Source of the DNA: Pseudomonas viridiflava
Lineage (GTDB): Bacteria > Pseudomonadota > Gammaproteobacteria > Pseudomonadales > Pseudomonadaceae
Reading direction: 5' to 3'
DNA length: 64,000 nucleotides
Assembly: GCF_900582195.1 (NCBI RefSeq)
Contig: NZ_UTHA01000297.1
Coordinates: forward strand, 62,001-126,000
Below are positions 1 through 64,000 of the stretch, piece by piece (positions within the stretch are counted from its first letter, which is position 1; each line of letters begins with the position of its first letter). The position numbers were made by a program, and so were the translations under genes. Under the pieces are notes generated by a model. It did no database searches. It worked only from the letters and a program-made list of their open reading frames with translations, and was not told the origin of the DNA.

Positions 1-135
1 GTTTCGGCATCCCGTAGGAGAAACGTTCGCCAATCCGTTTGGCATACGCCGGCGCCTTGCGTGCGCGCAGCCACAACCGAATCGCCACCAATGGCAGCCC
101 CAGGTAAAACAGCGCGGTGTAGAGAGTTCTATTCA
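1..135 (-). CDS. waaA: 3-deoxy-D-manno-octulosonic-acid (Kdo) transferase, N-terminal fragment
   Basis: Only the first 45 codons are inside the window; the gene continues past base 1. The product begins MNRTLYTALFYLGLPL and continues with basic residues and RIGERFSYG, the N-terminal membrane anchor and first conserved stretch of WaaA/KdtA. WaaA adds Kdo from CMP-Kdo to lipid IVA at the cytoplasmic face of the inner membrane. Its place next to an LPS-core locus agrees. The ATG is at 133-135. The call rests on a short fragment plus context. Confidence 0.75.
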
Positions 136-147
136 TGGCGGCGGAGT

Positions 148-1044
148 TTATCGACTTTTGTCGCCGATCGCGCGCAAGTGCACGGCAAAACGTTCGGCCA
201 GCCAGCGCGCGGCCGGGCCGAGTGGCTCGTCGCGGCGCCAGACCAGTTCCACCACCAGCGCTGGCGGCGTCCATTCGCTGTCGAGTTCGACCATCAAGCC
301 CTGATAGGCCGAGTACTGCACCACATGGCGCGGCAACCAGGCCCAGCCGAGATCGCGCACCAGCCATTCGGACATGACGTAGAAACTGTCGGCACGCCAT
401 ACCTGCGGGCTGGCCGGTTCGTTGCCGGGATAGACGCTGGTTTGCGTCGACATCAACAATTGCCGGTGTTGGGCCAGTTGCTGGCAGGTGACGTAAGACT
501 GCTTCGCCAGCGGATGATTGATCCCGCAAACCGTGACCATTTCCACACTGCCGAGCACGCGGCGCTCCAGCGCTTCAGGGATTTCGTCGTGATAAAACAG
601 CAGGCCGAGATCGGCACGACGTTCGACCAGTTTGTGCGCAACCTCGCCTTGCGCGGCGCTGGTCAGTTGCACTTCAAGGCTGGGGAACTGCTCGGCCAGT
701 TCGCCGAAGCTTTCCACCAGAGCCTGATACGGCATCGCCTCATCCTGAGCCACGCGCAGTTGCGCTTCCTGGCCGCGCAGCATCGCCATCGCCCGGCCGT
801 TAAGGCGCTCGCATTGGCGCAAGACTTCCCGTGCCTCTTCGAGCAAGGCTTCGCCCGCCTCGGTGAGCGTTGGTTGGCGGCCGCTGCTACGCTCGAACAG
901 GCTGACGCCCAGGTCCTCTTCAAGCATGGCAATCGCGCTGCTGATTGCCGACTGCGCTTTGCGCTGCTGGCGCGCCACGGCGGAAAACGAGCGATGTTCG
1001 GCGACATCGACAAACACCCGAAGTTGATCCAGATTCCACTGCAT
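148..1044 (-). CDS. LysR-family transcriptional regulator
   Basis: A protein of about 298 residues with an N-terminal winged helix-turn-helix of LysR type (RSFSAVARQQRKAQSAIS followed by LEEDLGVSLFER), then a linker helix and a periplasmic-binding-protein-like effector domain, the normal LysR length and order. I chose the ATG at 1044 (MQWNLDQLRVF) because LysR helix-turn-helix domains start within a few residues of the N terminus; an in-frame ATG at 1062 is possible and neither has a strong ribosome-binding site. It is divergent from the SMR gene at 1155, a usual arrangement for a LysR protein and its target, so control of that gene is plausible but unproven. The inducer is unknown. Confidence 0.9.
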   Translation of the reverse strand: MQWNLDQLRVFVDVAEHRSFSAVARQQRKAQSAISSAIAMLEEDLGVSLFERSSGRQPTLTEAGEALLEEAREVLRQCERLNGRAMAMLRGQEAQLRVAQDEAMPYQALVESFGELAEQFPSLEVQLTSAAQGEVAHKLVERRADLGLLFYHDEIPEALERRVLGSVEMVTVCGINHPLAKQSYVTCQQLAQHRQLLMSTQTSVYPGNEPASPQVWRADSFYVMSEWLVRDLGWAWLPRHVVQYSAYQGLMVELDSEWTPPALVVELVWRRDEPLGPAARWLAERFAVHLRAIGDKSR

Positions 1045-1154
1045 GCTGATTCGCCAACCCATCTTCAGAACAGATAGGTAATGACTTTACCCCATCTGGT
1101 GAATCACTAGAATGCCGCCTCAGCAAGCAACGTTTTACATTGAGGATTTGAACC

Positions 1155-1487
1155 ATGAACGCCTACGCCTACCTGGCCATTGCCATCTGCGCCGAAGTGA
1201 TCGCCACTGTGTCGATGAAAGCCGTCAAAGGCATCAGCACGCCGCTGCCATTGGTGCTGGTCATCGTCGGTTACGCGATTGCATTCTGGATGCTGACGCT
1301 GGTGGTGCGCACCGTTCCGGTCGGCGTCGCCTATGCAGTCTGGGCGGGGATGGGCATTGTGATGGTCAGCGTCGCGGCGCTGTTCATTTACGGGCAGAAG
1401 CTGGATATTCCGGCGATGCTGGGGATGGCGCTGATCGTGCTCGGCGTTGTCGTGATCCAGCTGTTCTCGAAAACTGCCGGCCACTAA
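1155..1487 (+). CDS. Small multidrug resistance (SMR) family efflux protein
   Basis: 110 residues with four predicted membrane helices and the SMR signature: Glu14 in the first helix (AICAEVIATVSMKA), which in EmrE/SugE relatives binds both protons and substrate. GVAYAVWAGMG in the third helix is the family dimer-packing region. Such proteins act as antiparallel dimers in the inner membrane, exporting quaternary ammonium or other cations in exchange for protons. A GAGGA ribosome-binding site precedes the ATG. The gene is divergent from a LysR gene and followed by a REP doublet. Whether it is the Qac/Emr or the Gdx (guanidinium) type cannot be settled by eye. Confidence 0.9.
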   Translation: MNAYAYLAIAICAEVIATVSMKAVKGISTPLPLVLVIVGYAIAFWMLTLVVRTVPVGVAYAVWAGMGIVMVSVAALFIYGQKLDIPAMLGMALIVLGVVVIQLFSKTAGH

Positions 1488-1504
1488 AATCCAACCACAA
1501 TCAC

Positions 1505-1593
1505 TGTGGGAGCGAGCTTGCTCGCGAAAGCGGTTCGTCAGACGCATGATTGCTATCTGACACACCCTCTTCGCGAGCAGGCTCGCTCCCACA
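1505..1593. repeat. REP doublet (REPIN-like), copy 1
   Basis: Two inverted arms, TGTGGGAGCGAGCTTGCTCG and CGAGCAGGCTCGCTCCCACA, enclose about 45 variable bases. Each arm is itself palindromic (GCGAGC..GCTCGC). The same unit recurs at 24735, 37434, 43317 and 49452, always extragenic and about 90 bp long. Confidence 0.9.
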
Positions 1594-1687
1594 TTTGGAT
1601 TTGTGTTCGGCCTGTTGATCATCGACAAATCCGCCCCTTTCCCGAGTCTGTATACTGCGCCCTCGTCTTGAACACTGAGGTCGCTGC

Positions 1688-2863
1688 ATGCCATCCGTTA
1701 TTTCCACCGACGTTCTGATTGTCGGCGCTGGTGTCGCCGGCCTCTGGCTGAACGCGCGCCTGCGCCGCCAGGGTTTTTCGACCGTGCTGGTGGAAAGCGC
1801 CAGCCTCGGCGGCGGGCAGAGTGTGAAGTCCCAGGGCATCATCCACGGCGGCGCCAAATACGCGCTGCACGGCGCGCTGACCGGTGCCTCGGAAGCCATC
1901 GCCGACATGCCGCGCCGCTGGCGTGAAGCGCTGGCCGGTACCGGCGAGTTGGACCTGTCCGGCGTGCGCCTGCTGTCCGAGGCGCATTACCTGTGGTCGC
2001 CGGGCACCCTCGCCGGCAACCTCACCAGTTTCTTCGCCAGTAAAGCGGTGCGTGGCCGGGTCGATCAGGTCAAGGGCGAGCAACTGCCGCCAGCCCTGCA
2101 AGACAAACGCTTCAAGGGTAAGGTTTACCGCCTCGCCGAACTGGTGGTCGATGTGCCGAGCCTGATCCAGCGTCTGGCCGATCTGGCCGGCGATGGTCTG
2201 CTCGCCGGGCAAACCATCGAGCCACTGCTCGAAGCAGGCGTACTGGTCGGTTTGAAAGTCGACGGCCGCGAGATTCGCGCACAACGCATCGTCCTCAGTG
2301 CCGGCGCCGGCACTGCTCAACTGCTGGAACACCTCGGCTTGAACCAACCCGCCATGCAACGCCGCCCGCTGCACATGATCATCGCCAAAGGCCCGGGCCT
2401 CAAACCGCTGTACGCCCACTGCCTGGGTGGCGGCACCAAACCGCGGATCACCGTGACTACGCATCCGGCCGCTGATGGTCAGTGGGTCTGGTACATGGGT
2501 GGCGACATCGCCGAGAGCGAAGGTGTGAAACGCGAGCCGGCCGAGCAGATCGCCACCGCGCAGAAAGAAATCGCGCAGTTGTTGCCGTGGATCGACCTCA
2601 GCACCACGCAATGGGCGACCCTGCGGGTTGACCGTGCCGAGCCACTGCAAACCGGGCTGACGCGACCGGACAACGCCTACCTTGCCGAACAGGGCCGCTT
2701 GCTGGTCGGCTGGCCGACCAAACTGGCGCTGGCACCGGATTTCGCTGACCGGGTCATCGCCTCCCTCGAGCGCGACGGCGTCCAGCCACAAGCCACCGAG
2801 CCCTTGCCCGCGCTGCCAAAACCACCGATGGGCGTTCCTGCCTGGGAGCAATTGTTGCCATGA
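1688..2863 (+). CDS. FAD-dependent oxidoreductase, DAO/glycerol-3-phosphate dehydrogenase-like
   Basis: 391 residues. The N terminus carries the dinucleotide-binding Rossmann motif VGAGVAGL (residues ~12-19), followed by a charged residue at the end of beta-2 (LVES) and a glycine-rich QSVKSQGIIHGG segment of the D-amino-acid-oxidase superfamily. A second FAD contact (VLSAGAGTAQLL) lies near residue 205. It is predicted to be a soluble flavoprotein oxidising an amine or hydroxy-acid; the substrate is unknown. A GAGG ribosome-binding site lies 7 bases before the ATG. Its stop overlaps the start of the next gene (ATGA), so the two are translationally coupled. The orthologous pair also seems adjacent in other pseudomonads. 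Confidence 0.85.
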   Translation: MPSVISTDVLIVGAGVAGLWLNARLRRQGFSTVLVESASLGGGQSVKSQGIIHGGAKYALHGALTGASEAIADMPRRWREALAGTGELDLSGVRLLSEAHYLWSPGTLAGNLTSFFASKAVRGRVDQVKGEQLPPALQDKRFKGKVYRLAELVVDVPSLIQRLADLAGDGLLAGQTIEPLLEAGVLVGLKVDGREIRAQRIVLSAGAGTAQLLEHLGLNQPAMQRRPLHMIIAKGPGLKPLYAHCLGGGTKPRITVTTHPAADGQWVWYMGGDIAESEGVKREPAEQIATAQKEIAQLLPWIDLSTTQWATLRVDRAEPLQTGLTRPDNAYLAEQGRLLVGWPTKLALAPDFADRVIASLERDGVQPQATEPLPALPKPPMGVPAWEQLLP

Positions 2864-3672
2864 CCATCGCCACCCTGCACGACCTTCATCGCCCATTGGG
2901 CAGCACCGGCCTGATGGTTTCGCCGCTGGGCCTGGGCACGGTCAAACTCGGCCGTGACCAAGGGGTGAAATACCCCAATGGCTTTCAAATTCCCGGCGAC
3001 GACGAAGCGCAGATGCTGCTGCGTCAGGCGCGGGAATTGGGCATCAACCTCATCGACACCGCCCCCGCCTATGGCCGCAGCGAAGAACGCCTCGGCCCGT
3101 TGCTACGTGGCCAGCGCCAGGATTGGGTGATCGTCAGCAAGGTCGGCGAAGAGTTCGCCGACGGCCTCTCGCAGCACGATTTCAGCGCAGCGCACACGCG
3201 GATGTCGGTGGAGCGCAGCCTGCAACGTCTTGAAACCGATTTTATCGACCTGGTGCTGGTGCATTCCGACGGCAACGACCTGGCGATCCTCGAGCACGAA
3301 GAGGTGTACGCCACCCTCGCCACGCTCAAGGCCGAAGGCAAGATTCGCGGCTTCGGCTTCTCCGGCAAAACCGTCGAAGGTGGCCTCAAAGCACTGGAGC
3401 AAGGCGACTGCGCGATGGTCACCTACAATCTGAACGAACAAAACGAGAAAGCTGTCATTGACTATGCTGCTGCCCACGGCAAAGCCATTCTGGTGAAAAA
3501 AGCCCTGGCCAGTGGTCACGTCTGTTTGAGTCCGGGCGTGGACCCGGTGCGCGCCAGCTTCCAATTGCTGTTCGCGCAACCTGGCGTAGCCAGTGCTATT
3601 GTCGGCACGATCAATCCGCTGCACCTCGCCCACAACGTTGCGACCGTTGCCCAGGTCCTACGTGGTCACTGA
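2860..3672 (+). CDS. Aldo/keto reductase
   Basis: 270 residues with the (beta/alpha)8 aldo/keto reductase signatures: LIDTAPAYGRSEERLG (active-site Asp and Tyr), VIVSKVG (catalytic Lys) and VLVHSDGND (catalytic His), ending in the NADPH-binding AIVGTINPLHL segment. It is expected to reduce carbonyls, or oxidise alcohols, with NAD(P)H in the cytoplasm. The ATG overlaps the stop of the FAD oxidoreductase by four bases, suggesting the two act on a common small metabolite. Substrate not deducible. Confidence 0.9.
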   Translation: MTIATLHDLHRPLGSTGLMVSPLGLGTVKLGRDQGVKYPNGFQIPGDDEAQMLLRQARELGINLIDTAPAYGRSEERLGPLLRGQRQDWVIVSKVGEEFADGLSQHDFSAAHTRMSVERSLQRLETDFIDLVLVHSDGNDLAILEHEEVYATLATLKAEGKIRGFGFSGKTVEGGLKALEQGDCAMVTYNLNEQNEKAVIDYAAAHGKAILVKKALASGHVCLSPGVDPVRASFQLLFAQPGVASAIVGTINPLHLAHNVATVAQVLRGH

Positions 3673-3703
3673 CGCCGCCTCGCGGCCTTAAGCAGGAGCC
3701 GAT

Positions 3704-4669
3704 ATGCCGCGCACGCTCATCAGAAAGAACCCGAGCAACTTCAAGACCCTGCCGCTGTTCGTCGAAGCTACCCCCGAAGGCCTGACCTACCAGAGTGTCG
3801 GCATGCCGCTGAATTTCGCGCAGACCTTGCAGCGGCGCAAACCCGTGAGCGTGGCCGATGCCGAGCGCTTCTCGCTGGAACTGGCCAACCTCGGCGTTTC
3901 GGTACGACTGACCCTGCATTGGCAGAATCGCGATTATTGGGTGCTGGTGCGCCAGCGCCGACAGGATCGCGGCGACGTCGTGCTCAAGTTGATTTCCGGT
4001 TACGTGCCGGCCCACGAATTGAACATTCCCCTGCACACGGCCATTCAGGAGATTGCCGAAGAGTGTCTGCTGGAGACGCCGGAAGGCTGGCTGGGCGGAC
4101 GCTTCAACGACACCTGGCTGCCGGCCCCCTACTCGGCGGCGCTGCATTATCGCGAGGCGCTGCCGTTTCGCCTGACGCCGTTGTCCGGCTCGGCGCGACC
4201 GATACGCTGCGCCAACCTGCAATTGCTCGAACGGCCTCGGGCCTACGTGCACCTGCCGACCGCCTCATTGCAATTGATCTACGACTTGCGCCTGGATGTG
4301 CCCAAGGAAGCCAAATCCTTGAGCCTGTTCCATGTTGACGAGCGTCTTGAAGGTGATCAACTGGTCGCCCGACTCGACCGCAAGCGCCCCGACTTGTACT
4401 TGATGCCACTCAAGGACGGCGCGCCACTGGCCGAATTGTACACGCTCAAGCGCGACAAACTTTTGCCGGCCAGTACTCGCGGACTTTATCTGGCCGAGAG
4501 TTTCGCGACCCAAGAGGGCTGGGTCGTGCGCGACGAGCGGATTCGCTGGAAGGACTGGGTCGTACAACAAGGTCTGCAACCGGCAAAGCCTCCTCGCGCA
4601 GGCCTCAAGCAATTGAGTCTGAAGGCATTGCGCCTGGTGGGCATCGGCAAGAAACGCGCGAGCAAATAG
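3704..4669 (+). CDS. Conserved protein with a degenerate Nudix box
   Basis: 321 residues, preceded by an AGGAG ribosome-binding site. I recall pseudomonad homologues being named metal ABC transporter ATPase, but no Walker A or ABC signature is visible. Residues ~102-128 instead read GYVPAHE, nine residues, then QEIAEE, which matches the Nudix pattern G-x5-E-x7-REUxEE with two extra residues, Arg replaced by Gln, and Leu in place of the last Gly. The acidic metal ligands of the Nudix helix are kept. Possible role: nucleotide-sugar or nucleoside-diphosphate binding or hydrolysis. It converges on the LPS genes. The C terminus is basic (KKRASK). Function uncertain. Confidence 0.7.
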   Translation: MPRTLIRKNPSNFKTLPLFVEATPEGLTYQSVGMPLNFAQTLQRRKPVSVADAERFSLELANLGVSVRLTLHWQNRDYWVLVRQRRQDRGDVVLKLISGYVPAHELNIPLHTAIQEIAEECLLETPEGWLGGRFNDTWLPAPYSAALHYREALPFRLTPLSGSARPIRCANLQLLERPRAYVHLPTASLQLIYDLRLDVPKEAKSLSLFHVDERLEGDQLVARLDRKRPDLYLMPLKDGAPLAELYTLKRDKLLPASTRGLYLAESFATQEGWVVRDERIRWKDWVVQQGLQPAKPPRAGLKQLSLKALRLVGIGKKRASK

Positions 4670-4683
4670 CCCGCTGACATCTT

Positions 4684-5370
4684 TTATTTCGGGCGAAACA
4701 GCTTTTGCCACCAACGGCGAGGTTGCAGGGGCACCACGATAACGTCTGAAGCTTGCAGCCAGTTGCGCTCATAATCCCAGGCATGACCACCCCAGAGCTT
4801 TCCTGCTTCGTTGGAAAAACCCAGGGTCATGAGCTGATAGGTAAAACCGGCATAGCCGCGCAACCAGTCGAACAGCACCAGTGTGCTGAACCCCGTAGAA
4901 GGTCCAGCGTAGAGCTTGCCTGAGGGTCGAGTGACCGGATAGTTCAACAGCGGCGACAAGGGAATACGATCCATGTACATGGCCACCCCCGGCATCGCAG
5001 ACATCGGCGTTATAGACCCCAACAAGAGCGTGAAACAACGCTCGCTCGCTTGATCCAGCAGCCGCTGCACATCAGGTCCGCAGGGCAACCCGAAAAAGTA
5101 CGCATCCGGCGCATTGCATCCGTGCACGAAAATATTCACGCTTTGCGAATCGAGCAGTGGTGCCTTGATGCAGGTGTTGAAACTGACGACAACGTCATTG
5201 GCGCCAATGTTCAACGCCTGAAAATCCGCCGCCGTGATCGCTGGATTGTTCGCGATCAGTACGACCCGGTCCGCACGACTCAGACACTCACGCAATGCCT
5301 CAGGCAACGCGTCCACAATAGACTGGTCACCGCCGGTTAATGCACCCGGCGCCCTGTGCTCGTTTTTCAT
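4684..5370 (-). CDS. Sialyltransferase-like (GT29-type) glycosyltransferase candidate
   Basis: 228 residues, no signal peptide. Three stretches resemble the conserved motifs of family GT29. RVVLIANNPAI followed by NDVVVSFNTC is like the L motif (VGNGPS...DVVIRFN). GPSTGFSTLVLFDWL is like the S motif (PSTG). HAWDYE is like the HxxxxE motif. The order and spacing are right. GT29 enzymes use CMP-activated acidic sugars; in an LPS locus CMP-Kdo would be the available donor. That substrate is inference. The ATG directly abuts the stop of the glycosyltransferase upstream (5371), so the two are one transcription unit. Confidence 0.55.
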   Translation of the reverse strand: MKNEHRAPGALTGGDQSIVDALPEALRECLSRADRVVLIANNPAITAADFQALNIGANDVVVSFNTCIKAPLLDSQSVNIFVHGCNAPDAYFFGLPCGPDVQRLLDQASERCFTLLLGSITPMSAMPGVAMYMDRIPLSPLLNYPVTRPSGKLYAGPSTGFSTLVLFDWLRGYAGFTYQLMTLGFSNEAGKLWGGHAWDYERNWLQASDVIVVPLQPRRWWQKLFRPK

Positions 5371-6345
5371 TCAGTCCAGTACCTTCATGCCGTAACGCAG
5401 CTTGACCCAGAACCGCGTGAACGCCGAGGGCGGTTGCCATGGACGCATTTCGCGCTGGATTTCAGTAGCGAGGGCCTTGCCGACACGGGCGAAAGAATAG
5501 CGACTTTCTGCGAATGCCTGACCATTGCTGGCGATACGCTGCGCGAGTTGCGGGTCATCCTGCAGCAGTTTGATCTTTTCCACCGCCTCTTCTTCGCTAC
5601 GATAAAACACGGTGTTGTGCATGTCTTCGAAACCGAGCAACCGGTCTTCTTCGCCCTGACTCCAGGCCAGCAGTACACAGCCGCAAGCCATGGCTTCGAA
5701 GTTCTTGATCATGAACTCGTTCATGCCGATGTCGGCACTGACGAAAATCTTGATGCGATTGAGCGTTTGCAGGTATTCCGCGCCGGACTTGGTGCGAGTC
5801 ACCAGCATCCCGGTACGCTGCGAAAGCGACTCGAGCATGGCTTTGCGCTCGGCATATTCGGTACTTTTCAGGCTGCCAAGAAAGCCGATCGGTATGTCCC
5901 GCTCAACACCGGTGTTGTGCAGCATCTGTTCGTCGTAACCCTTGGAGACGAACACCGTGTCGATACCTTCAGCCAGCATCTTGCGCGCGACCACTGCACC
6001 GGACACCAGTGCCCGGCAACTCGGCAGACGACTGTACAGACGCGAATACACGCCACGGTACTTACTCGCCGGCATGTAGTTCTGGTAGGCGTCATGCTCG
6101 AGGAAGACCAGCCCGGGAATGCATTTAAGCACCTGCAGTTGCGGGGCCAGGCGCTTGACCCGGGAGAAGATCACCACGCGATCGAAGGTCTGATAATCAA
6201 CCGAGGCCAGAAACTTCCCCAGGTTCATCTGTTGCTGTTTGCTGAGCCGATAGATGACACATTCATCACAGTTCTGCTGCACGATGTCGTAAAGCCGGTC
6301 GAGAATGACCCGCTGTTCGTCCATCACCAGGAGCATGACTTTCAT
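5371..6345 (-). CDS. Glycosyltransferase with GT-B fold (Glyco_trans_1_2-like C terminus)
   Basis: 324 residues. The C-terminal half has the nucleotide-sugar-binding pattern of GT4-like enzymes: KIFVSADIGMNEFMIKNFE, then MACGCVLLAW, then a helical tail with a YSFARVGKAL segment. The N-terminal half is a short Rossmann domain (MKVMLLVMD, LVFLEHDAY). Expected to act at the cytoplasmic face of the inner membrane on LPS core or another envelope glycan. The downstream GT29-like gene abuts it. There is a 130-bp gap to hldE with no gene in it. Donor and acceptor unknown. Confidence 0.8.
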   Translation of the reverse strand: MKVMLLVMDEQRVILDRLYDIVQQNCDECVIYRLSKQQQMNLGKFLASVDYQTFDRVVIFSRVKRLAPQLQVLKCIPGLVFLEHDAYQNYMPASKYRGVYSRLYSRLPSCRALVSGAVVARKMLAEGIDTVFVSKGYDEQMLHNTGVERDIPIGFLGSLKSTEYAERKAMLESLSQRTGMLVTRTKSGAEYLQTLNRIKIFVSADIGMNEFMIKNFEAMACGCVLLAWSQGEEDRLLGFEDMHNTVFYRSEEEAVEKIKLLQDDPQLAQRIASNGQAFAESRYSFARVGKALATEIQREMRPWQPPSAFTRFWVKLRYGMKVLD

Positions 6346-6475
6346 AGATTAATCGACCACGCGATGTAAGCAGGCAAGCGTATCGGATTCAAACCTGCCA
6401 ACATCAACGGAAACGGTTAGCTCCCCAAGGCAAAATCCGTTCACACGCAGTACAAAACGGTAGAAATTCATCTGA

Positions 6476-7897
6476 TCAACGACTGCGGATTTTTTCGACA
6501 ATAGCGGTTGTCGAGCTGTTTTCCACAAGCCCCAGCACTTTCACTGTGCCGCCATAAGCCGTCACGATGTCCGCGCCGACCACTTGGTCGATCCCGTAAT
6601 CGCCGCCTTTGACCAGCACGTCCGGCTTGACCTCGCGCAGCAGGTTTTCAGGTGTGCCCTCCGGGAAGCTGATAACCCAGTCGACCGCGCCGAGACCGGC
6701 CAGAACGGCCATACGTCGGTCGACGCTGTTGATCGGACGTCCAGGCCCCTTCAGGCGGCTGACCGATGCATCGTCGTTGACCGCGACAATCAAGCGATCC
6801 CCTTGAGCCCGCGCCTGTTCCAGGTAGGTCACGTGACCGGCATGCAGGATGTCGAAGCAGCCATTGGTGAACACAATCTTTTCGTTGTGCGCGCGGGCAT
6901 CGGCCACGGCGAGCAGCAACTGCTCCAGACCCAGCACTCCACGCTCGGAACCTTCTTCACGCTGAATGGCGCGACGCAGTTCCGGAGCACTGATGGCCGC
7001 CGTACCGAGTTTGCCAACCACGATGCCCGCCGCCAGGTTGGCCAGCGCCACCGCATGGGGCAGATCTTCACCGGCAGCAATCGCTGCGGCCAGGGTAGAA
7101 ATCACCGTGTCACCGGCACCGGTGACGTCGAACACTTCACGGGCACGCGCCGGCAGGTGCAGCGCCGGCTGATCCGGGCGCAGCAGGGTCATGCCGTGCT
7201 CGCCGCGCGTTACCAGCAGCGCGCCGAGTTCGAGGTCGTGCATCAACGCAGCGCCTTTGCTCACCAGCTCATGCTCATCGACGCAACCGCCGACGATGGC
7301 TTCGAACTCGCTGAGGTTCGGGGTGATCAGGCTGGCACCACGGTAAATCGAGAAATCTTTGCCTTTGGGATCGGCCAGCACCGGGATGTTTTTCGCCCGC
7401 GCCGCCTGAATCAGCGCCTGATGGTTTTTCAGGGCGCCTTTGCCGTAGTCGGAAAGTACCAATACCTTGATGCCTTCGAGCAAGTCGTCGACCTGCGACC
7501 CGAGGGCAAGGGCGTCGGTGGCGAACGGTTCTTCAAAGTCGATACGCAGCAGTTGCTGGTGCCGGCTCATGACCCGTAGCTTGACGATGGTTGGCTGGTG
7601 CGCGATGCGCTGGAACAGGGCACGTACACCCGCGCCTTTGAGACTGTTGCTCAGGCTGTCGGCGGCTTCGTCGTCGCCGGTCACACCGACCAGCGACGCC
7701 GGCGCACCCAGCGCGGCAATGTTCAAGGCAACGTTCGCGGCGCCACCCGGACGGTCTTCGATCTGTTCGACCTTAACGACCGGCACCGGCGCCTCAGGGG
7801 AAATCCGTGAGGTTCCGCCATGCCAGTAACGGTCGAGCATGACATCGCCGACTACCAAGACCGGGGCTTGATCGAAACGCGGCATGGACAACTTCAT
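6476..7897 (-). CDS. hldE: Bifunctional heptose-7-phosphate kinase / heptose-1-phosphate adenylyltransferase
   Basis: 473 residues from the ATG at 7897 (MKLSMPRFDQAPVLVVGDVMLDRYWHG); the frame is open further upstream, but that part is compositionally shadow sequence and the usual length is 474. Residues ~1-320 are a ribokinase-type kinase (GDVMLDRY, PGGAANVALN, DVTGAGDTVIS). Residues ~345-473 are a nucleotidyltransferase (FTNGCFDILHAGHV, VKGGDYG). It makes ADP-D-glycero-beta-D-manno-heptose precursors for the inner core added by WaaC and WaaF, encoded further along the window. The 3' end of the PIG-L gene lies 64 bp upstream, so the gene may share a transcript with msbA-mig14. Confidence 0.97.
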   Translation of the reverse strand: MKLSMPRFDQAPVLVVGDVMLDRYWHGGTSRISPEAPVPVVKVEQIEDRPGGAANVALNIAALGAPASLVGVTGDDEAADSLSNSLKGAGVRALFQRIAHQPTIVKLRVMSRHQQLLRIDFEEPFATDALALGSQVDDLLEGIKVLVLSDYGKGALKNHQALIQAARAKNIPVLADPKGKDFSIYRGASLITPNLSEFEAIVGGCVDEHELVSKGAALMHDLELGALLVTRGEHGMTLLRPDQPALHLPARAREVFDVTGAGDTVISTLAAAIAAGEDLPHAVALANLAAGIVVGKLGTAAISAPELRRAIQREEGSERGVLGLEQLLLAVADARAHNEKIVFTNGCFDILHAGHVTYLEQARAQGDRLIVAVNDDASVSRLKGPGRPINSVDRRMAVLAGLGAVDWVISFPEGTPENLLREVKPDVLVKGGDYGIDQVVGADIVTAYGGTVKVLGLVENSSTTAIVEKIRSR

Positions 7898-7961
7898 GGA
7901 GCAACCCACATACAAAATGAACAGGGGCGCGATATTAACACAGGGTAAAGCGCCGTCCGCC

Positions 7962-9362
7962 TCAATCTGAAAGGTCGCGCACCCAGAACAACTCGTGACG
8001 CCGGACCGCCTTGCGGAAAAACTCGTTGCTGCCTGTGACAGGCCAGCGACGACCGGCCAGACCCTGCTGGATCCAGCGGCGCAATTGTCGCTTGAACACC
8101 TGCCCGCCCTGCAGATCGTGCTCCATGGCCAGCGCCATGGCTTTGTCCAGTTGCACGTCCGCTGACAACAGCGGACTCCACAGCCGATCGGCCGGCAACG
8201 CTTCGATGGCTGGCGGCAGCGCAATCCCCGCACCGGCAGGGCCCATCGGCCAGCGGTCGTTGTCATGCAGGTGATTGGCGTACAGCAGCAGGGTCGTCGG
8301 CTTCCAGCTGCTCAGGCCAACGGCCTCAAGCAGCGCTTGAGTGGACGCGACGTGATCGCTGTGTGGATCCAGCTCGGGGTGTGGTGTCACCACGACCTCT
8401 GGACGGTAATGCTCCAGAAGCGCCGTCAGATCGCCGACCAGGTTCTGCCAGGTCGGCTGCCCGTCGACGTCGGCGGGCAAGGTCAGCGGATTGTGTCGAC
8501 GCACAGTGCGCACATCACTTTCCTGCGACTCGCGGGAGCCAAATGCCGTGGCTGGATCTGCGGCCATCGAAGGCAATTGCAGGCAGTAATAACCCAGTTG
8601 CACGCAGCGCTCGGCAGGCACCCCTCCCCACAGCGGAATGACCAGGCTGTCCCAACTGCGCAAACGCCCCTTCAACCGCGCGGCGGCCGCCTGATCCAGG
8701 CCCAGGCGCTGGAAATCTTCAGCTTCGATCTCGCCTTGGGTCAGGGTGACGATGCTGACATCTTCGCTACGGCTGTAAAGGCCGAATGCCGCAAGCTCGG
8801 CATCATCGGCATGGGGGGCGATGACCATGACGCGCTGGCGGCTGTAGTCAGGGTTCGCCATGATCCACAACGTGCCCACGGCACCCACCGCGCAATATCG
8901 GCCGCGTAGGGTCAGCGTGCCCTGCTCGAGTGCCTCGGCCTGCCCGGAAAGATTGATGAAACGCCGCCCCTTCACCCCGCGCTCGAAGTCCTGGCGATCA
9001 TCCCCCACCGCAACGTAGGGATCGAGCCAGCGCCCCAGCCAGCCGGCCTTCAATTCAAGCTCGAGAATCAGCGTTTCGCCCGCTGCCAACGGCCCGTTCA
9101 GACGCACCACAGCGCCGTCCAGGTTGACCGTTTGACGTGCCGTGCCCACAGGAAAATCGTATTGGTAGTCGTCGGATGGCCGGTAAAACAAGTGATCGGC
9201 AAACCACGCTTCGTGGGCAACCCAGGCCAGCACCAGCAACAGTGGCACCAGCCACCAGCCGAGCAGAAACCCGATCAGCAACAGCGCCACCAGAAAGCCG
9301 ATGAGGAACAGACGCTTGCTGCGCCGGTGGGCCTTGAGAAGCTGTTGCTTGCGAGCGCTCAT
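7962..9362 (-). CDS. PIG-L family deacetylase, membrane-anchored
   Basis: About 466 residues from the ATG at 9362, four bases after the mig-14 stop; the frame is open upstream but overlaps mig-14. Residues ~18-48 form one or two hydrophobic helices (LFLIGFLVALLLIGFLLGWW). A beta-rich stretch follows, then the LmbE/PIG-L catalytic region: APHADDAELAAFG (zinc ligands His and Asp-Asp) and HPELDPHSDH further on. PIG-L enzymes remove N-acetyl groups from sugars such as GlcNAc. Its position between mig-14 and hldE points to deacetylation of an LPS or envelope sugar; the substrate is unknown. The long beta-rich insertion between membrane helices and catalytic domain is unusual for the family. Confidence 0.85.
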   Translation of the reverse strand: MSARKQQLLKAHRRSKRLFLIGFLVALLLIGFLLGWWLVPLLLVLAWVAHEAWFADHLFYRPSDDYQYDFPVGTARQTVNLDGAVVRLNGPLAAGETLILELELKAGWLGRWLDPYVAVGDDRQDFERGVKGRRFINLSGQAEALEQGTLTLRGRYCAVGAVGTLWIMANPDYSRQRVMVIAPHADDAELAAFGLYSRSEDVSIVTLTQGEIEAEDFQRLGLDQAAAARLKGRLRSWDSLVIPLWGGVPAERCVQLGYYCLQLPSMAADPATAFGSRESQESDVRTVRRHNPLTLPADVDGQPTWQNLVGDLTALLEHYRPEVVVTPHPELDPHSDHVASTQALLEAVGLSSWKPTTLLLYANHLHDNDRWPMGPAGAGIALPPAIEALPADRLWSPLLSADVQLDKAMALAMEHDLQGGQVFKRQLRRWIQQGLAGRRWPVTGSNEFFRKAVRRHELFWVRDLSD

Positions 9363-9366
9363 CCGT

Positions 9367-10263
9367 TCAGACCTTGTAGACCGGGACCGTGTGGCACCAG
9401 CGATCCTTGTATTCACGGTCGGCACGACCGAATGAATAACGCAACGGCTTGCCCAGCGCCTGCGCGTCGGCCCAGGCTTGCTGGGTATTGACGAAACTCA
9501 ATACGCTACCGGGGCTGAACTCGCGACTCTGCGGGTCGACGCCGCCATTGATGTATTCCAGCGAAACCCACTGCGGCGCCTCGACGCGGTACAAAACCTG
9601 AATGGCCACGGGCGCCGATTCGAGCATGGCCACGGAACCGGTCATGAATTCGCGCAACAGCGTGAAGACCTCGGCGAGGCCAGCCTTGCCTGGCACTTCA
9701 AAGCCCCAGCGGCGCTCGAACAGATCACCGTAAGCCTGCGCCTGCTCGGCCGCAGAAAACCCGGACATCGGCACCAGCGAACCACCCGCCTCTTCGAGCA
9801 GGCGCTGTTCGCGGCGCTGGTTGTAGCGAAACTTCTTCGAATACTCTTCCGGCAACCGCGCCAGAGCCAAGCCCTCGGGCTGCACTTTCAAGGTGCTGAT
9901 CTGCTCGGCATTGAGCTGGGAGACATAAGCCATACGCTGGCGCACCGGTACGACGACATCGGGAGCAATCGGCAGGATGATCTCCGCGTTGCCCATGTCC
10001 AGCAATCCGCGCTTGCCCTCACGCTTGAGCACTTCCTTGGACAAGGCAACATGACGGCCCCAGCAAGGAATGGCGGCCACTACTTCACCGCCAACGACCC
10101 AGCCCAGATAACGCAGTTCGATACCCACGAACGCTGACAGTCGCTCAACCACCTCGGGATGCGTGGCGAAACTCCCGCCGAAACGCTGCCAGGCCCGAGC
10201 ATAGGCATCGCGGTCGATTTCAGTCCAGCCACGCTCACGAAAGCTGCGAAACATCGTCAGCAT
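9367..10263 (-). CDS. mig-14: Mig-14-like protein (GNAT-fold, antimicrobial-peptide resistance)
   Basis: 298 residues resembling Mig-14 of Salmonella and its Pseudomonas relative: N-terminal FRSFRERGWTEIDRDAYARAWQRFGGSF, central KKFRYNQRREQRLLEEAGG and C-terminal FGRADREYKDRWCHTVPV. The body looks like a FemAB/GNAT acyltransferase fold. In Salmonella Mig-14 is inner-membrane associated and helps resist cationic antimicrobial peptides. The ATG overlaps the msbA stop by seven bases; an ATG three codons later is an alternative. The order msbA, mig-14, PIG-L, hldE on one strand supports an envelope role. Confidence 0.8.
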   Translation of the reverse strand: MLTMFRSFRERGWTEIDRDAYARAWQRFGGSFATHPEVVERLSAFVGIELRYLGWVVGGEVVAAIPCWGRHVALSKEVLKREGKRGLLDMGNAEIILPIAPDVVVPVRQRMAYVSQLNAEQISTLKVQPEGLALARLPEEYSKKFRYNQRREQRLLEEAGGSLVPMSGFSAAEQAQAYGDLFERRWGFEVPGKAGLAEVFTLLREFMTGSVAMLESAPVAIQVLYRVEAPQWVSLEYINGGVDPQSREFSPGSVLSFVNTQQAWADAQALGKPLRYSFGRADREYKDRWCHTVPVYKV

Positions 10264-12077
10264 ACGTTGGTCGCGTGGGCCGGCAGAGGTTCGTCGCCCT
10301 CTTCAAACTCTTTGGCGTGCAGGCGGGAGTAGTAGCCGTTCTGCTGCAGCAGTTGCGCGTGAGTACCGCGCTCGACAATCCGGCCTTCGTCCATAACCAG
10401 AATCAGGTCAGCCTTCTCAATGGTGCTCAAGCGGTGAGCGATCACCAGGGTCGTGCGGTTTTGCACCACATGATCCAGCGCCGCCTGAATATGTCGCTCC
10501 GACTCGGTATCGAGGGCGGAAGTAGCCTCGTCGAGAATCAGCAGCGGCGCATCCTTGAGCAGCGCTCGAGCAATGGCAATGCGCTGGCGTTGGCCGCCAG
10601 ACAGCAACACGCCGTTTTCACCGACCAGGGTTTCGTAACCTTCCGGCATCTTGACGATGAACTCATCGGCATAGGCCTCGGAAGCGGCCCGCTTGACCTC
10701 CTCGAACGGCGCCCCCGCCAGATCGCCATAAGCGATGTTGTTGGTCACCGTATCGTTGAACAGCGTGACCTGCTGGGTCACCAGCGCAATCTGGCGACGC
10801 AGACTGTGCAAGGTGAAGTCCTGCACGCGCACGCCGTCGAGCAGAATCTCGCCCTGTTCATGCTGATAGAAACGCGGAATAAGCCCGGCGAGGGTCGACT
10901 TGCCGCTGCCCGAACGCCCCACCAGCGCGACCATTTGCCCCGGTTCAACGACAAAACTGATGTCATTGAGCACCTGTTTGTCAGTGTCCGGGTACTGGAA
11001 ACTAAGATTGCGCACTTCCAGACGGCCCTCAAGGCGATCGCGCTCGACCGTGCCCTGATCCACTTCAGCCGGCTCATCCAGTTGCTCGAAAATACTTTCG
11101 GCACCGGCCACGCCTTTCTGAATGGTCGAGCTGACTTCCGAGAGCTGGCGAATCGGTTTTGGCAACAGACCGGCCATGGTGATGTAAGCCACCAGATCGC
11201 CCGGCGATGCGTCGCCGCGAAGGTACAGCACGAGGAACATGACCACGGCCATGGCGCTGTAAGTCACCAGTTGCAACATCGGCGTGTAGACGGCGCCGGT
11301 CTTGGTCATCGTCAACTGCTTGTCGGTGTTGCTCTGGCTGGCATCGCGGAAGCGATCCTTTTCGTACTGCTCACCGCCAAAACTGCGCACAACGCGGTAA
11401 CCATGAATGGTCTCGGACGCGACGTGGGTAACGTTACCCATCGAGACCTGGATCTTCTTGCTTTGCTTGCGAAATTTTTTGCTGGTGCTGCTCACCATCA
11501 AGCCGATCAACGGCAGGATGGCGACCATCACCAGCGTGAGCTTCCAGTTCATCCACAACAACGTGCAGAACAGGAAAATCACGGTCATGCCTTCACGGAT
11601 CACCACTTTGATCGCGTCGGTTGCCGCGCCGGTGACCATCGTCACGTTGAAGGTGATGCGGGAAATCAGGTGGCCGGAGTTGTTCTTGTCGAAGAAGCGA
11701 TTGGGCAACTCCAGCAATTTGTTGAACAGCACCACCCGCAGGTCATGCACCAACCCCAGGGAAACCCGAGCCAGGAAGAAGTTGCCAAGGTACGAACCCA
11801 CGCCCTGCAACAGCGCGATGAGCACGATCATCAGCGGCACGGTTTCGAGCAACTGCAATTTGCCCAGATAAGGGTTACCCGGAAACAGGCTGGCTTCAGG
11901 ATTGGCCAGACCATCGACGAAATACTTGAGGATGTAAGCGAGCATCGGTTGAGTCGATGCGAAGATCAGAAACCCGACGATACTGAGAAGGAAGAGACCG
12001 GCATAAGGCCGCACGTAAGCCAAAAGGCGGAAATAGATCGCCAGCGTTGACTGGGCTTTCGGTTCAGGACTGCTCAT
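10257..12077 (-). CDS. msbA: Lipid A export ATP-binding/permease protein MsbA
   Basis: 606 residues, the usual length for MsbA. The N-terminal half has six membrane helices of a type IV ABC exporter (LISRITFNV motif near the first coupling helix). The C-terminal half is the nucleotide-binding domain with Walker A GRSGSGKST (~residue 390), signature LSGGQRQR, Walker B LLILDEATSALD and the switch His (IAHRLST). As a homodimer it flips lipid A-core from the cytoplasmic to the periplasmic leaflet. It leads the - strand mig-14, PIG-L, hldE series and is divergent from the kinase-like gene at 12203; the 125-bp gap should hold both promoters. Confidence 0.97.
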   Translation of the reverse strand: MSSPEPKAQSTLAIYFRLLAYVRPYAGLFLLSIVGFLIFASTQPMLAYILKYFVDGLANPEASLFPGNPYLGKLQLLETVPLMIVLIALLQGVGSYLGNFFLARVSLGLVHDLRVVLFNKLLELPNRFFDKNNSGHLISRITFNVTMVTGAATDAIKVVIREGMTVIFLFCTLLWMNWKLTLVMVAILPLIGLMVSSTSKKFRKQSKKIQVSMGNVTHVASETIHGYRVVRSFGGEQYEKDRFRDASQSNTDKQLTMTKTGAVYTPMLQLVTYSAMAVVMFLVLYLRGDASPGDLVAYITMAGLLPKPIRQLSEVSSTIQKGVAGAESIFEQLDEPAEVDQGTVERDRLEGRLEVRNLSFQYPDTDKQVLNDISFVVEPGQMVALVGRSGSGKSTLAGLIPRFYQHEQGEILLDGVRVQDFTLHSLRRQIALVTQQVTLFNDTVTNNIAYGDLAGAPFEEVKRAASEAYADEFIVKMPEGYETLVGENGVLLSGGQRQRIAIARALLKDAPLLILDEATSALDTESERHIQAALDHVVQNRTTLVIAHRLSTIEKADLILVMDEGRIVERGTHAQLLQQNGYYSRLHAKEFEEGDEPLPAHATNVC

Positions 12078-12202
12078 GGTGATCCGCGCAATTCAGTGAG
12101 GCGCCGATGATATCACACGCGTTTTTGCCCCGATAAACATGACTTCGAACCAGCCTTCGACCAAGTCGGTTAAGATACCCCGCTAATGATGGGGAGCCCG
12201 AT

Positions 12203-12856
12203 ATGCAATCGATTGATCAAAGCACTTACGAGGCACTGCGCAAGGGTGCACACGTATTGGAGGCCGACGGTTCCGGCGACAAGGTGCTCAGATTGGCCGA
12301 TGGACGCATGCTCAAGCTGTTCCGCCGCAAGCGACTGCTCAGTTCGGCGCTGTTCTACCCCTATGCACAACGCTTTGCCGACAATACCCGCGCACTCGAA
12401 CAACGCGGCATCCTCTGTCCGAAAGTCATCGCGGTCTACCGCATCCCGAGCATCGAACGTGACTGCGTTTATTACAGCCCACTGGCTGGCAACACCGTGC
12501 GCCAGTTGCAAGGCACCAGCGAAGGGACTGATGCACTGATATTTCAACTGGGCGCGTATTTCGCTCAATTGCACGAGAAGGGTGTGTACTTCCGGTCGCT
12601 ACACTTCGGCAACGTTGTCCTGACACCCGACAACCATCTGGGCCTGATCGATATCGCCGACCTGCGCTGCCAGAAACGCGCACTCAGTGACAGCAAGCGC
12701 CTGCGCAACTTCGCCCACTTGCTGCGCTACAAGGAAGACCGGCAATGGTTGCTGGGCAAGGACGCTGGCGATACGTTTATCGAAGGTTACCGGCAAGCGT
12801 TGCCGAGCAACCGGCAGGCGCCACTGATCTCGCGCCTGCGTCCGCTGCTGGGTTGA
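12203..12856 (+). CDS. Kinase-fold protein of the toluene-tolerance / LPS heptose kinase-like group
   Basis: 217 residues. The Lys of KLFRRKR is in the place of the ATP-anchoring lysine. RSLHFGNVVL (~residues 132-141) takes the place of the catalytic loop (HxxN) and GLIDIADLR that of the DFG aspartate, as in small RfaP/Kdo-kinase-like proteins. Pseudomonad homologues are, from memory, often called toluene tolerance protein. The catalytic loop keeps Asn but has Ser-Leu-His where Asp is expected, so activity is uncertain. A GGGGAG ribosome-binding site precedes the ATG and can pair with CCCC at 12178-12181. It is the only + strand gene in this stretch of the LPS locus. Confidence 0.75.
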   Translation: MQSIDQSTYEALRKGAHVLEADGSGDKVLRLADGRMLKLFRRKRLLSSALFYPYAQRFADNTRALEQRGILCPKVIAVYRIPSIERDCVYYSPLAGNTVRQLQGTSEGTDALIFQLGAYFAQLHEKGVYFRSLHFGNVVLTPDNHLGLIDIADLRCQKRALSDSKRLRNFAHLLRYKEDRQWLLGKDAGDTFIEGYRQALPSNRQAPLISRLRPLLG

Positions 12857-12859
12857 GCC

Positions 12860-14320
12860 TCAGCGGCCGATGACCACCACCGTGGCACCTTTGCGGTTGG
12901 CGAAGTGTTCGATAATGCGCAGCTTGTGCGCGACCAGCCACTCGTTCAGCCACGGCTCGCTAGCCTTCGCCTCGATGACGAAATAGCGGTAGTCGCCGGC
13001 ATGGGCTGCCGACATCGCTTCTTCCTGAGTCAAACCTGGCATGACGTAGCCGCGACCGGCGTAATAGCTGATCCGCCCGTCCTCGAAGTAAGTCGGCGCG
13101 TCCCGCTCGACATGGCTGGAGACCCAGCGCCCCGCCTCGACATAGTGGGTTTTGCCGGCCCCGGTGGAAATGACGTTCGACAGCATCACCAGCAAACCCA
13201 GCACCACCAGCCATTTGCCGCAACGCGGGAATTCGCGGACAAATGCCGCCAGCCCCATCGCCAGCACAGGCACAAACAACAGATTCAGGAAACTCAGATA
13301 GCGCGTATTCATGAACTGCAGCTTGATGAAAAACAGCACCAGCACCACCAGGTACAGCAATGCCGCCCAGGCGAAAGGACGATAGTCACGCCAGTAGATG
13401 CCTAATACGCCCCAGTTGCGGCGCAGGATGAACGGTACGGCGAAAGGCCCCATCAGCTTCACGAAACTGATCGCCATGCTCGCCAGAATGCCGAAGAAAA
13501 TGATCCGCCCGGCTTCGTCCTGGGAGTACTTGTTGATCAGTGAGTTGGCAAACTGGTCGCACAACATCTGGAAGGAGGCGAACACACTGTGTGGCGCAAT
13601 CATGTCCAGAAACAGCATCACGCGCGCCGACATGAACACACCGGACACCGAAACGGCCAGCACCCCCAAAACCGGTAGCAGCGAGAACTGCGCGAATTGC
13701 ATCCGTCGGCCCGACGACCACAGATTGGGCAACTGCCACAGCCCCAACGCAGCAACCAGCAGCAAGGCTTCCAGCCGAAACAGGACTGCCCCGACGATAG
13801 CCAGATGAATGAAAGCCGCTCGCAGCCAGCCGCCACGGGCTTGCCAGCGCATCGCGAGCCATAGCGTCAGCGTGCAGAAAAACCAGAAACCGCACTCACG
13901 GATGATGTCATTGCGAAAAGCATTGACCGCCGGCATTGCCAGCACCACGAGACAAGCCCAGCGGGTGACCTCGGGAGAACGTTGACGGACGCAATCGACC
14001 ATCAACGCGCTGGTGCCGGCAAAGAACAGACCGCACCAGAGATAGGCACTCAGTTCCAACGGCAAACGCAGGACGGTATGCGTACCGGCCAGCAGGAAGG
14101 AAAACCACGGCCAGTCGAACGCTGCCCAGGCCACGTTGGGGCCTTGCTCGGTGACTTGCTGCGCGATATCGATGTACAGCGCCGCATCTCGCCCGACGGT
14201 TGCAGTGCCCATGACCGCAATCAGCGAGAGCAGAATACTGCCTAAAAATGCCAGCCATACCGGGTGTTCGTCGATGATTCTGGAGACTCGAGTTACCACT
14301 TCACTGCCCGTACCTTTCAC
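12860..14320 (-). CDS. Membrane GT-C glycosyltransferase (GT39/ArnT-like)
   Basis: 486 residues with around ten membrane helices and a soluble C-terminal domain. Near the N terminus VGRDAALYIDIAQQV sits in the first large periplasmic loop, where GT-C enzymes carry their catalytic acidic motif (RDE.Y-like). Such enzymes move a sugar from a polyprenyl-phosphate carrier to a periplasmic acceptor such as LPS core. The start is GTG with GAGG seven bases upstream; no ATG fits. It converges on the gene ending at 12856 with three bases between. I see no Wzy_C-type O-antigen ligase in this locus, so this protein may fill an analogous position. Confidence 0.75.
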   Translation of the reverse strand: MKGTGSEVVTRVSRIIDEHPVWLAFLGSILLSLIAVMGTATVGRDAALYIDIAQQVTEQGPNVAWAAFDWPWFSFLLAGTHTVLRLPLELSAYLWCGLFFAGTSALMVDCVRQRSPEVTRWACLVVLAMPAVNAFRNDIIRECGFWFFCTLTLWLAMRWQARGGWLRAAFIHLAIVGAVLFRLEALLLVAALGLWQLPNLWSSGRRMQFAQFSLLPVLGVLAVSVSGVFMSARVMLFLDMIAPHSVFASFQMLCDQFANSLINKYSQDEAGRIIFFGILASMAISFVKLMGPFAVPFILRRNWGVLGIYWRDYRPFAWAALLYLVVLVLFFIKLQFMNTRYLSFLNLLFVPVLAMGLAAFVREFPRCGKWLVVLGLLVMLSNVISTGAGKTHYVEAGRWVSSHVERDAPTYFEDGRISYYAGRGYVMPGLTQEEAMSAAHAGDYRYFVIEAKASEPWLNEWLVAHKLRIIEHFANRKGATVVVIGR

Positions 14321-14375
14321 CCAACCACCTCATCGACACTCGTTACAAGGTACGCGCCCGTTCACCGCGAACCAT

Positions 14376-15284
14376 TTACCGAAATAGCAACCGCAAAGCC
14401 TTGCGAGTGTATGACCAGCGCGAGAATGTGCGCCAGTCTGCACGTAATGCCTGAAAGTAGAAGCCCTTGGCCAAGGCATATTCACCGTGGGAGTAACAGT
14501 CGCGAAACAGCGACAGGCAGCGCTGCGCCAGAAAGGCCTGACGCAGGTCATGCATCTCTTCAGGCATGCGTTGACTGGAAAATACCTCGTTCACGACCTG
14601 ATCCGTGCCGGCAGCAAGGCTCTGGCGCAAATCATGGCGCATGCTGTCGGCGTGCTTGTATATAAGGGCCAGAGGCTTGTCCAGGACAGTGCAGGGGTAA
14701 CGCGCCAATACTTGCGCAAACACCGGCAGATCCTCGACGTTGCGCAACTGCTCAGGATAAGCACCGGGAACGAACGCCTCTCGATGCATCGCGCACGCGC
14801 CGTTGGAGATCGATACGGTTTTATCCAGCAGATAGCCTTGCAAGCGGTGGCGAGCCGTCAACGGCAAGGGCTTGACTGACTGCAAGCTGCGTTTGCCGTC
14901 GGCAAAGACCGACCAGTGGGCGCCGATGACCATTCGGCTTTGAGGGTTGCTGGCAATGTGCTGCGCGAGTGCAGCCAGTGCACCGGGCGCCATTTCGTCA
15001 TCGGAATCGAGAAAAATCAGGTATTGCCCTGTCGTTTCTTCAAGCCCCCGATTGCGCACGGTAGACAATCCGCCATTGCTTTTGCGCAGCGCGCGAAAAC
15101 GCCTGCCATGCTTGAGCAGGAGTTTTTCCACCACCTCTGGCGTATCGTCCGTCGACCCATCGTCGATGACCAGCAGATCCGCCGTCGCCTCATCCAGCTG
15201 CGCCAACACCGACTCCACTGCTCGCGGCAGGGTTCGTGCGTAGTTGTAAACCGGAATGACGACGCTGATCAGTGTTTCAGTCAA
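14376..15284 (-). CDS. Family 2 (GT-A) glycosyltransferase
   Basis: 302 residues with the GT2 pattern: ISVVIPVYNYARTLPRAVESVLAQ, LLVIDDGSTDDTPE, and LDSDDEMAPGALAAL, where DSDD is the metal-binding DxD site. It uses a nucleotide sugar in the cytoplasm, probably on LPS core; the place corresponds to WapR-like rhamnosyltransferases of P. aeruginosa, which is inference. The start is TTG, with AAAGGA seven bases upstream inside the 3' end of the carbamoyltransferase gene; the genes overlap by eight bases and no ATG is suitable. Translational coupling with 15277-17031 is likely. Confidence 0.88.
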   Translation of the reverse strand: MTETLISVVIPVYNYARTLPRAVESVLAQLDEATADLLVIDDGSTDDTPEVVEKLLLKHGRRFRALRKSNGGLSTVRNRGLEETTGQYLIFLDSDDEMAPGALAALAQHIASNPQSRMVIGAHWSVFADGKRSLQSVKPLPLTARHRLQGYLLDKTVSISNGACAMHREAFVPGAYPEQLRNVEDLPVFAQVLARYPCTVLDKPLALIYKHADSMRHDLRQSLAAGTDQVVNEVFSSQRMPEEMHDLRQAFLAQRCLSLFRDCYSHGEYALAKGFYFQALRADWRTFSRWSYTRKALRLLFR

Positions 15285-17031
15285 GTTCGTATCCTTTTAC
15301 ACCCTCTTTTACGACCAGAATATCTTCCATGATCAGGTATTCCAGGTCAGAACCGAAAAACATGTTCAACGCGTCAGTCGGTGAGCAGATCATCGGTTCG
15401 CCACGACGGTTGAGCGAGGTGTTCAGCGATACACCATTACCGGTCAGATTTTCCAGCGCCTTCATCATGTCGTAGTAGCGCGGGTTGTATTCGCGCTTGA
15501 GCACCTGGGCGCGAGAAGTGCCATCTTCGTGGACGACTTCCGGCACGCGGGTCTTCCACTCTTCAGCCACTTCGAAGGTGAACGTCATGAACGGTGCCGG
15601 GTGATCGATCTTGATCATCTGTGGCGCGACGGTGTCGAGCATCGACGGGCAGAAAGGCCTCCAGCGCTCGCGGAACTTGATCTGGTGGTTGATCCGGTCA
15701 GCCACACCGGCAACGCTCGGGCAACCGATGATCGAACGACCACCCAGCGCACGCGGACCGAACTCCATGCGCCCCTGGAACCAGGCAACCGGATTGCCGT
15801 CGACCATGATCTTGGCGATCTCTTCAGGCATGTTGTCGAGCTTGCGCCAGGTCGGCTTGCTCTCGTGACGCGCGCAGGCGGCGATCACGTCTTCGTTGCT
15901 GTACGAAGGGCCGAGGTAGACGTGTTCCATCTTCTCGACCGGCACGCCACGGGCGTGCGAAACGTAGGCGGCAGCGCCCACGGCAGTGCCGGCATCGCCG
16001 GACGCCGGCTGGACGAACAGCTCTTTGATATCGTCACGGGCAATGATTTTCTGGTTCAGCTTGACGTTCAGTGCACAGCCGCCGGCGAAGGCCAGCTTGC
16101 CGGTTTCCTTGAGCACATCGCCCAGGTAGTGGTCGATCATCTGCAACGCCAGTTTCTCGAACAGCGCTTGCATGCTCGCAGCGTAGTGAATGTACGGTTC
16201 GTCAGCGATGTCGCCTTCGCGCTTCGGACCCAGCCACTCGATCAGCTTGGGCGAGAAGTAGAAGCCCTTGCCCTTCTCTTTGTAGCGACGCAGGCCGATC
16301 ACGTTGGCGTAGTCGGTGTTGATCACCAACTCGCCGTTTTCGAACGAGGCCAGACGCGAAAAGTCGTATTTGCTGGCATCACCGTAAGGCGCCATGCCCA
16401 TGACCTTGAACTCACCGTCGAGCATCTCGAAACCGAGGAACTCGGTGATCGCGCCGTAAAGGCCGCCTAGGGAGTCCGGATCGAAGAATTCCTTGATCTT
16501 GTGAATCTTGCCGTTTTCGCCGTAGCCGAAGAAGGTCGTGGCGTACTCGCCCTTGCCGTCGATACCAAGGATCGCGGTTTTTTCTTTGAAACCGGAGCAG
16601 TGGTAAGCGCTGGAGGCGTGAGCCAGGTGATGCTCGACCGGCTCGATCTTGATCTTTTTCGGATCGAAACCCAGTTGCTCCAGGCACCAGACAATCTTGT
16701 TGCGATAACGCTTGTAGCGGCGATTGCCCATCAGGATTGCATCAAGGGCGCGATCCGGCGCGTACCAGTAACGCTTGGCGTAGTGCCAGCGCGCCTTGCC
16801 GAACAGGCTGATCGGAGCAAATGGAATCGCAACCACGTCAACGTCGGACGGCTTGATGCCGGCCTGTTCAAGACAGAACTTCGCCGATTCGTAGGGCATG
16901 CGGTTCTTTGCATGCTTATCGCGTACGAAGCGCTCTTCTTCAGCCGCCGCCACCAGCTTGCCGTCGATGTACAAGGCTGCTGAAGGGTCATGGCTGAGGG
17001 CGCCGGACAGGCCAAGAATCGTCAATGCCAC
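15277..17031 (-). CDS. Carbamoyltransferase (NodU/CmcH/TobZ family), LPS-core associated
   Basis: 584 residues. The N-terminal YrdC/Kae1-type half has ILGLSGALSHDPSAALYIDG, then VEHHLAHASSAYHCSGF, where HxxxH binds metal, and ILGIDGKGE. The C-terminal half has the carbamoyltransferase signature WFQGRMEFGPRALGGRSI and a final LNTSLNRRGEPM. These enzymes transfer carbamoyl from carbamoyl phosphate through carbamoyl-AMP to a sugar hydroxyl; in pseudomonads the inner-core heptose carries a carbamoyl group. The start is GTG with AGAGG upstream. A TATAAT box lies at 17124-17129, and the gene heads the carbamoyltransferase, GT2, GT-C series. Confidence 0.93.
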   Translation of the reverse strand: MALTILGLSGALSHDPSAALYIDGKLVAAAEEERFVRDKHAKNRMPYESAKFCLEQAGIKPSDVDVVAIPFAPISLFGKARWHYAKRYWYAPDRALDAILMGNRRYKRYRNKIVWCLEQLGFDPKKIKIEPVEHHLAHASSAYHCSGFKEKTAILGIDGKGEYATTFFGYGENGKIHKIKEFFDPDSLGGLYGAITEFLGFEMLDGEFKVMGMAPYGDASKYDFSRLASFENGELVINTDYANVIGLRRYKEKGKGFYFSPKLIEWLGPKREGDIADEPYIHYAASMQALFEKLALQMIDHYLGDVLKETGKLAFAGGCALNVKLNQKIIARDDIKELFVQPASGDAGTAVGAAAYVSHARGVPVEKMEHVYLGPSYSNEDVIAACARHESKPTWRKLDNMPEEIAKIMVDGNPVAWFQGRMEFGPRALGGRSIIGCPSVAGVADRINHQIKFRERWRPFCPSMLDTVAPQMIKIDHPAPFMTFTFEVAEEWKTRVPEVVHEDGTSRAQVLKREYNPRYYDMMKALENLTGNGVSLNTSLNRRGEPMICSPTDALNMFFGSDLEYLIMEDILVVKEGVKGYELD

Positions 17032-17123
17032 AGGGGTCTAGCCTCTTTAGTCTGCGTGCAGGCGCAATGCGCCTTGAAAATTGATGTGCCCTCGCACAGG
17101 GCGAGTGACAGCTAAAGGGCGGG

Positions 17124-17129
17124 ATTATA
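17124..17129 (-). promoter_or_regulatory. Predicted -10 box for the carbamoyltransferase operon
   Basis: A perfect TATAAT on the - strand, 92 bases before the GTG start at 17031. The -35 region at 17-18 bp spacing (GGGTAAT) is weak, so an activator or an incorrect call is possible. No gene occupies 17032-17202. Confidence 0.45.
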
Positions 17130-17202
17130 GCGTAAACGAGAGGGGAATTACCCTGCGCGATTGCCCCAGGGTGAATGGTTTGGAGAAACCTTGCCCTGCG
17201 CC

Positions 17203-17538
17203 TCAATAACCGCCCTTGCGCCAGTAAATACCAAGGTTGCCGTCGGTAACCTGACGATAAACCGAATAGGGCAGCGCTACTGTATCGAATACAGCGGACA
17301 AAGGCAGGTCCAGCAGCACGAATGGCACCAGAAATCCGCTGGGATCAGGGGGCGCATTCAATACGCAGAAGTCGAAGGCCAGACCGCTGTAAATCCGCGG
17401 AATGGACTGGCAGTAGGTCTTTTGTTTACGCATGTCCCGAGCGACGTCGGCATCGTCCTGCAACACGGTCAGGACGCTACCGCAGCCGGCCAGACCCCAT
17501 GAAAATGCACCCAGCATCACAGCCTGTTTGATGGTCAA
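17203..17538 (-). CDS. YceK/YidQ-family lipoprotein
   Basis: 111 residues if translation starts at the TTG at 17536-17538, which has a strong GGAGGG ribosome-binding site at 17545-17550; the next ATG (17517) has none. The product then begins with TIKQAVMLGAFSWGLAGCGS, a signal peptide ending in a lipobox LAGC. The rest has the YceK/YidQ features: YSGLAFDF, then a proline-rich stretch and LDLPLSAVFDTVALPYSVYRQ. Predicted outer-membrane or periplasmic lipoprotein of unknown function. It sits between the kinase genes and the carbamoyltransferase on the same strand. Confidence 0.8.
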   Translation of the reverse strand: MTIKQAVMLGAFSWGLAGCGSVLTVLQDDADVARDMRKQKTYCQSIPRIYSGLAFDFCVLNAPPDPSGFLVPFVLLDLPLSAVFDTVALPYSVYRQVTDGNLGIYWRKGGY

Positions 17539-17662
17539 GATTCGCCCTCCAAGGTCGTCGGGCAAATTAGCATCGGGGCTGAACGGGGCACAGTTCATGG
17601 CTTCTGGCGAAGCTGTAGGACAAGTCGCTGATTCTTGTCCTCTATTGCGGCAGTGGTTTTAT

Positions 17663-19114
17663 TCAGGCCGCGCTGGAGATCTCTTTGGGCAAACGCTGAT
17701 CTATGACCTTGTACAGTGCGCTGCTTTGCGGCCAGTTACGCATGAATCGCGCACGGTCACGGGCATAGGCCGGCGCGAAACTGCCGACGGATGCGTGCTG
17801 GCACATCGAGTCCAGATCGATCAGCGCCCAGCGGCCCTGCTGCCAGAACAGATTATGCCCCTTGAAGTCGCCATGGCTGATGCGCTCGTCAATCAATCGC
17901 GCGAACAACTGATCCAGCGCCTGCAGCTCCGCTTCCGGTGCCTGGCCATTTTCAACATAGGGAGCAAAGCGCTCGATGATATCCGGCCCCGACAGGAACT
18001 CAGTCACCAGATACGCACGACTGCGCAGCCACAGGAAGCGCTTTTCCAGCACCGCCAGCGGCTTGGGCGTGGCGATCCCGAGGAACGCCAGGCGATTGCC
18101 TTCGCGCCACGAATGCCACGCCCGACTCGGACGCCAGAAACGCTTGAGCCAATGGGCAAAGCCCTTGATGTTGTAGCGCTTGATCACCAGCGTGCGCGCA
18201 CCAGCCTGAACCTTGCCGACGCTCGCCGCCCCACCGGTCTTGTACAGATGGCCCTGATCGAGCAACGCATCGGCCTGCTCCAGAACCGGCAACATGGCTG
18301 ATTCTTCTTCACGACGAATCGCGCGCAGAGCGAACGCTCCACGCTGCACACTGAACAGCGTGCATTCGCGGCCGACCTTGATCAGGAAGTCTTTCAAACG
18401 CCAGCGACGCACTTTGTCGATCTGCTCCTGCAAGGCTTCCAGTGGCAACGCGTGCTCACTATTGCTCAGCAGGTAATACACCAGCAGTTCTTCAGTGAAC
18501 GGTTCCAGCGCCTTGGGCAACTGGGCGAAAAACACCCCGAGATTTTCCAGGACTTTTTGCCGCGATAGCGGCTGACCGGCGGTTTCTGCGCAAATCCCGG
18601 CACCGTCAATCAAGTACAACTGACCGCCATGACGCAGCAGATTGTCCAGATGCAGGTCTTCCTGCCAGAGCCCTTTGCCGTGCAACTGGCCAATGGCACC
18701 CAGCGCCTCGGCCAACACCGCCGATTGTTCATCGGCCAGCACCGGCAGCGACTCGACTTTCACCCAGGCATCGCCAAGGCTTTCGGCGCCTTCAAGGAAG
18801 TCGAACAGCAGCCAGCCACCTTCGCCATTTTTCAAGCCATCGGCCAACAGCAACGGTGTCGTCATGCCTTGCGCGGCCAGCAAGCGCACGCCTTCCAGCT
18901 CACGTTGAAAATGCCGGGCGGCCTTGCCGCCGACCAGCAACTTGGCCAGCACCGGACGCCCGCGCCAAACCCCAGCGCCGACGTAACGCTGCCCCGGCAA
19001 CACCCGCAGCAGACTCAACAAATGCAGATCAGCACTGCCAGCGGCATCCGCCAGAGTGACCGTCAGCGGCAGTTGCGGGGCTCGCCCGACTCCGGCCAGC
19101 TCGGACAATTGCAT
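17663..19114 (-). CDS. Tandem kinase-fold protein (two InaA/RfaP-like domains)
   Basis: 483 residues with two kinase-like lobes in one chain. The first (~1-235) has LHGKGLWQEDLHLDNLL, where ED-H-N matches the catalytic loop, and LYLIDGAGI for the DFG position. The second (~270-475) has LVIKRYNIKG for the nucleotide-binding lysine, SHGDFKGHNLFW for the catalytic loop and WALIDLDSM for the metal-binding aspartate. Both retain the key Asp and Asn. The likely role is phosphorylation of LPS inner-core heptoses, like the adjacent WaaP group. The ATG overlaps the stop of the next kinase gene (TGATG), so the two are coupled. Two active lobes could modify two different positions; that is inference. 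Confidence 0.85.
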   Translation of the reverse strand: MQLSELAGVGRAPQLPLTVTLADAAGSADLHLLSLLRVLPGQRYVGAGVWRGRPVLAKLLVGGKAARHFQRELEGVRLLAAQGMTTPLLLADGLKNGEGGWLLFDFLEGAESLGDAWVKVESLPVLADEQSAVLAEALGAIGQLHGKGLWQEDLHLDNLLRHGGQLYLIDGAGICAETAGQPLSRQKVLENLGVFFAQLPKALEPFTEELLVYYLLSNSEHALPLEALQEQIDKVRRWRLKDFLIKVGRECTLFSVQRGAFALRAIRREEESAMLPVLEQADALLDQGHLYKTGGAASVGKVQAGARTLVIKRYNIKGFAHWLKRFWRPSRAWHSWREGNRLAFLGIATPKPLAVLEKRFLWLRSRAYLVTEFLSGPDIIERFAPYVENGQAPEAELQALDQLFARLIDERISHGDFKGHNLFWQQGRWALIDLDSMCQHASVGSFAPAYARDRARFMRNWPQSSALYKVIDQRLPKEISSAA

Positions 19115-19866
19115 CAGCGGGTCTCCTTGTGGCTGCGACGCGCGGTCAGCCGGGCAAGCCAGCTGTCGAGCAGCGAGCTATCGGCGGGTTGATCGAGATA
19201 AGCCGCAAGCAGTTCACGCAGCTGCGCCTCGTTCCATTCCGGCGCGCGGCGTTGCAGGGGCTCCAGATCCTTGATCCGGTCGCGCATGCCGAACAACAAG
19301 GGACGGGTCTTTTCCAGGTCGATCAATTGCGCCTGGTACCCATCGCCGGTGGCTCGCAGAAAAATATGTTTGGGATAGAAGCAGCCGTGCACCTGACGCA
19401 CGCCGTGCAGATGCCGCGCCAGCAATCCGCAGGCCTTGAGGATCGCCGAATGCTGTGCGGCACTGAGCTGCGCCCAACGCTGCAGCAGCGACTCCAGATC
19501 GCTCCAGCCGTCCAGCGCCCGTGTGAGCAGGATGGCGCGAACTTCGCCGTCGACCTTGCGCTCACCGAAGAACGCCGCTTGCAGCGCCGGAATACCGAGC
19601 TTGCGATAGCGACTGATATTGCGAAACTCGCGGGCAAAGCTGGGTTCGCCGAAAGGCGCGTGCAAGGTCCGCGTCAGGTAGTTGCTCTGGCGCTTGAGGT
19701 AATAACCCTGCCCTTCCAGATCCAGACGGAAGACGCTGCTCCAGCCGCCACGGGCGGTATTGGGTTCATCCACAGCCTCAAGCTGTTTGGCCCACAGCGC
19801 GTCGAAAGTACCGAGACCATGGCGCTCAAGCAGTGCGCGGTCTTCAGCGGCGAGAAAATCAGTCAT
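19114..19866 (-). CDS. LPS-core kinase-fold protein, InaA family (WapQ-like)
   Basis: 250 residues. RGGWSSVFRLDLEGQGYYLKRQ holds the glycine-rich strand and the ATP lysine. VHGCFYPKHIFLR takes the catalytic-loop position, with Cys in place of the catalytic Asp and His in place of Asn. AQLIDLEKTRPL is the metal-binding motif. The missing catalytic residues suggest reduced or atypical activity, or an accessory role. It lies between two other kinase genes with four- and one-base overlaps. From memory, the corresponding P. aeruginosa gene next to waaP and wapP is wapQ. Confidence 0.8.
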   Translation of the reverse strand: MTDFLAAEDRALLERHGLGTFDALWAKQLEAVDEPNTARGGWSSVFRLDLEGQGYYLKRQSNYLTRTLHAPFGEPSFAREFRNISRYRKLGIPALQAAFFGERKVDGEVRAILLTRALDGWSDLESLLQRWAQLSAAQHSAILKACGLLARHLHGVRQVHGCFYPKHIFLRATGDGYQAQLIDLEKTRPLLFGMRDRIKDLEPLQRRAPEWNEAQLRELLAAYLDQPADSSLLDSWLARLTARRSHKETR

Positions 19867-20597
19867 TCGCGTCCCTCGAAAAATCTCACCACATGCCGAA
19901 TCCGTTTCTTGTCGGCGCTATCAAGCCGATCGCACTGGCGGTATTGCTTGTAGAAGCGCAGGCGTTGGGTATTGGACAGGTGGTATTTGGCGAGTTTATC
20001 GAGACAGGCCAGATCCTTGGTGATCCGATACTTGAGCCAGAAGCCGCGCCAGAACTCGCCGTTAGGGCAATCGATCAGAAATATGCGGGCCTGATCATCG
20101 ATCAACAGGTTGCGCCATTTCAGATCGTTATGGGTAAATCGGTGATCATGCATCGTCCGGGTATAACCGGCCAATTGCCGACTGATGCCGTCGACCCAGG
20201 CACGATCCTTGAGTTTCGGATCCTTGCGCTCGGCGAGCGCCGAAAGGTCTTCGGTGTTGGGCAATTCGCGCGTGATCATTGCGCCGCGATCATACGCCGC
20301 GCCACGTCGTTCCAGGCCCCAGGCCACCACTTCAGCGGTGGGAATGCCCCACTTGGCGAAGCGCTTGAGGTTCTGCCATTCCATCTTCACTCGCGGCTTG
20401 CCGAGGTAACGGCGCAAGCCTTTACCGGCACCGACATAGCGTTTGACGTAGTAGTTGACGCCGTTGCGCTGCACGCGGATCACTTCCGACAGCGGGTCGC
20501 GGGTCAGGCGTTCGCCCTGCAACGCAAATACGGCTTCAAGGCTGCCAAAATCTTCGGCGAGCTCGCTGTATTGCGGCTCGAGAGTCCAACCCGCCAT
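19863..20597 (-). CDS. LPS-core kinase, InaA/RfaP family (WapP-like)
   Basis: 244 residues with a kinase fold: YYVKRYVGAGKG (ATP lysine), FTHNDLKWRNLLI (catalytic loop with Asp and Asn intact) and IFLIDCPNG (metal-binding Asp). Expected to add phosphate to an inner-core heptose together with WaaP. The ATG overlaps the waaP stop (TGATG) and the gene ends inside the start of the next kinase gene (ATGA). In P. aeruginosa the equivalent position, from memory, is wapP. Confidence 0.85.
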   Translation of the reverse strand: MAGWTLEPQYSELAEDFGSLEAVFALQGERLTRDPLSEVIRVQRNGVNYYVKRYVGAGKGLRRYLGKPRVKMEWQNLKRFAKWGIPTAEVVAWGLERRGAAYDRGAMITRELPNTEDLSALAERKDPKLKDRAWVDGISRQLAGYTRTMHDHRFTHNDLKWRNLLIDDQARIFLIDCPNGEFWRGFWLKYRITKDLACLDKLAKYHLSNTQRLRFYKQYRQCDRLDSADKKRIRHVVRFFEGRE

Positions 20598-21403
20598 CAG
20601 AGCGCATCCCCATACCGCTGCTTGCGCGCATAGAGCTTGTTGGCCTTGCCTTCCAGCCAGCTCAGCAGTGGCGCTTCTTCAGCCAGAATCTGGCGCAGCG
20701 GTTGCTGGAAATAGCCTTTGAGGAAACGCAGTTTGTCGCGGCGGGTCAGGCCGATGTCCAACGCGGAAAAGTACAGCGCGGCCAGATCCTTGTTGCGCCA
20801 GCGCTGGGTGATTTTCGCGCGGGTCTGGGCACGGTGCAGGTCGATCACCGAGAGCTTGAAGTCGTCCGGCGTCACCGGTTTGTCGGTGTGCAGCAGGAAG
20901 TGGCAGATGTAGCAGTCGCGGTGATTGACACCGGCGCGGTGCATCATGCCGGTCATGCGTGCGACTTCGGCGATCAGCGCGCGCTTGAGTTTCGGCTCGG
21001 GCGGCTGCTTGATCCAGTCGATGCTGAAGTCTTCGAGGCTGATGGTCGGCGCCAGCTCTTCGGTGACGATGAACGAATGCTGATCCGCCGGGTTGCTGCC
21101 CTTCTCGCCGTAGGCAACGGCGGTCATGGTCGGCACGCCGACTTCTTGCAGACGCTGGATGGCTTGCCACTCCTGGCCCGCACCGAGTACCGGCAGTTTG
21201 GCGGTCAGCAGGTTCTTGAAGATTTCGCCCCAGCCGATGCCACGGTGGATCTTGACGAAGAATCCGTTGCCGTCGACTTCCGTGCGCAGTGTCCGGCGTG
21301 CTTCCAGCTCGCGGTATACCTCGCCCTGCAAGCCTTCGACTTCGGCGAACGGGTCGCGTCCGGCCCAAAGGCTTTTGAACGGTTCAGCCAGCATCAACTT
21401 CAT
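20597..21403 (-). CDS. waaP: Lipopolysaccharide core heptose(I) kinase WaaP/RfaP
   Basis: 268 residues, the family length. GFFVKIHRGIGWGEIFKNLL is the signature near the ATP lysine. GVNHRDCYICHFLL (~residues 160-173) is the HRD catalytic loop with its unusual cysteines, and LSVIDLHRAQ holds the metal-binding aspartate. WaaP phosphorylates the first heptose of the LPS core, which in Pseudomonas is essential for transport of LPS to the outer membrane. It follows waaG with a one-base stop/start overlap (TAATG). Confidence 0.96.
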   Translation of the reverse strand: MKLMLAEPFKSLWAGRDPFAEVEGLQGEVYRELEARRTLRTEVDGNGFFVKIHRGIGWGEIFKNLLTAKLPVLGAGQEWQAIQRLQEVGVPTMTAVAYGEKGSNPADQHSFIVTEELAPTISLEDFSIDWIKQPPEPKLKRALIAEVARMTGMMHRAGVNHRDCYICHFLLHTDKPVTPDDFKLSVIDLHRAQTRAKITQRWRNKDLAALYFSALDIGLTRRDKLRFLKGYFQQPLRQILAEEAPLLSWLEGKANKLYARKQRYGDAL

Positions 21404-22524
21404 TAAGCGCGCTCCGCCAGAATCACATCAGCCGCGTGCTGCGGCATGCTGTAGAGGTCGGCCGTCTCGGCGAAGGCCAGACCGTTGCGGCTCCAGGCCG
21501 CGCGTGCGGCGTCGTCTTTCAACATTTCAGTCAGGTATTGCGCCAGTTGCGCTTGATCGAACGGCTCGTCCAGCACTCGCCCGGCGTCGGCCTCGGCGAT
21601 GTAATGGGCGTAACCGCAGACCGCGCTGACCAGCACCGGCAAACCGGCGACCAGCGCCTCAAGCAACACGGTACCGGTGTTTTCGTTGTACGCCGGGTGG
21701 ATCAGCAGATCGGCGCCGAGCAGGAAACGCGGGATATCGCTGCGCCCTTTAAGGAACGTCACGTTATCGCCCAGACCCAAAGTTGCACTCTGCATCTGGA
21801 ACAATTTGGGGTCATCCTGGCCGATTACAAACAGCCGGGTGCGTTTCTTCAACTCGGCAGGCAATGCCGCCAGCGCTTTGAGGCTGCGATCAACGCCTTT
21901 GGTCTTGAAGCCGGAGCCGATCTGCACCAGCAGCAGCTCGTCATCCTTGAGATTGAATTCAGCACGGAAACCGGCGCGGATTTCGTCAGCATCTGCCGGA
22001 CGCCGGCGATCCTGGGCGATGCCCGGTGGCAACAGGTGGAAACGCTCCAGCGGCGTGTCGTAATGCTTGATGAACAGCGGCTGCTGCACTTCGGAAATCA
22101 TCAGCACTTCGGTCTTTGCATCTTTGGCGAACACTGCGCGCTCGTATTCGGCGAAGTGGCGATAACGGCCCCAGCGGCGATACAGCGAATTGCGCAGGTT
22201 CTGCGCCTTGTCTTCAAAGCAGCCGTCGGCGGCGTAGTAGACGTCCAGACCCGGCATCTTGTTGAAGCCGATCAGACGATCGACCGGACGTTTGGCCAGA
22301 TCCGCTGCCATCCACGCGCTGAGCTTTTCATTGCGACGATGGTTGAAGAACGCCTTGACCGGCGCCACCAGCACTTCGAAACCGGGTGGCACGTCGCCTT
22401 CCCAGATCAGCGTGTAGACGCGGATCTGATGTCCGCGTTTCTGGCATTCGAGGGCGATGCGCATGAAGTCGCGCTGCAAGCCGCCGAACGGGAAATATTT
22501 GTACAGGACGAATGCCAATTGCAT
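21403..22524 (-). CDS. waaG: LPS core glycosyltransferase WaaG (GT4)
   Basis: 373 residues from the ATG at 22522-22524. The first residues MQLAFVLYKYFPFGGLQRD match WaaG. The C-terminal donor site has YNENTGTVLLEALVAGLPVLV with the two GT4 glutamates. It adds the first hexose of the outer core, glucose in enterics and galactosamine in pseudomonads, to the second heptose. The ATG shares a base with the waaC stop (TGATG). Confidence 0.95.
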   Translation of the reverse strand: MQLAFVLYKYFPFGGLQRDFMRIALECQKRGHQIRVYTLIWEGDVPPGFEVLVAPVKAFFNHRRNEKLSAWMAADLAKRPVDRLIGFNKMPGLDVYYAADGCFEDKAQNLRNSLYRRWGRYRHFAEYERAVFAKDAKTEVLMISEVQQPLFIKHYDTPLERFHLLPPGIAQDRRRPADADEIRAGFRAEFNLKDDELLLVQIGSGFKTKGVDRSLKALAALPAELKKRTRLFVIGQDDPKLFQMQSATLGLGDNVTFLKGRSDIPRFLLGADLLIHPAYNENTGTVLLEALVAGLPVLVSAVCGYAHYIAEADAGRVLDEPFDQAQLAQYLTEMLKDDAARAAWSRNGLAFAETADLYSMPQHAADVILAERA

Positions 22525-23585
22525 CAACGCAGCTCCTCAGCCATTAACAACGTGCTCAGTCGGCTGGCGACACGCTCTGGGTTCAGTCGCGTGAAGCACA
22601 GCGGCTGCTCACGCTTCAGGTCAAACTGACGGGCATCCTGCGCGGTCGGTTGATAGGTACATTTCTTTTGCAGGCACGGTGCGCACGGGAAGTCGCTGGC
22701 CAAGTGAATCTGCAATTTGCCGTAAGCGCCGGTCAGGCCCGGATTGGTCGGGCCGAACAGCGAGATGGTCGGCACATCCAGTGCGGCGGCCAAATGGCCG
22801 AGACCGGTGTCCACCGCCACGCAAGCCTGCGCACCAGCGAGGACTTTGCCGACGCCGGCCAGATTGAGTTTCGGCAGCACTTCGGCGTGTTTGAAACCGG
22901 CGGCGATGCGCTCGGCGCGGGCCTTTTCCTGTGGGTTGCCCCAAGGCAGTTTCACACCGACACCGAGGTAACCGACGCGCTCGGTCAGTTCGCGCCAGTA
23001 GGCTTCCGGCCAGTGCTTGGTGTCCCACGTCGTGCCATGCAGGAACACCACGAAGGCGTTTTTGCGCGGCAGTTCGACCAGACGCTCGACGTTGAGGCCG
23101 TAATCACCCAAGCCTTTCGGCAAGTCGTATCCGAGGGCGATGGCGAACAACTGGCGCACACGTTCGACAGCATGCTGACCACGGGCCACGGCCAGTTTGC
23201 GATCGTAGAAACGTGAGGCCATCGGCTCGCGGGCCGAACCTTTGTCGAGACCGGCCACCGGGGCTTTGACATAGCGTGTCAGCCAGGCGCTTTTCAGCAG
23301 GCCTTGGGCGTCGATGACCAAATCGTATTTGTTGGCACGCACGCTTTGCTTGAAGCGTTTCCATTCGCCACTGGTGATGGTTTTCCAGAGGTTTTTGCGC
23401 CAGCGGCGGATCGCCACCGGAATCACTTTGTCGACGGCCGGGTGCCAGGTCGGAATCTCGGCGAAGCCTTCTTCCACGACCCAGTCGAATTTGATCCCGG
23501 GAATGGCCCGGGCGGCGTCGGTCAGCGCCGGCAACGCGTGAATCACGTCGCCCAGCGATGAAGTCTTGATCAGCAGTACCCGCAA
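22524..23585 (-). CDS. waaC: Heptosyltransferase I WaaC (GT9)
   Basis: 353 residues starting at the TTG at 23583-23585, two bases after the waaF stop, with GAGG nine bases upstream; the product begins RVLLIKTSSLGDVIHALPAL after the initiator. The frame is open further upstream, but that would overlap waaF. C-terminal GT9 features are HGTTWDTKHWP, VAVDTGLGHLAAALD and ISLFGPTNPG. It transfers L-glycero-D-manno-heptose from the ADP-heptose made by the HldE pathway to Kdo. Confidence 0.96.
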   Translation of the reverse strand: MRVLLIKTSSLGDVIHALPALTDAARAIPGIKFDWVVEEGFAEIPTWHPAVDKVIPVAIRRWRKNLWKTITSGEWKRFKQSVRANKYDLVIDAQGLLKSAWLTRYVKAPVAGLDKGSAREPMASRFYDRKLAVARGQHAVERVRQLFAIALGYDLPKGLGDYGLNVERLVELPRKNAFVVFLHGTTWDTKHWPEAYWRELTERVGYLGVGVKLPWGNPQEKARAERIAAGFKHAEVLPKLNLAGVGKVLAGAQACVAVDTGLGHLAAALDVPTISLFGPTNPGLTGAYGKLQIHLASDFPCAPCLQKKCTYQPTAQDARQFDLKREQPLCFTRLNPERVASRLSTLLMAEELR

Positions 23586-23586
23586 C

Positions 23587-24621
23587 TTAATGAACCTCGA
23601 CCACGGAGCCCTGCAACTTCTGCAAGGCATCGTTGACCGCGTCCGGCATCAGCTGGCGCAGGCAGTTGTAATGGCCGAAGCGGCAGGTACGGTCGAAGCA
23701 CGGGCTGCAATCGAGACCCAGACGGACGACTTCAACGTGCTCAGCCAGCGGCGGAGTGAAACCCGGCGAAGTCGAGCCGTAAACCGCCACCAATGGGCGG
23801 TTCAGCGCTGCGGCAACGTGCATCAGGCCGGAGTCGTTGGAGACCACCGCGTCGGCGCAGGACAGCAGATCGATGGCTTCAGCCAGCGAGGTGTCACCGC
23901 TGAGGTTGACCGATTCTTCACGCAGGCCTGGAATCAAACGTGCGCGGATGTCTTCGCCGACCGAGTGATCGTTTTTCGAACCGAACAGCCACACTTGCCA
24001 GCCTTCGCGAATGCGCGCTTCGGCGACTTTGGCGTAGTGCTCGGACGGCCAGCGCTTGGATTCGCCGAACTCGGCGCCGGGGCACAGGGCCAATACCGGG
24101 CGATCGAGGCTCAGGCCGAATTTGGCCAGCGCCGCTTCGCGGGTGACCGGATCGATTTGCAGGCTCGGGCGCGGATACGGCTTCGGCAGCTCGGCCTTGG
24201 CTTCATAGGCCAGGGCCATGAAGCGCTCGATCATCAGCGGATAGCGTTCTTTATCGAGGGTACGCACGTCGTTGAGCAGACCATAGCGGAACTCGCCACG
24301 CCAGCCGGTGCGTTTCGGGATGCCGGCGAAAAACGGCACCAGCGCCGATTTCAGCGAGTTGGGCAGCAGGATCGCCTGATCGTACTGACCGCGCAGGGAT
24401 TTGCCGATGCGCCGACGCGTCGCCAGTTCCAACGCGCCGTGGCCGAGCGGAAAGCTCAAGGCCTTGCGCACTTCGGGCATGCGTTCAAGGATCGGCCGGC
24501 TCCACTCGGGGGCCAGGACGTCGATTTCGCATTGCGGGTGGCGCTGTTTGAGACACTGAAACAGTGTCTGCGCCATCACCATGTCACCGACCCAACTGGG
24601 CCCAACGATCAGAATATTCAT
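23587..24621 (-). CDS. waaF: Heptosyltransferase II WaaF (GT9)
   Basis: 344 residues from the ATG at 24619-24621 (MNILIVGPSWVGDMVMAQTLF); ten further upstream codons are open but have no support. GT9 motifs are ALCPGAEFGESKRWP, VVSNDSGLMHVAAALNRP and VAVYGSTSPGFTPP. It adds the second heptose of the inner core. It heads the translationally coupled series waaF, waaC, waaG, waaP and three more kinase-like genes, all on the - strand. Confidence 0.96.
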   Translation of the reverse strand: MNILIVGPSWVGDMVMAQTLFQCLKQRHPQCEIDVLAPEWSRPILERMPEVRKALSFPLGHGALELATRRRIGKSLRGQYDQAILLPNSLKSALVPFFAGIPKRTGWRGEFRYGLLNDVRTLDKERYPLMIERFMALAYEAKAELPKPYPRPSLQIDPVTREAALAKFGLSLDRPVLALCPGAEFGESKRWPSEHYAKVAEARIREGWQVWLFGSKNDHSVGEDIRARLIPGLREESVNLSGDTSLAEAIDLLSCADAVVSNDSGLMHVAAALNRPLVAVYGSTSPGFTPPLAEHVEVVRLGLDCSPCFDRTCRFGHYNCLRQLMPDAVNDALQKLQGSVVEVH

Positions 24622-24734
24622 GTGGTTTCCAAAAACGAACCGGGGAGGCATTTACGCCTCCCCGCCTCGATAATCACTGTGGGAACACCGGCGGCTTGCG
24701 ATGGGTCACCTATCTGCCACTCACCGCAGATAAC

Positions 24735-24824
24735 TGTGAGAGCGAGCTTGCTCGCGAAGGGGCCGTCACATCCGACATCAGTGTCGTCTGACACTCCGTC
24801 TTCGCGAGCAAGCTCGCTCCCACA
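24735..24824. repeat. REP doublet, copy 2
   Basis: Arms TGTGAGAGCGAGCTTGCTCG and CGAGCAAGCTCGCTCCCACA in inverted orientation. The left arm has one G-to-A change relative to the other copies. It fills most of the 230-bp gap between waaF and glnE, where P. aeruginosa has ilvE. Confidence 0.85.
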
Positions 24825-24851
24825 GGGTATTGGGTGCTGCACAAACCGCTA

Positions 24852-27791
24852 TCAGCTTAGCCCCATCTCTTTCCAGATCCGCAAAACCTGCCGGCGTTCT
24901 TCGGCAAACTGGTCGCCCGGTATCACCCCGGCGTCCTTCTGCAAGGCCTGCCGGTGGGCGGCGGAACGGTAGGCTTTATAGGCCTCACGCAGCAGACTGG
25001 CATCTTCGGCAGGCATCAGCCCTTCGTGTTCCAGTTCTTCCAGAATGCGGATGTTATCGGTCCAGCGCAGCAGTGGCGGGTGGCTTTGCGACCACGCCAG
25101 AGCCGCGTATTGCACCATAAATTCAATATCGACGATACCACCGGCGTCCTGCTTGAGGTCGAACGGCGCCGTGGCGTCGAAGGCATTTGCCGCTGTACCG
25201 GCTGCGGTGCTCTTGGTGCCGAGATTGTCGCGCATCTTCGCACGCATCTCGCTGACCTCCTGTTGCAGCTTGGCCAGATCACGCGGTTTGCCCAATACCT
25301 GGGCGCGAACTTTCTCGAACGCCTGGCCGACATCCTGACTGCCGACCAGCACCCGCGCGCGCACCAACGCCTGATGTTCCCATGTCCATGCTTCATTTTC
25401 TTGATAGCGGGCGAACGCGCCGAGGGAACTGACCAGCAACCCCGAGGCACCGGACGGACGCAAACGCATATCGACCTCGTAAAGCTGACCGGAGTTGGTC
25501 TGCGCCGTCAGCAAGTGAATGATGCGCTGCCCCAGTCGCGTGAAGAACTGCGCGCCATCGATCGACTTCGGCCCATCGGTTTCCGCCTGCGGATCGCCGT
25601 CGTGGATAAACACCAGGTCCAGATCCGAACCATGCCCCAGTTCCAGACCGCCGACTTTGCCATAACCGACAATGATGAACCCTGGATCGCATAAGGTGCC
25701 GTCGGTGCGCAGCGGCGTGCCGTACTTGGCCACGGTCTGGCGCCAGGCCAGGGCCAGCACTTGCTCGAGAATCGCCTCGGCCAGCCAGGTCAGGTAATCG
25801 CTGACTTTCATCAGCGGCAGGCTACCGGCAATTTCCGACGCGGCGACGCGCAAGCGGTGCGCCAGTTTGAAATGGCGCAGGGCTTCCATTTGTTGTTCGA
25901 GGTCGTCTTCGGGAATCCGCGTCAGGCGCTCGCGCAATTCAGCCGCCAGTTCCGGCGCCAATGGCGGCTTGAACAGGCGACCTTCGTTCAGCAATTCGTC
26001 GAGCAACAGCGGGAAGCGGGTGATCTGCTCGGCAATCCACGGGCTCGCTGCGCACAAGGTCAGCAGGCGCCGCAGGGCTCCGGGGTTTTCTGTCAGCAAG
26101 ACCAGATAAGCCGAACGCCGAGCCACCGCTTCCACCAGCGGCAGCACCCGCTCAAGCACCAGATCCGGGTTGGCGTGTTCCACAGCCTGAGCGAGCAAAC
26201 GCGGGATAAAAGCATCGAGACGCTCACGCCCCAATCGCTGCATCGCGCGTAATTGCGGGCTGCTGCGCAACCCGGCCAGCGCTTTCAGGGCTTTGCTCGC
26301 ATCAGCAAACCCGCCCTCCTCCAACTGCCGGCACGCCGCCTCTTCGTCCTGCGCCTCTTCCCACAGCGGCAGCCATTCGCCGCCGACCACCACTTCGCTT
26401 TCGGCGCCTTCATCCTCGTCGGGATCGGCAATCACTTGGGCGAAGTGCCAAGCGACGCGGGCGCGCCAGAACATCAGTTTCTCGTGGAAGGCATCCCAAT
26501 CGGCAAAACCGAGCATAAAGGCGATGCGCGCCTGATCCTGCGCGCCATCCGGCAGCATTTGGGTCTGGCGGTCGGCGATCGCTTGAATGGCGTGCTCGGT
26601 GTAACGGAGAAATTCGTAGCCCTCGCGCAATTCGCTGATCACCGCCGGCGGCAGATAACCCTGCCCTTCCAGCGTGCTCAGCACCTTTAATAGAGGACGT
26701 TGTTGCAGGCTCAGATCGCGACCACCGTGGATCAACTGAAAGGCCTGAGCGATGAACTCGACCTCGCGGATGCCACCGGAGCCGAGCTTGATGTTGTCGG
26801 CCATGCCCTTGCGCCGCACTTCCTGCTGGATCAACTGCTTCATGGTGCGCAGCGCTTCGATCGCCGAGAAGTCCAGATAACGCCGGTAAACGAACGGCCG
26901 CAGCATGTCGAGCAACTGCGCACCCGCCACCTGATCGCCGGCCACCACCCGCGCCTTGATCATCGCGTAGCGTTCCCAGTCGCGGCCCTGATCCTGGTAA
27001 TACTGCTCCAGCGCATTGAAGCTCAGCACCAGCGCGCCGGACGAGCCGTACGGGCGCAGGCGCATGTCGACGCGGAACACAAAGCCGTCGACGGTCATCG
27101 GATCGAGCGCCTTGATCAAGCGCTGGCCGAGACGAATGAAGAATTCCTGATTATCCAGCGAGCGCTTCACGCCCACCGTTTCGCCGCCCTCGGGGTAGGC
27201 GAAGATCAGGTCGATGTCCGAAGACAGGTTCAACTCCACCGCGCCGAGCTTGCCCATGCCGAGGATGACCATTTGCTGCGGCTCACCGCTGCGGCGGCCG
27301 GTCGGCGTGCCGAACTGTTCGCAATGACGGCTGTACAACCATTGATAAGCCTGGTCGATGGTGGCGTCGGCCATGTCCGAGAGATCACGGCAGGTCTGCA
27401 CCAGGTCGGCCTGACGGGTGAGATCGCGCCAGATGATCCGTACTTGATGGCGGGCGCGCTGGCGACGCAGAGCGCGACCGAGTTCCTCTTCGGTTTGCGC
27501 GGCATTCACCGCGGCGGCAATCTGCGCACACAATTCACCCGGCGCAAAAGCCCGGTCGAGTTCGCCGGACTGCACCAGCGTGAGCAACATCAAAGGGTCA
27601 CGAACGCTCTGTTCAATGACAAACTCGCTGGCAGCGGTGACGCGGGCGAACTGCGCCCAGCGCTCTGGCGTCCAGTTCACAAAGCCATGATCGTCTTCCA
27701 GCGCGGCGACAGCCGTACGGAACGACTGCTCGGATCGAGTGACCAACGGCAGGAGAATGGCGGGCAGTTCGGCAAGCACGGGCAGGGTCAT
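24852..27791 (-). CDS. glnE: Bifunctional glutamine synthetase adenylyltransferase/adenylyl-removing enzyme
   Basis: 979 residues with the two tandem nucleotidyltransferase domains of GlnE. The N-terminal adenylyl-removing domain contains LGKLGAVELNLSSDIDLIF. The C-terminal adenylyl-transferase domain contains GYGKVGGLELGHGSDLDLVF. Each is followed by a helical PII-uridylyltransferase-like region (RREVEFIAQ-like IREVEFIAQAF and GIVDIEFMVQY). It adds or removes AMP on glutamine synthetase according to glutamine and PII status. The ATG at 27789-27791 faces aceE across a 384-bp regulatory gap. Confidence 0.98.
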   Translation of the reverse strand: MTLPVLAELPAILLPLVTRSEQSFRTAVAALEDDHGFVNWTPERWAQFARVTAASEFVIEQSVRDPLMLLTLVQSGELDRAFAPGELCAQIAAAVNAAQTEEELGRALRRQRARHQVRIIWRDLTRQADLVQTCRDLSDMADATIDQAYQWLYSRHCEQFGTPTGRRSGEPQQMVILGMGKLGAVELNLSSDIDLIFAYPEGGETVGVKRSLDNQEFFIRLGQRLIKALDPMTVDGFVFRVDMRLRPYGSSGALVLSFNALEQYYQDQGRDWERYAMIKARVVAGDQVAGAQLLDMLRPFVYRRYLDFSAIEALRTMKQLIQQEVRRKGMADNIKLGSGGIREVEFIAQAFQLIHGGRDLSLQQRPLLKVLSTLEGQGYLPPAVISELREGYEFLRYTEHAIQAIADRQTQMLPDGAQDQARIAFMLGFADWDAFHEKLMFWRARVAWHFAQVIADPDEDEGAESEVVVGGEWLPLWEEAQDEEAACRQLEEGGFADASKALKALAGLRSSPQLRAMQRLGRERLDAFIPRLLAQAVEHANPDLVLERVLPLVEAVARRSAYLVLLTENPGALRRLLTLCAASPWIAEQITRFPLLLDELLNEGRLFKPPLAPELAAELRERLTRIPEDDLEQQMEALRHFKLAHRLRVAASEIAGSLPLMKVSDYLTWLAEAILEQVLALAWRQTVAKYGTPLRTDGTLCDPGFIIVGYGKVGGLELGHGSDLDLVFIHDGDPQAETDGPKSIDGAQFFTRLGQRIIHLLTAQTNSGQLYEVDMRLRPSGASGLLVSSLGAFARYQENEAWTWEHQALVRARVLVGSQDVGQAFEKVRAQVLGKPRDLAKLQQEVSEMRAKMRDNLGTKSTAAGTAANAFDATAPFDLKQDAGGIVDIEFMVQYAALAWSQSHPPLLRWTDNIRILEELEHEGLMPAEDASLLREAYKAYRSAAHRQALQKDAGVIPGDQFAEERRQVLRIWKEMGLS

Positions 27792-27998
27792 GGTCTATCC
27801 TTGATCGGCGTGTAAATGGCCGCTTGTAGTGATTGGTGAAAACCCGCTACCCGGAGGACTGTCGAACAAAAGTTAGAAATAGCTGAAATTTCTTTCTCTT
27901 TGGCAGCGAACATCAAAGTTTCACCTTTTTCGGATGGCAAAAGACCAACCTTAACGATTATTCTCACAACGCAGCCGGAGGCCACAAGCCATTCTTCT

Positions 27999-28011
27999 GT
28001 AGTTTTACTAC
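27999..28011. promoter_or_regulatory. Palindromic operator candidate O1 upstream of aceE
   Basis: GTAGTTTTACTAC, a 5+3+5 palindrome. Its core TAGT-N3-ACTA has the form of GntR/FadR-subfamily operators (compare GGT-N3-ACC of PdhR and LldR). It lies directly upstream of a possible -10 box TATACA at 28017-28022, a position that would block RNA polymerase. The binding protein is unknown. Confidence 0.5.
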
Positions 28012-28050
28012 TCGTCTATACATTCGAAAGGCTGAAATGCCGGAAGATTT

Positions 28051-28063
28051 GTAGTAAAACTAC
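28051..28063. promoter_or_regulatory. Palindromic operator candidate O2 upstream of aceE
   Basis: GTAGTAAAACTAC, the exact reverse complement of O1. The two centres are 52 bp apart, close to five helical turns, so one repressor could bind both on the same DNA face. Site O2 would lie just downstream of the start implied by the TATACA box. The rest of 27792-28175 holds no gene that I can support. Confidence 0.5.
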
Positions 28064-28175
28064 ACGCCGCCGGAACAACCTATCGGCAATCCAAGAATTT
28101 TAAATCGTCTGCCCACAAGGCCAGTCGCAAACTCAGGCAACCGATTCTGGAAGCCTTTCCGCCCTGGAGCAAGCC

Positions 28176-30821
28176 ATGCAAGACCTCGATCCCGTCGAAA
28201 CCCAGGAATGGCTGGACGCCCTGGAATCGGTTCTCGACAAAGAAGGCGAAGACCGTGCTCACTATCTGATGACCCGTATGGGCGAACTCGCGACCCGCAG
28301 CGGCTCGCAGCTCCCTTACGCCATCACCACGCCTTACCGCAACACCATCCCGGTAACCCACGAAGCACGCATGCCTGGCGACCTGTTCATGGAACGCCGC
28401 ATTCGCTCGCTGGTACGCTGGAACGCGATGGCCATGGTAATGCGTACGAACCTGAAAGATTCTGACCTGGGTGGTCACATCTCCAGCTTCGCTTCCAGTG
28501 CGACCCTGTATGACATCGGCTTCAACTACTTCTTCCAGGCCCCGACCGACGAACACGGCGGCGACCTGATCTACTTCCAGGGCCACACCTCGCCAGGCGT
28601 TTACGCCCGTGCATTCATGGAAGGCCGCATCACTGAAGACCAGATGAACAACTTCCGCCAGGAAGTCGACGGTCAGGGCCTGTCGTCCTACCCGCACCCT
28701 TGGCTGATGCCTGACTTCTGGCAGTTCCCGACCGTATCGATGGGTCTGGGTCCGATCCAGGCGATCTACCAGGCACGCTTCATGAAGTACCTGGAACACC
28801 GCGGCTTCATCCAGCCGGGCAAACAGAAAGTCTGGTGCTTCCTGGGCGACGGCGAGTGCGACGAGCCGGAATCCCTGGGTGCGATCTCCCTGGCCGGCCG
28901 CGAGAAGCTGGACAACCTGATCTTCGTCATCAACTGCAACCTGCAGCGCCTCGACGGCCCGGTTCGCGGCAATGGCAAGATCATCCAGGAACTCGAAGGC
29001 GTGTTCCGCGGTGCTCAGTGGAACGTGACCAAAGTCATCTGGGGACGTTTCTGGGACCCACTGCTGGCCAAAGACGTCGACGGCATCCTGCAACGTCGCA
29101 TGGACGAAGTCATCGACGGCGAGTACCAGAACTACAAAGCCAAAGACGGCGCGTTCGTCCGTGAACACTTCTTCAACACGCCAGAACTCAAGGCGATGGT
29201 TGCTGATCTGTCCGACGACGAGATCTGGAAACTCAACCGTGGCGGCCACGACCCGTACAAGGTCTATGCGGCGTACCACGAAGCGGTCAACCACAAAGAA
29301 CAACCTACCGTTATCCTGGCCAAGACCATCAAGGGTTATGGCACCGGTGCCGGCGAAGCGAAAAACACTGCGCACAACACCAAGAAAGTCGACGTCGACA
29401 GCCTGAAGTTGTTCCGCGATCGTTTCGACATCCCGGTCAAGGACGAAGAGCTGGAGAACCTGCCGTTCTTCAAGCCAGAGCCAAACAGCGCCGAAGCCCG
29501 CTACCTCAGCGAGCGTCGCACTGCACTGGGCGGTTTCGTACCTCAGCGCCGCGCACAAAGCTTCAGCGTGCCGACTCCGGATCTGGACACCCTCAAGGCC
29601 ATCCTTGACGGTTCCGGCGACCGTGAAATTTCCACCACCATGGCCTTCGTGCGGATCCTCGCGCAACTGGTCAAGGACAAGGAAATCGGCCCACGCATTG
29701 TTCCGATCATCCCGGACGAAGCCCGTACCTTCGGTATGGAAGGCATGTTCCGTCAGCTGGGTATCTACTCGTCCGTCGGCCAGCTCTACGAGCCAGTCGA
29801 TAAAGACCAGGTGATGTTCTACAAGGAAGACCAGAAAGGTCAGATCCTTGAAGAAGGCATCAACGAAGCAGGCGCCATGAGTTCGTTCATCGCTGCCGGT
29901 ACTTCGTACTCCAGCCACAACCAGCCAATGCTGCCGTTCTACATCTTCTACTCGATGTTCGGCTTCCAGCGTATTGGCGACCTGGCCTGGGCCGCTGGCG
30001 ACAGTCGTACCCGTGGCTTCCTGATCGGCGGCACCGCCGGCCGTACCACCCTGAACGGTGAAGGCCTGCAACACGAAGACGGTCACAGCCACCTGCTGGC
30101 CGCGACCATCCCGAACTGCCGCACCTACGATCCAACCTACGGCTACGAGCTGGCGGTGATCATTCAGGACGGCATGAAGAAGATGACCGAAGAGCAACAG
30201 GACATCTTCTACTACATCACCGTGATGAACGAGTCGTACCAGCAGCCAGCCATGCCGGCCGGTGCCGAAGAGGGCATCAAGAAAGGCATGTACCTGCTCG
30301 AAGAAGACACCCGCGATGCGGCGCACCACGTTCAGCTGATGGGCTCCGGCACCATCCTGCGTGAAGTCCGTGAAGCGGCGAAGATTCTGCGTGAAGAGTT
30401 CAACGTGGGCGCTGACGTGTGGAGCGTTACCAGCTTCAACGAACTGCGTCGCGACGGCCTCGCTGTCGAGCGCAGCAACCGTCTGAAGCCGGGCCAGAAG
30501 CCTAAGCTGAGCTATGTCGAAGAGTGCCTGAACGGCCGTAAAGGTCCGGTCATCGCCTCGACCGACTACATGAAACTGTTCGCCGAGCAGATCCGTCAGT
30601 GGGTACCGTCCAAGGAATTCAAAGTCCTGGGCACCGACGGTTTCGGCCGTAGCGACAGCCGCAAGAAACTGCGTCATTTCTTCGAAGTCGACCGTCATTT
30701 CGTGGTGTTGGCAGCCCTGGAAGCACTGGCTGACCGTGGTGATATCGAACCTAAAGTCGTGGCTGAGGCCATCGTCAAGTTCGGCATCGACCCGGAAAAA
30801 CGCAACCCACTGGACTGCTGA
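28176..30821 (+). CDS. aceE: Pyruvate dehydrogenase E1 component, homodimeric type
   Basis: 881 residues, typical for homodimeric AceE. The start reads MQDLDPVETQEWLDALESVL. The thiamine-diphosphate site is GDGECDEPES...NLIFVINCNLQRLDG (GDG...NN-type motif). Later come the transketolase-like LGTDGFGRSDSRKKLRHFFEVD and the C-terminal NPLDC. It decarboxylates pyruvate and reductively acetylates the lipoyl groups of AceF. aceF follows after 11 bases, a clear operon. Confidence 0.99.
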   Translation: MQDLDPVETQEWLDALESVLDKEGEDRAHYLMTRMGELATRSGSQLPYAITTPYRNTIPVTHEARMPGDLFMERRIRSLVRWNAMAMVMRTNLKDSDLGGHISSFASSATLYDIGFNYFFQAPTDEHGGDLIYFQGHTSPGVYARAFMEGRITEDQMNNFRQEVDGQGLSSYPHPWLMPDFWQFPTVSMGLGPIQAIYQARFMKYLEHRGFIQPGKQKVWCFLGDGECDEPESLGAISLAGREKLDNLIFVINCNLQRLDGPVRGNGKIIQELEGVFRGAQWNVTKVIWGRFWDPLLAKDVDGILQRRMDEVIDGEYQNYKAKDGAFVREHFFNTPELKAMVADLSDDEIWKLNRGGHDPYKVYAAYHEAVNHKEQPTVILAKTIKGYGTGAGEAKNTAHNTKKVDVDSLKLFRDRFDIPVKDEELENLPFFKPEPNSAEARYLSERRTALGGFVPQRRAQSFSVPTPDLDTLKAILDGSGDREISTTMAFVRILAQLVKDKEIGPRIVPIIPDEARTFGMEGMFRQLGIYSSVGQLYEPVDKDQVMFYKEDQKGQILEEGINEAGAMSSFIAAGTSYSSHNQPMLPFYIFYSMFGFQRIGDLAWAAGDSRTRGFLIGGTAGRTTLNGEGLQHEDGHSHLLAATIPNCRTYDPTYGYELAVIIQDGMKKMTEEQQDIFYYITVMNESYQQPAMPAGAEEGIKKGMYLLEEDTRDAAHHVQLMGSGTILREVREAAKILREEFNVGADVWSVTSFNELRRDGLAVERSNRLKPGQKPKLSYVEECLNGRKGPVIASTDYMKLFAEQIRQWVPSKEFKVLGTDGFGRSDSRKKLRHFFEVDRHFVVLAALEALADRGDIEPKVVAEAIVKFGIDPEKRNPLDC

Positions 30822-30832
30822 GGAGACATTTT

Positions 30833-32797
30833 GTGAGCGAACTCATTCGCGTACCTGACATCGGCAGCGGTGAAGGTGAAGTAATTGAACTGTTTGTGAA
30901 GGTCGGCGACCGTATCGAAGCCGACCAGAGCATCCTGACCCTGGAATCGGACAAGGCCAGCATGGAAGTGCCGGCCCCGAAAGCCGGCGTCATCAAGAGC
31001 CTGAAAGTGAAGCTGGGCGACCGTCTGAAAGAGGGCGACGAACTGCTTGAGCTGGAAGTCGAGGGCGCCGCTGAAGCGGCCCCTGCTCCTGCTGCTGCGC
31101 CGGCTGCAAAAGCTGAAGCCAAACCGGCTGCCGCTCCTGCCGCCGCCGCACCATCTGCTGCCCCTGCTGCCGCTTCGGTTCAGCAAGTGCACGTGCCGGA
31201 CATCGGTTCGTCGGGCAAGGCCCAGATCATCGAGATCCAGGTCAAGGTCGGCGACACCGTCGAAGCTGATCAATCTTTGATCACTCTGGAGTCCGACAAG
31301 GCGAGCATGGAAATCCCGTCGCCTGCCGCTGGCGTGGTCAAGGCCATCAGCGTCAAGCTCAACGACGAAGTCGGCACGGGCGACCTGATTCTGGATCTGG
31401 AAGTGGCGGGTGCTGCGGCCCCTGCTGCGGTCGCTCCGGCTCAGGCTGCTGCACCGGCCGCTGCCGCTGCCGCTGCGCCTGCTCCGGCAGCCGCGCCAGC
31501 TGCACCGGTTGCCGACAGCGTTCAGGACATCCACGTTCCGGACATCGGTTCGGCCGGCAAAGCCAAGATCATCGAAGTGTTGGTCAAGGCTGGCGACAGC
31601 GTTGAAGCCGACCAGTCGCTGATCACTCTGGAATCCGACAAGGCGAGCATGGAAATTCCATCGCCTGCCGCTGGCGTGGTGGAAAGCGTTTCCATCAAGC
31701 TGGACGACGAAGTCGGTACCGGCGACCTGATTCTGAAGCTGAAAGTCAAAGGCGCAGCCCCTGCTGCTCCGGCTCCAGCTGCCGCTGCTGCACCAAGTGC
31801 TCCTGCCGCTGCTGCTCCGGCTGCCGCAGCACCTGCACCTGCTGCCGCTCCAGCCGCCGCACCGGCCAAGCCGGGCGCGAAAGTTCACGCCGGCCCAGCC
31901 GTACGTCAACTGGCCCGTGAGTTCGGCGTCGAGCTGAACGCGGTCGGCGCCAGCGGCCCGCACGGTCGTATCCTGAAAGAAGACGTGCAGGTTTACGTCA
32001 AAGCGATGATGCAGAAGGCCAAGGAAGCACCGGCCGCTGCAGCAGGCGCAACCGGTGGTGCGGGCATCCCGCCGATTCCGGTCGTCGACTTCAGCCGTTT
32101 CGGCGAAATCGAAGAAGTGCCGATGACTCGCCTGATGCAAATCGGCGCGTCGAGCCTGCACCGCAGCTGGCTGAACATCCCGCACGTGACTCAGTTCGAT
32201 TCGGCTGACATCACCGAGCTGGAAGCCTTCCGCGTTGCACAGAAAGCCGTTGCAGAGAAGGCTGGCGTCAAGCTGACCATCCTGCCGCTGCTGCTCAAGT
32301 CGTGCGCGCACATGCTCAAGGAGCTGCCGGACTTCAACAGTTCGCTGGCGCCAAGCGGCAAAGCGATCATCCGCAAGAAATACGTCAACATCGGCTTCGC
32401 TGTCGACACCCCGGATGGCCTGCTGGTACCGGTCATCAAGAACGTCGACCAGAAGAGCCTGTTGCAACTGGCAGCCGAAGCCGCTGCGCTGGCCGCCAAG
32501 GCCCGCGACAAGAAGCTGACTGCTGACGACATGCAAGGCGCCTGCTTCACCATTTCCAGCCTCGGCCACATTGGCGGCACCGGCTTCACGCCGATCGTCA
32601 ACGCGCCGGAAGTGGCGATCCTCGGTGTCTCCAAGGCAACCATCCAGCCAGTCTGGGACGGCAAAGCCTTCCAGCCGAAACTGATGCTGCCGCTGTCGTT
32701 GTCCTACGATCACCGTGTGATCAACGGCGCCGCTGCCGCACGCTTCACCCAGCGTCTGGGCAGCCTGCTGGCGGACATCCGCACGATCCTGCTGTAA
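30833..32797 (+). CDS. aceF: Pyruvate dehydrogenase E2, dihydrolipoamide acetyltransferase with three lipoyl domains
   Basis: 654 residues. The start is GTG with AGGAG at 30821-30825. Three N-terminal lipoyl domains are seen, each with LESDKASME; the lipoylated lysines should be Lys41, Lys156 and Lys270. They are joined by long Ala-Pro linkers. A peripheral-subunit-binding domain follows (residues ~345-385, AGPAVRQLAREFGVELNAVG), then the catalytic core ending in SYDHRVINGA with active-site His627. It transfers acetyl to CoA and forms the 24-mer core. Lipoyl domains two and three are almost identical. P. aeruginosa AceF, as I recall, is shorter. Confidence 0.98.
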   Translation: MSELIRVPDIGSGEGEVIELFVKVGDRIEADQSILTLESDKASMEVPAPKAGVIKSLKVKLGDRLKEGDELLELEVEGAAEAAPAPAAAPAAKAEAKPAAAPAAAAPSAAPAAASVQQVHVPDIGSSGKAQIIEIQVKVGDTVEADQSLITLESDKASMEIPSPAAGVVKAISVKLNDEVGTGDLILDLEVAGAAAPAAVAPAQAAAPAAAAAAAPAPAAAPAAPVADSVQDIHVPDIGSAGKAKIIEVLVKAGDSVEADQSLITLESDKASMEIPSPAAGVVESVSIKLDDEVGTGDLILKLKVKGAAPAAPAPAAAAAPSAPAAAAPAAAAPAPAAAPAAAPAKPGAKVHAGPAVRQLAREFGVELNAVGASGPHGRILKEDVQVYVKAMMQKAKEAPAAAAGATGGAGIPPIPVVDFSRFGEIEEVPMTRLMQIGASSLHRSWLNIPHVTQFDSADITELEAFRVAQKAVAEKAGVKLTILPLLLKSCAHMLKELPDFNSSLAPSGKAIIRKKYVNIGFAVDTPDGLLVPVIKNVDQKSLLQLAAEAAALAAKARDKKLTADDMQGACFTISSLGHIGGTGFTPIVNAPEVAILGVSKATIQPVWDGKAFQPKLMLPLSLSYDHRVINGAAAARFTQRLGSLLADIRTILL

Positions 32798-32801
32798 CTC
32801 G

Positions 32802-32829
32802 ATCGGCCCTCCGGCAACGGAGGGCCGAT
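32802..32829 (+). terminator. Strong hairpin after aceF
   Basis: A perfect 12-bp stem, ATCGGCCCTCCG and its complement, closed by a GCAA tetraloop, five bases after the aceF stop. No T run follows, so it may protect the 3' end of the aceEF mRNA rather than end transcription. Confidence 0.55.
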
Positions 32830-32867
32830 TGCTGCACCCTTTCGAGCGCCACACGCTCGTACCTCAA

Positions 32868-32895
32868 CCCCGTCAGTTTGGCGGGGCTTTTTTTT
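32868..32895 (+). terminator. Rho-independent terminator of aceEF
   Basis: Stem CCCCGTC / GGCGGGG with loop AGTTT, followed by eight T residues after one C. It lies 70 bp beyond the aceF stop. The remaining sequence to 33073 is AT-rich and should contain the promoter of the next gene. Confidence 0.85.
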
Positions 32896-33073
32896 GCCTG
32901 AAGAAAACTCAGCCCGGTTTTTTTCCCACACGTCGCGCTGACATCGGCCACAGCCTCGGTCGACTTGACGCCGATCTTTTTCATTCGATACGCAACTAAC
33001 CTAGGCGCAGCCAATTCAACTAAGAAAACTTAGTAGAACTCTGTTAATTCAAGTTAATTCGAATGGATTCGAC

Positions 33074-34471
33074 ATGTTAAAACCAACTATCGGGCCGATT
33101 GTCGGCCACGTTACAACTCATCATGCGCGCATCTTCATGCGTGGCGATCACCAGAACAACTCACCGGTATTTGCCGGAATACGTTATCGCACCTCCGGTG
33201 CACAACAATGGTCCAAAGCCAACTTCGTGCAGCTGAGTGACTTACGCGATATGTCACATGTATTCGCTCTGAACAACCTGAGTACTGACACCGAGTATGA
33301 ATATCAGGCCGGCTGGTTCAGCCCGATGAGTCCGGTGCATACGCCGGACAGCGTCGCCGAGTTGCTCCTGCAATGGCCACGAGAGATCTACCGACTGCGC
33401 ACCCGCTCCAGCAAAGCGCAGCAACCCCGAGGGTATATCGTCGGTTCTTGCCGCTACCTGCGCATGACTGCCGGTATCGCCTCCCTGCCGCAATTGGGCG
33501 ACCGCATCTTCGCATCCATCAACCAGGTGATTGAAGGCATACAACCACCGATCAGTGCGGTATTGATGACCGGCGATCAAATTTATGTGGACGACTTGAA
33601 CCTGATTGCCCCGGATCGCGAGTACAAAGACATCCTGAACAAGTACCGCGCGGCTTTTTCCCAACCCAATATAAAACGACTGATGTCTGGCACGTCGACT
33701 TACATGATTCTCGACGATCACGAAATCGAAGACAACTGGCCGGCCAATGCCAGCAAGTCCGACGGTGATTTATACAGTAATGCCATGGCCGCCTATGAGT
33801 TATATCAGGCCAGTCACAGCCCGGTCCATCCGCTGACAACTAACGGCGATATAGATCACGCAACACTCGAGCATTACTGGTATCAATTCAGCGACGGCGA
33901 TATCGAATGGTTTGTCACTGACAGTCGCACCCGCCGCAACTTGTCCACCGATGACCGGCGCATCCTCGACGAGGCGCAAGAACAAACCTTGCTCAAATGG
34001 CTGAGTCACAGCACGGCACGGGTCAAGTTTGTGGTCACCAGCGTGATGTTCTATCCGGATCGCAAGCTCCACGGCGATGACGCCTGGAAAGCCTTTCCCG
34101 AGCAGCGCCTGCGCCTGCTGGAAACCATCCGCACCCGGCGGATCAAGAATGTCGTGTTCATCTCCGGAGACGTGCACGGGTCGCTGACCGCGCGCTTGAT
34201 CCACAGCGAAGACCCGGACTTCGAAGTCCACACCGTCGTCTCCTCACCGCTGTGCAACAGCAAACTGCTGCCATACGCCAAAGCGTCCACGTTCATTCTG
34301 GATCAGCCGCTGGTGCGCACGGTGGCGGGCAATTATCGGCATGAACTGACCAGCACCGTGGTGAGTGAAGACAATTTCGCCCACCTGGTGGTCGAGGCCG
34401 GGCAGATTCAGGTGAATTACCACGACCGTGATGGCAAACGGCTGCAATCGATCAGCATTCCGTTGCGGTGA
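33074..34471 (+). CDS. PhoD-like metallophosphoesterase without signal peptide
   Basis: 465 residues. An N-terminal beta domain (GPIVGHVTTHHARIFMRG, then STDTEYEYQAGW) resembles the fibronectin-like PhoD_N region. The metallophosphatase domain follows with GSCRYL, MTGDQIYVDDL, ILDDHEIEDNW, FVTDSRTRRN and ISGDVHGSLTARL, the metal ligands in PhoD order. PhoD enzymes are phosphodiesterases/phosphatases needing Ca and Fe and are usually exported by Tat. Here no twin-arginine or other signal sequence is present, so a cytoplasmic role is likely. The flanking DNA is AT-rich and the gene separates aceF from dipA, unlike P. aeruginosa; it may be an insertion. Confidence 0.82.
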   Translation: MLKPTIGPIVGHVTTHHARIFMRGDHQNNSPVFAGIRYRTSGAQQWSKANFVQLSDLRDMSHVFALNNLSTDTEYEYQAGWFSPMSPVHTPDSVAELLLQWPREIYRLRTRSSKAQQPRGYIVGSCRYLRMTAGIASLPQLGDRIFASINQVIEGIQPPISAVLMTGDQIYVDDLNLIAPDREYKDILNKYRAAFSQPNIKRLMSGTSTYMILDDHEIEDNWPANASKSDGDLYSNAMAAYELYQASHSPVHPLTTNGDIDHATLEHYWYQFSDGDIEWFVTDSRTRRNLSTDDRRILDEAQEQTLLKWLSHSTARVKFVVTSVMFYPDRKLHGDDAWKAFPEQRLRLLETIRTRRIKNVVFISGDVHGSLTARLIHSEDPDFEVHTVVSSPLCNSKLLPYAKASTFILDQPLVRTVAGNYRHELTSTVVSEDNFAHLVVEAGQIQVNYHDRDGKRLQSISIPLR

Positions 34472-34714
34472 TGCGCCGGTCAAAAGTGCGCCGTGGCGGG
34501 GCGAGAACCGCTCTGGCACGGCGTTCTTTCAATTCAGCAGCATTACTTTTTACCGCTCGCTGGAGAAATGTTCAGCGCAGCCGACATATTCTTATAGCAC
34601 TTGGCCTTCATGTCTCTTGTCAGTCGGTGCCGCAATGATGCAACCTTGCCGCAGGCAACAGTAAAGAGGGCGCGAGCCCGGCGCGTTCAGCATATTTCCA
34701 AGCGAGTTCCCTTC

Positions 34715-37411
34715 ATGAAGAGCCAACCCGATGCCGCCAGCCGTATGGCGGCCGAGGTAGTGACGCAGTTGCCTGTGCCCTCGCGGCTCGGCATGCTGCG
34801 TTTCGAGCGCTTGAATGAAGCCAGTTGGGCCATGCTGTTTCTCGATCCAAACTGTGAGCGCCAGTTCGGTCAACCGGCCGTCGAGCTTTGCGCGCTGGTC
34901 GGCTCTCCCTACGCCAGCTTGATGGAACCCGAAGCGCGCTATCAACTGCACGATGCGATCCAGCAACAGCTGACGGCCAGCCCGCATTATCTGGTGCGCT
35001 ATACGCTGCATACCGCGGCCGGCGCCCTGAGCATCCTGGAACTGGGTGAAGCCTACAAACAACACAACCGTCATCTGCTGCGCGGCTATCTGCTGGCGGT
35101 CGATCACGTCTTCGACGAAGCGCCACTGCCACCCTCGGTCGACCTCGAAACACAGAATTCGCGCCTGCAAATCGCCCTTGAACTCAATCAGCGCGCCCAG
35201 CAGGAACAACTGCAACACCTGGAGCGCGTGCGCGCCCAGCAGGACTTGATTCTGCTGCTCGCCCGTCAGCGCTACAGCACGCACAACTCGCTGCAGGAAG
35301 CCGCCGAACTGATCACCCGCTGCGCCTGCGATATCTATGAAATCGACTGCGCCAGCCTGTGGAACCTCGAAGGCCAGCAGTTGGTGCCGATCTCCGCGTA
35401 CCACCGCGCGACGCAGGAATACATCCTCCCGGACGTGATCGACATCAGCAGCTTCCCCGACTACATGGAAGCGCTGCACAGCAGCCGCGCCATCGATGCA
35501 CACAACGCGATGCGCGACCCGCGCACCCGCGAGATGGCCGAAGCCCTGCGCCCGCGCGACGTCAACGCCATGCTCGACGCCAGCATTCGTGTCGATGGCC
35601 AGGTGGTCGGCGTGTTGTGCCTGGAGCAGACCGGCGTCACCCGCGCCTGGCAGTCCGATGAAATCGCTTTCGCTGGTGAGCTGGCCGATCAGTTCGCGCA
35701 AGTGATCAACAACCACAACCGCCGCACCGCCACCAGCGCCCTGCACCTGTTCCAGCGTGCGGTCGAGCAAAGCGCCAACGCGTTTTTGCTGGTCAATTGC
35801 GACGGCGTGGTCGAGTACGTCAATCCGAGTTTTACCGCGATCACCCAGTACACCACCGAGGAAGTCCACGGCCAGCGCCTGTCCGAGCTGCCGGCACTGG
35901 AAAACCTCAGCGAACTGCTGTTCGACGCGCCCTCGGCGCTGGCCAAGAGCAACAGTTGGCAGGGCGAGTTCAAGAGCCGGCGGAAAAACCTCGAACCGTA
36001 CTGGGGCCAGTTGTCGATCTCCAAGGTCTACGGCGACAACCGCGAGCTGACGCACTACATCGGCATCTACGAAGACATCACCCAGACCAAACTGGCGCAG
36101 CAACGCATCGAGCGGCTGGCATACACCGACAACCTGACCAATCTCGGCAACCGCCCGGCGTTTATCCGCAATCTCGACGAACGCTTCGCCCGCGACAGCG
36201 ATACGCCGATCAGCCTGTTGCTGGTGGACATCGACAACTTCAAACGGATCAACGACAGCCTCGGCCACCAGACCGGCGACAAGCTGCTGATCAGCCTGGC
36301 CCGGCGTCTGCGCAACAGCCTGAGCCCGAGCGGCAGCCTTGCGCGGTTTGCCAGTAACGAGTTCGCGGTGTTGCTCGACGACACCGACCTCGCGACCGGT
36401 CAGAAGATCGCCAACCAATTGCTGGCAACCCTCGACAAGCCGATGTTCGTCGACAACCAGTTGATCAGCGTTACCGGCTCGGTCGGCCTGGCCTGCGCAC
36501 CGCTGCACGGTCGCGACCCGCAAACGCTGATGCGCAACGCCGGTCTGGCGCTGCACAAAGCCAAGGCCAACGGCAAACATCAGGTGCAAGTCTTCACCGA
36601 AGCGCTGAATGCCGAGGCCAGCTACAAACTGTTCGTCGAGAACAACCTGCGCCGCGCCCTGACCCAGAACGAGCTGGACGTGTTCTACCAGCCCAAGCTG
36701 TGCCTGCGCAGCGGGCGTCTGCTGGGCATGGAAGCGCTGTTGCGCTGGAACCACCCGGAACGCGGCATGATCCGCCCGGACCAGTTCATCAGCGTCGCCG
36801 AAGAAACCGGCCTGATCATTCCGATCGGCAAGTGGATTGCGCGTCAGGCCTGCCGCATGAGCAAAGCCCTGACCGCTGCGGGCATGGGCAATCTGCAAGT
36901 GGCGATCAACCTGTCGCCGAAACAGTTCTCCGATCCGGATCTGGTCGCCTCCATCGCCAACATCCTCAAGGAAGAAGCGCTGCCGGCCAATCTGCTCGAA
37001 CTGGAGCTGACCGAAGGCCTGCTGCTGGAAGCCACCGAAGACACGCACTTACAGCTCGACCAGCTCAAGCGCCTCGGGCTGACGCTGGCCATGGACGACT
37101 TCGGCACCGGGTATTCATCGCTGAGTTATTTGAAGAAATTCCCGATCGACATCATCAAGATCGATCGCAGCTTCATCCACGAAATCCCCGACAACCAGGA
37201 CGACATGGAAATCACCTCGGCAGTGATCGCCATGGCGCACAACCTGAAACTCAAGGTCGTGGCCGAAGGCATCGAGACCGCCGAGCAACTGGCGTTCCTG
37301 CGTCGGCACCGTTGCGACGTCGGCCAGGGTTACCTGTTCGACCGGCCGATCCCGGGCGGCGAACTGATCCAGGCCCTCAAACGCTACCCACGCGGCCCGC
37401 TCTGCCTGTAA
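34715..37411 (+). CDS. dipA: c-di-GMP phosphodiesterase DipA-like (GAF-PAS-GGDEF-EAL)
   Basis: 898 residues from the ATG at 34715, matching the ~899-residue DipA of P. aeruginosa; an in-frame extension to 34601 is not needed. The order is an N-terminal sensory region, a short coiled coil (~150-180), GAF (~185-330), PAS (~345-460), a GGDEF domain whose signature is ASNEF (~545) and so probably lacks cyclase activity, and an EAL domain with intact EALLRW (Glu673), ELTEGLLLE, DDFGTGYSSL and VVAEGIET. It is predicted to hydrolyse c-di-GMP and to promote biofilm dispersal and motility. The degenerate GGDEF may bind GTP to activate the EAL domain, as known for similar proteins. Confidence 0.93.
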   Translation: MKSQPDAASRMAAEVVTQLPVPSRLGMLRFERLNEASWAMLFLDPNCERQFGQPAVELCALVGSPYASLMEPEARYQLHDAIQQQLTASPHYLVRYTLHTAAGALSILELGEAYKQHNRHLLRGYLLAVDHVFDEAPLPPSVDLETQNSRLQIALELNQRAQQEQLQHLERVRAQQDLILLLARQRYSTHNSLQEAAELITRCACDIYEIDCASLWNLEGQQLVPISAYHRATQEYILPDVIDISSFPDYMEALHSSRAIDAHNAMRDPRTREMAEALRPRDVNAMLDASIRVDGQVVGVLCLEQTGVTRAWQSDEIAFAGELADQFAQVINNHNRRTATSALHLFQRAVEQSANAFLLVNCDGVVEYVNPSFTAITQYTTEEVHGQRLSELPALENLSELLFDAPSALAKSNSWQGEFKSRRKNLEPYWGQLSISKVYGDNRELTHYIGIYEDITQTKLAQQRIERLAYTDNLTNLGNRPAFIRNLDERFARDSDTPISLLLVDIDNFKRINDSLGHQTGDKLLISLARRLRNSLSPSGSLARFASNEFAVLLDDTDLATGQKIANQLLATLDKPMFVDNQLISVTGSVGLACAPLHGRDPQTLMRNAGLALHKAKANGKHQVQVFTEALNAEASYKLFVENNLRRALTQNELDVFYQPKLCLRSGRLLGMEALLRWNHPERGMIRPDQFISVAEETGLIIPIGKWIARQACRMSKALTAAGMGNLQVAINLSPKQFSDPDLVASIANILKEEALPANLLELELTEGLLLEATEDTHLQLDQLKRLGLTLAMDDFGTGYSSLSYLKKFPIDIIKIDRSFIHEIPDNQDDMEITSAVIAMAHNLKLKVVAEGIETAEQLAFLRRHRCDVGQGYLFDRPIPGGELIQALKRYPRGPLCL

Positions 37412-37433
37412 ATCCCATCTGTCGAAGATCCCC

Positions 37434-37523
37434 TGTGGGAGCGAGCCTGCTCGCGAAGGCGATAAAACCGTCGACATCATCGTCGCCTGACACACCGCTT
37501 TCGCGAGCAAGCTCGCTCCCACA
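37434..37523. repeat. REP doublet, copy 3
   Basis: Inverted arms TGTGGGAGCGAGCCTGCTCG and CGAGCAAGCTCGCTCCCACA separated by variable DNA, lying between dipA and msrA. Confidence 0.9.
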
Positions 37524-37604
37524 TTTGGATAGTGCGAAGTCGGGCATCATTGGGCACACTGGCGGTCTGACTTTTTACATCCAACCTGACTGAGAGGAAC
37601 GATC

Positions 37605-38270
37605 ATGGTTCTGCGCTCGGAAATTCTGGTGAACAAAAACGTGCTCCCGACTAAAGAACAAGCTCTGCCCGGACGCGAAACCGCGATGACCCTGCCTGAA
37701 AAGCACTTCGTCTTCGAAGAAACCCCACTGCTTGGCCCGTTTTTCCAGGACGTCGATTTTGCGATCTTCGGTCTGGGCTGCTTCTGGGGCGCCGAGCGCC
37801 GCTTCTGGCAGCGCGAAGGCGTGGTCAGCACGGTCGTCGGTTATGCCGGCGGTTTCACGCCGAACCCGACTTACGAAGAAGTCTGCTCGGGCCTGACCGG
37901 CCACGCGGAAGTGGTGCTGGTGGTGTATGACAAGGCTAAAGTCAGCTACGAAGAGCTGCTGGCGATGTTCTGGGAACTGCACAACCCGACACAGGGCATG
38001 CGCCAAGGCAACGACATCGGCACGCAGTACCGCTCGGTGATCTACGCGACTTCGCCTGAGCATCTGGATGCAGCGCTGAAGAGCAAGGCGACCTATCAGG
38101 CTGAACTGTCGAAGGCGGGTCTGGGCGAGATCAGCACCGAGATCGAACAGGCGCCGACCGTGTACTTCGCCGAGGCGTATCACCAGCAGTATCTGGCGAA
38201 GAATCCTGAGGGCTACTGCGGGATTGGCGGCACCGGCGTGTGCATGCCAGCGAGCCTGGCGGGTAACTGA
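37605..38270 (+). CDS. msrA: Peptide methionine sulfoxide reductase A
   Basis: 221 residues. [13 protein letters not shown] holds the catalytic Cys59; [26 protein letters not shown] and [23 protein letters not shown] are the core of MsrA. A C-terminal [10 protein letters not shown] holds the resolving cysteines. It reduces methionine-S-sulfoxide in proteins and is recycled by thioredoxin. A GAGAGG ribosome-binding site precedes the ATG. Confidence 0.97.
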
Positions 38271-38282
38271 CCCCACCGGCCG

Positions 38283-38387
38283 ATCGTTCCCACGCTCTGC
38301 GTGGGAATGCCTCAATGGACGCTCTGCGTCCGCTGTTGGGACGCGGAGCGTCCCGGGCTGCATTCCCACGCGGAGCGTGGGAACGAT
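38283..38387. repeat. Nested palindromic repeat (ATCGTTCCCACGC family)
   Basis: A 105-bp nearly complete palindrome. The outer arms are ATCGTTCCCACGCTCTGCGT and ACGCGGAGCGTGGGAACGAT, enclosing further mirrored units GACGCTCTGCGTC and GACGCGGAGCGTC. It lies between the convergent msrA and rlmJ genes and could fold as a cruciform or act as a two-way terminator. It differs from the GTGGGAGCGAGC family. Confidence 0.85.
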
Positions 38388-38397
38388 AAGTCAGTGA

Positions 38398-39237
38398 TCA
38401 GCTCTCGGCAATCAACCAATCCATCTGCCAGCCACCCTGGGTCTGCCCAAGCTTCTTCGACAACCACGGCAGCAACTCACGCAACTCTTCCTCCAGCCCC
38501 CACGGCGGATTGGCAATCGCCATACCCGAGCCGTTCAGGCTGTTCGGCGTATCCAGCGGGTGCACCAGCAGTTCCACGCGCAGCAACTTCGGCGCACCGG
38601 TGCCAGCCAGATCCTGATAGAACCGCCGCAGCGCGCGCTGATCCTTCACCGGATACCAGATCGCCGCCACGGTTTGGCGCATGCGGCCAATCGCCTCTTT
38701 CAACGACGCCGCGCAACGCTGCATTTCATCGAGCTGCTCGAACGGCGGATCAATCAGCATCACCGCGCGTTTTTCCTGCACCGGCAACATCGCCCGCGCG
38801 ACATGCCAGCCTTCGCCTAGGTGAACCTTGACCCGACGATCGCCGGCCATGTTGTCCTTGAGCAGCACGCCGTCTTCCGGGTGCTTTTCGTTGAGCATCA
38901 CCCGATCCTGCGGGCGGGTCAGGCGCCGCGCCAGCTCCGGCGAGCCCGGGTAGTAGCGCAACTGGCCATCCGGGTTCATCTCGTGCAGCACCTTCATGTA
39001 GTCGGCGGTCAGCGCCGGCAGATCCGGCTGCTCCCACAAGCGCGCGATGCCTTCCAGGTACTCGCCGGTGCGATTGGCCTGATCACCCTGCAAGTCATAC
39101 AGACCGATGCCGGCGTGTGTGTCGAGATAGGCAAACGGCTGCTCCTTGCGCGACATCAGGGCGATGAGGCGGGTCAAGGTCAGGTGTTTGAACACATCGG
39201 CGTGATTGCCGGCATGGAAGGCGTGACGATAATTCAT
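38398..39237 (-). CDS. rlmJ: 23S rRNA (adenine-2030-N6)-methyltransferase RlmJ
   Basis: 279 residues beginning MNYRHAFHAGNHADVFKH, the distinctive RlmJ/ComJ N terminus. YLDTHAGIGLYDL is the SAM-binding region and LIDPPFEQ (Asp163-Phe166) is the DPPF motif of N6-adenine methylases. It methylates A2030 of 23S rRNA. It converges on msrA. Confidence 0.95.
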   Translation of the reverse strand: MNYRHAFHAGNHADVFKHLTLTRLIALMSRKEQPFAYLDTHAGIGLYDLQGDQANRTGEYLEGIARLWEQPDLPALTADYMKVLHEMNPDGQLRYYPGSPELARRLTRPQDRVMLNEKHPEDGVLLKDNMAGDRRVKVHLGEGWHVARAMLPVQEKRAVMLIDPPFEQLDEMQRCAASLKEAIGRMRQTVAAIWYPVKDQRALRRFYQDLAGTGAPKLLRVELLVHPLDTPNSLNGSGMAIANPPWGLEEELRELLPWLSKKLGQTQGGWQMDWLIAES

Positions 39238-39317
39238 GATTGCTCCTGCGAAGGCCGCGAAGTTTACCTTTTACCGGGCGGCAAGTCAGGGGTTCGCAGC
39301 CGAGCGGACAAAAGCCT

Positions 39318-39512
39318 CCCCTCACCCTAGCCCTCTCCCGGAGGGAGAGGGGACTGACGGTGGTGATCTTGCGAGTTACATCGACCTGAAAGATCAGCGG
39401 GATCTCAGGCTTGGCCAAGCGAAGATCAGCGCGGAAGTCGCAGGTCGGCGTACTTCACCCAGACAAATCGGTCAGTCCCCTCTCCCTCTGGGAGAGGGTT
39501 AGGGTGAGGGGC
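39318..39512. repeat. CCCTCACCCTAGCCCTCTCCC dispersed palindromic element, copy A
   Basis: Inverted ends CCCTCACCCTAGCCCTCTCC and GGAGAGGGTTAGGGTGAGGG bound about 150 bp. The interior contains TACATCGACCTGAA, which is also found, inverted, in copy B at 56908. The element fills most of the 330-bp gap between rlmJ and the truncated gene at 39568. Confidence 0.85.
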
Positions 39513-39567
39513 TTTGCTTTTATGGCGTTAAACTGGCTAACCATGAACGACAGGAAGTCAAAAACTC

Positions 39568-39778
39568 ATGCGATATCTGATCATCTGCTTATTCAGCCTG
39601 CTTAGCCCATACCTCGCCCTTGCCGAAGAAACCCACATTGAACAGGCACGCCAGTCACTAAAAAACTACGGTCTCAGCCACTGCATCCTAAAGCCATTCA
39701 ACGAACGCTCCGCGCTGGAAAAAGACATTGCACTGTCCGCCAATGCCTATTCGTTCATGGGCGTTCGGACGATCTTTT
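39568..39778 (+). pseudogene. Truncated Tai4-like T6SS amidase immunity protein
   Basis: An open frame starts MRYLIICLFSLLSPYLALAE, a clear signal peptide, and goes on to QSLKNYGLSHCIL, KDIALSANAYSFMG. This resembles the start of Tai4 immunity proteins (pattern LKxYxLSxCI....AYxxxG) that block the Tae4 cell-wall amidase in the periplasm. After Gly65 the match ends and the frame runs into the 3' end of the convergent gene at 39779, stopping at 39811-39813. The family should have another 40-50 residues, including a second Cys, so the gene is 3'-truncated. Family assignment is from memory and moderate. Confidence 0.5.
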
Positions 39779-40099
39779 TCAGGCGGGCATGCTGCGCAGG
39801 CGCCTGCCGATGACATCGAGCACATCACAGCCGTCGCGCAAAGGGATCACGCAGAGCTGGGCGAAGTCGCTGAGGATGACGGAGTCGCATTCGACCGAGC
39901 CGCGCATGCACATGTTTTCCAGCACCTGGATCACGGCGCGCAGACGATGGTTGGCGGCGTCCATGAGAATGTCGAGGGGCACGTGGGTGTCGATGAACAG
40001 GGTTGGCATGTCGCTGCAATTGCCGGTAAGGGCCATGAAGCGGTTGTCGGGATGGGGGATGATTTTTTCGTAAGGTGGATCGGGTTTAAGCATAGTCAT
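39779..40099 (-). CDS. Small hypothetical protein (DUF3077-like)
   Basis: 106 residues, no signal peptide. From ~residue 32 it reads PTLFIDTHVPLDILMDAANH, then a helix with VIQVLENM and a C-terminal VIPLRDGCDVLDVIGRRL. This is reminiscent of the small Pseudomonas DUF3077 proteins (LF.V..GVP...AL..A..LL), function unknown; the match is weak. GAGG lies ten bases before the ATG. A hairpin-forming leader precedes it (40128-40165). The gene lies downstream of the DUF4123-vgrG pair on the same strand, separated by about 330 bp. Confidence 0.55.
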   Translation of the reverse strand: MTMLKPDPPYEKIIPHPDNRFMALTGNCSDMPTLFIDTHVPLDILMDAANHRLRAVIQVLENMCMRGSVECDSVILSDFAQLCVIPLRDGCDVLDVIGRRLRSMPA

Positions 40100-40127
40100 A
40101 TCAGGTGTACCTCAATAGGTTTAGATA

Positions 40128-40165
40128 GGCTGCCAATGACCTTCCTACAGGTTTGGGTGGCAGCC
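40128..40165 (-). promoter_or_regulatory. Hairpin in the leader of the DUF3077-like gene
   Basis: On the - strand GGCTGCCA and TGGCAGCC form a perfect 8-bp stem around a 22-base loop that contains a nested ACCT...AGGT pairing around TGTAGGA. The stem ends 28 bases before the ATG at 40099. Further upstream to 40431 there are more short inverted motifs (TGAG...CTCA, CAGCGCTG) and no convincing gene. Confidence 0.4.
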
Positions 40166-40431
40166 ATGCGCGAGAGTAGGAAACTGAGAAACCCACCAAA
40201 CTCAGCTACGCCGAAGCGTTCCCGCGCACAGCCGCCGCAAAGAGATCAGGGCACGAATTAAGTGCCGCAATCAAACGACAGCGCTGATGCGCGGTGAATT
40301 TCTCAGGGTTCCTACACCCGTCACCACTCTCGCAGTGACAACGAAAAGACTATCCCTGCAACCCACCGCCCACCAGTTCATGAAAACCGCCGCAACTCGA
40401 AGGAATCGTCCGAGACCTTCGCCCCGAAAAC

Positions 40432-41145
40432 TCACTCCGACTCTGCCAGCAAAAACGCCAGCAACGCCGATTGCGACGATTCTTCCGACAGTGAAACCTG
40501 AAAAAACCGCCTCGCCTTGCAACGCAAAACCAGCTCGGGAAAGGCCTCGAAAAGTGTTGGATGTTCTTCGCTCAACCACTGCAACGCATTGGCCGTTCGA
40601 ATGTCATTACCCTGCTGCGCCAGCACCGACTCCGGCACCTGCCACCACGGAAAGGATCGCACCGAAACCTGCGCCCTGCCGCCTATTTCCAGCGCCTGAC
40701 CGTTGATCAAACAACGCCCGATCAGCGGGAACAGTTGTGCCGCACCCACCTCATCAGACTGCAAAATCGGCAACAGAAACCGTCCGTCCCAGAATCGAAA
40801 AAACACCGTTTTGCCGTCCGGCATCAACACCTGCGTCAAGCTGCGAAAGTGCGCCACCACCTCTTCAAGACTCGCAGAAGAAACCGCCAACCATCCCCAA
40901 TCCAGCGACTCGGTAGTGGCGACCCAATGCAGAAACTCACTGTCAGCAGCGACAATTCCCACGCAAGGCATCACCGCCTCCCACTCGGCATAAATCGTCT
41001 CGGCCCAGATCGGGCTCGCCGTTTCTCGCCAAGCGGCAGGCGGTTTTGCCTCACTGGCATTACTGAAAACCGCAAACAACTGCTCGGAAGTTTTCAACGG
41101 TTCACGTGCCAACCATTCGGCAGGCAAAAGAAAATCAGGCTGCAC
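40432..41145 (-). CDS. DUF4123 protein, T6SS effector adaptor/chaperone
   Basis: 237 residues from the GTG at 41143-41145, which has AAGGA eight bases upstream and overlaps the vgrG stop by 11 bases; an ATG at 41193 would overlap vgrG further without a better ribosome-binding site. The body shows the DUF4123 pattern: WAETIYAEWEAVMPCVGIV, LDWGWLAVSSASLEEVVAHFRSLTQVLMPDGKTVFFRFWDGRFLLPIL, then LFPLIGRCLI. DUF4123 (Tap/TEC) proteins load a cognate effector onto VgrG. No effector gene follows. The pair with vgrG is certain from overlap and family. Confidence 0.85.
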   Translation of the reverse strand: MQPDFLLPAEWLAREPLKTSEQLFAVFSNASEAKPPAAWRETASPIWAETIYAEWEAVMPCVGIVAADSEFLHWVATTESLDWGWLAVSSASLEEVVAHFRSLTQVLMPDGKTVFFRFWDGRFLLPILQSDEVGAAQLFPLIGRCLINGQALEIGGRAQVSVRSFPWWQVPESVLAQQGNDIRTANALQWLSEEHPTLFEAFPELVLRCKARRFFQVSLSEESSQSALLAFLLAESE

Positions 41146-43150
41146 AGAGACCGTCCTTGCAACGCTCACACTCTTCGCAGAATGGCGCATCACCCTTGAG
41201 GCTCATGATTTGTGCGGCGGTCAGCATGGCTGCCGGCGCGGCGGCGAGCTTCTCCGGCAACCCCGGCACAACCGGTGCGGCACTCATCGCCGCCATCGGT
41301 GCGCCGCCCACGACAATCGGCACGCTGCTGAAAATGCCGCCGGGACCGATGTTGATCCACTGCCCACCGGCCTGAATCGTCGCACTCGCCCCGCCATCAA
41401 TGACCACTTGCTGACCGGCGCTGACGTGGAATTGCCCACTGGCGCTGATCGCCTGATTACTCACGCGAATATGCCGGTCGCCGCTCACGCTCAGATGGTC
41501 GTCCTGCTTCACTTCGGTCTGCCGCTGGCCGTGGGTGATGCGCTGTTCATCAGCCTTCAACTCATGCCGAGCGGTGCCGGTGACGACGATGCTGCGCTGG
41601 TTATCGACCTGCACTTGTTGATCGTGCAACACATGCTGCGTCCAGTTGCGCTGGGCGCGCAGGTAGATTTCCTCGGCGCCTTTGCGATCCTCGATGCGCA
41701 GTTCGTTGTAGCCTCCCCCGCCGGGGCTGCTCTGACTACGGAAAATGCTGCGGGTCTTGTCTGCTGGCAGATCCAGCGGGATCGGCGTCGCAGCGTTGGG
41801 CAGGCAGCCCACGACCAAGGGTTTGTCGGCGTCGGCATCGATGAAACCGACCAGCACTTCCATGCCGACTCGCGGAATCAGCACGCTGCCGTAACGGTCG
41901 TGCGCCCAATTAGTAGCAACGCGCAGCCAGCAACTGGAATGCTCATTCAATCCACCGTCGCGATCCCAGGCCAGTTGCACCTTGACCCGGCCATACTCGT
42001 CGCAATGGATTTCGGTGTCTTTCGGCCCGGTCACGACCGCCGGTTGATAGCCGAGCATGCGCGGTTTTTCCGGCCCCAGCGCTGGGCGGAAGAAAACGTC
42101 CCACGGCGTGGCGAGAAAGCTATTACGGTAACCCTGAAATCCCTCGCCATCGCTGGTCACCGATTCCTCCAGCACCTGCGGCTGGCGGCCATGATGCTCG
42201 ATGGCGGTCAGCAACCAGAGGTCATTCCAGTCGTGGCGCGGATGCTCGATCAGTTGCAGGAAATGTCCGCAAACCAATGCAGATGCGTCGCTGATGCCCT
42301 CGGCCTGACGGTAATCGGCGACATGCCGCTCAAGTGCCCGCTGGGCGAGATGCTTGCCGGTTTCCCGATCATTGAATTGGCCAGGGAAGTGATAGTCCTC
42401 CAGCACCGGGCGCTGCTCACCGTCGACACGACTTTGCAGGTGCAGGCGTGGTTTTTCAAAGTTGTAGTCGCGCCGGGTGACCACGCTGGTGCGGGTTTCC
42501 ACGCGAACATTGAAACGCTGAACCGCCGGGGCGCCGGCAGACATGCCACTGCCCGGCAGATAAAGGGTCGGCGTGGCCAGTTTGGGAAACACCGTCTGAT
42601 CATCACCGAACACCAATACGTGCGCGTCGGGGTTGTGTTGAAAGTGGTAATGAATACCGACTTCGGCACACAGGCGCTGGATGAACGCCAGATCGCTTTC
42701 GGCGTACTGCACGCAATACTCACGAACCGGGTATTCGCTGCCTAACCGAAACTCGAACGCATCACGAAGGATCGCGTGATCCTTAAGCACCTGCGCAATA
42801 ATTTGCGGCACGCTCTGATGCTGGAAAATTCGCTGATTGATGCGGTGCCCCAGATACGTCAGACGCGGGACGAGGCTTAAGTGATAACGCGTCAGACGTT
42901 TCCCGGAATCGCCCTGCCCGACCTGATAAATCTGACCGTGAACGCCGGAACCGTCCGCATCAAAGCTCAGAAACGCCTGACAGTGCAGCAGGCTCTCGAG
43001 ATCCAGATCCGCCCGCTCACTGACCAGTTCCAGCTCGAAACGAAAGGGTTGGCTGATGGCTTCCTTGCCCGTGAACTCAAGGACTTTGAGGTCATGCCGG
43101 GCGCCTTCGAGGGTCAACGTGAAACGCGGTTGATTGGCAGGCGCGAACAT
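41135..43150 (-). CDS. vgrG: Type VI secretion tip protein VgrG (TssI)
   Basis: 671 residues. The gp27-like domain (FTLTLEGARHDLKVLEFTGKEAISQPF, with a C-terminal HHGRQPQVLEES) is followed by the gp5 OB-fold (AVVTGPKDTEIHCDEYGRVKVQLAWDRDG), IPRVGMEVLVGFIDADADKPLVVG, and a beta-helix with DUF2345-like QQVVIDGGASATI. The last 20 residues include CEECERCKDGLC, a cysteine-rich tail that could bind metal or receive an adaptor. It forms the trimeric tip of the T6SS needle. No other T6SS structural genes occur in the window, so it is an orphan vgrG island. Confidence 0.95.
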   Translation of the reverse strand: MFAPANQPRFTLTLEGARHDLKVLEFTGKEAISQPFRFELELVSERADLDLESLLHCQAFLSFDADGSGVHGQIYQVGQGDSGKRLTRYHLSLVPRLTYLGHRINQRIFQHQSVPQIIAQVLKDHAILRDAFEFRLGSEYPVREYCVQYAESDLAFIQRLCAEVGIHYHFQHNPDAHVLVFGDDQTVFPKLATPTLYLPGSGMSAGAPAVQRFNVRVETRTSVVTRRDYNFEKPRLHLQSRVDGEQRPVLEDYHFPGQFNDRETGKHLAQRALERHVADYRQAEGISDASALVCGHFLQLIEHPRHDWNDLWLLTAIEHHGRQPQVLEESVTSDGEGFQGYRNSFLATPWDVFFRPALGPEKPRMLGYQPAVVTGPKDTEIHCDEYGRVKVQLAWDRDGGLNEHSSCWLRVATNWAHDRYGSVLIPRVGMEVLVGFIDADADKPLVVGCLPNAATPIPLDLPADKTRSIFRSQSSPGGGGYNELRIEDRKGAEEIYLRAQRNWTQHVLHDQQVQVDNQRSIVVTGTARHELKADEQRITHGQRQTEVKQDDHLSVSGDRHIRVSNQAISASGQFHVSAGQQVVIDGGASATIQAGGQWINIGPGGIFSSVPIVVGGAPMAAMSAAPVVPGLPEKLAAAPAAMLTAAQIMSLKGDAPFCEECERCKDGLCAA

Positions 43151-43219
43151 CCGATGTCTCTCTGCAAAATGAAGGGCGGGCGATTCTGCATGAGGGGCAA
43201 GGGGTGATGAATGGGTGAC

Positions 43220-43238
43220 GGGAAAATCAGATTTTCCC
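43220..43238. promoter_or_regulatory. Perfect palindrome upstream of vgrG
   Basis: GGGAAAATCAGATTTTCCC, 9+1+9, ending about 70 bp before the vgrG start. The short loop makes an operator more likely than an RNA hairpin. No matching regulator is known to me. Confidence 0.4.
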
Positions 43239-43316
43239 TACTTTCATTGCTGAAAGCCCCTGCAAAAAGCGGCGCCTTCAACTACAGACAAATCCCCCAA
43301 AGCCACCACCGAACCC

Positions 43317-43406
43317 TGTGGGAGCGAGCTTGCTCGCGAAAGGGGCATGTCAGCCGACATCCCCATCGACTGATACGACGTCTTCGCGAGCAAGCTCGCT
43401 CCCACA
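43317..43406. repeat. REP doublet, copy 4
   Basis: Inverted arms TGTGGGAGCGAGCTTGCTCG and CGAGCAAGCTCGCTCCCACA, in the 355-bp gap between vgrG and putP. Confidence 0.9.
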
Positions 43407-43441
43407 TGAGATCTCTAGCGTTGGCAGGAAATAGCAGGCAC

Positions 43442-43479
43442 AAAAAAAACGGCCCGCCTCCTGTAGGAAACGGGCCGTT
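43442..43479 (-). terminator. Rho-independent terminator of putP
   Basis: On the - strand AACGGCCCG pairs with CGGGCCGTT around a 14-base loop, followed by a run of T. It begins about 27 bases after the putP stop. Confidence 0.85.
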
Positions 43480-43505
43480 TTCGGGTGAGCGTTAGCTCAG
43501 AACAA

Positions 43506-44990
43506 TTACTTGTTCAGGTGGAAATCTTTTTCCGCCGCTTCGAAGCGCTGCACCATGCCAGTGGTCGGCGCGCCGAGCTTGCTGACGATGTAGATGGCGA
43601 TGCTAGCGAAGATGAAGCCTGGAATGATTTCGTACAGACCCAGCAGTTCGAAATGCTTCCAGACCACCACGGTGATCGCGCCAACCAGAATACCGGCCAG
43701 TGCGCCGTCGCGGGTCATGCCTTTCCAGACCACCGAGATCAGTACAACCGGACCGAACGCAGCGCCGAAACCGGCCCAGGCGTAGGACACCAGGCCCAGT
43801 ACGCGGTTTTCCGGGTTGGCCGCCAGGGCGATCGCGATCAGCGCAACCAACAGCACCATGGCACGGCCGACCCACACCAGTTCAACCTGGGAAGCGGATT
43901 TACGCAGGAAGGTTTTGTAGAAGTCTTCGGTCAGGGCGCTCGAGCACACCAGCAACTGGCAGCTCAGGGTGCTCATCACCGCAGCCAGAATGGCCGACAG
44001 CAACACACCGGCAATCCAAGGGTTGAAGAGGATCTTCGCCAGCTCGATGAACACACGTTCGTGGTTCTCGGTCACGGGACCGGCCACTTCCGGGTGCGCC
44101 GAGAAGTACGCGATACCGAAGAAGCCCACGGCCACGGTGCCACCCAGGCACAGGATCATCCAGGTCATGGAGATGCGACGCGCCTTGGCAATCGATTTCA
44201 CCGAATCCGCCGCCATGAAACGCGCGAGGATGTGCGGCTGACCGAAGTAGCCCAGACCCCAGCCCATCAGCGAGATGATGCCGATGAAGGTAGTGCCTTT
44301 GAGCATGTCGAAGTTGCTTGGATCTTGTGCTTCGATCGCCAGGAACGTGGTGTCGACACCACCGGTGGCCAGCAGCACGATGATTGGCGTAAGGATCAGC
44401 GCGAAAATCATCAGCGTGGCTTGTACGGTGTCGGTCCAGCTCACGGCCAGGAAACCACCGATAAAGGTGTAGGCAATTGTCGCCGCAGCACCGGCCCACA
44501 GCGCCGTCTCGTAGGACATGCCGAAGGTGCTTTCGAACAGACGGGCACCGGCCACGATGCCGGAAGCGCAGTAGATGGTGAAGAACACCAGAATCACAAT
44601 CGCCGAAATGATCCGCAGCAGACCACTCTTGTCTTCAAAACGGCTGGCGAAGTAATCCGGCAGGGTCAGGGCGTCGCCGTTGTGTTCGGTCTGCACGCGC
44701 AGACGGCCGGCAACGAACAGCCAGTTCAGGTAGGCACCGATGACCAGACCGATGGCGATCCAGCTTTCGGACAGACCGGACATGTAGATGGCGCCCGGCA
44801 GGCCCATCAACAACCAGCCGCTCATGTCGGAGGCACCGGCAGACAGCGCGGTGACGACGCTGCCGAGGCTGCGACCGCCGAGAATATAGTCAGAAAGGTT
44901 GTTGGTGGAGCGATAGGCCATCAAGCCGATCAGCACCATTGCTGCGATGTAGATCACGAACGTGATCAGGGTTGGATTGCTTACGCTCAT
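43506..44990 (-). CDS. putP: Sodium/proline symporter PutP
   Basis: 494 residues from the ATG at 44988-44990, preceded by AGGGCG. It has about 13 membrane helices of the SSS family, with DYILGGRSLGSVVTALSAGASDMSGWLL near the second helix (Na+ and proline binding), RFEDKSGLLRIISA and the family motif GWGLGYFGQPHILARFMA. It imports proline with Na+. It is divergent from putA, which it feeds, and the shared gap holds PutA-type operator motifs. Confidence 0.97.
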   Translation of the reverse strand: MSVSNPTLITFVIYIAAMVLIGLMAYRSTNNLSDYILGGRSLGSVVTALSAGASDMSGWLLMGLPGAIYMSGLSESWIAIGLVIGAYLNWLFVAGRLRVQTEHNGDALTLPDYFASRFEDKSGLLRIISAIVILVFFTIYCASGIVAGARLFESTFGMSYETALWAGAAATIAYTFIGGFLAVSWTDTVQATLMIFALILTPIIVLLATGGVDTTFLAIEAQDPSNFDMLKGTTFIGIISLMGWGLGYFGQPHILARFMAADSVKSIAKARRISMTWMILCLGGTVAVGFFGIAYFSAHPEVAGPVTENHERVFIELAKILFNPWIAGVLLSAILAAVMSTLSCQLLVCSSALTEDFYKTFLRKSASQVELVWVGRAMVLLVALIAIALAANPENRVLGLVSYAWAGFGAAFGPVVLISVVWKGMTRDGALAGILVGAITVVVWKHFELLGLYEIIPGFIFASIAIYIVSKLGAPTTGMVQRFEAAEKDFHLNK

Positions 44991-45137
44991 TGAGTTACGC
45001 CCTGGCTTTGTTTTTATGTAGCGGCGGTGTTGAACCGCACGCAAACGACGACGTTTGGCAGACGATCCGGGATCCCGCGCATTTAGGACTGATGTTTCCC
45101 CAGGAAAGCCATCAGCCGGTACACCGGGTTATTCCCG

Positions 45138-45376
45138 GTTGCACCTAGGGCGCGAATGCTATGCAACAAATCAAATAAGGTGCAACCAGTTTCGTGAGAA
45201 TTAGTTGCACCTAGTCGGATTTATCGACAATCACCCCGTTTTTGCTCCTTTTTGTGGCAGTCATGGCCCTTTGCTAGAAGCAAAAGCACCAAGCAGGAGC
45301 AGCACTTTCGTACCAGAAAATAATTCCTGACGAGCTGCCTATTATTCCGACAAAAAAAGGGTTGCACCCGGTTGCA
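45138..45376. promoter_or_regulatory. Cluster of six GTTGCA motifs (PutA operator candidates) between putP and putA
   Basis: GTTGCA occurs at 45138-45143, 45204-45209, 45361-45366 and 45371-45376 on the + strand and at 45162-45167 and 45181-45186 on the - strand. Five of the six are extended to GTTGCACC. GTTGCA is the known recognition core of the E. coli PutA ribbon-helix-helix domain, and this PutA has that domain. Four sites cluster near the putP side and two, 10 bp apart, near putA. The 458-bp gap (44991-45448) contains no gene I can support. Confidence 0.8.
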
Positions 45377-45448
45377 CCTCTTTCGACGCACGGCTAATCT
45401 TGCCGCCAGCTGATGCCACGCAACTGTGGCAACCATGAGGATAAAAAT

Positions 45449-48400
45449 ATGGCTACCACCACCCTTGGGGTCAAACTCGATGACCCGACCCGCGAGCGCC
45501 TGAAGGCGGCCGCGACCTCGATTGATCGCACACCGCACTGGCTGATCAAGCAGGCAATTTTCAATTACCTGGAAAAACTCGAGGGTGGTGCAACCCTGAC
45601 CGAGCTGAACGGTTTGACCGCCAAGGACGCCGATGAGGCCGGCGAAGTCCACACCGATCACGCGCACCAGTGCTTCCTCGAATTCGCCGAAAGCATCCTG
45701 CCGCAATCCGTTCTGCGCGCCTCGATCACCGCCGCTTACCGTCGCCCTGAGCCGGAAGTCGTGCCGATGCTGATCGAGCAGGCTCGCCTGCCGGCACCTA
45801 TGGCCGAAGCCACCAACAAACTCGCCGCCTCCATCGCGGAAAAACTGCGTAACCAGAAAAGTGCCGGCGGTCGTGCAGGCATTGTTCAGGGTCTGCTGCA
45901 GGAATTTTCCCTGTCGTCCCAGGAAGGCGTCGCGCTGATGTGCCTCGCCGAGGCGCTGTTGCGTATCCCGGACAAGGGCACTCGCGACGCACTGATCCGC
46001 GACAAGATCAGCACCGGTAACTGGCACCCGCACCTGGGCAACAGCCCGTCGCTGTTCGTCAATGCGGCCACTTGGGGCTTGTTGCTGACCGGCAAACTGG
46101 TCTCGACGCACAACGAAGCCGGCCTGACCTCGTCCTTGAGCCGCATCATCGGCAAGAGCGGCGAGCCGATGATCCGCAAGGGCGTCGACATGGCCATGCG
46201 CCTGATGGGCGAGCAGTTCGTCACCGGCGAAACCATCGCTGAAGCACTGGCCAACGCGAGCAAGTTCGAAGCCAAGGGCTTCCGTTATTCCTACGACATG
46301 CTCGGTGAAGCGGCACTCACCGAACACGACGCGCAGAAGTACCTGGCGTCGTACGAACAAGCCATCCACTCGATCGGCAAAGCCTCCCACGGCCGTGGGA
46401 TTTATGAAGGCCCGGGCATCTCCATCAAACTGTCGGCACTGCACCCGCGTTACAGCCGCGCGCAGTACGAGCGTGTGATGGACGAGCTGTACCCGCGTCT
46501 GCTGTCGCTGACCCTGCTGGCCAAGCAATACGACATCGGCCTGAACATCGACGCCGAAGAAGCCGACCGTCTCGAACTGTCGCTGGATCTGCTTGAGCGC
46601 CTGTGCTTCGAGCCGCAACTGACCGGCTGGAACGGCATCGGTTTCGTCATCCAGGCTTACCAGAAGCGTTGCCCGTACGTGATCGACTACGTGATTGACC
46701 TGGCTCGTCGCAGCCGTCATCGCCTGATGATCCGTCTGGTGAAAGGCGCTTACTGGGACAGCGAAATCAAGCGCGCCCAGGTCGAAGGCCTGGAAGGCTA
46801 TCCGGTCTACACCCGCAAGGTGTACACCGACGTTTCCTACATCGCTTGCGCACGCAAACTGCTGTCGGTACCGGAAGTCATCTACCCGCAGTTCGCCACG
46901 CACAACGCCCACACCCTGTCGGCCATTTACCACATTGCCGGTCAGAACTATTACCCGGGCCAGTACGAATTCCAGTGCCTGCACGGCATGGGCGAACCGC
47001 TCTACGAGCAGGTTGTAGGCAAAGTTTCCGAGGGCAAGCTGAACCGTCCGTGCCGTGTGTACGCTCCGGTCGGCACTCACGAAACCCTGCTGGCTTACCT
47101 CGTGCGTCGCCTGCTGGAAAACGGCGCGAACACCTCGTTCGTCAACCGCATCGCCGACCAGTCGATTTCGATTCAGGAATTGGTGGCCGATCCAGTAGCG
47201 CAGATCGAGCAGATGGCCACAGTGGAAGGTGGTTTCGGCCTGCCGCACCCGCGCATTCCGCTGCCGCGTGACTTGTACGGTTCCGAGCGTGCCAACTCCA
47301 GCGGCATCGACATGGCCAACGAACATCGTCTGGCTTCGCTTTCCTGCGCCCTGCTCGCCACCGCACACAATGACTGGAAAGCTGCGCCGATGCTCGGTTG
47401 CGCCTCCAGCAACGAAACACCGGCAGCCGTTCTGAACCCATCGGATCACCGTGATGTGGTCGGTCATGTGCAGGAAGCCACTGTCGAAGACGTCGACAAC
47501 GCCATTCAATGCGCACTGAACGCCGCACCGATCTGGCAGGCTACCCCGCCCGCCGAACGCGCGGCGATTCTGGAACGTGCCGCTGATTTGATGGAAGGCG
47601 AGATCCAGCCGCTGATGGGCCTGTTGGCTCGCGAAGCCGGCAAGACCTACGCCAACGCCATCGCCGAAGTCCGCGAAGCCGTCGACTTCCTGCGTTATTA
47701 CGCGGTGCAGGCGCGCAACGATTTCAGCAACGACGCCCACCGCCCACTGGGTCCGGTAGTGTGCATCAGCCCGTGGAACTTCCCATTGGCGATTTTCAGT
47801 GGCCAGGTTGCTGCTGCACTGGCTGCCGGTAACCCGGTACTGGCCAAACCGGCTGAGCAGACTCCGCTGGTTGCCGCTCAGGCCGTACGCCTGATGCTTG
47901 AAGCCGGCATTCCGGAAGGCGTGCTGCAACTGCTGCCGGGGCGCGGTGAAACCGTCGGCGCCGGTCTGGTTGGTGATGAACGCGTCAAGGGCGTGATGTT
48001 CACCGGTTCCACCGAAGTTGCGCGCCTGCTGCAACGCAACATCGCTGGCCGTCTCGACAGCCAGGGCCGTCCGATTCCGCTGATCGCCGAAACCGGCGGC
48101 CAGAACGCGATGATCGTCGACTCCTCGGCACTGACTGAACAAGTTGTGATCGACGTGGTGTCCTCGGCCTTCGACAGCGCTGGTCAACGTTGCTCGGCGC
48201 TGCGGGTACTGTGCCTGCAGGAAGATTCCGCCGATCGCGTCATCGAAATGCTCAAAGGTGCCATGGCTGAAAGCCGTCTCGGCAACCCTGAGCGTCTGTC
48301 TGTGGACATCGGCCCGGTGATCGACGCCGAAGCCAAGGCGGGCATCGACAAGCACATCCAGGGCATGCGCGACAAAGGTCGCAACGTCTACCAGGTGGCG

Positions 48401-49402
48401 ATCGCCGACACCGAAGAAGTCAAACGCGGCACCTTCGTCATGCCGACCTTGATCGAACTGGAAAGCTTCGACGAGCTGCAACGCGAGATCTTCGGCCCGG
48501 TGCTGCACGTGGTGCGCTACAAGCGCAAAGAGATCGATCAACTGATCGGCCAGATCAACGCTTCCGGTTATGGCCTGACCTTGGGCGTACACACACGCAT
48601 CGACGAGACCATCGCCAAGGTAATCGACAACGTCAACGCCGGTAACGTCTACGTTAACCGCAACATCGTTGGTGCTGTGGTCGGCGTGCAGCCATTCGGC
48701 GGCGAAGGCCTGTCGGGTACGGGTCCGAAGGCTGGTGGCCCGCTGTACCTGTACCGCTTGCTGGCGACACGTCCTACGGATGCCATCGAACAATCCTTCG
48801 CTCGCGGTGACGCCGTTGTCGCCCCGGACGTTCGACTGCGCGATGCCATGAGCAAACCGCTGAACGCGCTGAAAGCCTGGGCTGACAGCAACAAGTTCGC
48901 TGACCTGAGTACGCTGTGCGTGCAGTACGCTGCGCAATCGCAGAGCGGCATTACCCGCGTACTGGCCGGCCCGACCGGTGAGAAGAACAGCTACGCGATC
49001 CTGCCACGTGAGCACGTGTTGTGCCTGGCGGAGGTTGAAGGTGATCTGCTGACGCAACTGGCTGCGGTATTGGCCGTGGGCGGTTCGGCAGTGTGGCCGG
49101 AGTCCGACATCAGCAAGGCCTTGTTCGCACGTCTGCCGAAAGAAATTCAGGCGCGGATCAAACTGGTTGCCGACTGGAACAAGGACGAGGTGGTATTTGA
49201 TGCGGTTCTGCATCACGGCCATTCCGACCAGTTGCGCGGCGTTTGCCAGCAGATAGCCAAGCGTGCCGGCGCGATCGTTGGGGTCCAGGGCTTGTCCCAG
49301 GGCGAGACCAACATTGCCCTGGAGCGTCTGGTGATTGAGCGGGCGTTGAGTGTTAACACCGCTGCGGCGGGTGGCAATGCCAGTCTGATGACTATCGGCT
49401 AA
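45449..49402 (+). CDS. putA: Trifunctional PutA: repressor, proline dehydrogenase, P5C dehydrogenase
   Basis: 1317 residues from the ATG at 45449 (GAGGA upstream). Residues 1-47 are a ribbon-helix-helix DNA-binding domain ([20 protein letters not shown]). Proline dehydrogenase spans about 240-610, with [15 protein letters not shown] and [20 protein letters not shown]. The aldehyde-dehydrogenase half (~650-1110) has [25 protein letters not shown], the catalytic [10 protein letters not shown] (Cys915) and [23 protein letters not shown]; a C-terminal vestigial ALDH domain follows. It oxidises proline to glutamate at the membrane when proline is present and represses put genes when it is absent. 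Confidence 0.98.
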
Positions 49403-49412
49403 TACTGATAAA

Positions 49413-49436
49413 CCGGGCACCTGCATAGGTGCCCGG
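49413..49436 (+). terminator. Hairpin after putA
   Basis: A perfect 10-bp stem, CCGGGCACCT and complement, with loop GCAT, eleven bases after the putA stop. There is no T run, so termination is likely but not certain. Confidence 0.55.
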
Positions 49437-49451
49437 CATAGCAACAATCCC

Positions 49452-49541
49452 TGTGGGAGCGAGCTTGCTCGCGAAAGCGGTCTGCCAGTCAACTCATCTG
49501 TTGAATGTGCCGACCTCTTCGCGAGCAAGCTCGCTCCCACA
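49452..49541. repeat. REP doublet, copy 5
   Basis: Inverted arms TGTGGGAGCGAGCTTGCTCG and CGAGCAAGCTCGCTCCCACA between putA and the acyl-CoA dehydrogenase gene. Confidence 0.9.
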
Positions 49542-49661
49542 GTTGTTTTTGGGTGTTTGTTAAGTGGGTGCTCGGCTCTAACATCACCGCGATCAATCAT
49601 CCTGTTCAGCCTTTATCAGCACGCCTAGACTCGGCCCAACCCCAATCTCAGGTAAGCCGCC

Positions 49662-51464
49662 ATGTCCGAGACGCTGCTCAGTTCCCGCAATCTGGCTTTC
49701 GAGCTGTACGAAGTCCTTGATGCCGAGGGCCTGACCCGGCGTGAACGCTTTGCCGAGCACAATCGCGAAACCTTCGACGCCGCCATCGGCACCGCGCGCA
49801 GCATCGCCGAGAAGTACTTTGCGCCGCACAACCGCAAGGGCGACGAGAACGAACCGCGCTACGAGGACGGTCAGGCGAGTCTGATTCCTGAAGTGAAACC
49901 GGCGGTGGATGCCTTCCTCGAGGCCGGTTTCCTCAACGCCGCGAGAAGTTTCGAGGCCGGCGGCATGCAACTTCCTACGCTGCTATCGCAAGCCTGCTTC
50001 GCGCATTTCCAGTCAGCCAACGCCGCTTCGACGTCCTACCCGTTCCTGACCATGGGCGCGGCGAACCTGATCGAGAGCTTCGGCACTGACGAACAGAAAC
50101 AACGCTTCCTGCAACCGATGATCGACGGCCGCTTCTTCGGCACCATGGCCCTGACCGAGCCCCACGCAGGCTCATCACTGTCGGATATTCGTACACGCGC
50201 CGAGCCGGCGCCCGACGGCACTTATCGTCTGAAGGGCAACAAGATTTTCATTTCCGGTGGTGATCACCCGCTCTCGGAAAACATCGTGCACATGGTTCTG
50301 GCCAAACTGCCGGACGCACCTGCGGGCGTTAAAGGCATCTCGCTGTTTATCGTGCCGAAATTTCTGGTCAACGATGACGGGAGCTTGGGCCAACGCAACG
50401 ACGTGCTGCTGGCGGGGCTGTTCCACAAGATGGGCTGGCGCGGTACCACTTCCACGGCGCTGAACTTCGGCGATAACGGCGAGTGTGTCGGCTATCTGGT
50501 CGGGAAGCCGCATCACGGCTTGAGCTATATGTTCCAGATGATGAACGAGGCGCGGATCGGCGTCGGTATGGGCGCGGTGATGCTCGGCTATGCCGGTTAC
50601 CTGTATTCGCTGGAGTACGCCCGCGAACGTCCACAGGGTCGCGTGCCGGACAACAAGGACCCAACCACGGCGCCGGTGGCGATCATTCAGCACGCCGATG
50701 TCAGACGTATGCTGTTGACGCAGAAGTCCTACGTTGAAGGTGCATTTGACCTCGGCCTTTACGCGGCGCGCTTGTTCGATGACACCACGACACTTGAGAG
50801 CGAAGCCGAGCGCAAACAGGCACATGAGCTATTGGATTTGCTGACCCCGATCGTCAAATCCTGGCCGTCGGAGTTCTGCCTGAAGGCCAACGAACTGGCG
50901 ATCCAGATTCTTGGCGGTCACGGCTACACCCGCGAATATCCGGTGGAACAGTACTATCGCGACAACCGCTTGAACCCGATTCACGAAGGCACTCACGGCA
51001 TTCAGTCGCTGGACTTGCTCGGGCGCAAACTGGCGCAGAACGGTGGCGCAGGGCTGAAGCAACTGATTCGCCTGATCGCCACCACCGCTGAACGCGCTAC
51101 AGCATACGAATCGCTAACCGCACTGCGTGAACCACTGGAAAAACTGGTGTCGAGCCTGCAAAAGGTGACCATCGGGTTGTTGACCGATCTGGCACAGGGC
51201 AAGGTCAATGGCAGCCTGGCGAACTCGGCGTTGTACCTTAAGGTGTTCGGCCACACGGTAATTGGCTGGCGCTGGCTGGAACAGGCGATTCGGGCCGAGG
51301 AAGGATTGGCCAAGGATAATGCGGCGGATGCTGGCTTCTATAAAGGCAAGTTACAGGCCGCGCGGTATTTTCTGACGTGGGAGGTGCCGGGTTGCCACCA
51401 TGAGCTGGCGTTGCTGGAGGCACGGGATGATACGTGCCTGGCGATGCAGGATGCGTGGTTCTGA
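49662..51464 (+). CDS. Acyl-CoA dehydrogenase (large, ~600-residue type)
   Basis: 600 residues. An N-terminal extension helix precedes the acyl-CoA dehydrogenase fold: TMALTEPHAGSSLSDIRT (flavin contact), RLKGNKIFISGGDH, the C-terminal helical domain with EYARERPQGR and the motif LGGHGYTREYPVEQYYRDNRLNPIHEGTHGIQSLD, whose Glu after IH is in the catalytic-base position. It oxidises an acyl-CoA to the enoyl-CoA with FAD; the chain length is unknown. Transcribed alone, with no beta-oxidation partner nearby. Confidence 0.93.
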   Translation: MSETLLSSRNLAFELYEVLDAEGLTRRERFAEHNRETFDAAIGTARSIAEKYFAPHNRKGDENEPRYEDGQASLIPEVKPAVDAFLEAGFLNAARSFEAGGMQLPTLLSQACFAHFQSANAASTSYPFLTMGAANLIESFGTDEQKQRFLQPMIDGRFFGTMALTEPHAGSSLSDIRTRAEPAPDGTYRLKGNKIFISGGDHPLSENIVHMVLAKLPDAPAGVKGISLFIVPKFLVNDDGSLGQRNDVLLAGLFHKMGWRGTTSTALNFGDNGECVGYLVGKPHHGLSYMFQMMNEARIGVGMGAVMLGYAGYLYSLEYARERPQGRVPDNKDPTTAPVAIIQHADVRRMLLTQKSYVEGAFDLGLYAARLFDDTTTLESEAERKQAHELLDLLTPIVKSWPSEFCLKANELAIQILGGHGYTREYPVEQYYRDNRLNPIHEGTHGIQSLDLLGRKLAQNGGAGLKQLIRLIATTAERATAYESLTALREPLEKLVSSLQKVTIGLLTDLAQGKVNGSLANSALYLKVFGHTVIGWRWLEQAIRAEEGLAKDNAADAGFYKGKLQAARYFLTWEVPGCHHELALLEARDDTCLAMQDAWF

Positions 51465-51503
51465 TTTCAGCGCCATTACCCAGACAAAACACTTTATCGC
51501 GCG

Positions 51504-51535
51504 TTCCACACCTGTCATGTTTGACAGGTGTGGAA
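51504..51535. other. Perfect 13-bp inverted repeat
   Basis: TTCCACACCTGTC and GACAGGTGTGGAA flank the 6-base loop ATGTTT, 40 bp after the acyl-CoA dehydrogenase stop and 106 bp before the next gene. No T run follows on either strand, so it is either an unusual terminator or an operator for the downstream gene. Confidence 0.6.
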
Positions 51536-51640
51536 ATGAGCCCTGCGCGATAGGCTGTATTCGCCTGACATGTAGTTTGCAGTTTGCCCGGCAAGTTCGG
51601 ACTTAACGTCCTCTTCTTACCCTACAAAAGAGCGAACGCC

Positions 51641-52354
51641 ATGAACAGCAAAGCGGCCGCAAAAACCATCAAACTTGCCGGGCTGGTAACGCGGGATGAT
51701 TGCGTTCTCGCCTCAATTTCGCAGTTTGGCACGCGAAACGGCACTGAATGGACGCACACGGACTCAGAAGAGTCCATCGTCATCAGCAAGAATCACCAGC
51801 GTCTCTCTAATGAGAGATCAATTGTCAGCATCACAACGTCACCTGATAAAGGTGTGCCCAGCGTCGAAACGACAGCGGCAGAAATGTTCCAGGTCATTTC
51901 GGCAGAAGACCGATATGACACAAATAATCGTGTTGCCTACAAAGAGTTTTCACGCCAGATCGGCAGTGCGTGGCGCTCGGTAGTGTATGGCGGTGCTGAT
52001 TTGAGCGACCAGTCAGCACCATTGGAGATTGATCCCTACATCATTCTTAACGAAGAACAGTTTATTTTCTCGGCACGATTCAATGACGTGGTGAAAGAAC
52101 CGAATGCAGCGCGAGTATCAGAAAAGCGCTATATCAAAAAGGGCAAGGACCTCTACCAGGCCATGGTAATTACTTCCGAGTACATCTATGCCACTGTCAG
52201 GGACTTCGATAGTTACGATATGTTCAGAACGATCGCGACTGGGGACAAGTATCACCAAGGCTCGCAGGTGTGGACTGTCCAGGAGAAACGAGTGTTTTAT
52301 TTAACGACAATCGGCAAAATCGATTTTTATGGGCGGGAAATCCTGCTGTTTTGA
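51641..52354 (+). CDS. Unrecognised hypothetical protein
   Basis: 237 residues from the ATG at 51641; I do not recognise the family. No signal peptide or membrane helix is apparent. The protein is polar, with many Ser and Thr in the first half (SIVSITTSPDKGVPSVETTA) and a beta-rich second half (YIILNEEQFIFSARFND, YLTTIGKIDFYGREILLF). Base composition is visibly more AT-rich than the neighbours (codons such as ATA, TTT and AAT), suggesting recent acquisition. It stands alone between the acyl-CoA dehydrogenase gene and a chemoreceptor gene. Confidence 0.65.
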   Translation: MNSKAAAKTIKLAGLVTRDDCVLASISQFGTRNGTEWTHTDSEESIVISKNHQRLSNERSIVSITTSPDKGVPSVETTAAEMFQVISAEDRYDTNNRVAYKEFSRQIGSAWRSVVYGGADLSDQSAPLEIDPYIILNEEQFIFSARFNDVVKEPNAARVSEKRYIKKGKDLYQAMVITSEYIYATVRDFDSYDMFRTIATGDKYHQGSQVWTVQEKRVFYLTTIGKIDFYGREILLF

Positions 52355-52368
52355 ACACATTGCTCAGA

Positions 52369-52395
52369 GCCGACGCGCTTTTGCAGTGCGTCGGC
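52369..52395. terminator. Hairpin between convergent genes
   Basis: GCCGACGC and GCGTCGGC form an 8-bp stem around GCTTTTGCAGT, between the hypothetical gene (+) and the chemoreceptor gene (-). Possible two-way terminator; T runs are poor. Confidence 0.45.
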
Positions 52396-52412
52396 ATAGG
52401 ACAACCATATGC

Positions 52413-54350
52413 TTAACTTAAGCGAAACCCGCCCATCTGCCGCGCCAGATCATCCGCCAGCCTCTGCAACATCTGACAATCCTCACGACAGGCCCTGACC
52501 TCCCCCGCCGTCGCCCGCGCCAGATCGGAAATCCCCTGCACATTACGGTTGATCTCTTCAGTCACCGCCGACTGCTCTTCCGTCGCCGTCGCCACCTGAT
52601 GGTTCATGTCACTGATGCGCTCGACCTGCCCGGTAATCGCCGTCAACGACGCCCCGGTACGCTGGCTCGACTCAACCCCGGTGCCGGTCGCCGCCTGGCC
52701 TGTACGCATCGACGACACGGCGTTTTCCGCGCCTTGCTTGAGGCTGCCGATCATCTGCTGGATTTCATCGGTAGACGCCTGCGTGCGTCGTGCCAGGGTG
52801 CGCACTTCATCAGCGACAACTGCAAAGCCGCGTCCCATATCCCCAGCCCGTGCCGCTTCGATCGCTGCGTTGAGCGCCAGCAGATTGGTCTGCTCGGACA
52901 CCCCGCGAATCACCGCCAATACCGAATCAATCGAGGCCACTTGGTGCGCCAGCTCGCCGACCGCGCCCGCCGCCACACCAATATCATCGGACATGCTTTC
53001 AATATGCTTGATCGAGCCGCCTACCACTTCGCGCGCCTGCATCGCCTCATCCCGCGCGGTCTGCGAGGCGAGCGCCGCATTACCAGCGTTCTGCGCAATC
53101 TCCTGCACGGTCAGGCCCATCTCGTGAACCGCCGTCGCGACCATGTCGGTCATTTCCTGCTGGCGACCAGAACGTTCCGCCGTGTTCTCCACCACTTTCG
53201 CCACCTGCCCCACAGCCGTGCGCAGGCGTTCGCTGGTGGTCAGCACTTCGCCGATCATGCCGCGCTGGCTGTCGAGGAAACGGTTGAAGCCCCGGGCGAG
53301 ATCGCCCAGCTCGTCGGCGCGACTGGAATCTAACCGGTGGGTCAAATCTCCACCGCCGCTACCAATTGCTACCAGCGCCGCTGTTACCTGGCGAATCGGT
53401 CGCACCAAACCTTGCGCCAGCCACACCACCAAAGCGAGGCACACCAGCGCCACGGCCAGACCGATACCGCCGCTCATCCACATCGCTTTTCGGGCTTCGG
53501 CATAGATCTGCGACTGTGGCACTTCGGCCACCAGGGTCCAGCCTAAATCACGCAAAGGCAGGCTGAAGGCGAGGAAGTCTTCGTCGTCTCTCTGGAAGCT
53601 GCTACTGATTGCCGTTTTTTGGCCCATGACAGCCTGCGCTGCATTGGCGCCGATCTGCTCGCTCAAGGTGCGTTTGCCGCTGAACTGAGCTTCGGGATGC
53701 ACTTGGATCAAACCATCGGAACGCACGAGATAGACCTTGCCGCGCTCGCCAAAGCTGAAATTGTGGATCAGCTCCGACAGCTCTTTCATGCTCAAACCGA
53801 GCCCGGCCACACCGACCACTTTGCCGGCCTGCTCCACCTTCAAATCAATGAACAGCGCCAACTCTCCGGTCGCCCCGTCGTTGTCGATGTTCAGGGTGCG
53901 CGACTGATTGCTGTCGAGGAAGGAATAGAACCAGGCATCGGCCGGTTTGGAACGACTGAGGGTGCGATCCAGACCTTTTTCGGTGATGTAGTGATTGGAT
54001 TCGGTACCGATGATCAAAGCGGTGAAGGCTTTATGTTCGGCGCGGATGCCTTCCAGATACTGCGCGAAGCCAGCCGTTTTGCTGCTGTCTTCGCCGGATG
54101 CGAGCCAATCGCGCACCATGGAATTGCTGGCGATGTCTTTAGCCGCCGTCAACGGCTGGACGAGGATCCGTTCGATATCGTTGCGCGTCGCTTCAATGCT
54201 CGACGGCAGTGCTTGTTCTACCAGATAGCTCTGGGCGAGGCGGTTGACCACCAGGGTATAAATGCCAACCACGATCAGGATACTGACCAGCAGGGCGGTG
54301 CCCATGCTGAGAATCAGCTGCCATTGAATACTGCGTCGCCACAACTGCAT
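52413..54350 (-). CDS. Methyl-accepting chemotaxis protein with double-Cache-type sensor
   Basis: 645 residues from the ATG at 54348-54350, preceded by GGGGGTG. An N-terminal membrane helix (~10-37) leads to a ~250-residue periplasmic domain ([65 protein letters not shown]) of dCache type. A second helix (~285-310), HAMP ([24 protein letters not shown]) and the signalling hairpin [35 protein letters not shown] follow. No C-terminal CheR pentapeptide. It senses an unknown periplasmic ligand; dCache domains of this kind often bind amino or organic acids. Confidence 0.93.
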
Positions 54351-54400
54351 GGAGCACCCCCAAAGAATAAGTGGCCGAAACAATGCAACAGCCGTGCCGA

Positions 54401-54410
54401 TTGTATACAA
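54401..54410. promoter_or_regulatory. TTGTATACAA palindrome upstream of the chemoreceptor gene
   Basis: A perfect 10-bp palindrome 51 bp before the chemoreceptor start, also offering a -10-like TACAAT on the - strand. It lies in the 99-bp gap between zapA and the chemoreceptor gene. Operator or promoter role is tentative. Confidence 0.3.
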
Positions 54411-54449
54411 CCCAGTCGACAATCTATTCTTTGGTTGTGCGCAGCTCCC

Positions 54450-54752
54450 TCAACCCTGATTGATGGTCTTGGCGATGGTGTCGACCGTGGCGCTGACTTG
54501 CTCTTGGTAACGGTCGAGTTCTTCCTGGTGCTGCTTCTTCATTTCAATCTGCTGCGAGCACAGATTCATCGCCGCCAGCACCAGCAAGCGGTCACCGATC
54601 AGTGTCGGGTATTTGCGCTTGGTGTCGTCCAGCGCTGCCTTGAGCATCATGGCCGCGTCCAGCAGGGTCTGTTCTTCCCCGGCCGGTGCCTTGATCGAAT
54701 AGTCCTCCCCGAGAATGGAGACGACTTTTACCCCTGCTGTGTGGTGGTTCAT
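54450..54752 (-). CDS. zapA: Cell division protein ZapA
   Basis: 100 residues: an N-terminal beta hairpin (VKVVSILGEDYSIKAPAGEEQTLLDAA), then LMLKAAL-type helix and RLLVLAAMNLCSQQIE leading into a coiled coil (QHQEELDRYQEQVSATVDTI). ZapA is a tetramer that cross-links FtsZ filaments at midcell. The ATG overlaps the stop of the TIGR02449 gene (ATGA). The 6S RNA gene that usually follows zapA in gammaproteobacteria does not fit in the 99 bp before the chemoreceptor gene. Confidence 0.9.
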   Translation of the reverse strand: MNHHTAGVKVVSILGEDYSIKAPAGEEQTLLDAAMMLKAALDDTKRKYPTLIGDRLLVLAAMNLCSQQIEMKKQHQEELDRYQEQVSATVDTIAKTINQG

Positions 54753-54979
54753 GCGCTGACAGGACCTGCGTTGACGCGATCAACCAGGGCTTGAATGCGT
54801 GCAGCGGTGGCGCCGTGCTTTTCTTCCTGCTCCATCAGGTTCAGTTGCAGGCTTTCGTTTTCATCCTTGGCCTGGGCCAGTTCCGTGGACAGGGTCTGGT
54901 TGGTTTGCGCGAGGGTCTGGTTCTGCTGCACCAGGTCGCTGACGAGCTGTTCCAATTGGCTGAGGGATGCTTCCAACAT
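54749..54979 (-). CDS. TIGR02449-family small coiled-coil protein, ZapB-like
   Basis: 76 residues from the ATG at 54977-54979 (MLEASLSQLEQLVSDLVQQN), nearly all one coiled coil (TLAQTNQTLSTELAQAKDENESLQLNLMEQEE in heptads). The frame is open upstream, but that part does not look coding. Such proteins are paired with ZapA in gammaproteobacteria and are thought to act in Z-ring assembly. The stop overlaps the zapA start. The 278 bp from here to 55257 hold no other gene I can support and must contain two divergent promoters. Confidence 0.85.
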   Translation of the reverse strand: MLEASLSQLEQLVSDLVQQNQTLAQTNQTLSTELAQAKDENESLQLNLMEQEEKHGATAARIQALVDRVNAGPVSA

Positions 54980-55257
54980 TTTGATCTTCCAAGCGTTTTT
55001 CAAAGGGCGCGTACGATAAAGAAAAGTCATCACGGATGCCAGGGTTAAACCGGCGCAAAGCCTTGATTTTCCTGGTGGCCGACCGTTCTCGCGAGTTTTA
55101 AAGACTGTGATCTGCCGATCTGGTTCCTGCACTTCGTCGCCCAAGCCCTTCTGCGACAAATACGCACACTGCCTCAAGACTTTAGTCGCATGACCGATAA
55201 GTCATCCATACAGCAGTCTCAGCCCGCATGGATGCGGCCCTCTCTTGGTATCCGCCC

Positions 55258-56883
55258 ATGTCCCTCCGCAATATGAATATCGCCCCACGGGCGTTTACCG
55301 GCTTCGCCCTGATCGGCGGCCTGATGCTGATTCTCGGTGTGTTCGCCCTGAATCAGATGAGCAAAATCCGCGCAGCTGGCGAAGACATCGCCACGGCCAG
55401 CGTGCCTTCCATCAAAGCCCTCGACGAGTTCACCCAACTGACCCTGCGCCTGCGCGTTTTGTCCTATCGGTTGCTGATCAACCGTGAGCCGGACGTGCAG
55501 CAAAAAACCATCGAGCTGTTCGATATGCGCAACCGCCAGATCACCGAGGCGCAGCGTGCCTACGAGCCGCTGATTTCCAGCCCCGACGAACGTACGGCGT
55601 ACGATCAGTACGTGCAACTGCTGGCGCAGTACCGCCAGCTCGAAGAACGCATGAAAACCCTGTCGCGCAACAATCAGGTCGACGAGTTGCGGCAGATGCT
55701 CAACAACGATCTGCTGAACAACTCTGAAGCGGTAAACACCGCCCTCGCGCGCTTGCTGGAGATCAACACCCAGCAAATCGCCGAGACCGATCAAGGCGCC
55801 AAAGATCAGTATTCGATGTCGTTCGATCTGGTGGTCACCCTGCTGGTGATTGCCAGCGGCTTGACCCTGCTGTTCGCCTGGCTGCTGACCGTGAGCATCA
55901 CCAAGCCGATCTCCAAAGCACTGGAAGCTGCGGAAACCATCGCCGAAGGCAACCTGACCCAGCCGATCCACGTTGACGGTGAAGACGAGGCAGGACGTCT
56001 GCTGGCGGCCATGGCCAAGATGCAGTCGAAGCTGCGTGACACCCTGCAGCGTATTTCCGGTTCGGCCACTCAGCTTGCCTCTGCTGCGGAAGAACTGAAC
56101 AGTGTTACCGACGAAAGCGCACGTGGCCTGACTCAACAGAACAACGAAATCGAACAGGCAGCCACGGCGGTCAACGAAATGACCAGCGCCGTGGAAGAAG
56201 TCGCGCGCAATGCGGTGAGCACTTCCGAAGCCTCGAAGAACGCGACCACCTCGGCGGGCGACGGCCGTGATCTGGTCCAGGAAACCGTCAGCGCCATCGA
56301 ACGCATGAGCGCCGATGTGCAGAGCACTGCGTCGTTGATCGGTGATCTGGCCAATGAATCCCGCGACATCGGCAAGGTGCTGGATGTGATTCGTGGCCTG
56401 GCCGATCAGACCAACCTGCTGGCACTGAACGCAGCGATTGAAGCGGCACGTGCCGGTGAAGCGGGTCGTGGTTTTGCCGTGGTGGCGGATGAAGTGCGTG
56501 CCCTGGCGCATCGCACTCAGCAGTCGACCAGCGAAATCGAGCGAATGATCGGCAGCATTCAAAGCGGCACCGAACACGCCGTGGATTCGATGCGCAACAG
56601 CACCGAGCGCGCCGAGTCGACCCTGAACATCGCTCGTGGTGCCGGCATGTCGCTGGACACCATCAACACGGCGATCGTCGAGATCAACGAGCGTAATCTG
56701 GTGATCGCCAGCGCCGCCGAAGAGCAGGCGCAAGTGGCGCGGGAAGTGGATCGCAATCTGGTGAATATTCGTGATTTGTCGGTGCAATCGGCGACCGGCG
56801 CGAATCAGACCAGTGCGGCGAGTAATGAGCTGTCGCGATTGGCGCTGGACCTGAACAACATGGTTGGGCGGTTTAGCCTGTAA
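55258..56883 (+). CDS. Methyl-accepting chemotaxis protein with four-helix-bundle sensor
   Basis: 541 residues from the ATG at 55258; 55228 and 55273 are alternatives and no start has a strong ribosome-binding site. A membrane helix (~12-32, [17 protein letters not shown]), a ~150-residue 4HB_MCP-type periplasmic bundle, a second helix (~190-212), HAMP ([23 protein letters not shown]) and the signalling hairpin [35 protein letters not shown]. No CheR pentapeptide. Ligand unknown. Confidence 0.93.
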
Positions 56884-56907
56884 TTCAGTAGATCAAGATC
56901 AAAAGCG

Positions 56908-57065
56908 CCCTCACCCCAGCCCTCTCTCAGAGGGAGAGGGGGGAAGGGAGCAGATTTTCATGTTTTTCGAAGTCTGAGTTCGACTCAGGAAATTCAGGTC
57001 GATGTACCTCGCACAAACACCTCAGTCAGTCCCCTCTCCCCCTGGGAGAGGGCTAGGGTGAGGGC
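56908..57065. repeat. CCCTCACCC dispersed palindromic element, copy B
   Basis: Ends CCCTCACCCCAGCCCTCTCT and GAGAGGGCTAGGGTGAGGGC in inverted orientation. The interior carries TTCAGGTCGATGTA, the reverse complement of the motif in copy A at 39318. It is in the 323-bp gap between the chemoreceptor and antiporter genes. Confidence 0.85.
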
Positions 57066-57114
57066 AGCAATCGCCCGCCGGACACAAAACCTGATGCCGC
57101 GCTGAAAAAGCTTT

Positions 57115-57145
57115 TTGACAGCATCACATTTCAACAGGTTAGAAT
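57115..57145 (+). promoter_or_regulatory. Sigma-70-type promoter candidate for the K+/H+ antiporter gene
   Basis: A perfect -35 TTGACA at 57115-57120 and -10 TAGAAT at 57140-57145 with 19-bp spacing, 61 bp before the start codon. The spacing is longer than optimal. Confidence 0.5.
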
Positions 57146-57206
57146 CGCTGGCACGCAGACTGCATGGTCAGTTTGTGCCCGTCTTTCCGCTTCTGGAGTA
57201 CTGCCT

Positions 57207-58949
57207 TTGAATGCGACGACCATCAACAGCCTGTTCTTGATCGGCGCGTTGCTGGTAGGTGCAAGCATTCTCGTCAGTTCTCTCTCCTCCCGTCTCGGCA
57301 TTCCGATTCTGGTCATTATTCTTGCGGTCGGCATGGCCGCCGGGGTCGATGGCGGCGGGATCATTTTCGACAACTACCCGACGGCCTATCTGGTCGGCAA
57401 CCTCGCACTGGCGGTGATCCTCCTCGACGGCGGTTTGCGTACAAGGGTTTCGAGCTTCCGCGTGGCATTATGGCCGGCGCTATCGCTGGCCACGGTCGGG
57501 GTGTTGATCACCACTGGGCTGACCGGCATGGCCGCCGCCTGGCTGTTCGACCTCAATCTGATTCAAGGCCTGCTGATCGGCGCCATCGTTGGCTCGACCG
57601 ACGCCGCGGCTGTGTTCTCGCTGCTCGGCGGCAAAGGCCTGAACGAACGGGTCACCGCCACTCTGGAAATCGAATCCGGCAGCAACGACCCGATGGCGGT
57701 GTTTCTCACCGTGACCCTGATCGACATGCTCGCCAGCGGCCAGACCGGCCTGCACTGGAGTCTGCTGACGCACCTGATCCGCGAGTTCGGCATCGGGGGG
57801 GTGATCGGCCTCGGTGGTGGCTGGCTGATGTTGCAACTGGTCAACCGCATCAATCTGGCGGCGGGCCTGTATCCGATTCTGGTGATCGCTGGCGGTCTGG
57901 TGGTGTTCGCCCTGACCAACGCCTTGCATGGCAGCGGCTTCCTCGCCGTTTATCTGTGCGGTCTGGTCATTGGTAACCGCCCGGTGCGCAGCCGCCACGG
58001 CATTCTGCATATGCTCGACGGCATGGCGTGGCTGGCGCAGATCGGCATGTTCCTGGTGCTGGGGTTGCTGGTGACGCCGCATGATTTACTGCCGATCGCC
58101 CTGCCTGCGCTGGGTCTGGCGCTGTGGATGATTCTGTTTGCGCGACCACTGTCGGTGATGGTTGGCCTGCTGCCGTTCAAGGCTTTCCATGGCCGCGAAA
58201 AAGCCTTTATTTCCTGGGTCGGCCTGCGTGGCGCGGTGCCGATCATTCTCGCGGTGTTCCCGCTGATGGCCGGGCTGCCGAATGCGCAACTGTACTTCAA
58301 CCTCGCGTTCTTCATCGTGCTGGTGTCGCTGCTGGTGCAGGGCACGAGCCTGCCGTGGGTCGCCAAGCTGTTGAAGGTGACGGTACCGCCGGAGCCCGCG
58401 CCGATTTCCCGGGCGGCGCTGGAAGTCCACGTCACCAGCGAATGGGAGCTGTTCGTTTATAAGCTCGGCGCAGAGAAATGGTGCATCGGTTCGCCCCTGC
58501 GTGAGCTGAAAATGCCCGAAGGCACACGTATCGCCGCCCTGTTTCGTGGCCAGCAACTGCTCCATCCGTCGGGTAGTACGGTGCTGGAAGTCGATGATTT
58601 GCTGTGTGTTATCGGCCATGAGCACAACCTCGGCGCCCTCGGAAAACTGTTCAGTCAGGCGCCGCAACGCGGCCTCGATCTGCGCTTCTTCGGTGATTTC
58701 GTACTCGAAGGAGATGCCCAGCTTAAAGCGGTTGCTGCACTCTATGGCTTGCCGGCCGAGGGTATTGATCCGGACATGACCCTGGGCGCCTTCATCGCCC
58801 AGAAAGTCGGTGGTGCACCCATCGTCGGTGACCAGGTCGAGTGGAACAACACCCACTGGACGGTTGCGGTCATGGACGGGAACAAGATCGGCAAAGTGGG
58901 CGTCAGATTCCCCGAAGGAAGTCGCCCGGGCCCCGGACTCTTCCTCTAA
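57207..58949 (+). CDS. cvrA: Potassium/proton antiporter of the CPA1 family (CvrA/NhaP2)
   Basis: 580 residues. The start is TTG at 57207 with GGAG eight bases upstream. About 12 membrane helices of a CPA1 exchanger ([30 protein letters not shown] with the transport Asp, [18 protein letters not shown]) are followed by a cytoplasmic TrkA_C-like domain ([33 protein letters not shown]) and a CorC/HlyC-type end (DVQLKA-like [14 protein letters not shown]). It regulates K+ and cell volume. mscK follows after 34 bp, so the two osmotic-stress genes are probably cotranscribed. Confidence 0.92.
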
Positions 58950-58983
58950 ACTGCGTCCACTCTCACTTGCTTGACCGGTCTCT

Positions 58984-61900
58984 ATGCCTACCCTGCGCTC
59001 CTTTTTCGCCGCGGCCCTGTTGGGCCTGAGTCTCACTGTCGGCCCGCTGTACGCCGCCGAACCACCGTCCAGCGACGCCGTGCAGGCCAGTCTCGACAAA
59101 CTGGCCGACAGCAAACTGCCGGATGCCGATAAAAAGAGCCTGCAGACCGTTCTGCAGAACACGCTCAATCAGCTGAACAATCAGCGGGATTACGAACAGA
59201 AGCTGATCGATCTCAAGCAGCAACTGGCGACTGCCCCCAAGCAGACCATTGAAAATACCCGTGAGCTGGCCCGCCTCAAAGCCAACGCGGTGGTGTCGGT
59301 GGCGCAGCGTTTTCCCAAGGAGTCGATTCAGCAACTGGAGCAAATCCTCACCGATCGCTCGACTCAGCAAAGTGACCTGCAAAAAGCCCTCGCCGACGCT
59401 AACAGCCTGATCATCACCGCGCAGACGCGTCCGGAGCGCGCCCAGGCGGAAATTTCCGCCAGCCAGACGCGCATCCAACAGATCAACAACATCCTCAAAT
59501 CAGGCAAGGACGCGGGTAAAACAGTTACTGCCGAGCAGCGCGACCAGTTGAATGCCGAACTGGCGGCGCTGAATGCGCTGATTCCGCTGCGTCGTCAGGA
59601 GCTGGCCGGCAACAGCCAGTTGCAGGATCTGGGCAATGCTCAGCATGACTTGCTCTCGGAAAAATCCGACCGCCTCGACCGCGAGATTCAGGAACTGCAA
59701 ACCCTGATCAACCAGAAACGTCTGGCGCAGTCGCAGGAGACCGTGACGCAGCAATCGATCGAAGCACAGAAGGCCGGTAGCAGCAGTCTGCTGGCCATCG
59801 AAAGCACGGCGAACCTCAAGCTCTCAGACTATCTGCTCAAAAGCACTGACCGCCTCAACGAAGTCACCCAGCAGAACCTGCAGACCAAACAACAGCTCGA
59901 CAGTCTGACGCAAAGCGATTCAGCGCTGGACGAGCAGATCAGCGTACTCAAGGGCAGCCTGCTGCTGTCGAAGATTCTCTATAAGCAGAAACAAGCCCTG
60001 CCGCGCCTCAAGGTCGACCGCGATCTGGCGGATCAGATCGCCGATATTCGCCTGTGGCAATTCGACGTAAGCCAGCAGCGTGAGCAATTGAGTAATCCGG
60101 CCGCCTATGTCGACAACCTGCTGGCGACTCAACCGCCGGAGCAGGTCACCCCGCAATTGCGCAAAAACCTGCTGGAGCTGGCCAATACCCGCGCCGATCT
60201 GCTGGAGCGGTTGAACCGTGAACTGAGCGCCATGCTCAATGAGTCGATCACCCTGCAGCTCAACCAGAAACAACTGCTGAGCACCGCGCAGGGCCTGCGT
60301 GCGACCCTCGATGAGCAAATGTTCTGGATTCCGAGCAACAAGCCGCTGGATCTGGAATGGATGCGCGCGGTGCCGGAGCGCCTGAAACGTCAGGTCGATA
60401 CCCTGCCATGGGCCTCCAGCCTCAGCGAACTGACCGACGGCCTGACCCAGCGTCCGCTGCTGTTCCTGCCGCTGGCACTGCTGATCGGTGCCCTGCTGTG
60501 GCGACGCAAGAATCTGTACGCGCGGCTGAACAAGGTTCACCAGGACATCGGTCACTTCAAACGTGACAGCCAGTGGCACACGCCGCAGGCGATTCTGATC
60601 AATATTCTGTTGGCGATGCCGGTCGCGTTGGGCTTGGCCTTGTGTGGTCTGGCGTTGCAGATCGACGCCCGCGGGCAGAACGCCAATATGGGCGCAGCGT
60701 TGCTGCAAATGGGTCAGGCGTGGCTGGTGTTCTACACCGCTTACCGGATTCTGGCGCCGGGCGGCGTGGCTGAACTGCACTTCCGCTGGGAAAAACCTCA
60801 GGTCGAGTTCCTGCAAGGCTGGATCCGTCGACTCGGTCTGGTGGTGATGGCGCTGGTGACCATCGTCGCCGTTGCCGAACTGCAACCGGCGGCATTGGCT
60901 GACGACGTGCTCGGTATGCCGGTGGTTTTGACCTGCTACGCCCTGATGGCATGGCTGCTCAGCCGCTTGTTGATCGCCAGCCCGACGCACGAGAACACTT
61001 CGCTGTTCCGCAAAGCTGTCGGCGTGCTGTTCACCTTGCTGCCGATCGCCCTGTTCGTTGCAGTGTGCTTCGGCTACTACTACACCGCACTGAAACTCAG
61101 CGACCGGCTGATCAACACGCTGTACCTGCTGATGTTCTGGCTGGTGATCGAAGCCACGTTCGTCCGTGGCCTGAGCGTCGCCGCACGACGTCTGGCCTAC
61201 CAGCGTGCCCTGGCCAAACGTCAGGCAGCGAAAGAGGCTGGCGACGGCGAAGCGGTGATCGAAGAGCCGACCCTGGACATCGAAAAGGTCAACGAACAGT
61301 CCCTGCGCCTGATCCGTCTGGCCCTGCTCGGCGGTTTCATTGCCGCACTGTACTGGGTCTGGTCGGACCTGATTTCGGTGTTCTCGTACCTCGACAACAT
61401 CACCCTCTACGAATACACCAGCGGCACCGGCGCCAACATGAGCATGGTGCCGATCAGCATCGGCGACATGCTTGGCGCGCTGATCATCATCGGCATCACC
61501 TTCGCCCTCGCGCGCAACTTGCCCGGCCTGCTCGAAGTGTTTGTGCTGTCCAAGCTCAATCTGGCCCAGGGCAGTGCCTACGCGACCACGACGTTGCTGT
61601 CGTATGTGATCGCCGGTGTCGGTTTCGTCTCGACCCTGTCGACCCTCGGCGTCAGCTGGGACAAATTGCAATGGCTGGTGGCGGCGCTGTCGGTGGGTCT
61701 CGGCTTCGGTATGCAGGAGATTTTCGCCAACTTCATCTCCGGCATCATGATCCTCTTCGAACGTCCGGTGCGAATCGGTGACACCATCACCATCGGCAAT
61801 CTGTCGGGCACGGTGAGCAAGATCCGCATCCGCGCCACGACCATCACCGACTTCGACCGCAAGGACATCATTGTCCCGAACAAGACGTTCATCACCGGAC

Positions 61901-62337
61901 AACTGATCAACTGGTCGCTGACCGATACCATCACTCGGGTAACGCTGAAGCTCGGTGTCGATTACGGCTCGGATCTGGACCTGGTCAAGGAACTGCTGCT
62001 CAAGGCCGCTCGCGAGAACCCGCGCGTACTGAAAGAACCCGAGCCGCACGTGTACTTCCTCAACTTCGGCGAAAGCACCCTCGACCACGAATTGCGCATG
62101 CACGTGCGCGACCTTGGCGACCGTAACCCGGTGCTCGATGAGGTCAACCGCTTCATCAACCGCGAGTTCAAGAAGCAGCACATCAACATCTCGTTCCGCC
62201 AGATGGAGGTTTACCTGAAGAACCTTCACGGGCAGGAATACAAGATGGTGCCGATCGAGCCGGAGACGAAAACCATCGTGCCGATCGCCGACGATCAGAA
62301 ACCGCTGCAAGAGCCGCCGCCGGCCAAACTCGACTAA
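58984..62337 (+). CDS. mscK: Mechanosensitive channel MscK/KefA
   Basis: 1117 residues. Signal peptide 1-25 (ending LYAAE), then a long periplasmic coiled-coil region to ~430 with many Gln and Leu (TLINQKRLAQSQ, KQQLDSLTQSD). About 11 membrane helices lie between ~490 and 920. The MscS domain closes the protein: LSVGLGFGMQEIFANFISGIMILFERPVRIGDTITIG, VPNKTFITGQLINWSL. It opens under membrane tension to release solutes. It has the same length as the P. aeruginosa homologue and sits with the K+/H+ antiporter gene upstream. Confidence 0.95.
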   Translation: MPTLRSFFAAALLGLSLTVGPLYAAEPPSSDAVQASLDKLADSKLPDADKKSLQTVLQNTLNQLNNQRDYEQKLIDLKQQLATAPKQTIENTRELARLKANAVVSVAQRFPKESIQQLEQILTDRSTQQSDLQKALADANSLIITAQTRPERAQAEISASQTRIQQINNILKSGKDAGKTVTAEQRDQLNAELAALNALIPLRRQELAGNSQLQDLGNAQHDLLSEKSDRLDREIQELQTLINQKRLAQSQETVTQQSIEAQKAGSSSLLAIESTANLKLSDYLLKSTDRLNEVTQQNLQTKQQLDSLTQSDSALDEQISVLKGSLLLSKILYKQKQALPRLKVDRDLADQIADIRLWQFDVSQQREQLSNPAAYVDNLLATQPPEQVTPQLRKNLLELANTRADLLERLNRELSAMLNESITLQLNQKQLLSTAQGLRATLDEQMFWIPSNKPLDLEWMRAVPERLKRQVDTLPWASSLSELTDGLTQRPLLFLPLALLIGALLWRRKNLYARLNKVHQDIGHFKRDSQWHTPQAILINILLAMPVALGLALCGLALQIDARGQNANMGAALLQMGQAWLVFYTAYRILAPGGVAELHFRWEKPQVEFLQGWIRRLGLVVMALVTIVAVAELQPAALADDVLGMPVVLTCYALMAWLLSRLLIASPTHENTSLFRKAVGVLFTLLPIALFVAVCFGYYYTALKLSDRLINTLYLLMFWLVIEATFVRGLSVAARRLAYQRALAKRQAAKEAGDGEAVIEEPTLDIEKVNEQSLRLIRLALLGGFIAALYWVWSDLISVFSYLDNITLYEYTSGTGANMSMVPISIGDMLGALIIIGITFALARNLPGLLEVFVLSKLNLAQGSAYATTTLLSYVIAGVGFVSTLSTLGVSWDKLQWLVAALSVGLGFGMQEIFANFISGIMILFERPVRIGDTITIGNLSGTVSKIRIRATTITDFDRKDIIVPNKTFITGQLINWSLTDTITRVTLKLGVDYGSDLDLVKELLLKAARENPRVLKEPEPHVYFLNFGESTLDHELRMHVRDLGDRNPVLDEVNRFINREFKKQHINISFRQMEVYLKNLHGQEYKMVPIEPETKTIVPIADDQKPLQEPPPAKLD

Positions 62338-63849
<1,512 letters not shown>

Positions 63850-63856
63850 ACCAGCA

Positions 63857-64000
63857 TCAGGTAAACACATCGATTGGCACATTGAAGCGCTCTGCCAACC
63901 AACGAATCTGGCGCAAGTTAAGCTTGCGCTTGCCGTTCAAAATCTCCGAAACAACCGACTGAGTATCAACACCCGGCAAGTCGCTCTGAGTCAGGCCGTG
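63857..64000 (-). CDS. higA: HigA-like XRE antitoxin, C-terminal fragment
   Basis: 47 codons of the 3' end; the start lies beyond base 64000. The fragment reads GLTQSDLPGV, SVVSEILNGKRKLNL and LAERFNVPIDVFT, the second half of a helix-turn-helix plus the C-terminal helix typical of HigA antitoxins. HigA represses its own operon and neutralises HigB, an mRNA-cleaving toxin; the toxin gene would lie outside the window. It converges on selO. Confidence 0.75.
   Translation of the reverse strand, partial: HGLTQSDLPGVDTQSVVSEILNGKRKLNLRQIRWLAERFNVPIDVFT

Follow-up and report, generated by a model that had tools for sequence, protein, structure and literature searches.

The window, which is the whole stretch of 64,000 nucleotides of Pseudomonas viridiflava DNA that was analysed, carries in its LPS core cluster a gene whose product is almost certainly homologous to the glycosyltransferases of family GT29. 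An unannotated, conserved gene of an LPS operon is thereby tied to a family known for animal sialylation. The full proposal, a soluble GT29-like enzyme that moves Kdo from CMP-Kdo to the LPS outer core, is given an even chance. The initial annotation had proposed a GT29-like protein from three short motifs, and profile tests in both directions bear this out. The GT29-like proteins appear from their sequences to form a divergent branch that lies below the threshold of the Pfam model PF00777.

The GT29-like gene and its motifs

The gene, a putative CMP-Kdo transferase gene, occupies positions 4684..5370 of the reverse strand and is an intact open reading frame of 228 amino acids with an ATG start. 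The highest 19-residue Kyte-Doolittle mean of the protein is 1.36, and no strongly hydrophobic segment is present. The protein ends in a basic, Trp-rich tail, RRWWQKLFRPK (residues 218-228; 4687..4719, reverse strand), whose Trp220 and Trp221 are invariant in all 29 rows of alignment A1 and which may possibly contact the membrane surface. Since a strongly hydrophobic 19-residue stretch is missing and the tail is basic and rich in tryptophan, a cytosolic, membrane-touching enzyme is likely. Four open reading frames of the type found in genome G291 stop short of any Trp-rich basic tail. Compared with four relatives, dN/dS is about 0.11-0.19 (Nei-Gojobori), with dS above 1 for two of the four.

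The sialylmotif-L-like stretch VVLIANNPAI...DVVVSFN (residues 36-65; 5176..5265, reverse strand), with ANNPAI at residues 40-45 and DVVVSFN at 59-65, presumably binds CMP. Extended by one residue to RVVLIANNPAI, it is aligned by hhalign with VGNGP...VVRFN of bacterial GT29 proteins, the G of GN being A here. The sialylmotif-S-like stretch GPSTGF...LGF (residues 156-185; 4816..4905, reverse strand), which includes GPSTGFSTL at 156-164, is aligned with the PSTG of bacterial GT29 proteins by hhalign and by HMMER with a bacterial GT29 profile. The VS-like motif HAWDYE (H-x4-E, residues 196-201; 4768..4785, reverse strand) is aligned with H-x-W-x-x-E of bacterial GT29 proteins, and its histidine is the presumed catalytic base. 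The equivalent GT29 histidine is ambiguous in the alignment with ST3Gal1, as HMMER puts the histidine of the bacterial reference proteins (A4, described below) that matches HAWDYE near HHYW of ST3Gal1, ahead of the ST3Gal1 VS motif. No separate H-Y motif III is seen between GFS (184-186) and H196, a region in which the alignment is ambiguous.

The motifs ANNP[AS]I, GP[ST]TGF, and HAWD[YF]E are each present in 28/28 rows of alignment A5, which consists of the window protein and 27 relatives that are 34-97% identical to it. These rows are 22 of the 29 rows of A1 and six relatives from a second genus of the same family; two of the latter, L045 and L046, have a stop flagged inside the match and only their open part is used. 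The relative L002, nearly identical to L001, is left out of A1, A5, and A6 and kept in A2. The residues conserved across the GT29-like family are N41, N42, N65, the P[ST]TG turn, and H196, which, from the alignment and from background knowledge of GT29 enzymes, we take to map onto the CMP-binding and base positions of that family.

The initial annotation had stated that the three motifs match the L, S, and VS motifs of GT29 in order and spacing; the order is the same, while the spacing is similar and not identical. Counted from the residue that precedes AN/GN, the P of PSTG lies 117-119 residues on in the GT29-like family, and the histidine 39 residues beyond that P. The 12 bacterial GT29 proteins nearest to the family have distances of 138-151 and 31-34, and seven others have 97-102 and 41-42.

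Relationship to GT29

The window protein receives no Pfam name and no NCBIfam name, and PHROGs gives nothing of use for it. For PF00777, no match is found in the own genome, and none is listed for any of the 28 members of A5 up to E 10, in a search in which the HMMER filters drop most matches above 0.1. The GT42 model, PF06002, likewise has no match in the own genome and none listed for the A5 members; a second GT42 match, L071, is below cut-off and was unused. Searches of the PDB by sequence, with the window protein, A1, or A5 as query, yield nothing useful, and with A5 no sialyltransferase is matched. Because Pfam is silent on the GT29-like members scanned, bacterial proteins in or near PF00777 were gathered as a reference.

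PF00777 is over cut-off in 8/398 genomes of the phylum, and 12/151 genomes of one family in another class have a protein in or near it. From 26 PF00777-matching loci, 19 were used, 12 of them as set A4 and seven as a second bacterial GT29 group; L059, which has a stop, was passed over, and L040, L041, L052, L053, L054, and L069 were excluded for their length or divergence. A4 is thus built of PF00777-type bacterial proteins from one family of another class in the same phylum, includes no Pseudomonas sequence, and its source genomes, being of the same phylum and another class, are probably alphaproteobacteria. All 12 members of A4 match PF00777 at E up to 1, and 8/12 are over the curated cut-off. 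Against the PDB, A4 matches ST3Gal1 (1e-6), ST6GalNAc2 (1.6e-4), and ST6Gal1 (1.5e-3 to 2.3e-3).

In the search of whole genomes with A4, the most independent of these tests, the GT29-like gene is the best match in 34/34 carriers, with E from 1.3e-7 to 2.2e-3, and the sole match in 20 non-carriers has E 0.97. These genome matches cover only the S-VS part (profile positions 145-195), and the support for the L motif comes from hhalign. The reverse search with A5 gives matches below E 0.01 in 5/40 genomes, all five being proteins with VGN, RFN, PSTG, and H-x-W-x-x-E. Two of the five are members of A4, so this search recovered only 2/12 A4 proteins, and three lie outside the PF00777 matches of that 151-genome family. 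GT29-type proteins that PF00777 does not report are encoded at L154 (1057-1701, forward strand) and L156 (1432-2148, reverse strand). Both genes immediately precede a gene that resembles the one for the urease alpha subunit (ureC by sequence), an odd place for a glycosyltransferase.

In hhalign, A5 and A4 align across 161 columns at 96.1% and P 2.9e-9, and each of the L, S, and VS motifs falls on its counterpart. A local repeat of this profile-profile comparison scores 61.4, against a maximum of 37.3 (the next being 22.6) in 300 column shuffles and 16.5 for the reversed alignment, so the resemblance goes beyond chance. As single sequences, 20 other window proteins score at most 22.6, and the GT29-like window protein scores 47.1. 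The second bacterial GT29 group alone (7 sequences) has no significant match with A5 (P 0.17), and it is related to A4 (P 3e-12); when both bacterial groups are pooled, the alignment with A5 is shortened to 48 columns (P 1.2e-6). The identity between the window family and A4-type proteins is 18-22% in alignment A3, which was used only for these values because it mixes both families with truncated bacterial members. The relation to GT29 proposed in the initial annotation is upheld by the profile tests in both directions, although Pfam itself gives no match.

Two other families were set aside on sequence. One GT42-type protein gives 2.9% in hhalign, with 24 columns and a score of 22.7, which is background, and the one WaaZ sequence compared, for GT73, scores 13.0 (P 0.46).

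Place in the LPS core cluster

The GT29-like gene abuts another glycosyltransferase gene, as had been noticed from the sequence at the outset: the TGA of the glycosyltransferase (PF13524 by Pfam; 5371..6345, reverse strand) directly precedes the GT29-like ATG, with zero-base spacing. Further upstream, and also on the reverse strand, are hldE, for ADP-heptose synthesis (6476..7897; named by sequence and synteny), a PIG-L family deacetylase (PF02585; 7962..9425), a Mig-14-like protein (PF07395; 9367..10263), an msbA-like lipid A-core exporter (10257..12077), and a wapO-like carbamoyltransferase (15277..17031), the last two owing their names to their sequences and to the genes listed in Table 1 of PMC8005017. 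Pfam also finds LPS-kinase and further glycosyltransferase families in this core cluster. The placement in an LPS locus made in the initial annotation is confirmed by the PIG-L, Mig-14, LPS-kinase, and glycosyltransferase neighbours, and by hldE, msbA, and the carbamoyltransferase, which are recognised by sequence and gene order. These genes make up much of the core-oligosaccharide cluster that Table 1 of PMC8005017 gives for P. syringae and P. aeruginosa.

The order hldE, glycosyltransferase, GT29-like gene is kept in 14/14 named loci. All 28 carriers of the genus have the neighbouring glycosyltransferase, with 76-100% identity and, by coordinates, right beside the GT29-like gene; 26 of them have a single match to it at E 1e-10. 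Among non-carriers of the genus, 7/20 have only a 38-53% homologue and 13/20 have none at E 1e-10. Genome G153 has both glycosyltransferase forms (L145, 3483-4493 and 11809-12780), the second of them beside PIG-L. The position beside PIG-L is that of PA5001 in Table 1 of PMC8005017, and PA5001 is named ssg in PMC8406328. Since G153 has both forms, the second at the PA5001 position, the neighbour of the GT29-like gene looks like an Ssg/PA5001-related paralogue. In genome G634 the gene pair lies beside the wapO-like gene, within the core cluster, and in G291 a 36% relative of the GT29-like protein lies in the core cluster with other neighbours. The GT29-like gene thus stays in the core cluster across three arrangements.

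Other open reading frames of these loci may be mentioned. An open reading frame of 266-322 amino acids follows the GT29-like gene in 12/14 named loci (for instance L003, 5743-6540, forward strand) and is absent from the window, L001, and L002; the three that were tested have weak similarity to DUF7796, below cut-off. In the window only 14 bases (4670-4683) separate the GT29-like gene from orf321. A membrane-type protein of 486 amino acids (12860-14320), between the kinase and GT2 genes, has no significant Pfam or NCBIfam match and lies near the waaL position of other pseudomonads, so it is possibly an unrecognised ligase or transferase. Farther away (33074-34471), a PhoD-like phosphatase gene has pyruvate dehydrogenase genes on one side and a GGDEF/EAL-type gene on the other, these neighbours being named by sequence.

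Distribution

The GT29-like gene is found in 28/199 genomes of the genus by protein search, own genome included, and in 6/25 genomes of the second genus by profile search. These 34 genomes are the carriers referred to in this text, and the 20 non-carriers are those listed, of 171, and not a random draw. Wider profile searches find the gene in 2/145 genomes across the order and in 3/299 across the phylum, all in the same family, and all 14 named relatives are Pseudomonas. No relative of the protein is found in phages or plasmids, and there is none among the 26 candidate stretches of viral contigs.

Donor, acceptor, and proposed reaction

The proposed enzyme is a soluble, membrane-peripheral glycosyltransferase homologous to GT29, in which the L and S motifs would form a Rossmann-type pocket for a CMP-activated ulosonic acid. 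As the base, the enzyme would use the invariant HAWDYE histidine, and the sugar would be transferred with inversion. With CMP-beta-Kdo made by KdsB, the most likely donor, the product would be an alpha-linked Kdo. The acceptor would be an LPS outer-core residue that the abutting glycosyltransferase (5371-6345) makes or helps to make; the outer core is a natural guess from the place of the gene in the LPS operon and is considered rather likely. The gene product is probably a CMP-ulosonate transferase, and Kdo is slightly favoured as the transferred sugar.

The donor was approached by counting PF02348 nucleotidyltransferases in all 34 carriers. A match of the KdsB type (208-228 bits) is present in every carrier, the type being checked with NCBIfam (TIGR00466) for the copy of the own genome and assigned by similar scores only in the others. 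The KdsB-type gene is the sole CMP-sugar synthetase detected in 10/34 carriers (5/28 of the genus and 5/6 of the second genus), where the extra PF02348 matches are GlmU (6), a radical-SAM enzyme (1), or none (3), seven of them being checked with NCBIfam. The other 24, own genome included, have at least one further gene of CMP-sugar synthetase type. In the own genome this second gene lies on contig C300 (L133, 767-1486), with a PseG-like open reading frame downstream (name by sequence). With a KdsB-type match in 34/34 carriers and no other synthetase found in 10, CMP-Kdo is the only CMP-sugar that every examined carrier is expected to make. The choice of CMP-Kdo gains support from these KdsB-only carriers, together with the putative Kdo transferase of the plant GT29 family.

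A Kdo residue that could be such a product is described in the genus. The second core glycoform of P. syringae pv. phaseolicola has an alpha-Kdo-(2->6)-Glc end group, a third Kdo in the outer core, which is only marginal in DC3000 and to which the consulted part of the gene table assigns no gene (PMC8005017). In the open-access literature, no LPS core structure of a carrier species was found. The GT29-like gene is a concrete candidate for extra core Kdo in Pseudomonas and, if the reading with Kdo is true, the outer-core Kdo of this genus would gain a candidate enzyme family.

Transfer of an outer-core sugar from a donor other than a CMP-sugar, such as a UDP-hexose, by an enzyme with the GT29 fold is the leading alternative and is unlikely. 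The family name alone leaves the donor unfixed, as the Arabidopsis GT29 member GALT29A is named a galactosyltransferase (PMC11288761, and the listing of PMC4234293), and the L motif is changed from GN to AN. However, the motif order of the GT29 enzymes that use CMP-sugars is kept, and a putative GT29 transferase of Kdo exists (PMC11288761).

Transfer of a CMP-activated nonulosonic acid, of the pseudaminic or legionaminic type, is less probable still. Such a donor could come from the second PF02348 gene of CMP-sugar synthetase type (64-139 bits), which is found in the 24 carriers described above, own genome included, but it cannot serve the whole family, as the other 10 are of the KdsB type only, and the own genome has its second synthetase gene and its LPS core locus on different contigs. 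The second PF02348 gene of G634 also belongs to the CMP-Kdo synthetase type.

About equally improbable is that the protein acts as the partner of the abutting glycosyltransferase and that both together add two residues. The zero-base spacing and the co-occurrence in 28/28 carriers of the genus agree with such a pair, and a precedent exists in LpsB and 2903 of Acinetobacter, which add KdoIII and GlcNAcA (PMC10936431). This idea overlaps with the main explanation of a Kdo transferase, and in four genomes of the G291 type the best homologue found for the neighbour has just 37-39% identity and lies at a distance of about 2.4 kb, so a strict partnership is not general.

Predicted structures

The AlphaFold models, one for the window protein from 15 sequences and one for its relative L010 from 14, have low confidence, with mean pLDDT 57.6 and pTM 0.65 for the former, and 60.4 and 0.68 for the latter. 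In VIA-align, where all Z values are below 8, a level that the program calls common, the window model matches ST6GalNAc2 (Z 6.8, 183 residues, 4.2 A) and ST3Gal1 (Z 6.1, 174 residues, 4.2 A), and the L010 model matches ST3Gal1 (Z 6.7, 164 residues, 4.1 A), ST6GalNAc2 not being listed. Unrelated chains score alike with the window model, namely TRPM4 (Z 7.1) and SteA (Z 6.6), and, apart from an HPPK discussed below, its remaining rows are 4.7 or lower. The TRPM4 row, at the top of the list, was judged a chance match. For neither model does Foldseek reach a match below E 0.001; 6apl is ranked 9th for the window model (E 0.084), and no sialyltransferase is among the best 50 rows for the L010 model.

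In the comparison with GT29 and GT42 folds that the initial annotation had suggested, GT29 folds are matched, but the models are of low confidence and the HPPK of M. jannaschii (8sd5) scores equal to or better than GT29 with both (Z 6.8 for the window model and 7.2 for the L010 model). The models are weakly consistent with a GT29 fold and prove nothing alone. Membership in a wider Rossmann-type fold group that includes this HPPK and GT42, with other chemistry and no kinship to GT29, would agree with the HPPK matches and is very improbable, since the sequence profiles tie the protein to GT29 and the one GT42 protein and the one WaaZ sequence give only background scores. The initial annotation had named as an outcome against it the lack of any GT29 or GT42 match together with the lack of a matching fold; what was found is a GT29 match in the profiles and a weak one in the folds.

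Comparison with known systems

GT29 had been described in the initial annotation as a family known mainly from animals and plants, to which a correction applies. Bacterial GT29 proteins were reported in 2018, with 23 sequences, 19 of them alphaproteobacterial, which have motifs L, S, III, and VS and are without the transmembrane anchor and the motif cysteines (PMC5811610, consulted in part). Bacterial GT29 as a kind is therefore already known, and the Pseudomonas branch appears from its sequences to be new and divergent. It differs from the reported bacterial proteins by ANN in place of GN, by having no recognisable motif III, and by lying below the Pfam threshold. The window protein and the A4 proteins are alike in size (about 200-230 amino acids) and in the order VGN, VxRFN, PSTG, HxWxxE, whereas in the window family ANN stands in place of VGN, the stretch from L to S is 19-34 residues shorter, and that from S to the histidine is 5-8 residues longer. 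At L039, L050, and L051, the gene for a PF00777 protein from the second bacterial group comes immediately behind that of a GT4-type glycosyltransferase (named by sequence) with resemblance to an LPS core enzyme, so the bacterial GT29 protein of these loci may be a core enzyme too.

The animal enzymes ST3Gal1 (2wnb) and ST6GalNAc2 (6apj/6apl) resemble the window protein in the fold match of the low-confidence models and are linked to it through the A4 profile. They differ in having no direct sequence match with it, and bacterial GT29 proteins lack their anchor and motif cysteines (PMC5811610). CstII of C. jejuni (GT42) appears in one fold comparison (Z 4.7, window model) and is absent from the list of the L010 model.

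E. coli WaaZ (GT73) is an LPS core Kdo transferase that adds a further Kdo to the core. The GT29-like protein is like WaaZ in its proposed function, and its profile has no similarity to the one WaaZ sequence (13.0). In Acinetobacter, the third Kdo is added not by WaaA but by two co-dependent proteins, LpsB and 2903, and GT29 does not occur in that paper (PMC10936431). In the open-access literature, no paper was found that joins Pseudomonas, GT29, and Kdo as whole words, and wider searches there gave, by titles and abstracts, none that deals with the GT29-like gene; core structures of Pseudomonas in subscription journals lie outside this scope.

The link between plant GT29 and Kdo drawn in the initial annotation is upheld by Arabidopsis RCKT1/MGP2, a putative Kdo transferase of GT29 whose loss removes Kdo from rhamnogalacturonan II (RG-II), and for which the authors suggest an inverting CMP-beta-Kdo transferase (PMC11288761, consulted in part). 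Assay of the plant enzyme is hindered, according to the same authors, by expression and by the supply of donor and acceptor (PMC11288761). If the donor of the Pseudomonas protein is CMP-Kdo, a small, soluble bacterial GT29 protein would be at hand for enzymology, and Kdo transfer would be supported as an early function of GT29. The broader idea, that bacterial GT29-like enzymes are LPS-core Kdo transferases, counterparts of the plant pectin Kdo transferase, and that Kdo transfer is older than sialylation in GT29, is speculative and rather doubtful. Unlike the window protein, RCKT1/MGP2 acts on pectin, and the homology between the two is only transitive; they are alike in being relatives within GT29, with CMP-Kdo as the likely donor, a probably inverting mechanism, and an expected alpha-Kdo product.
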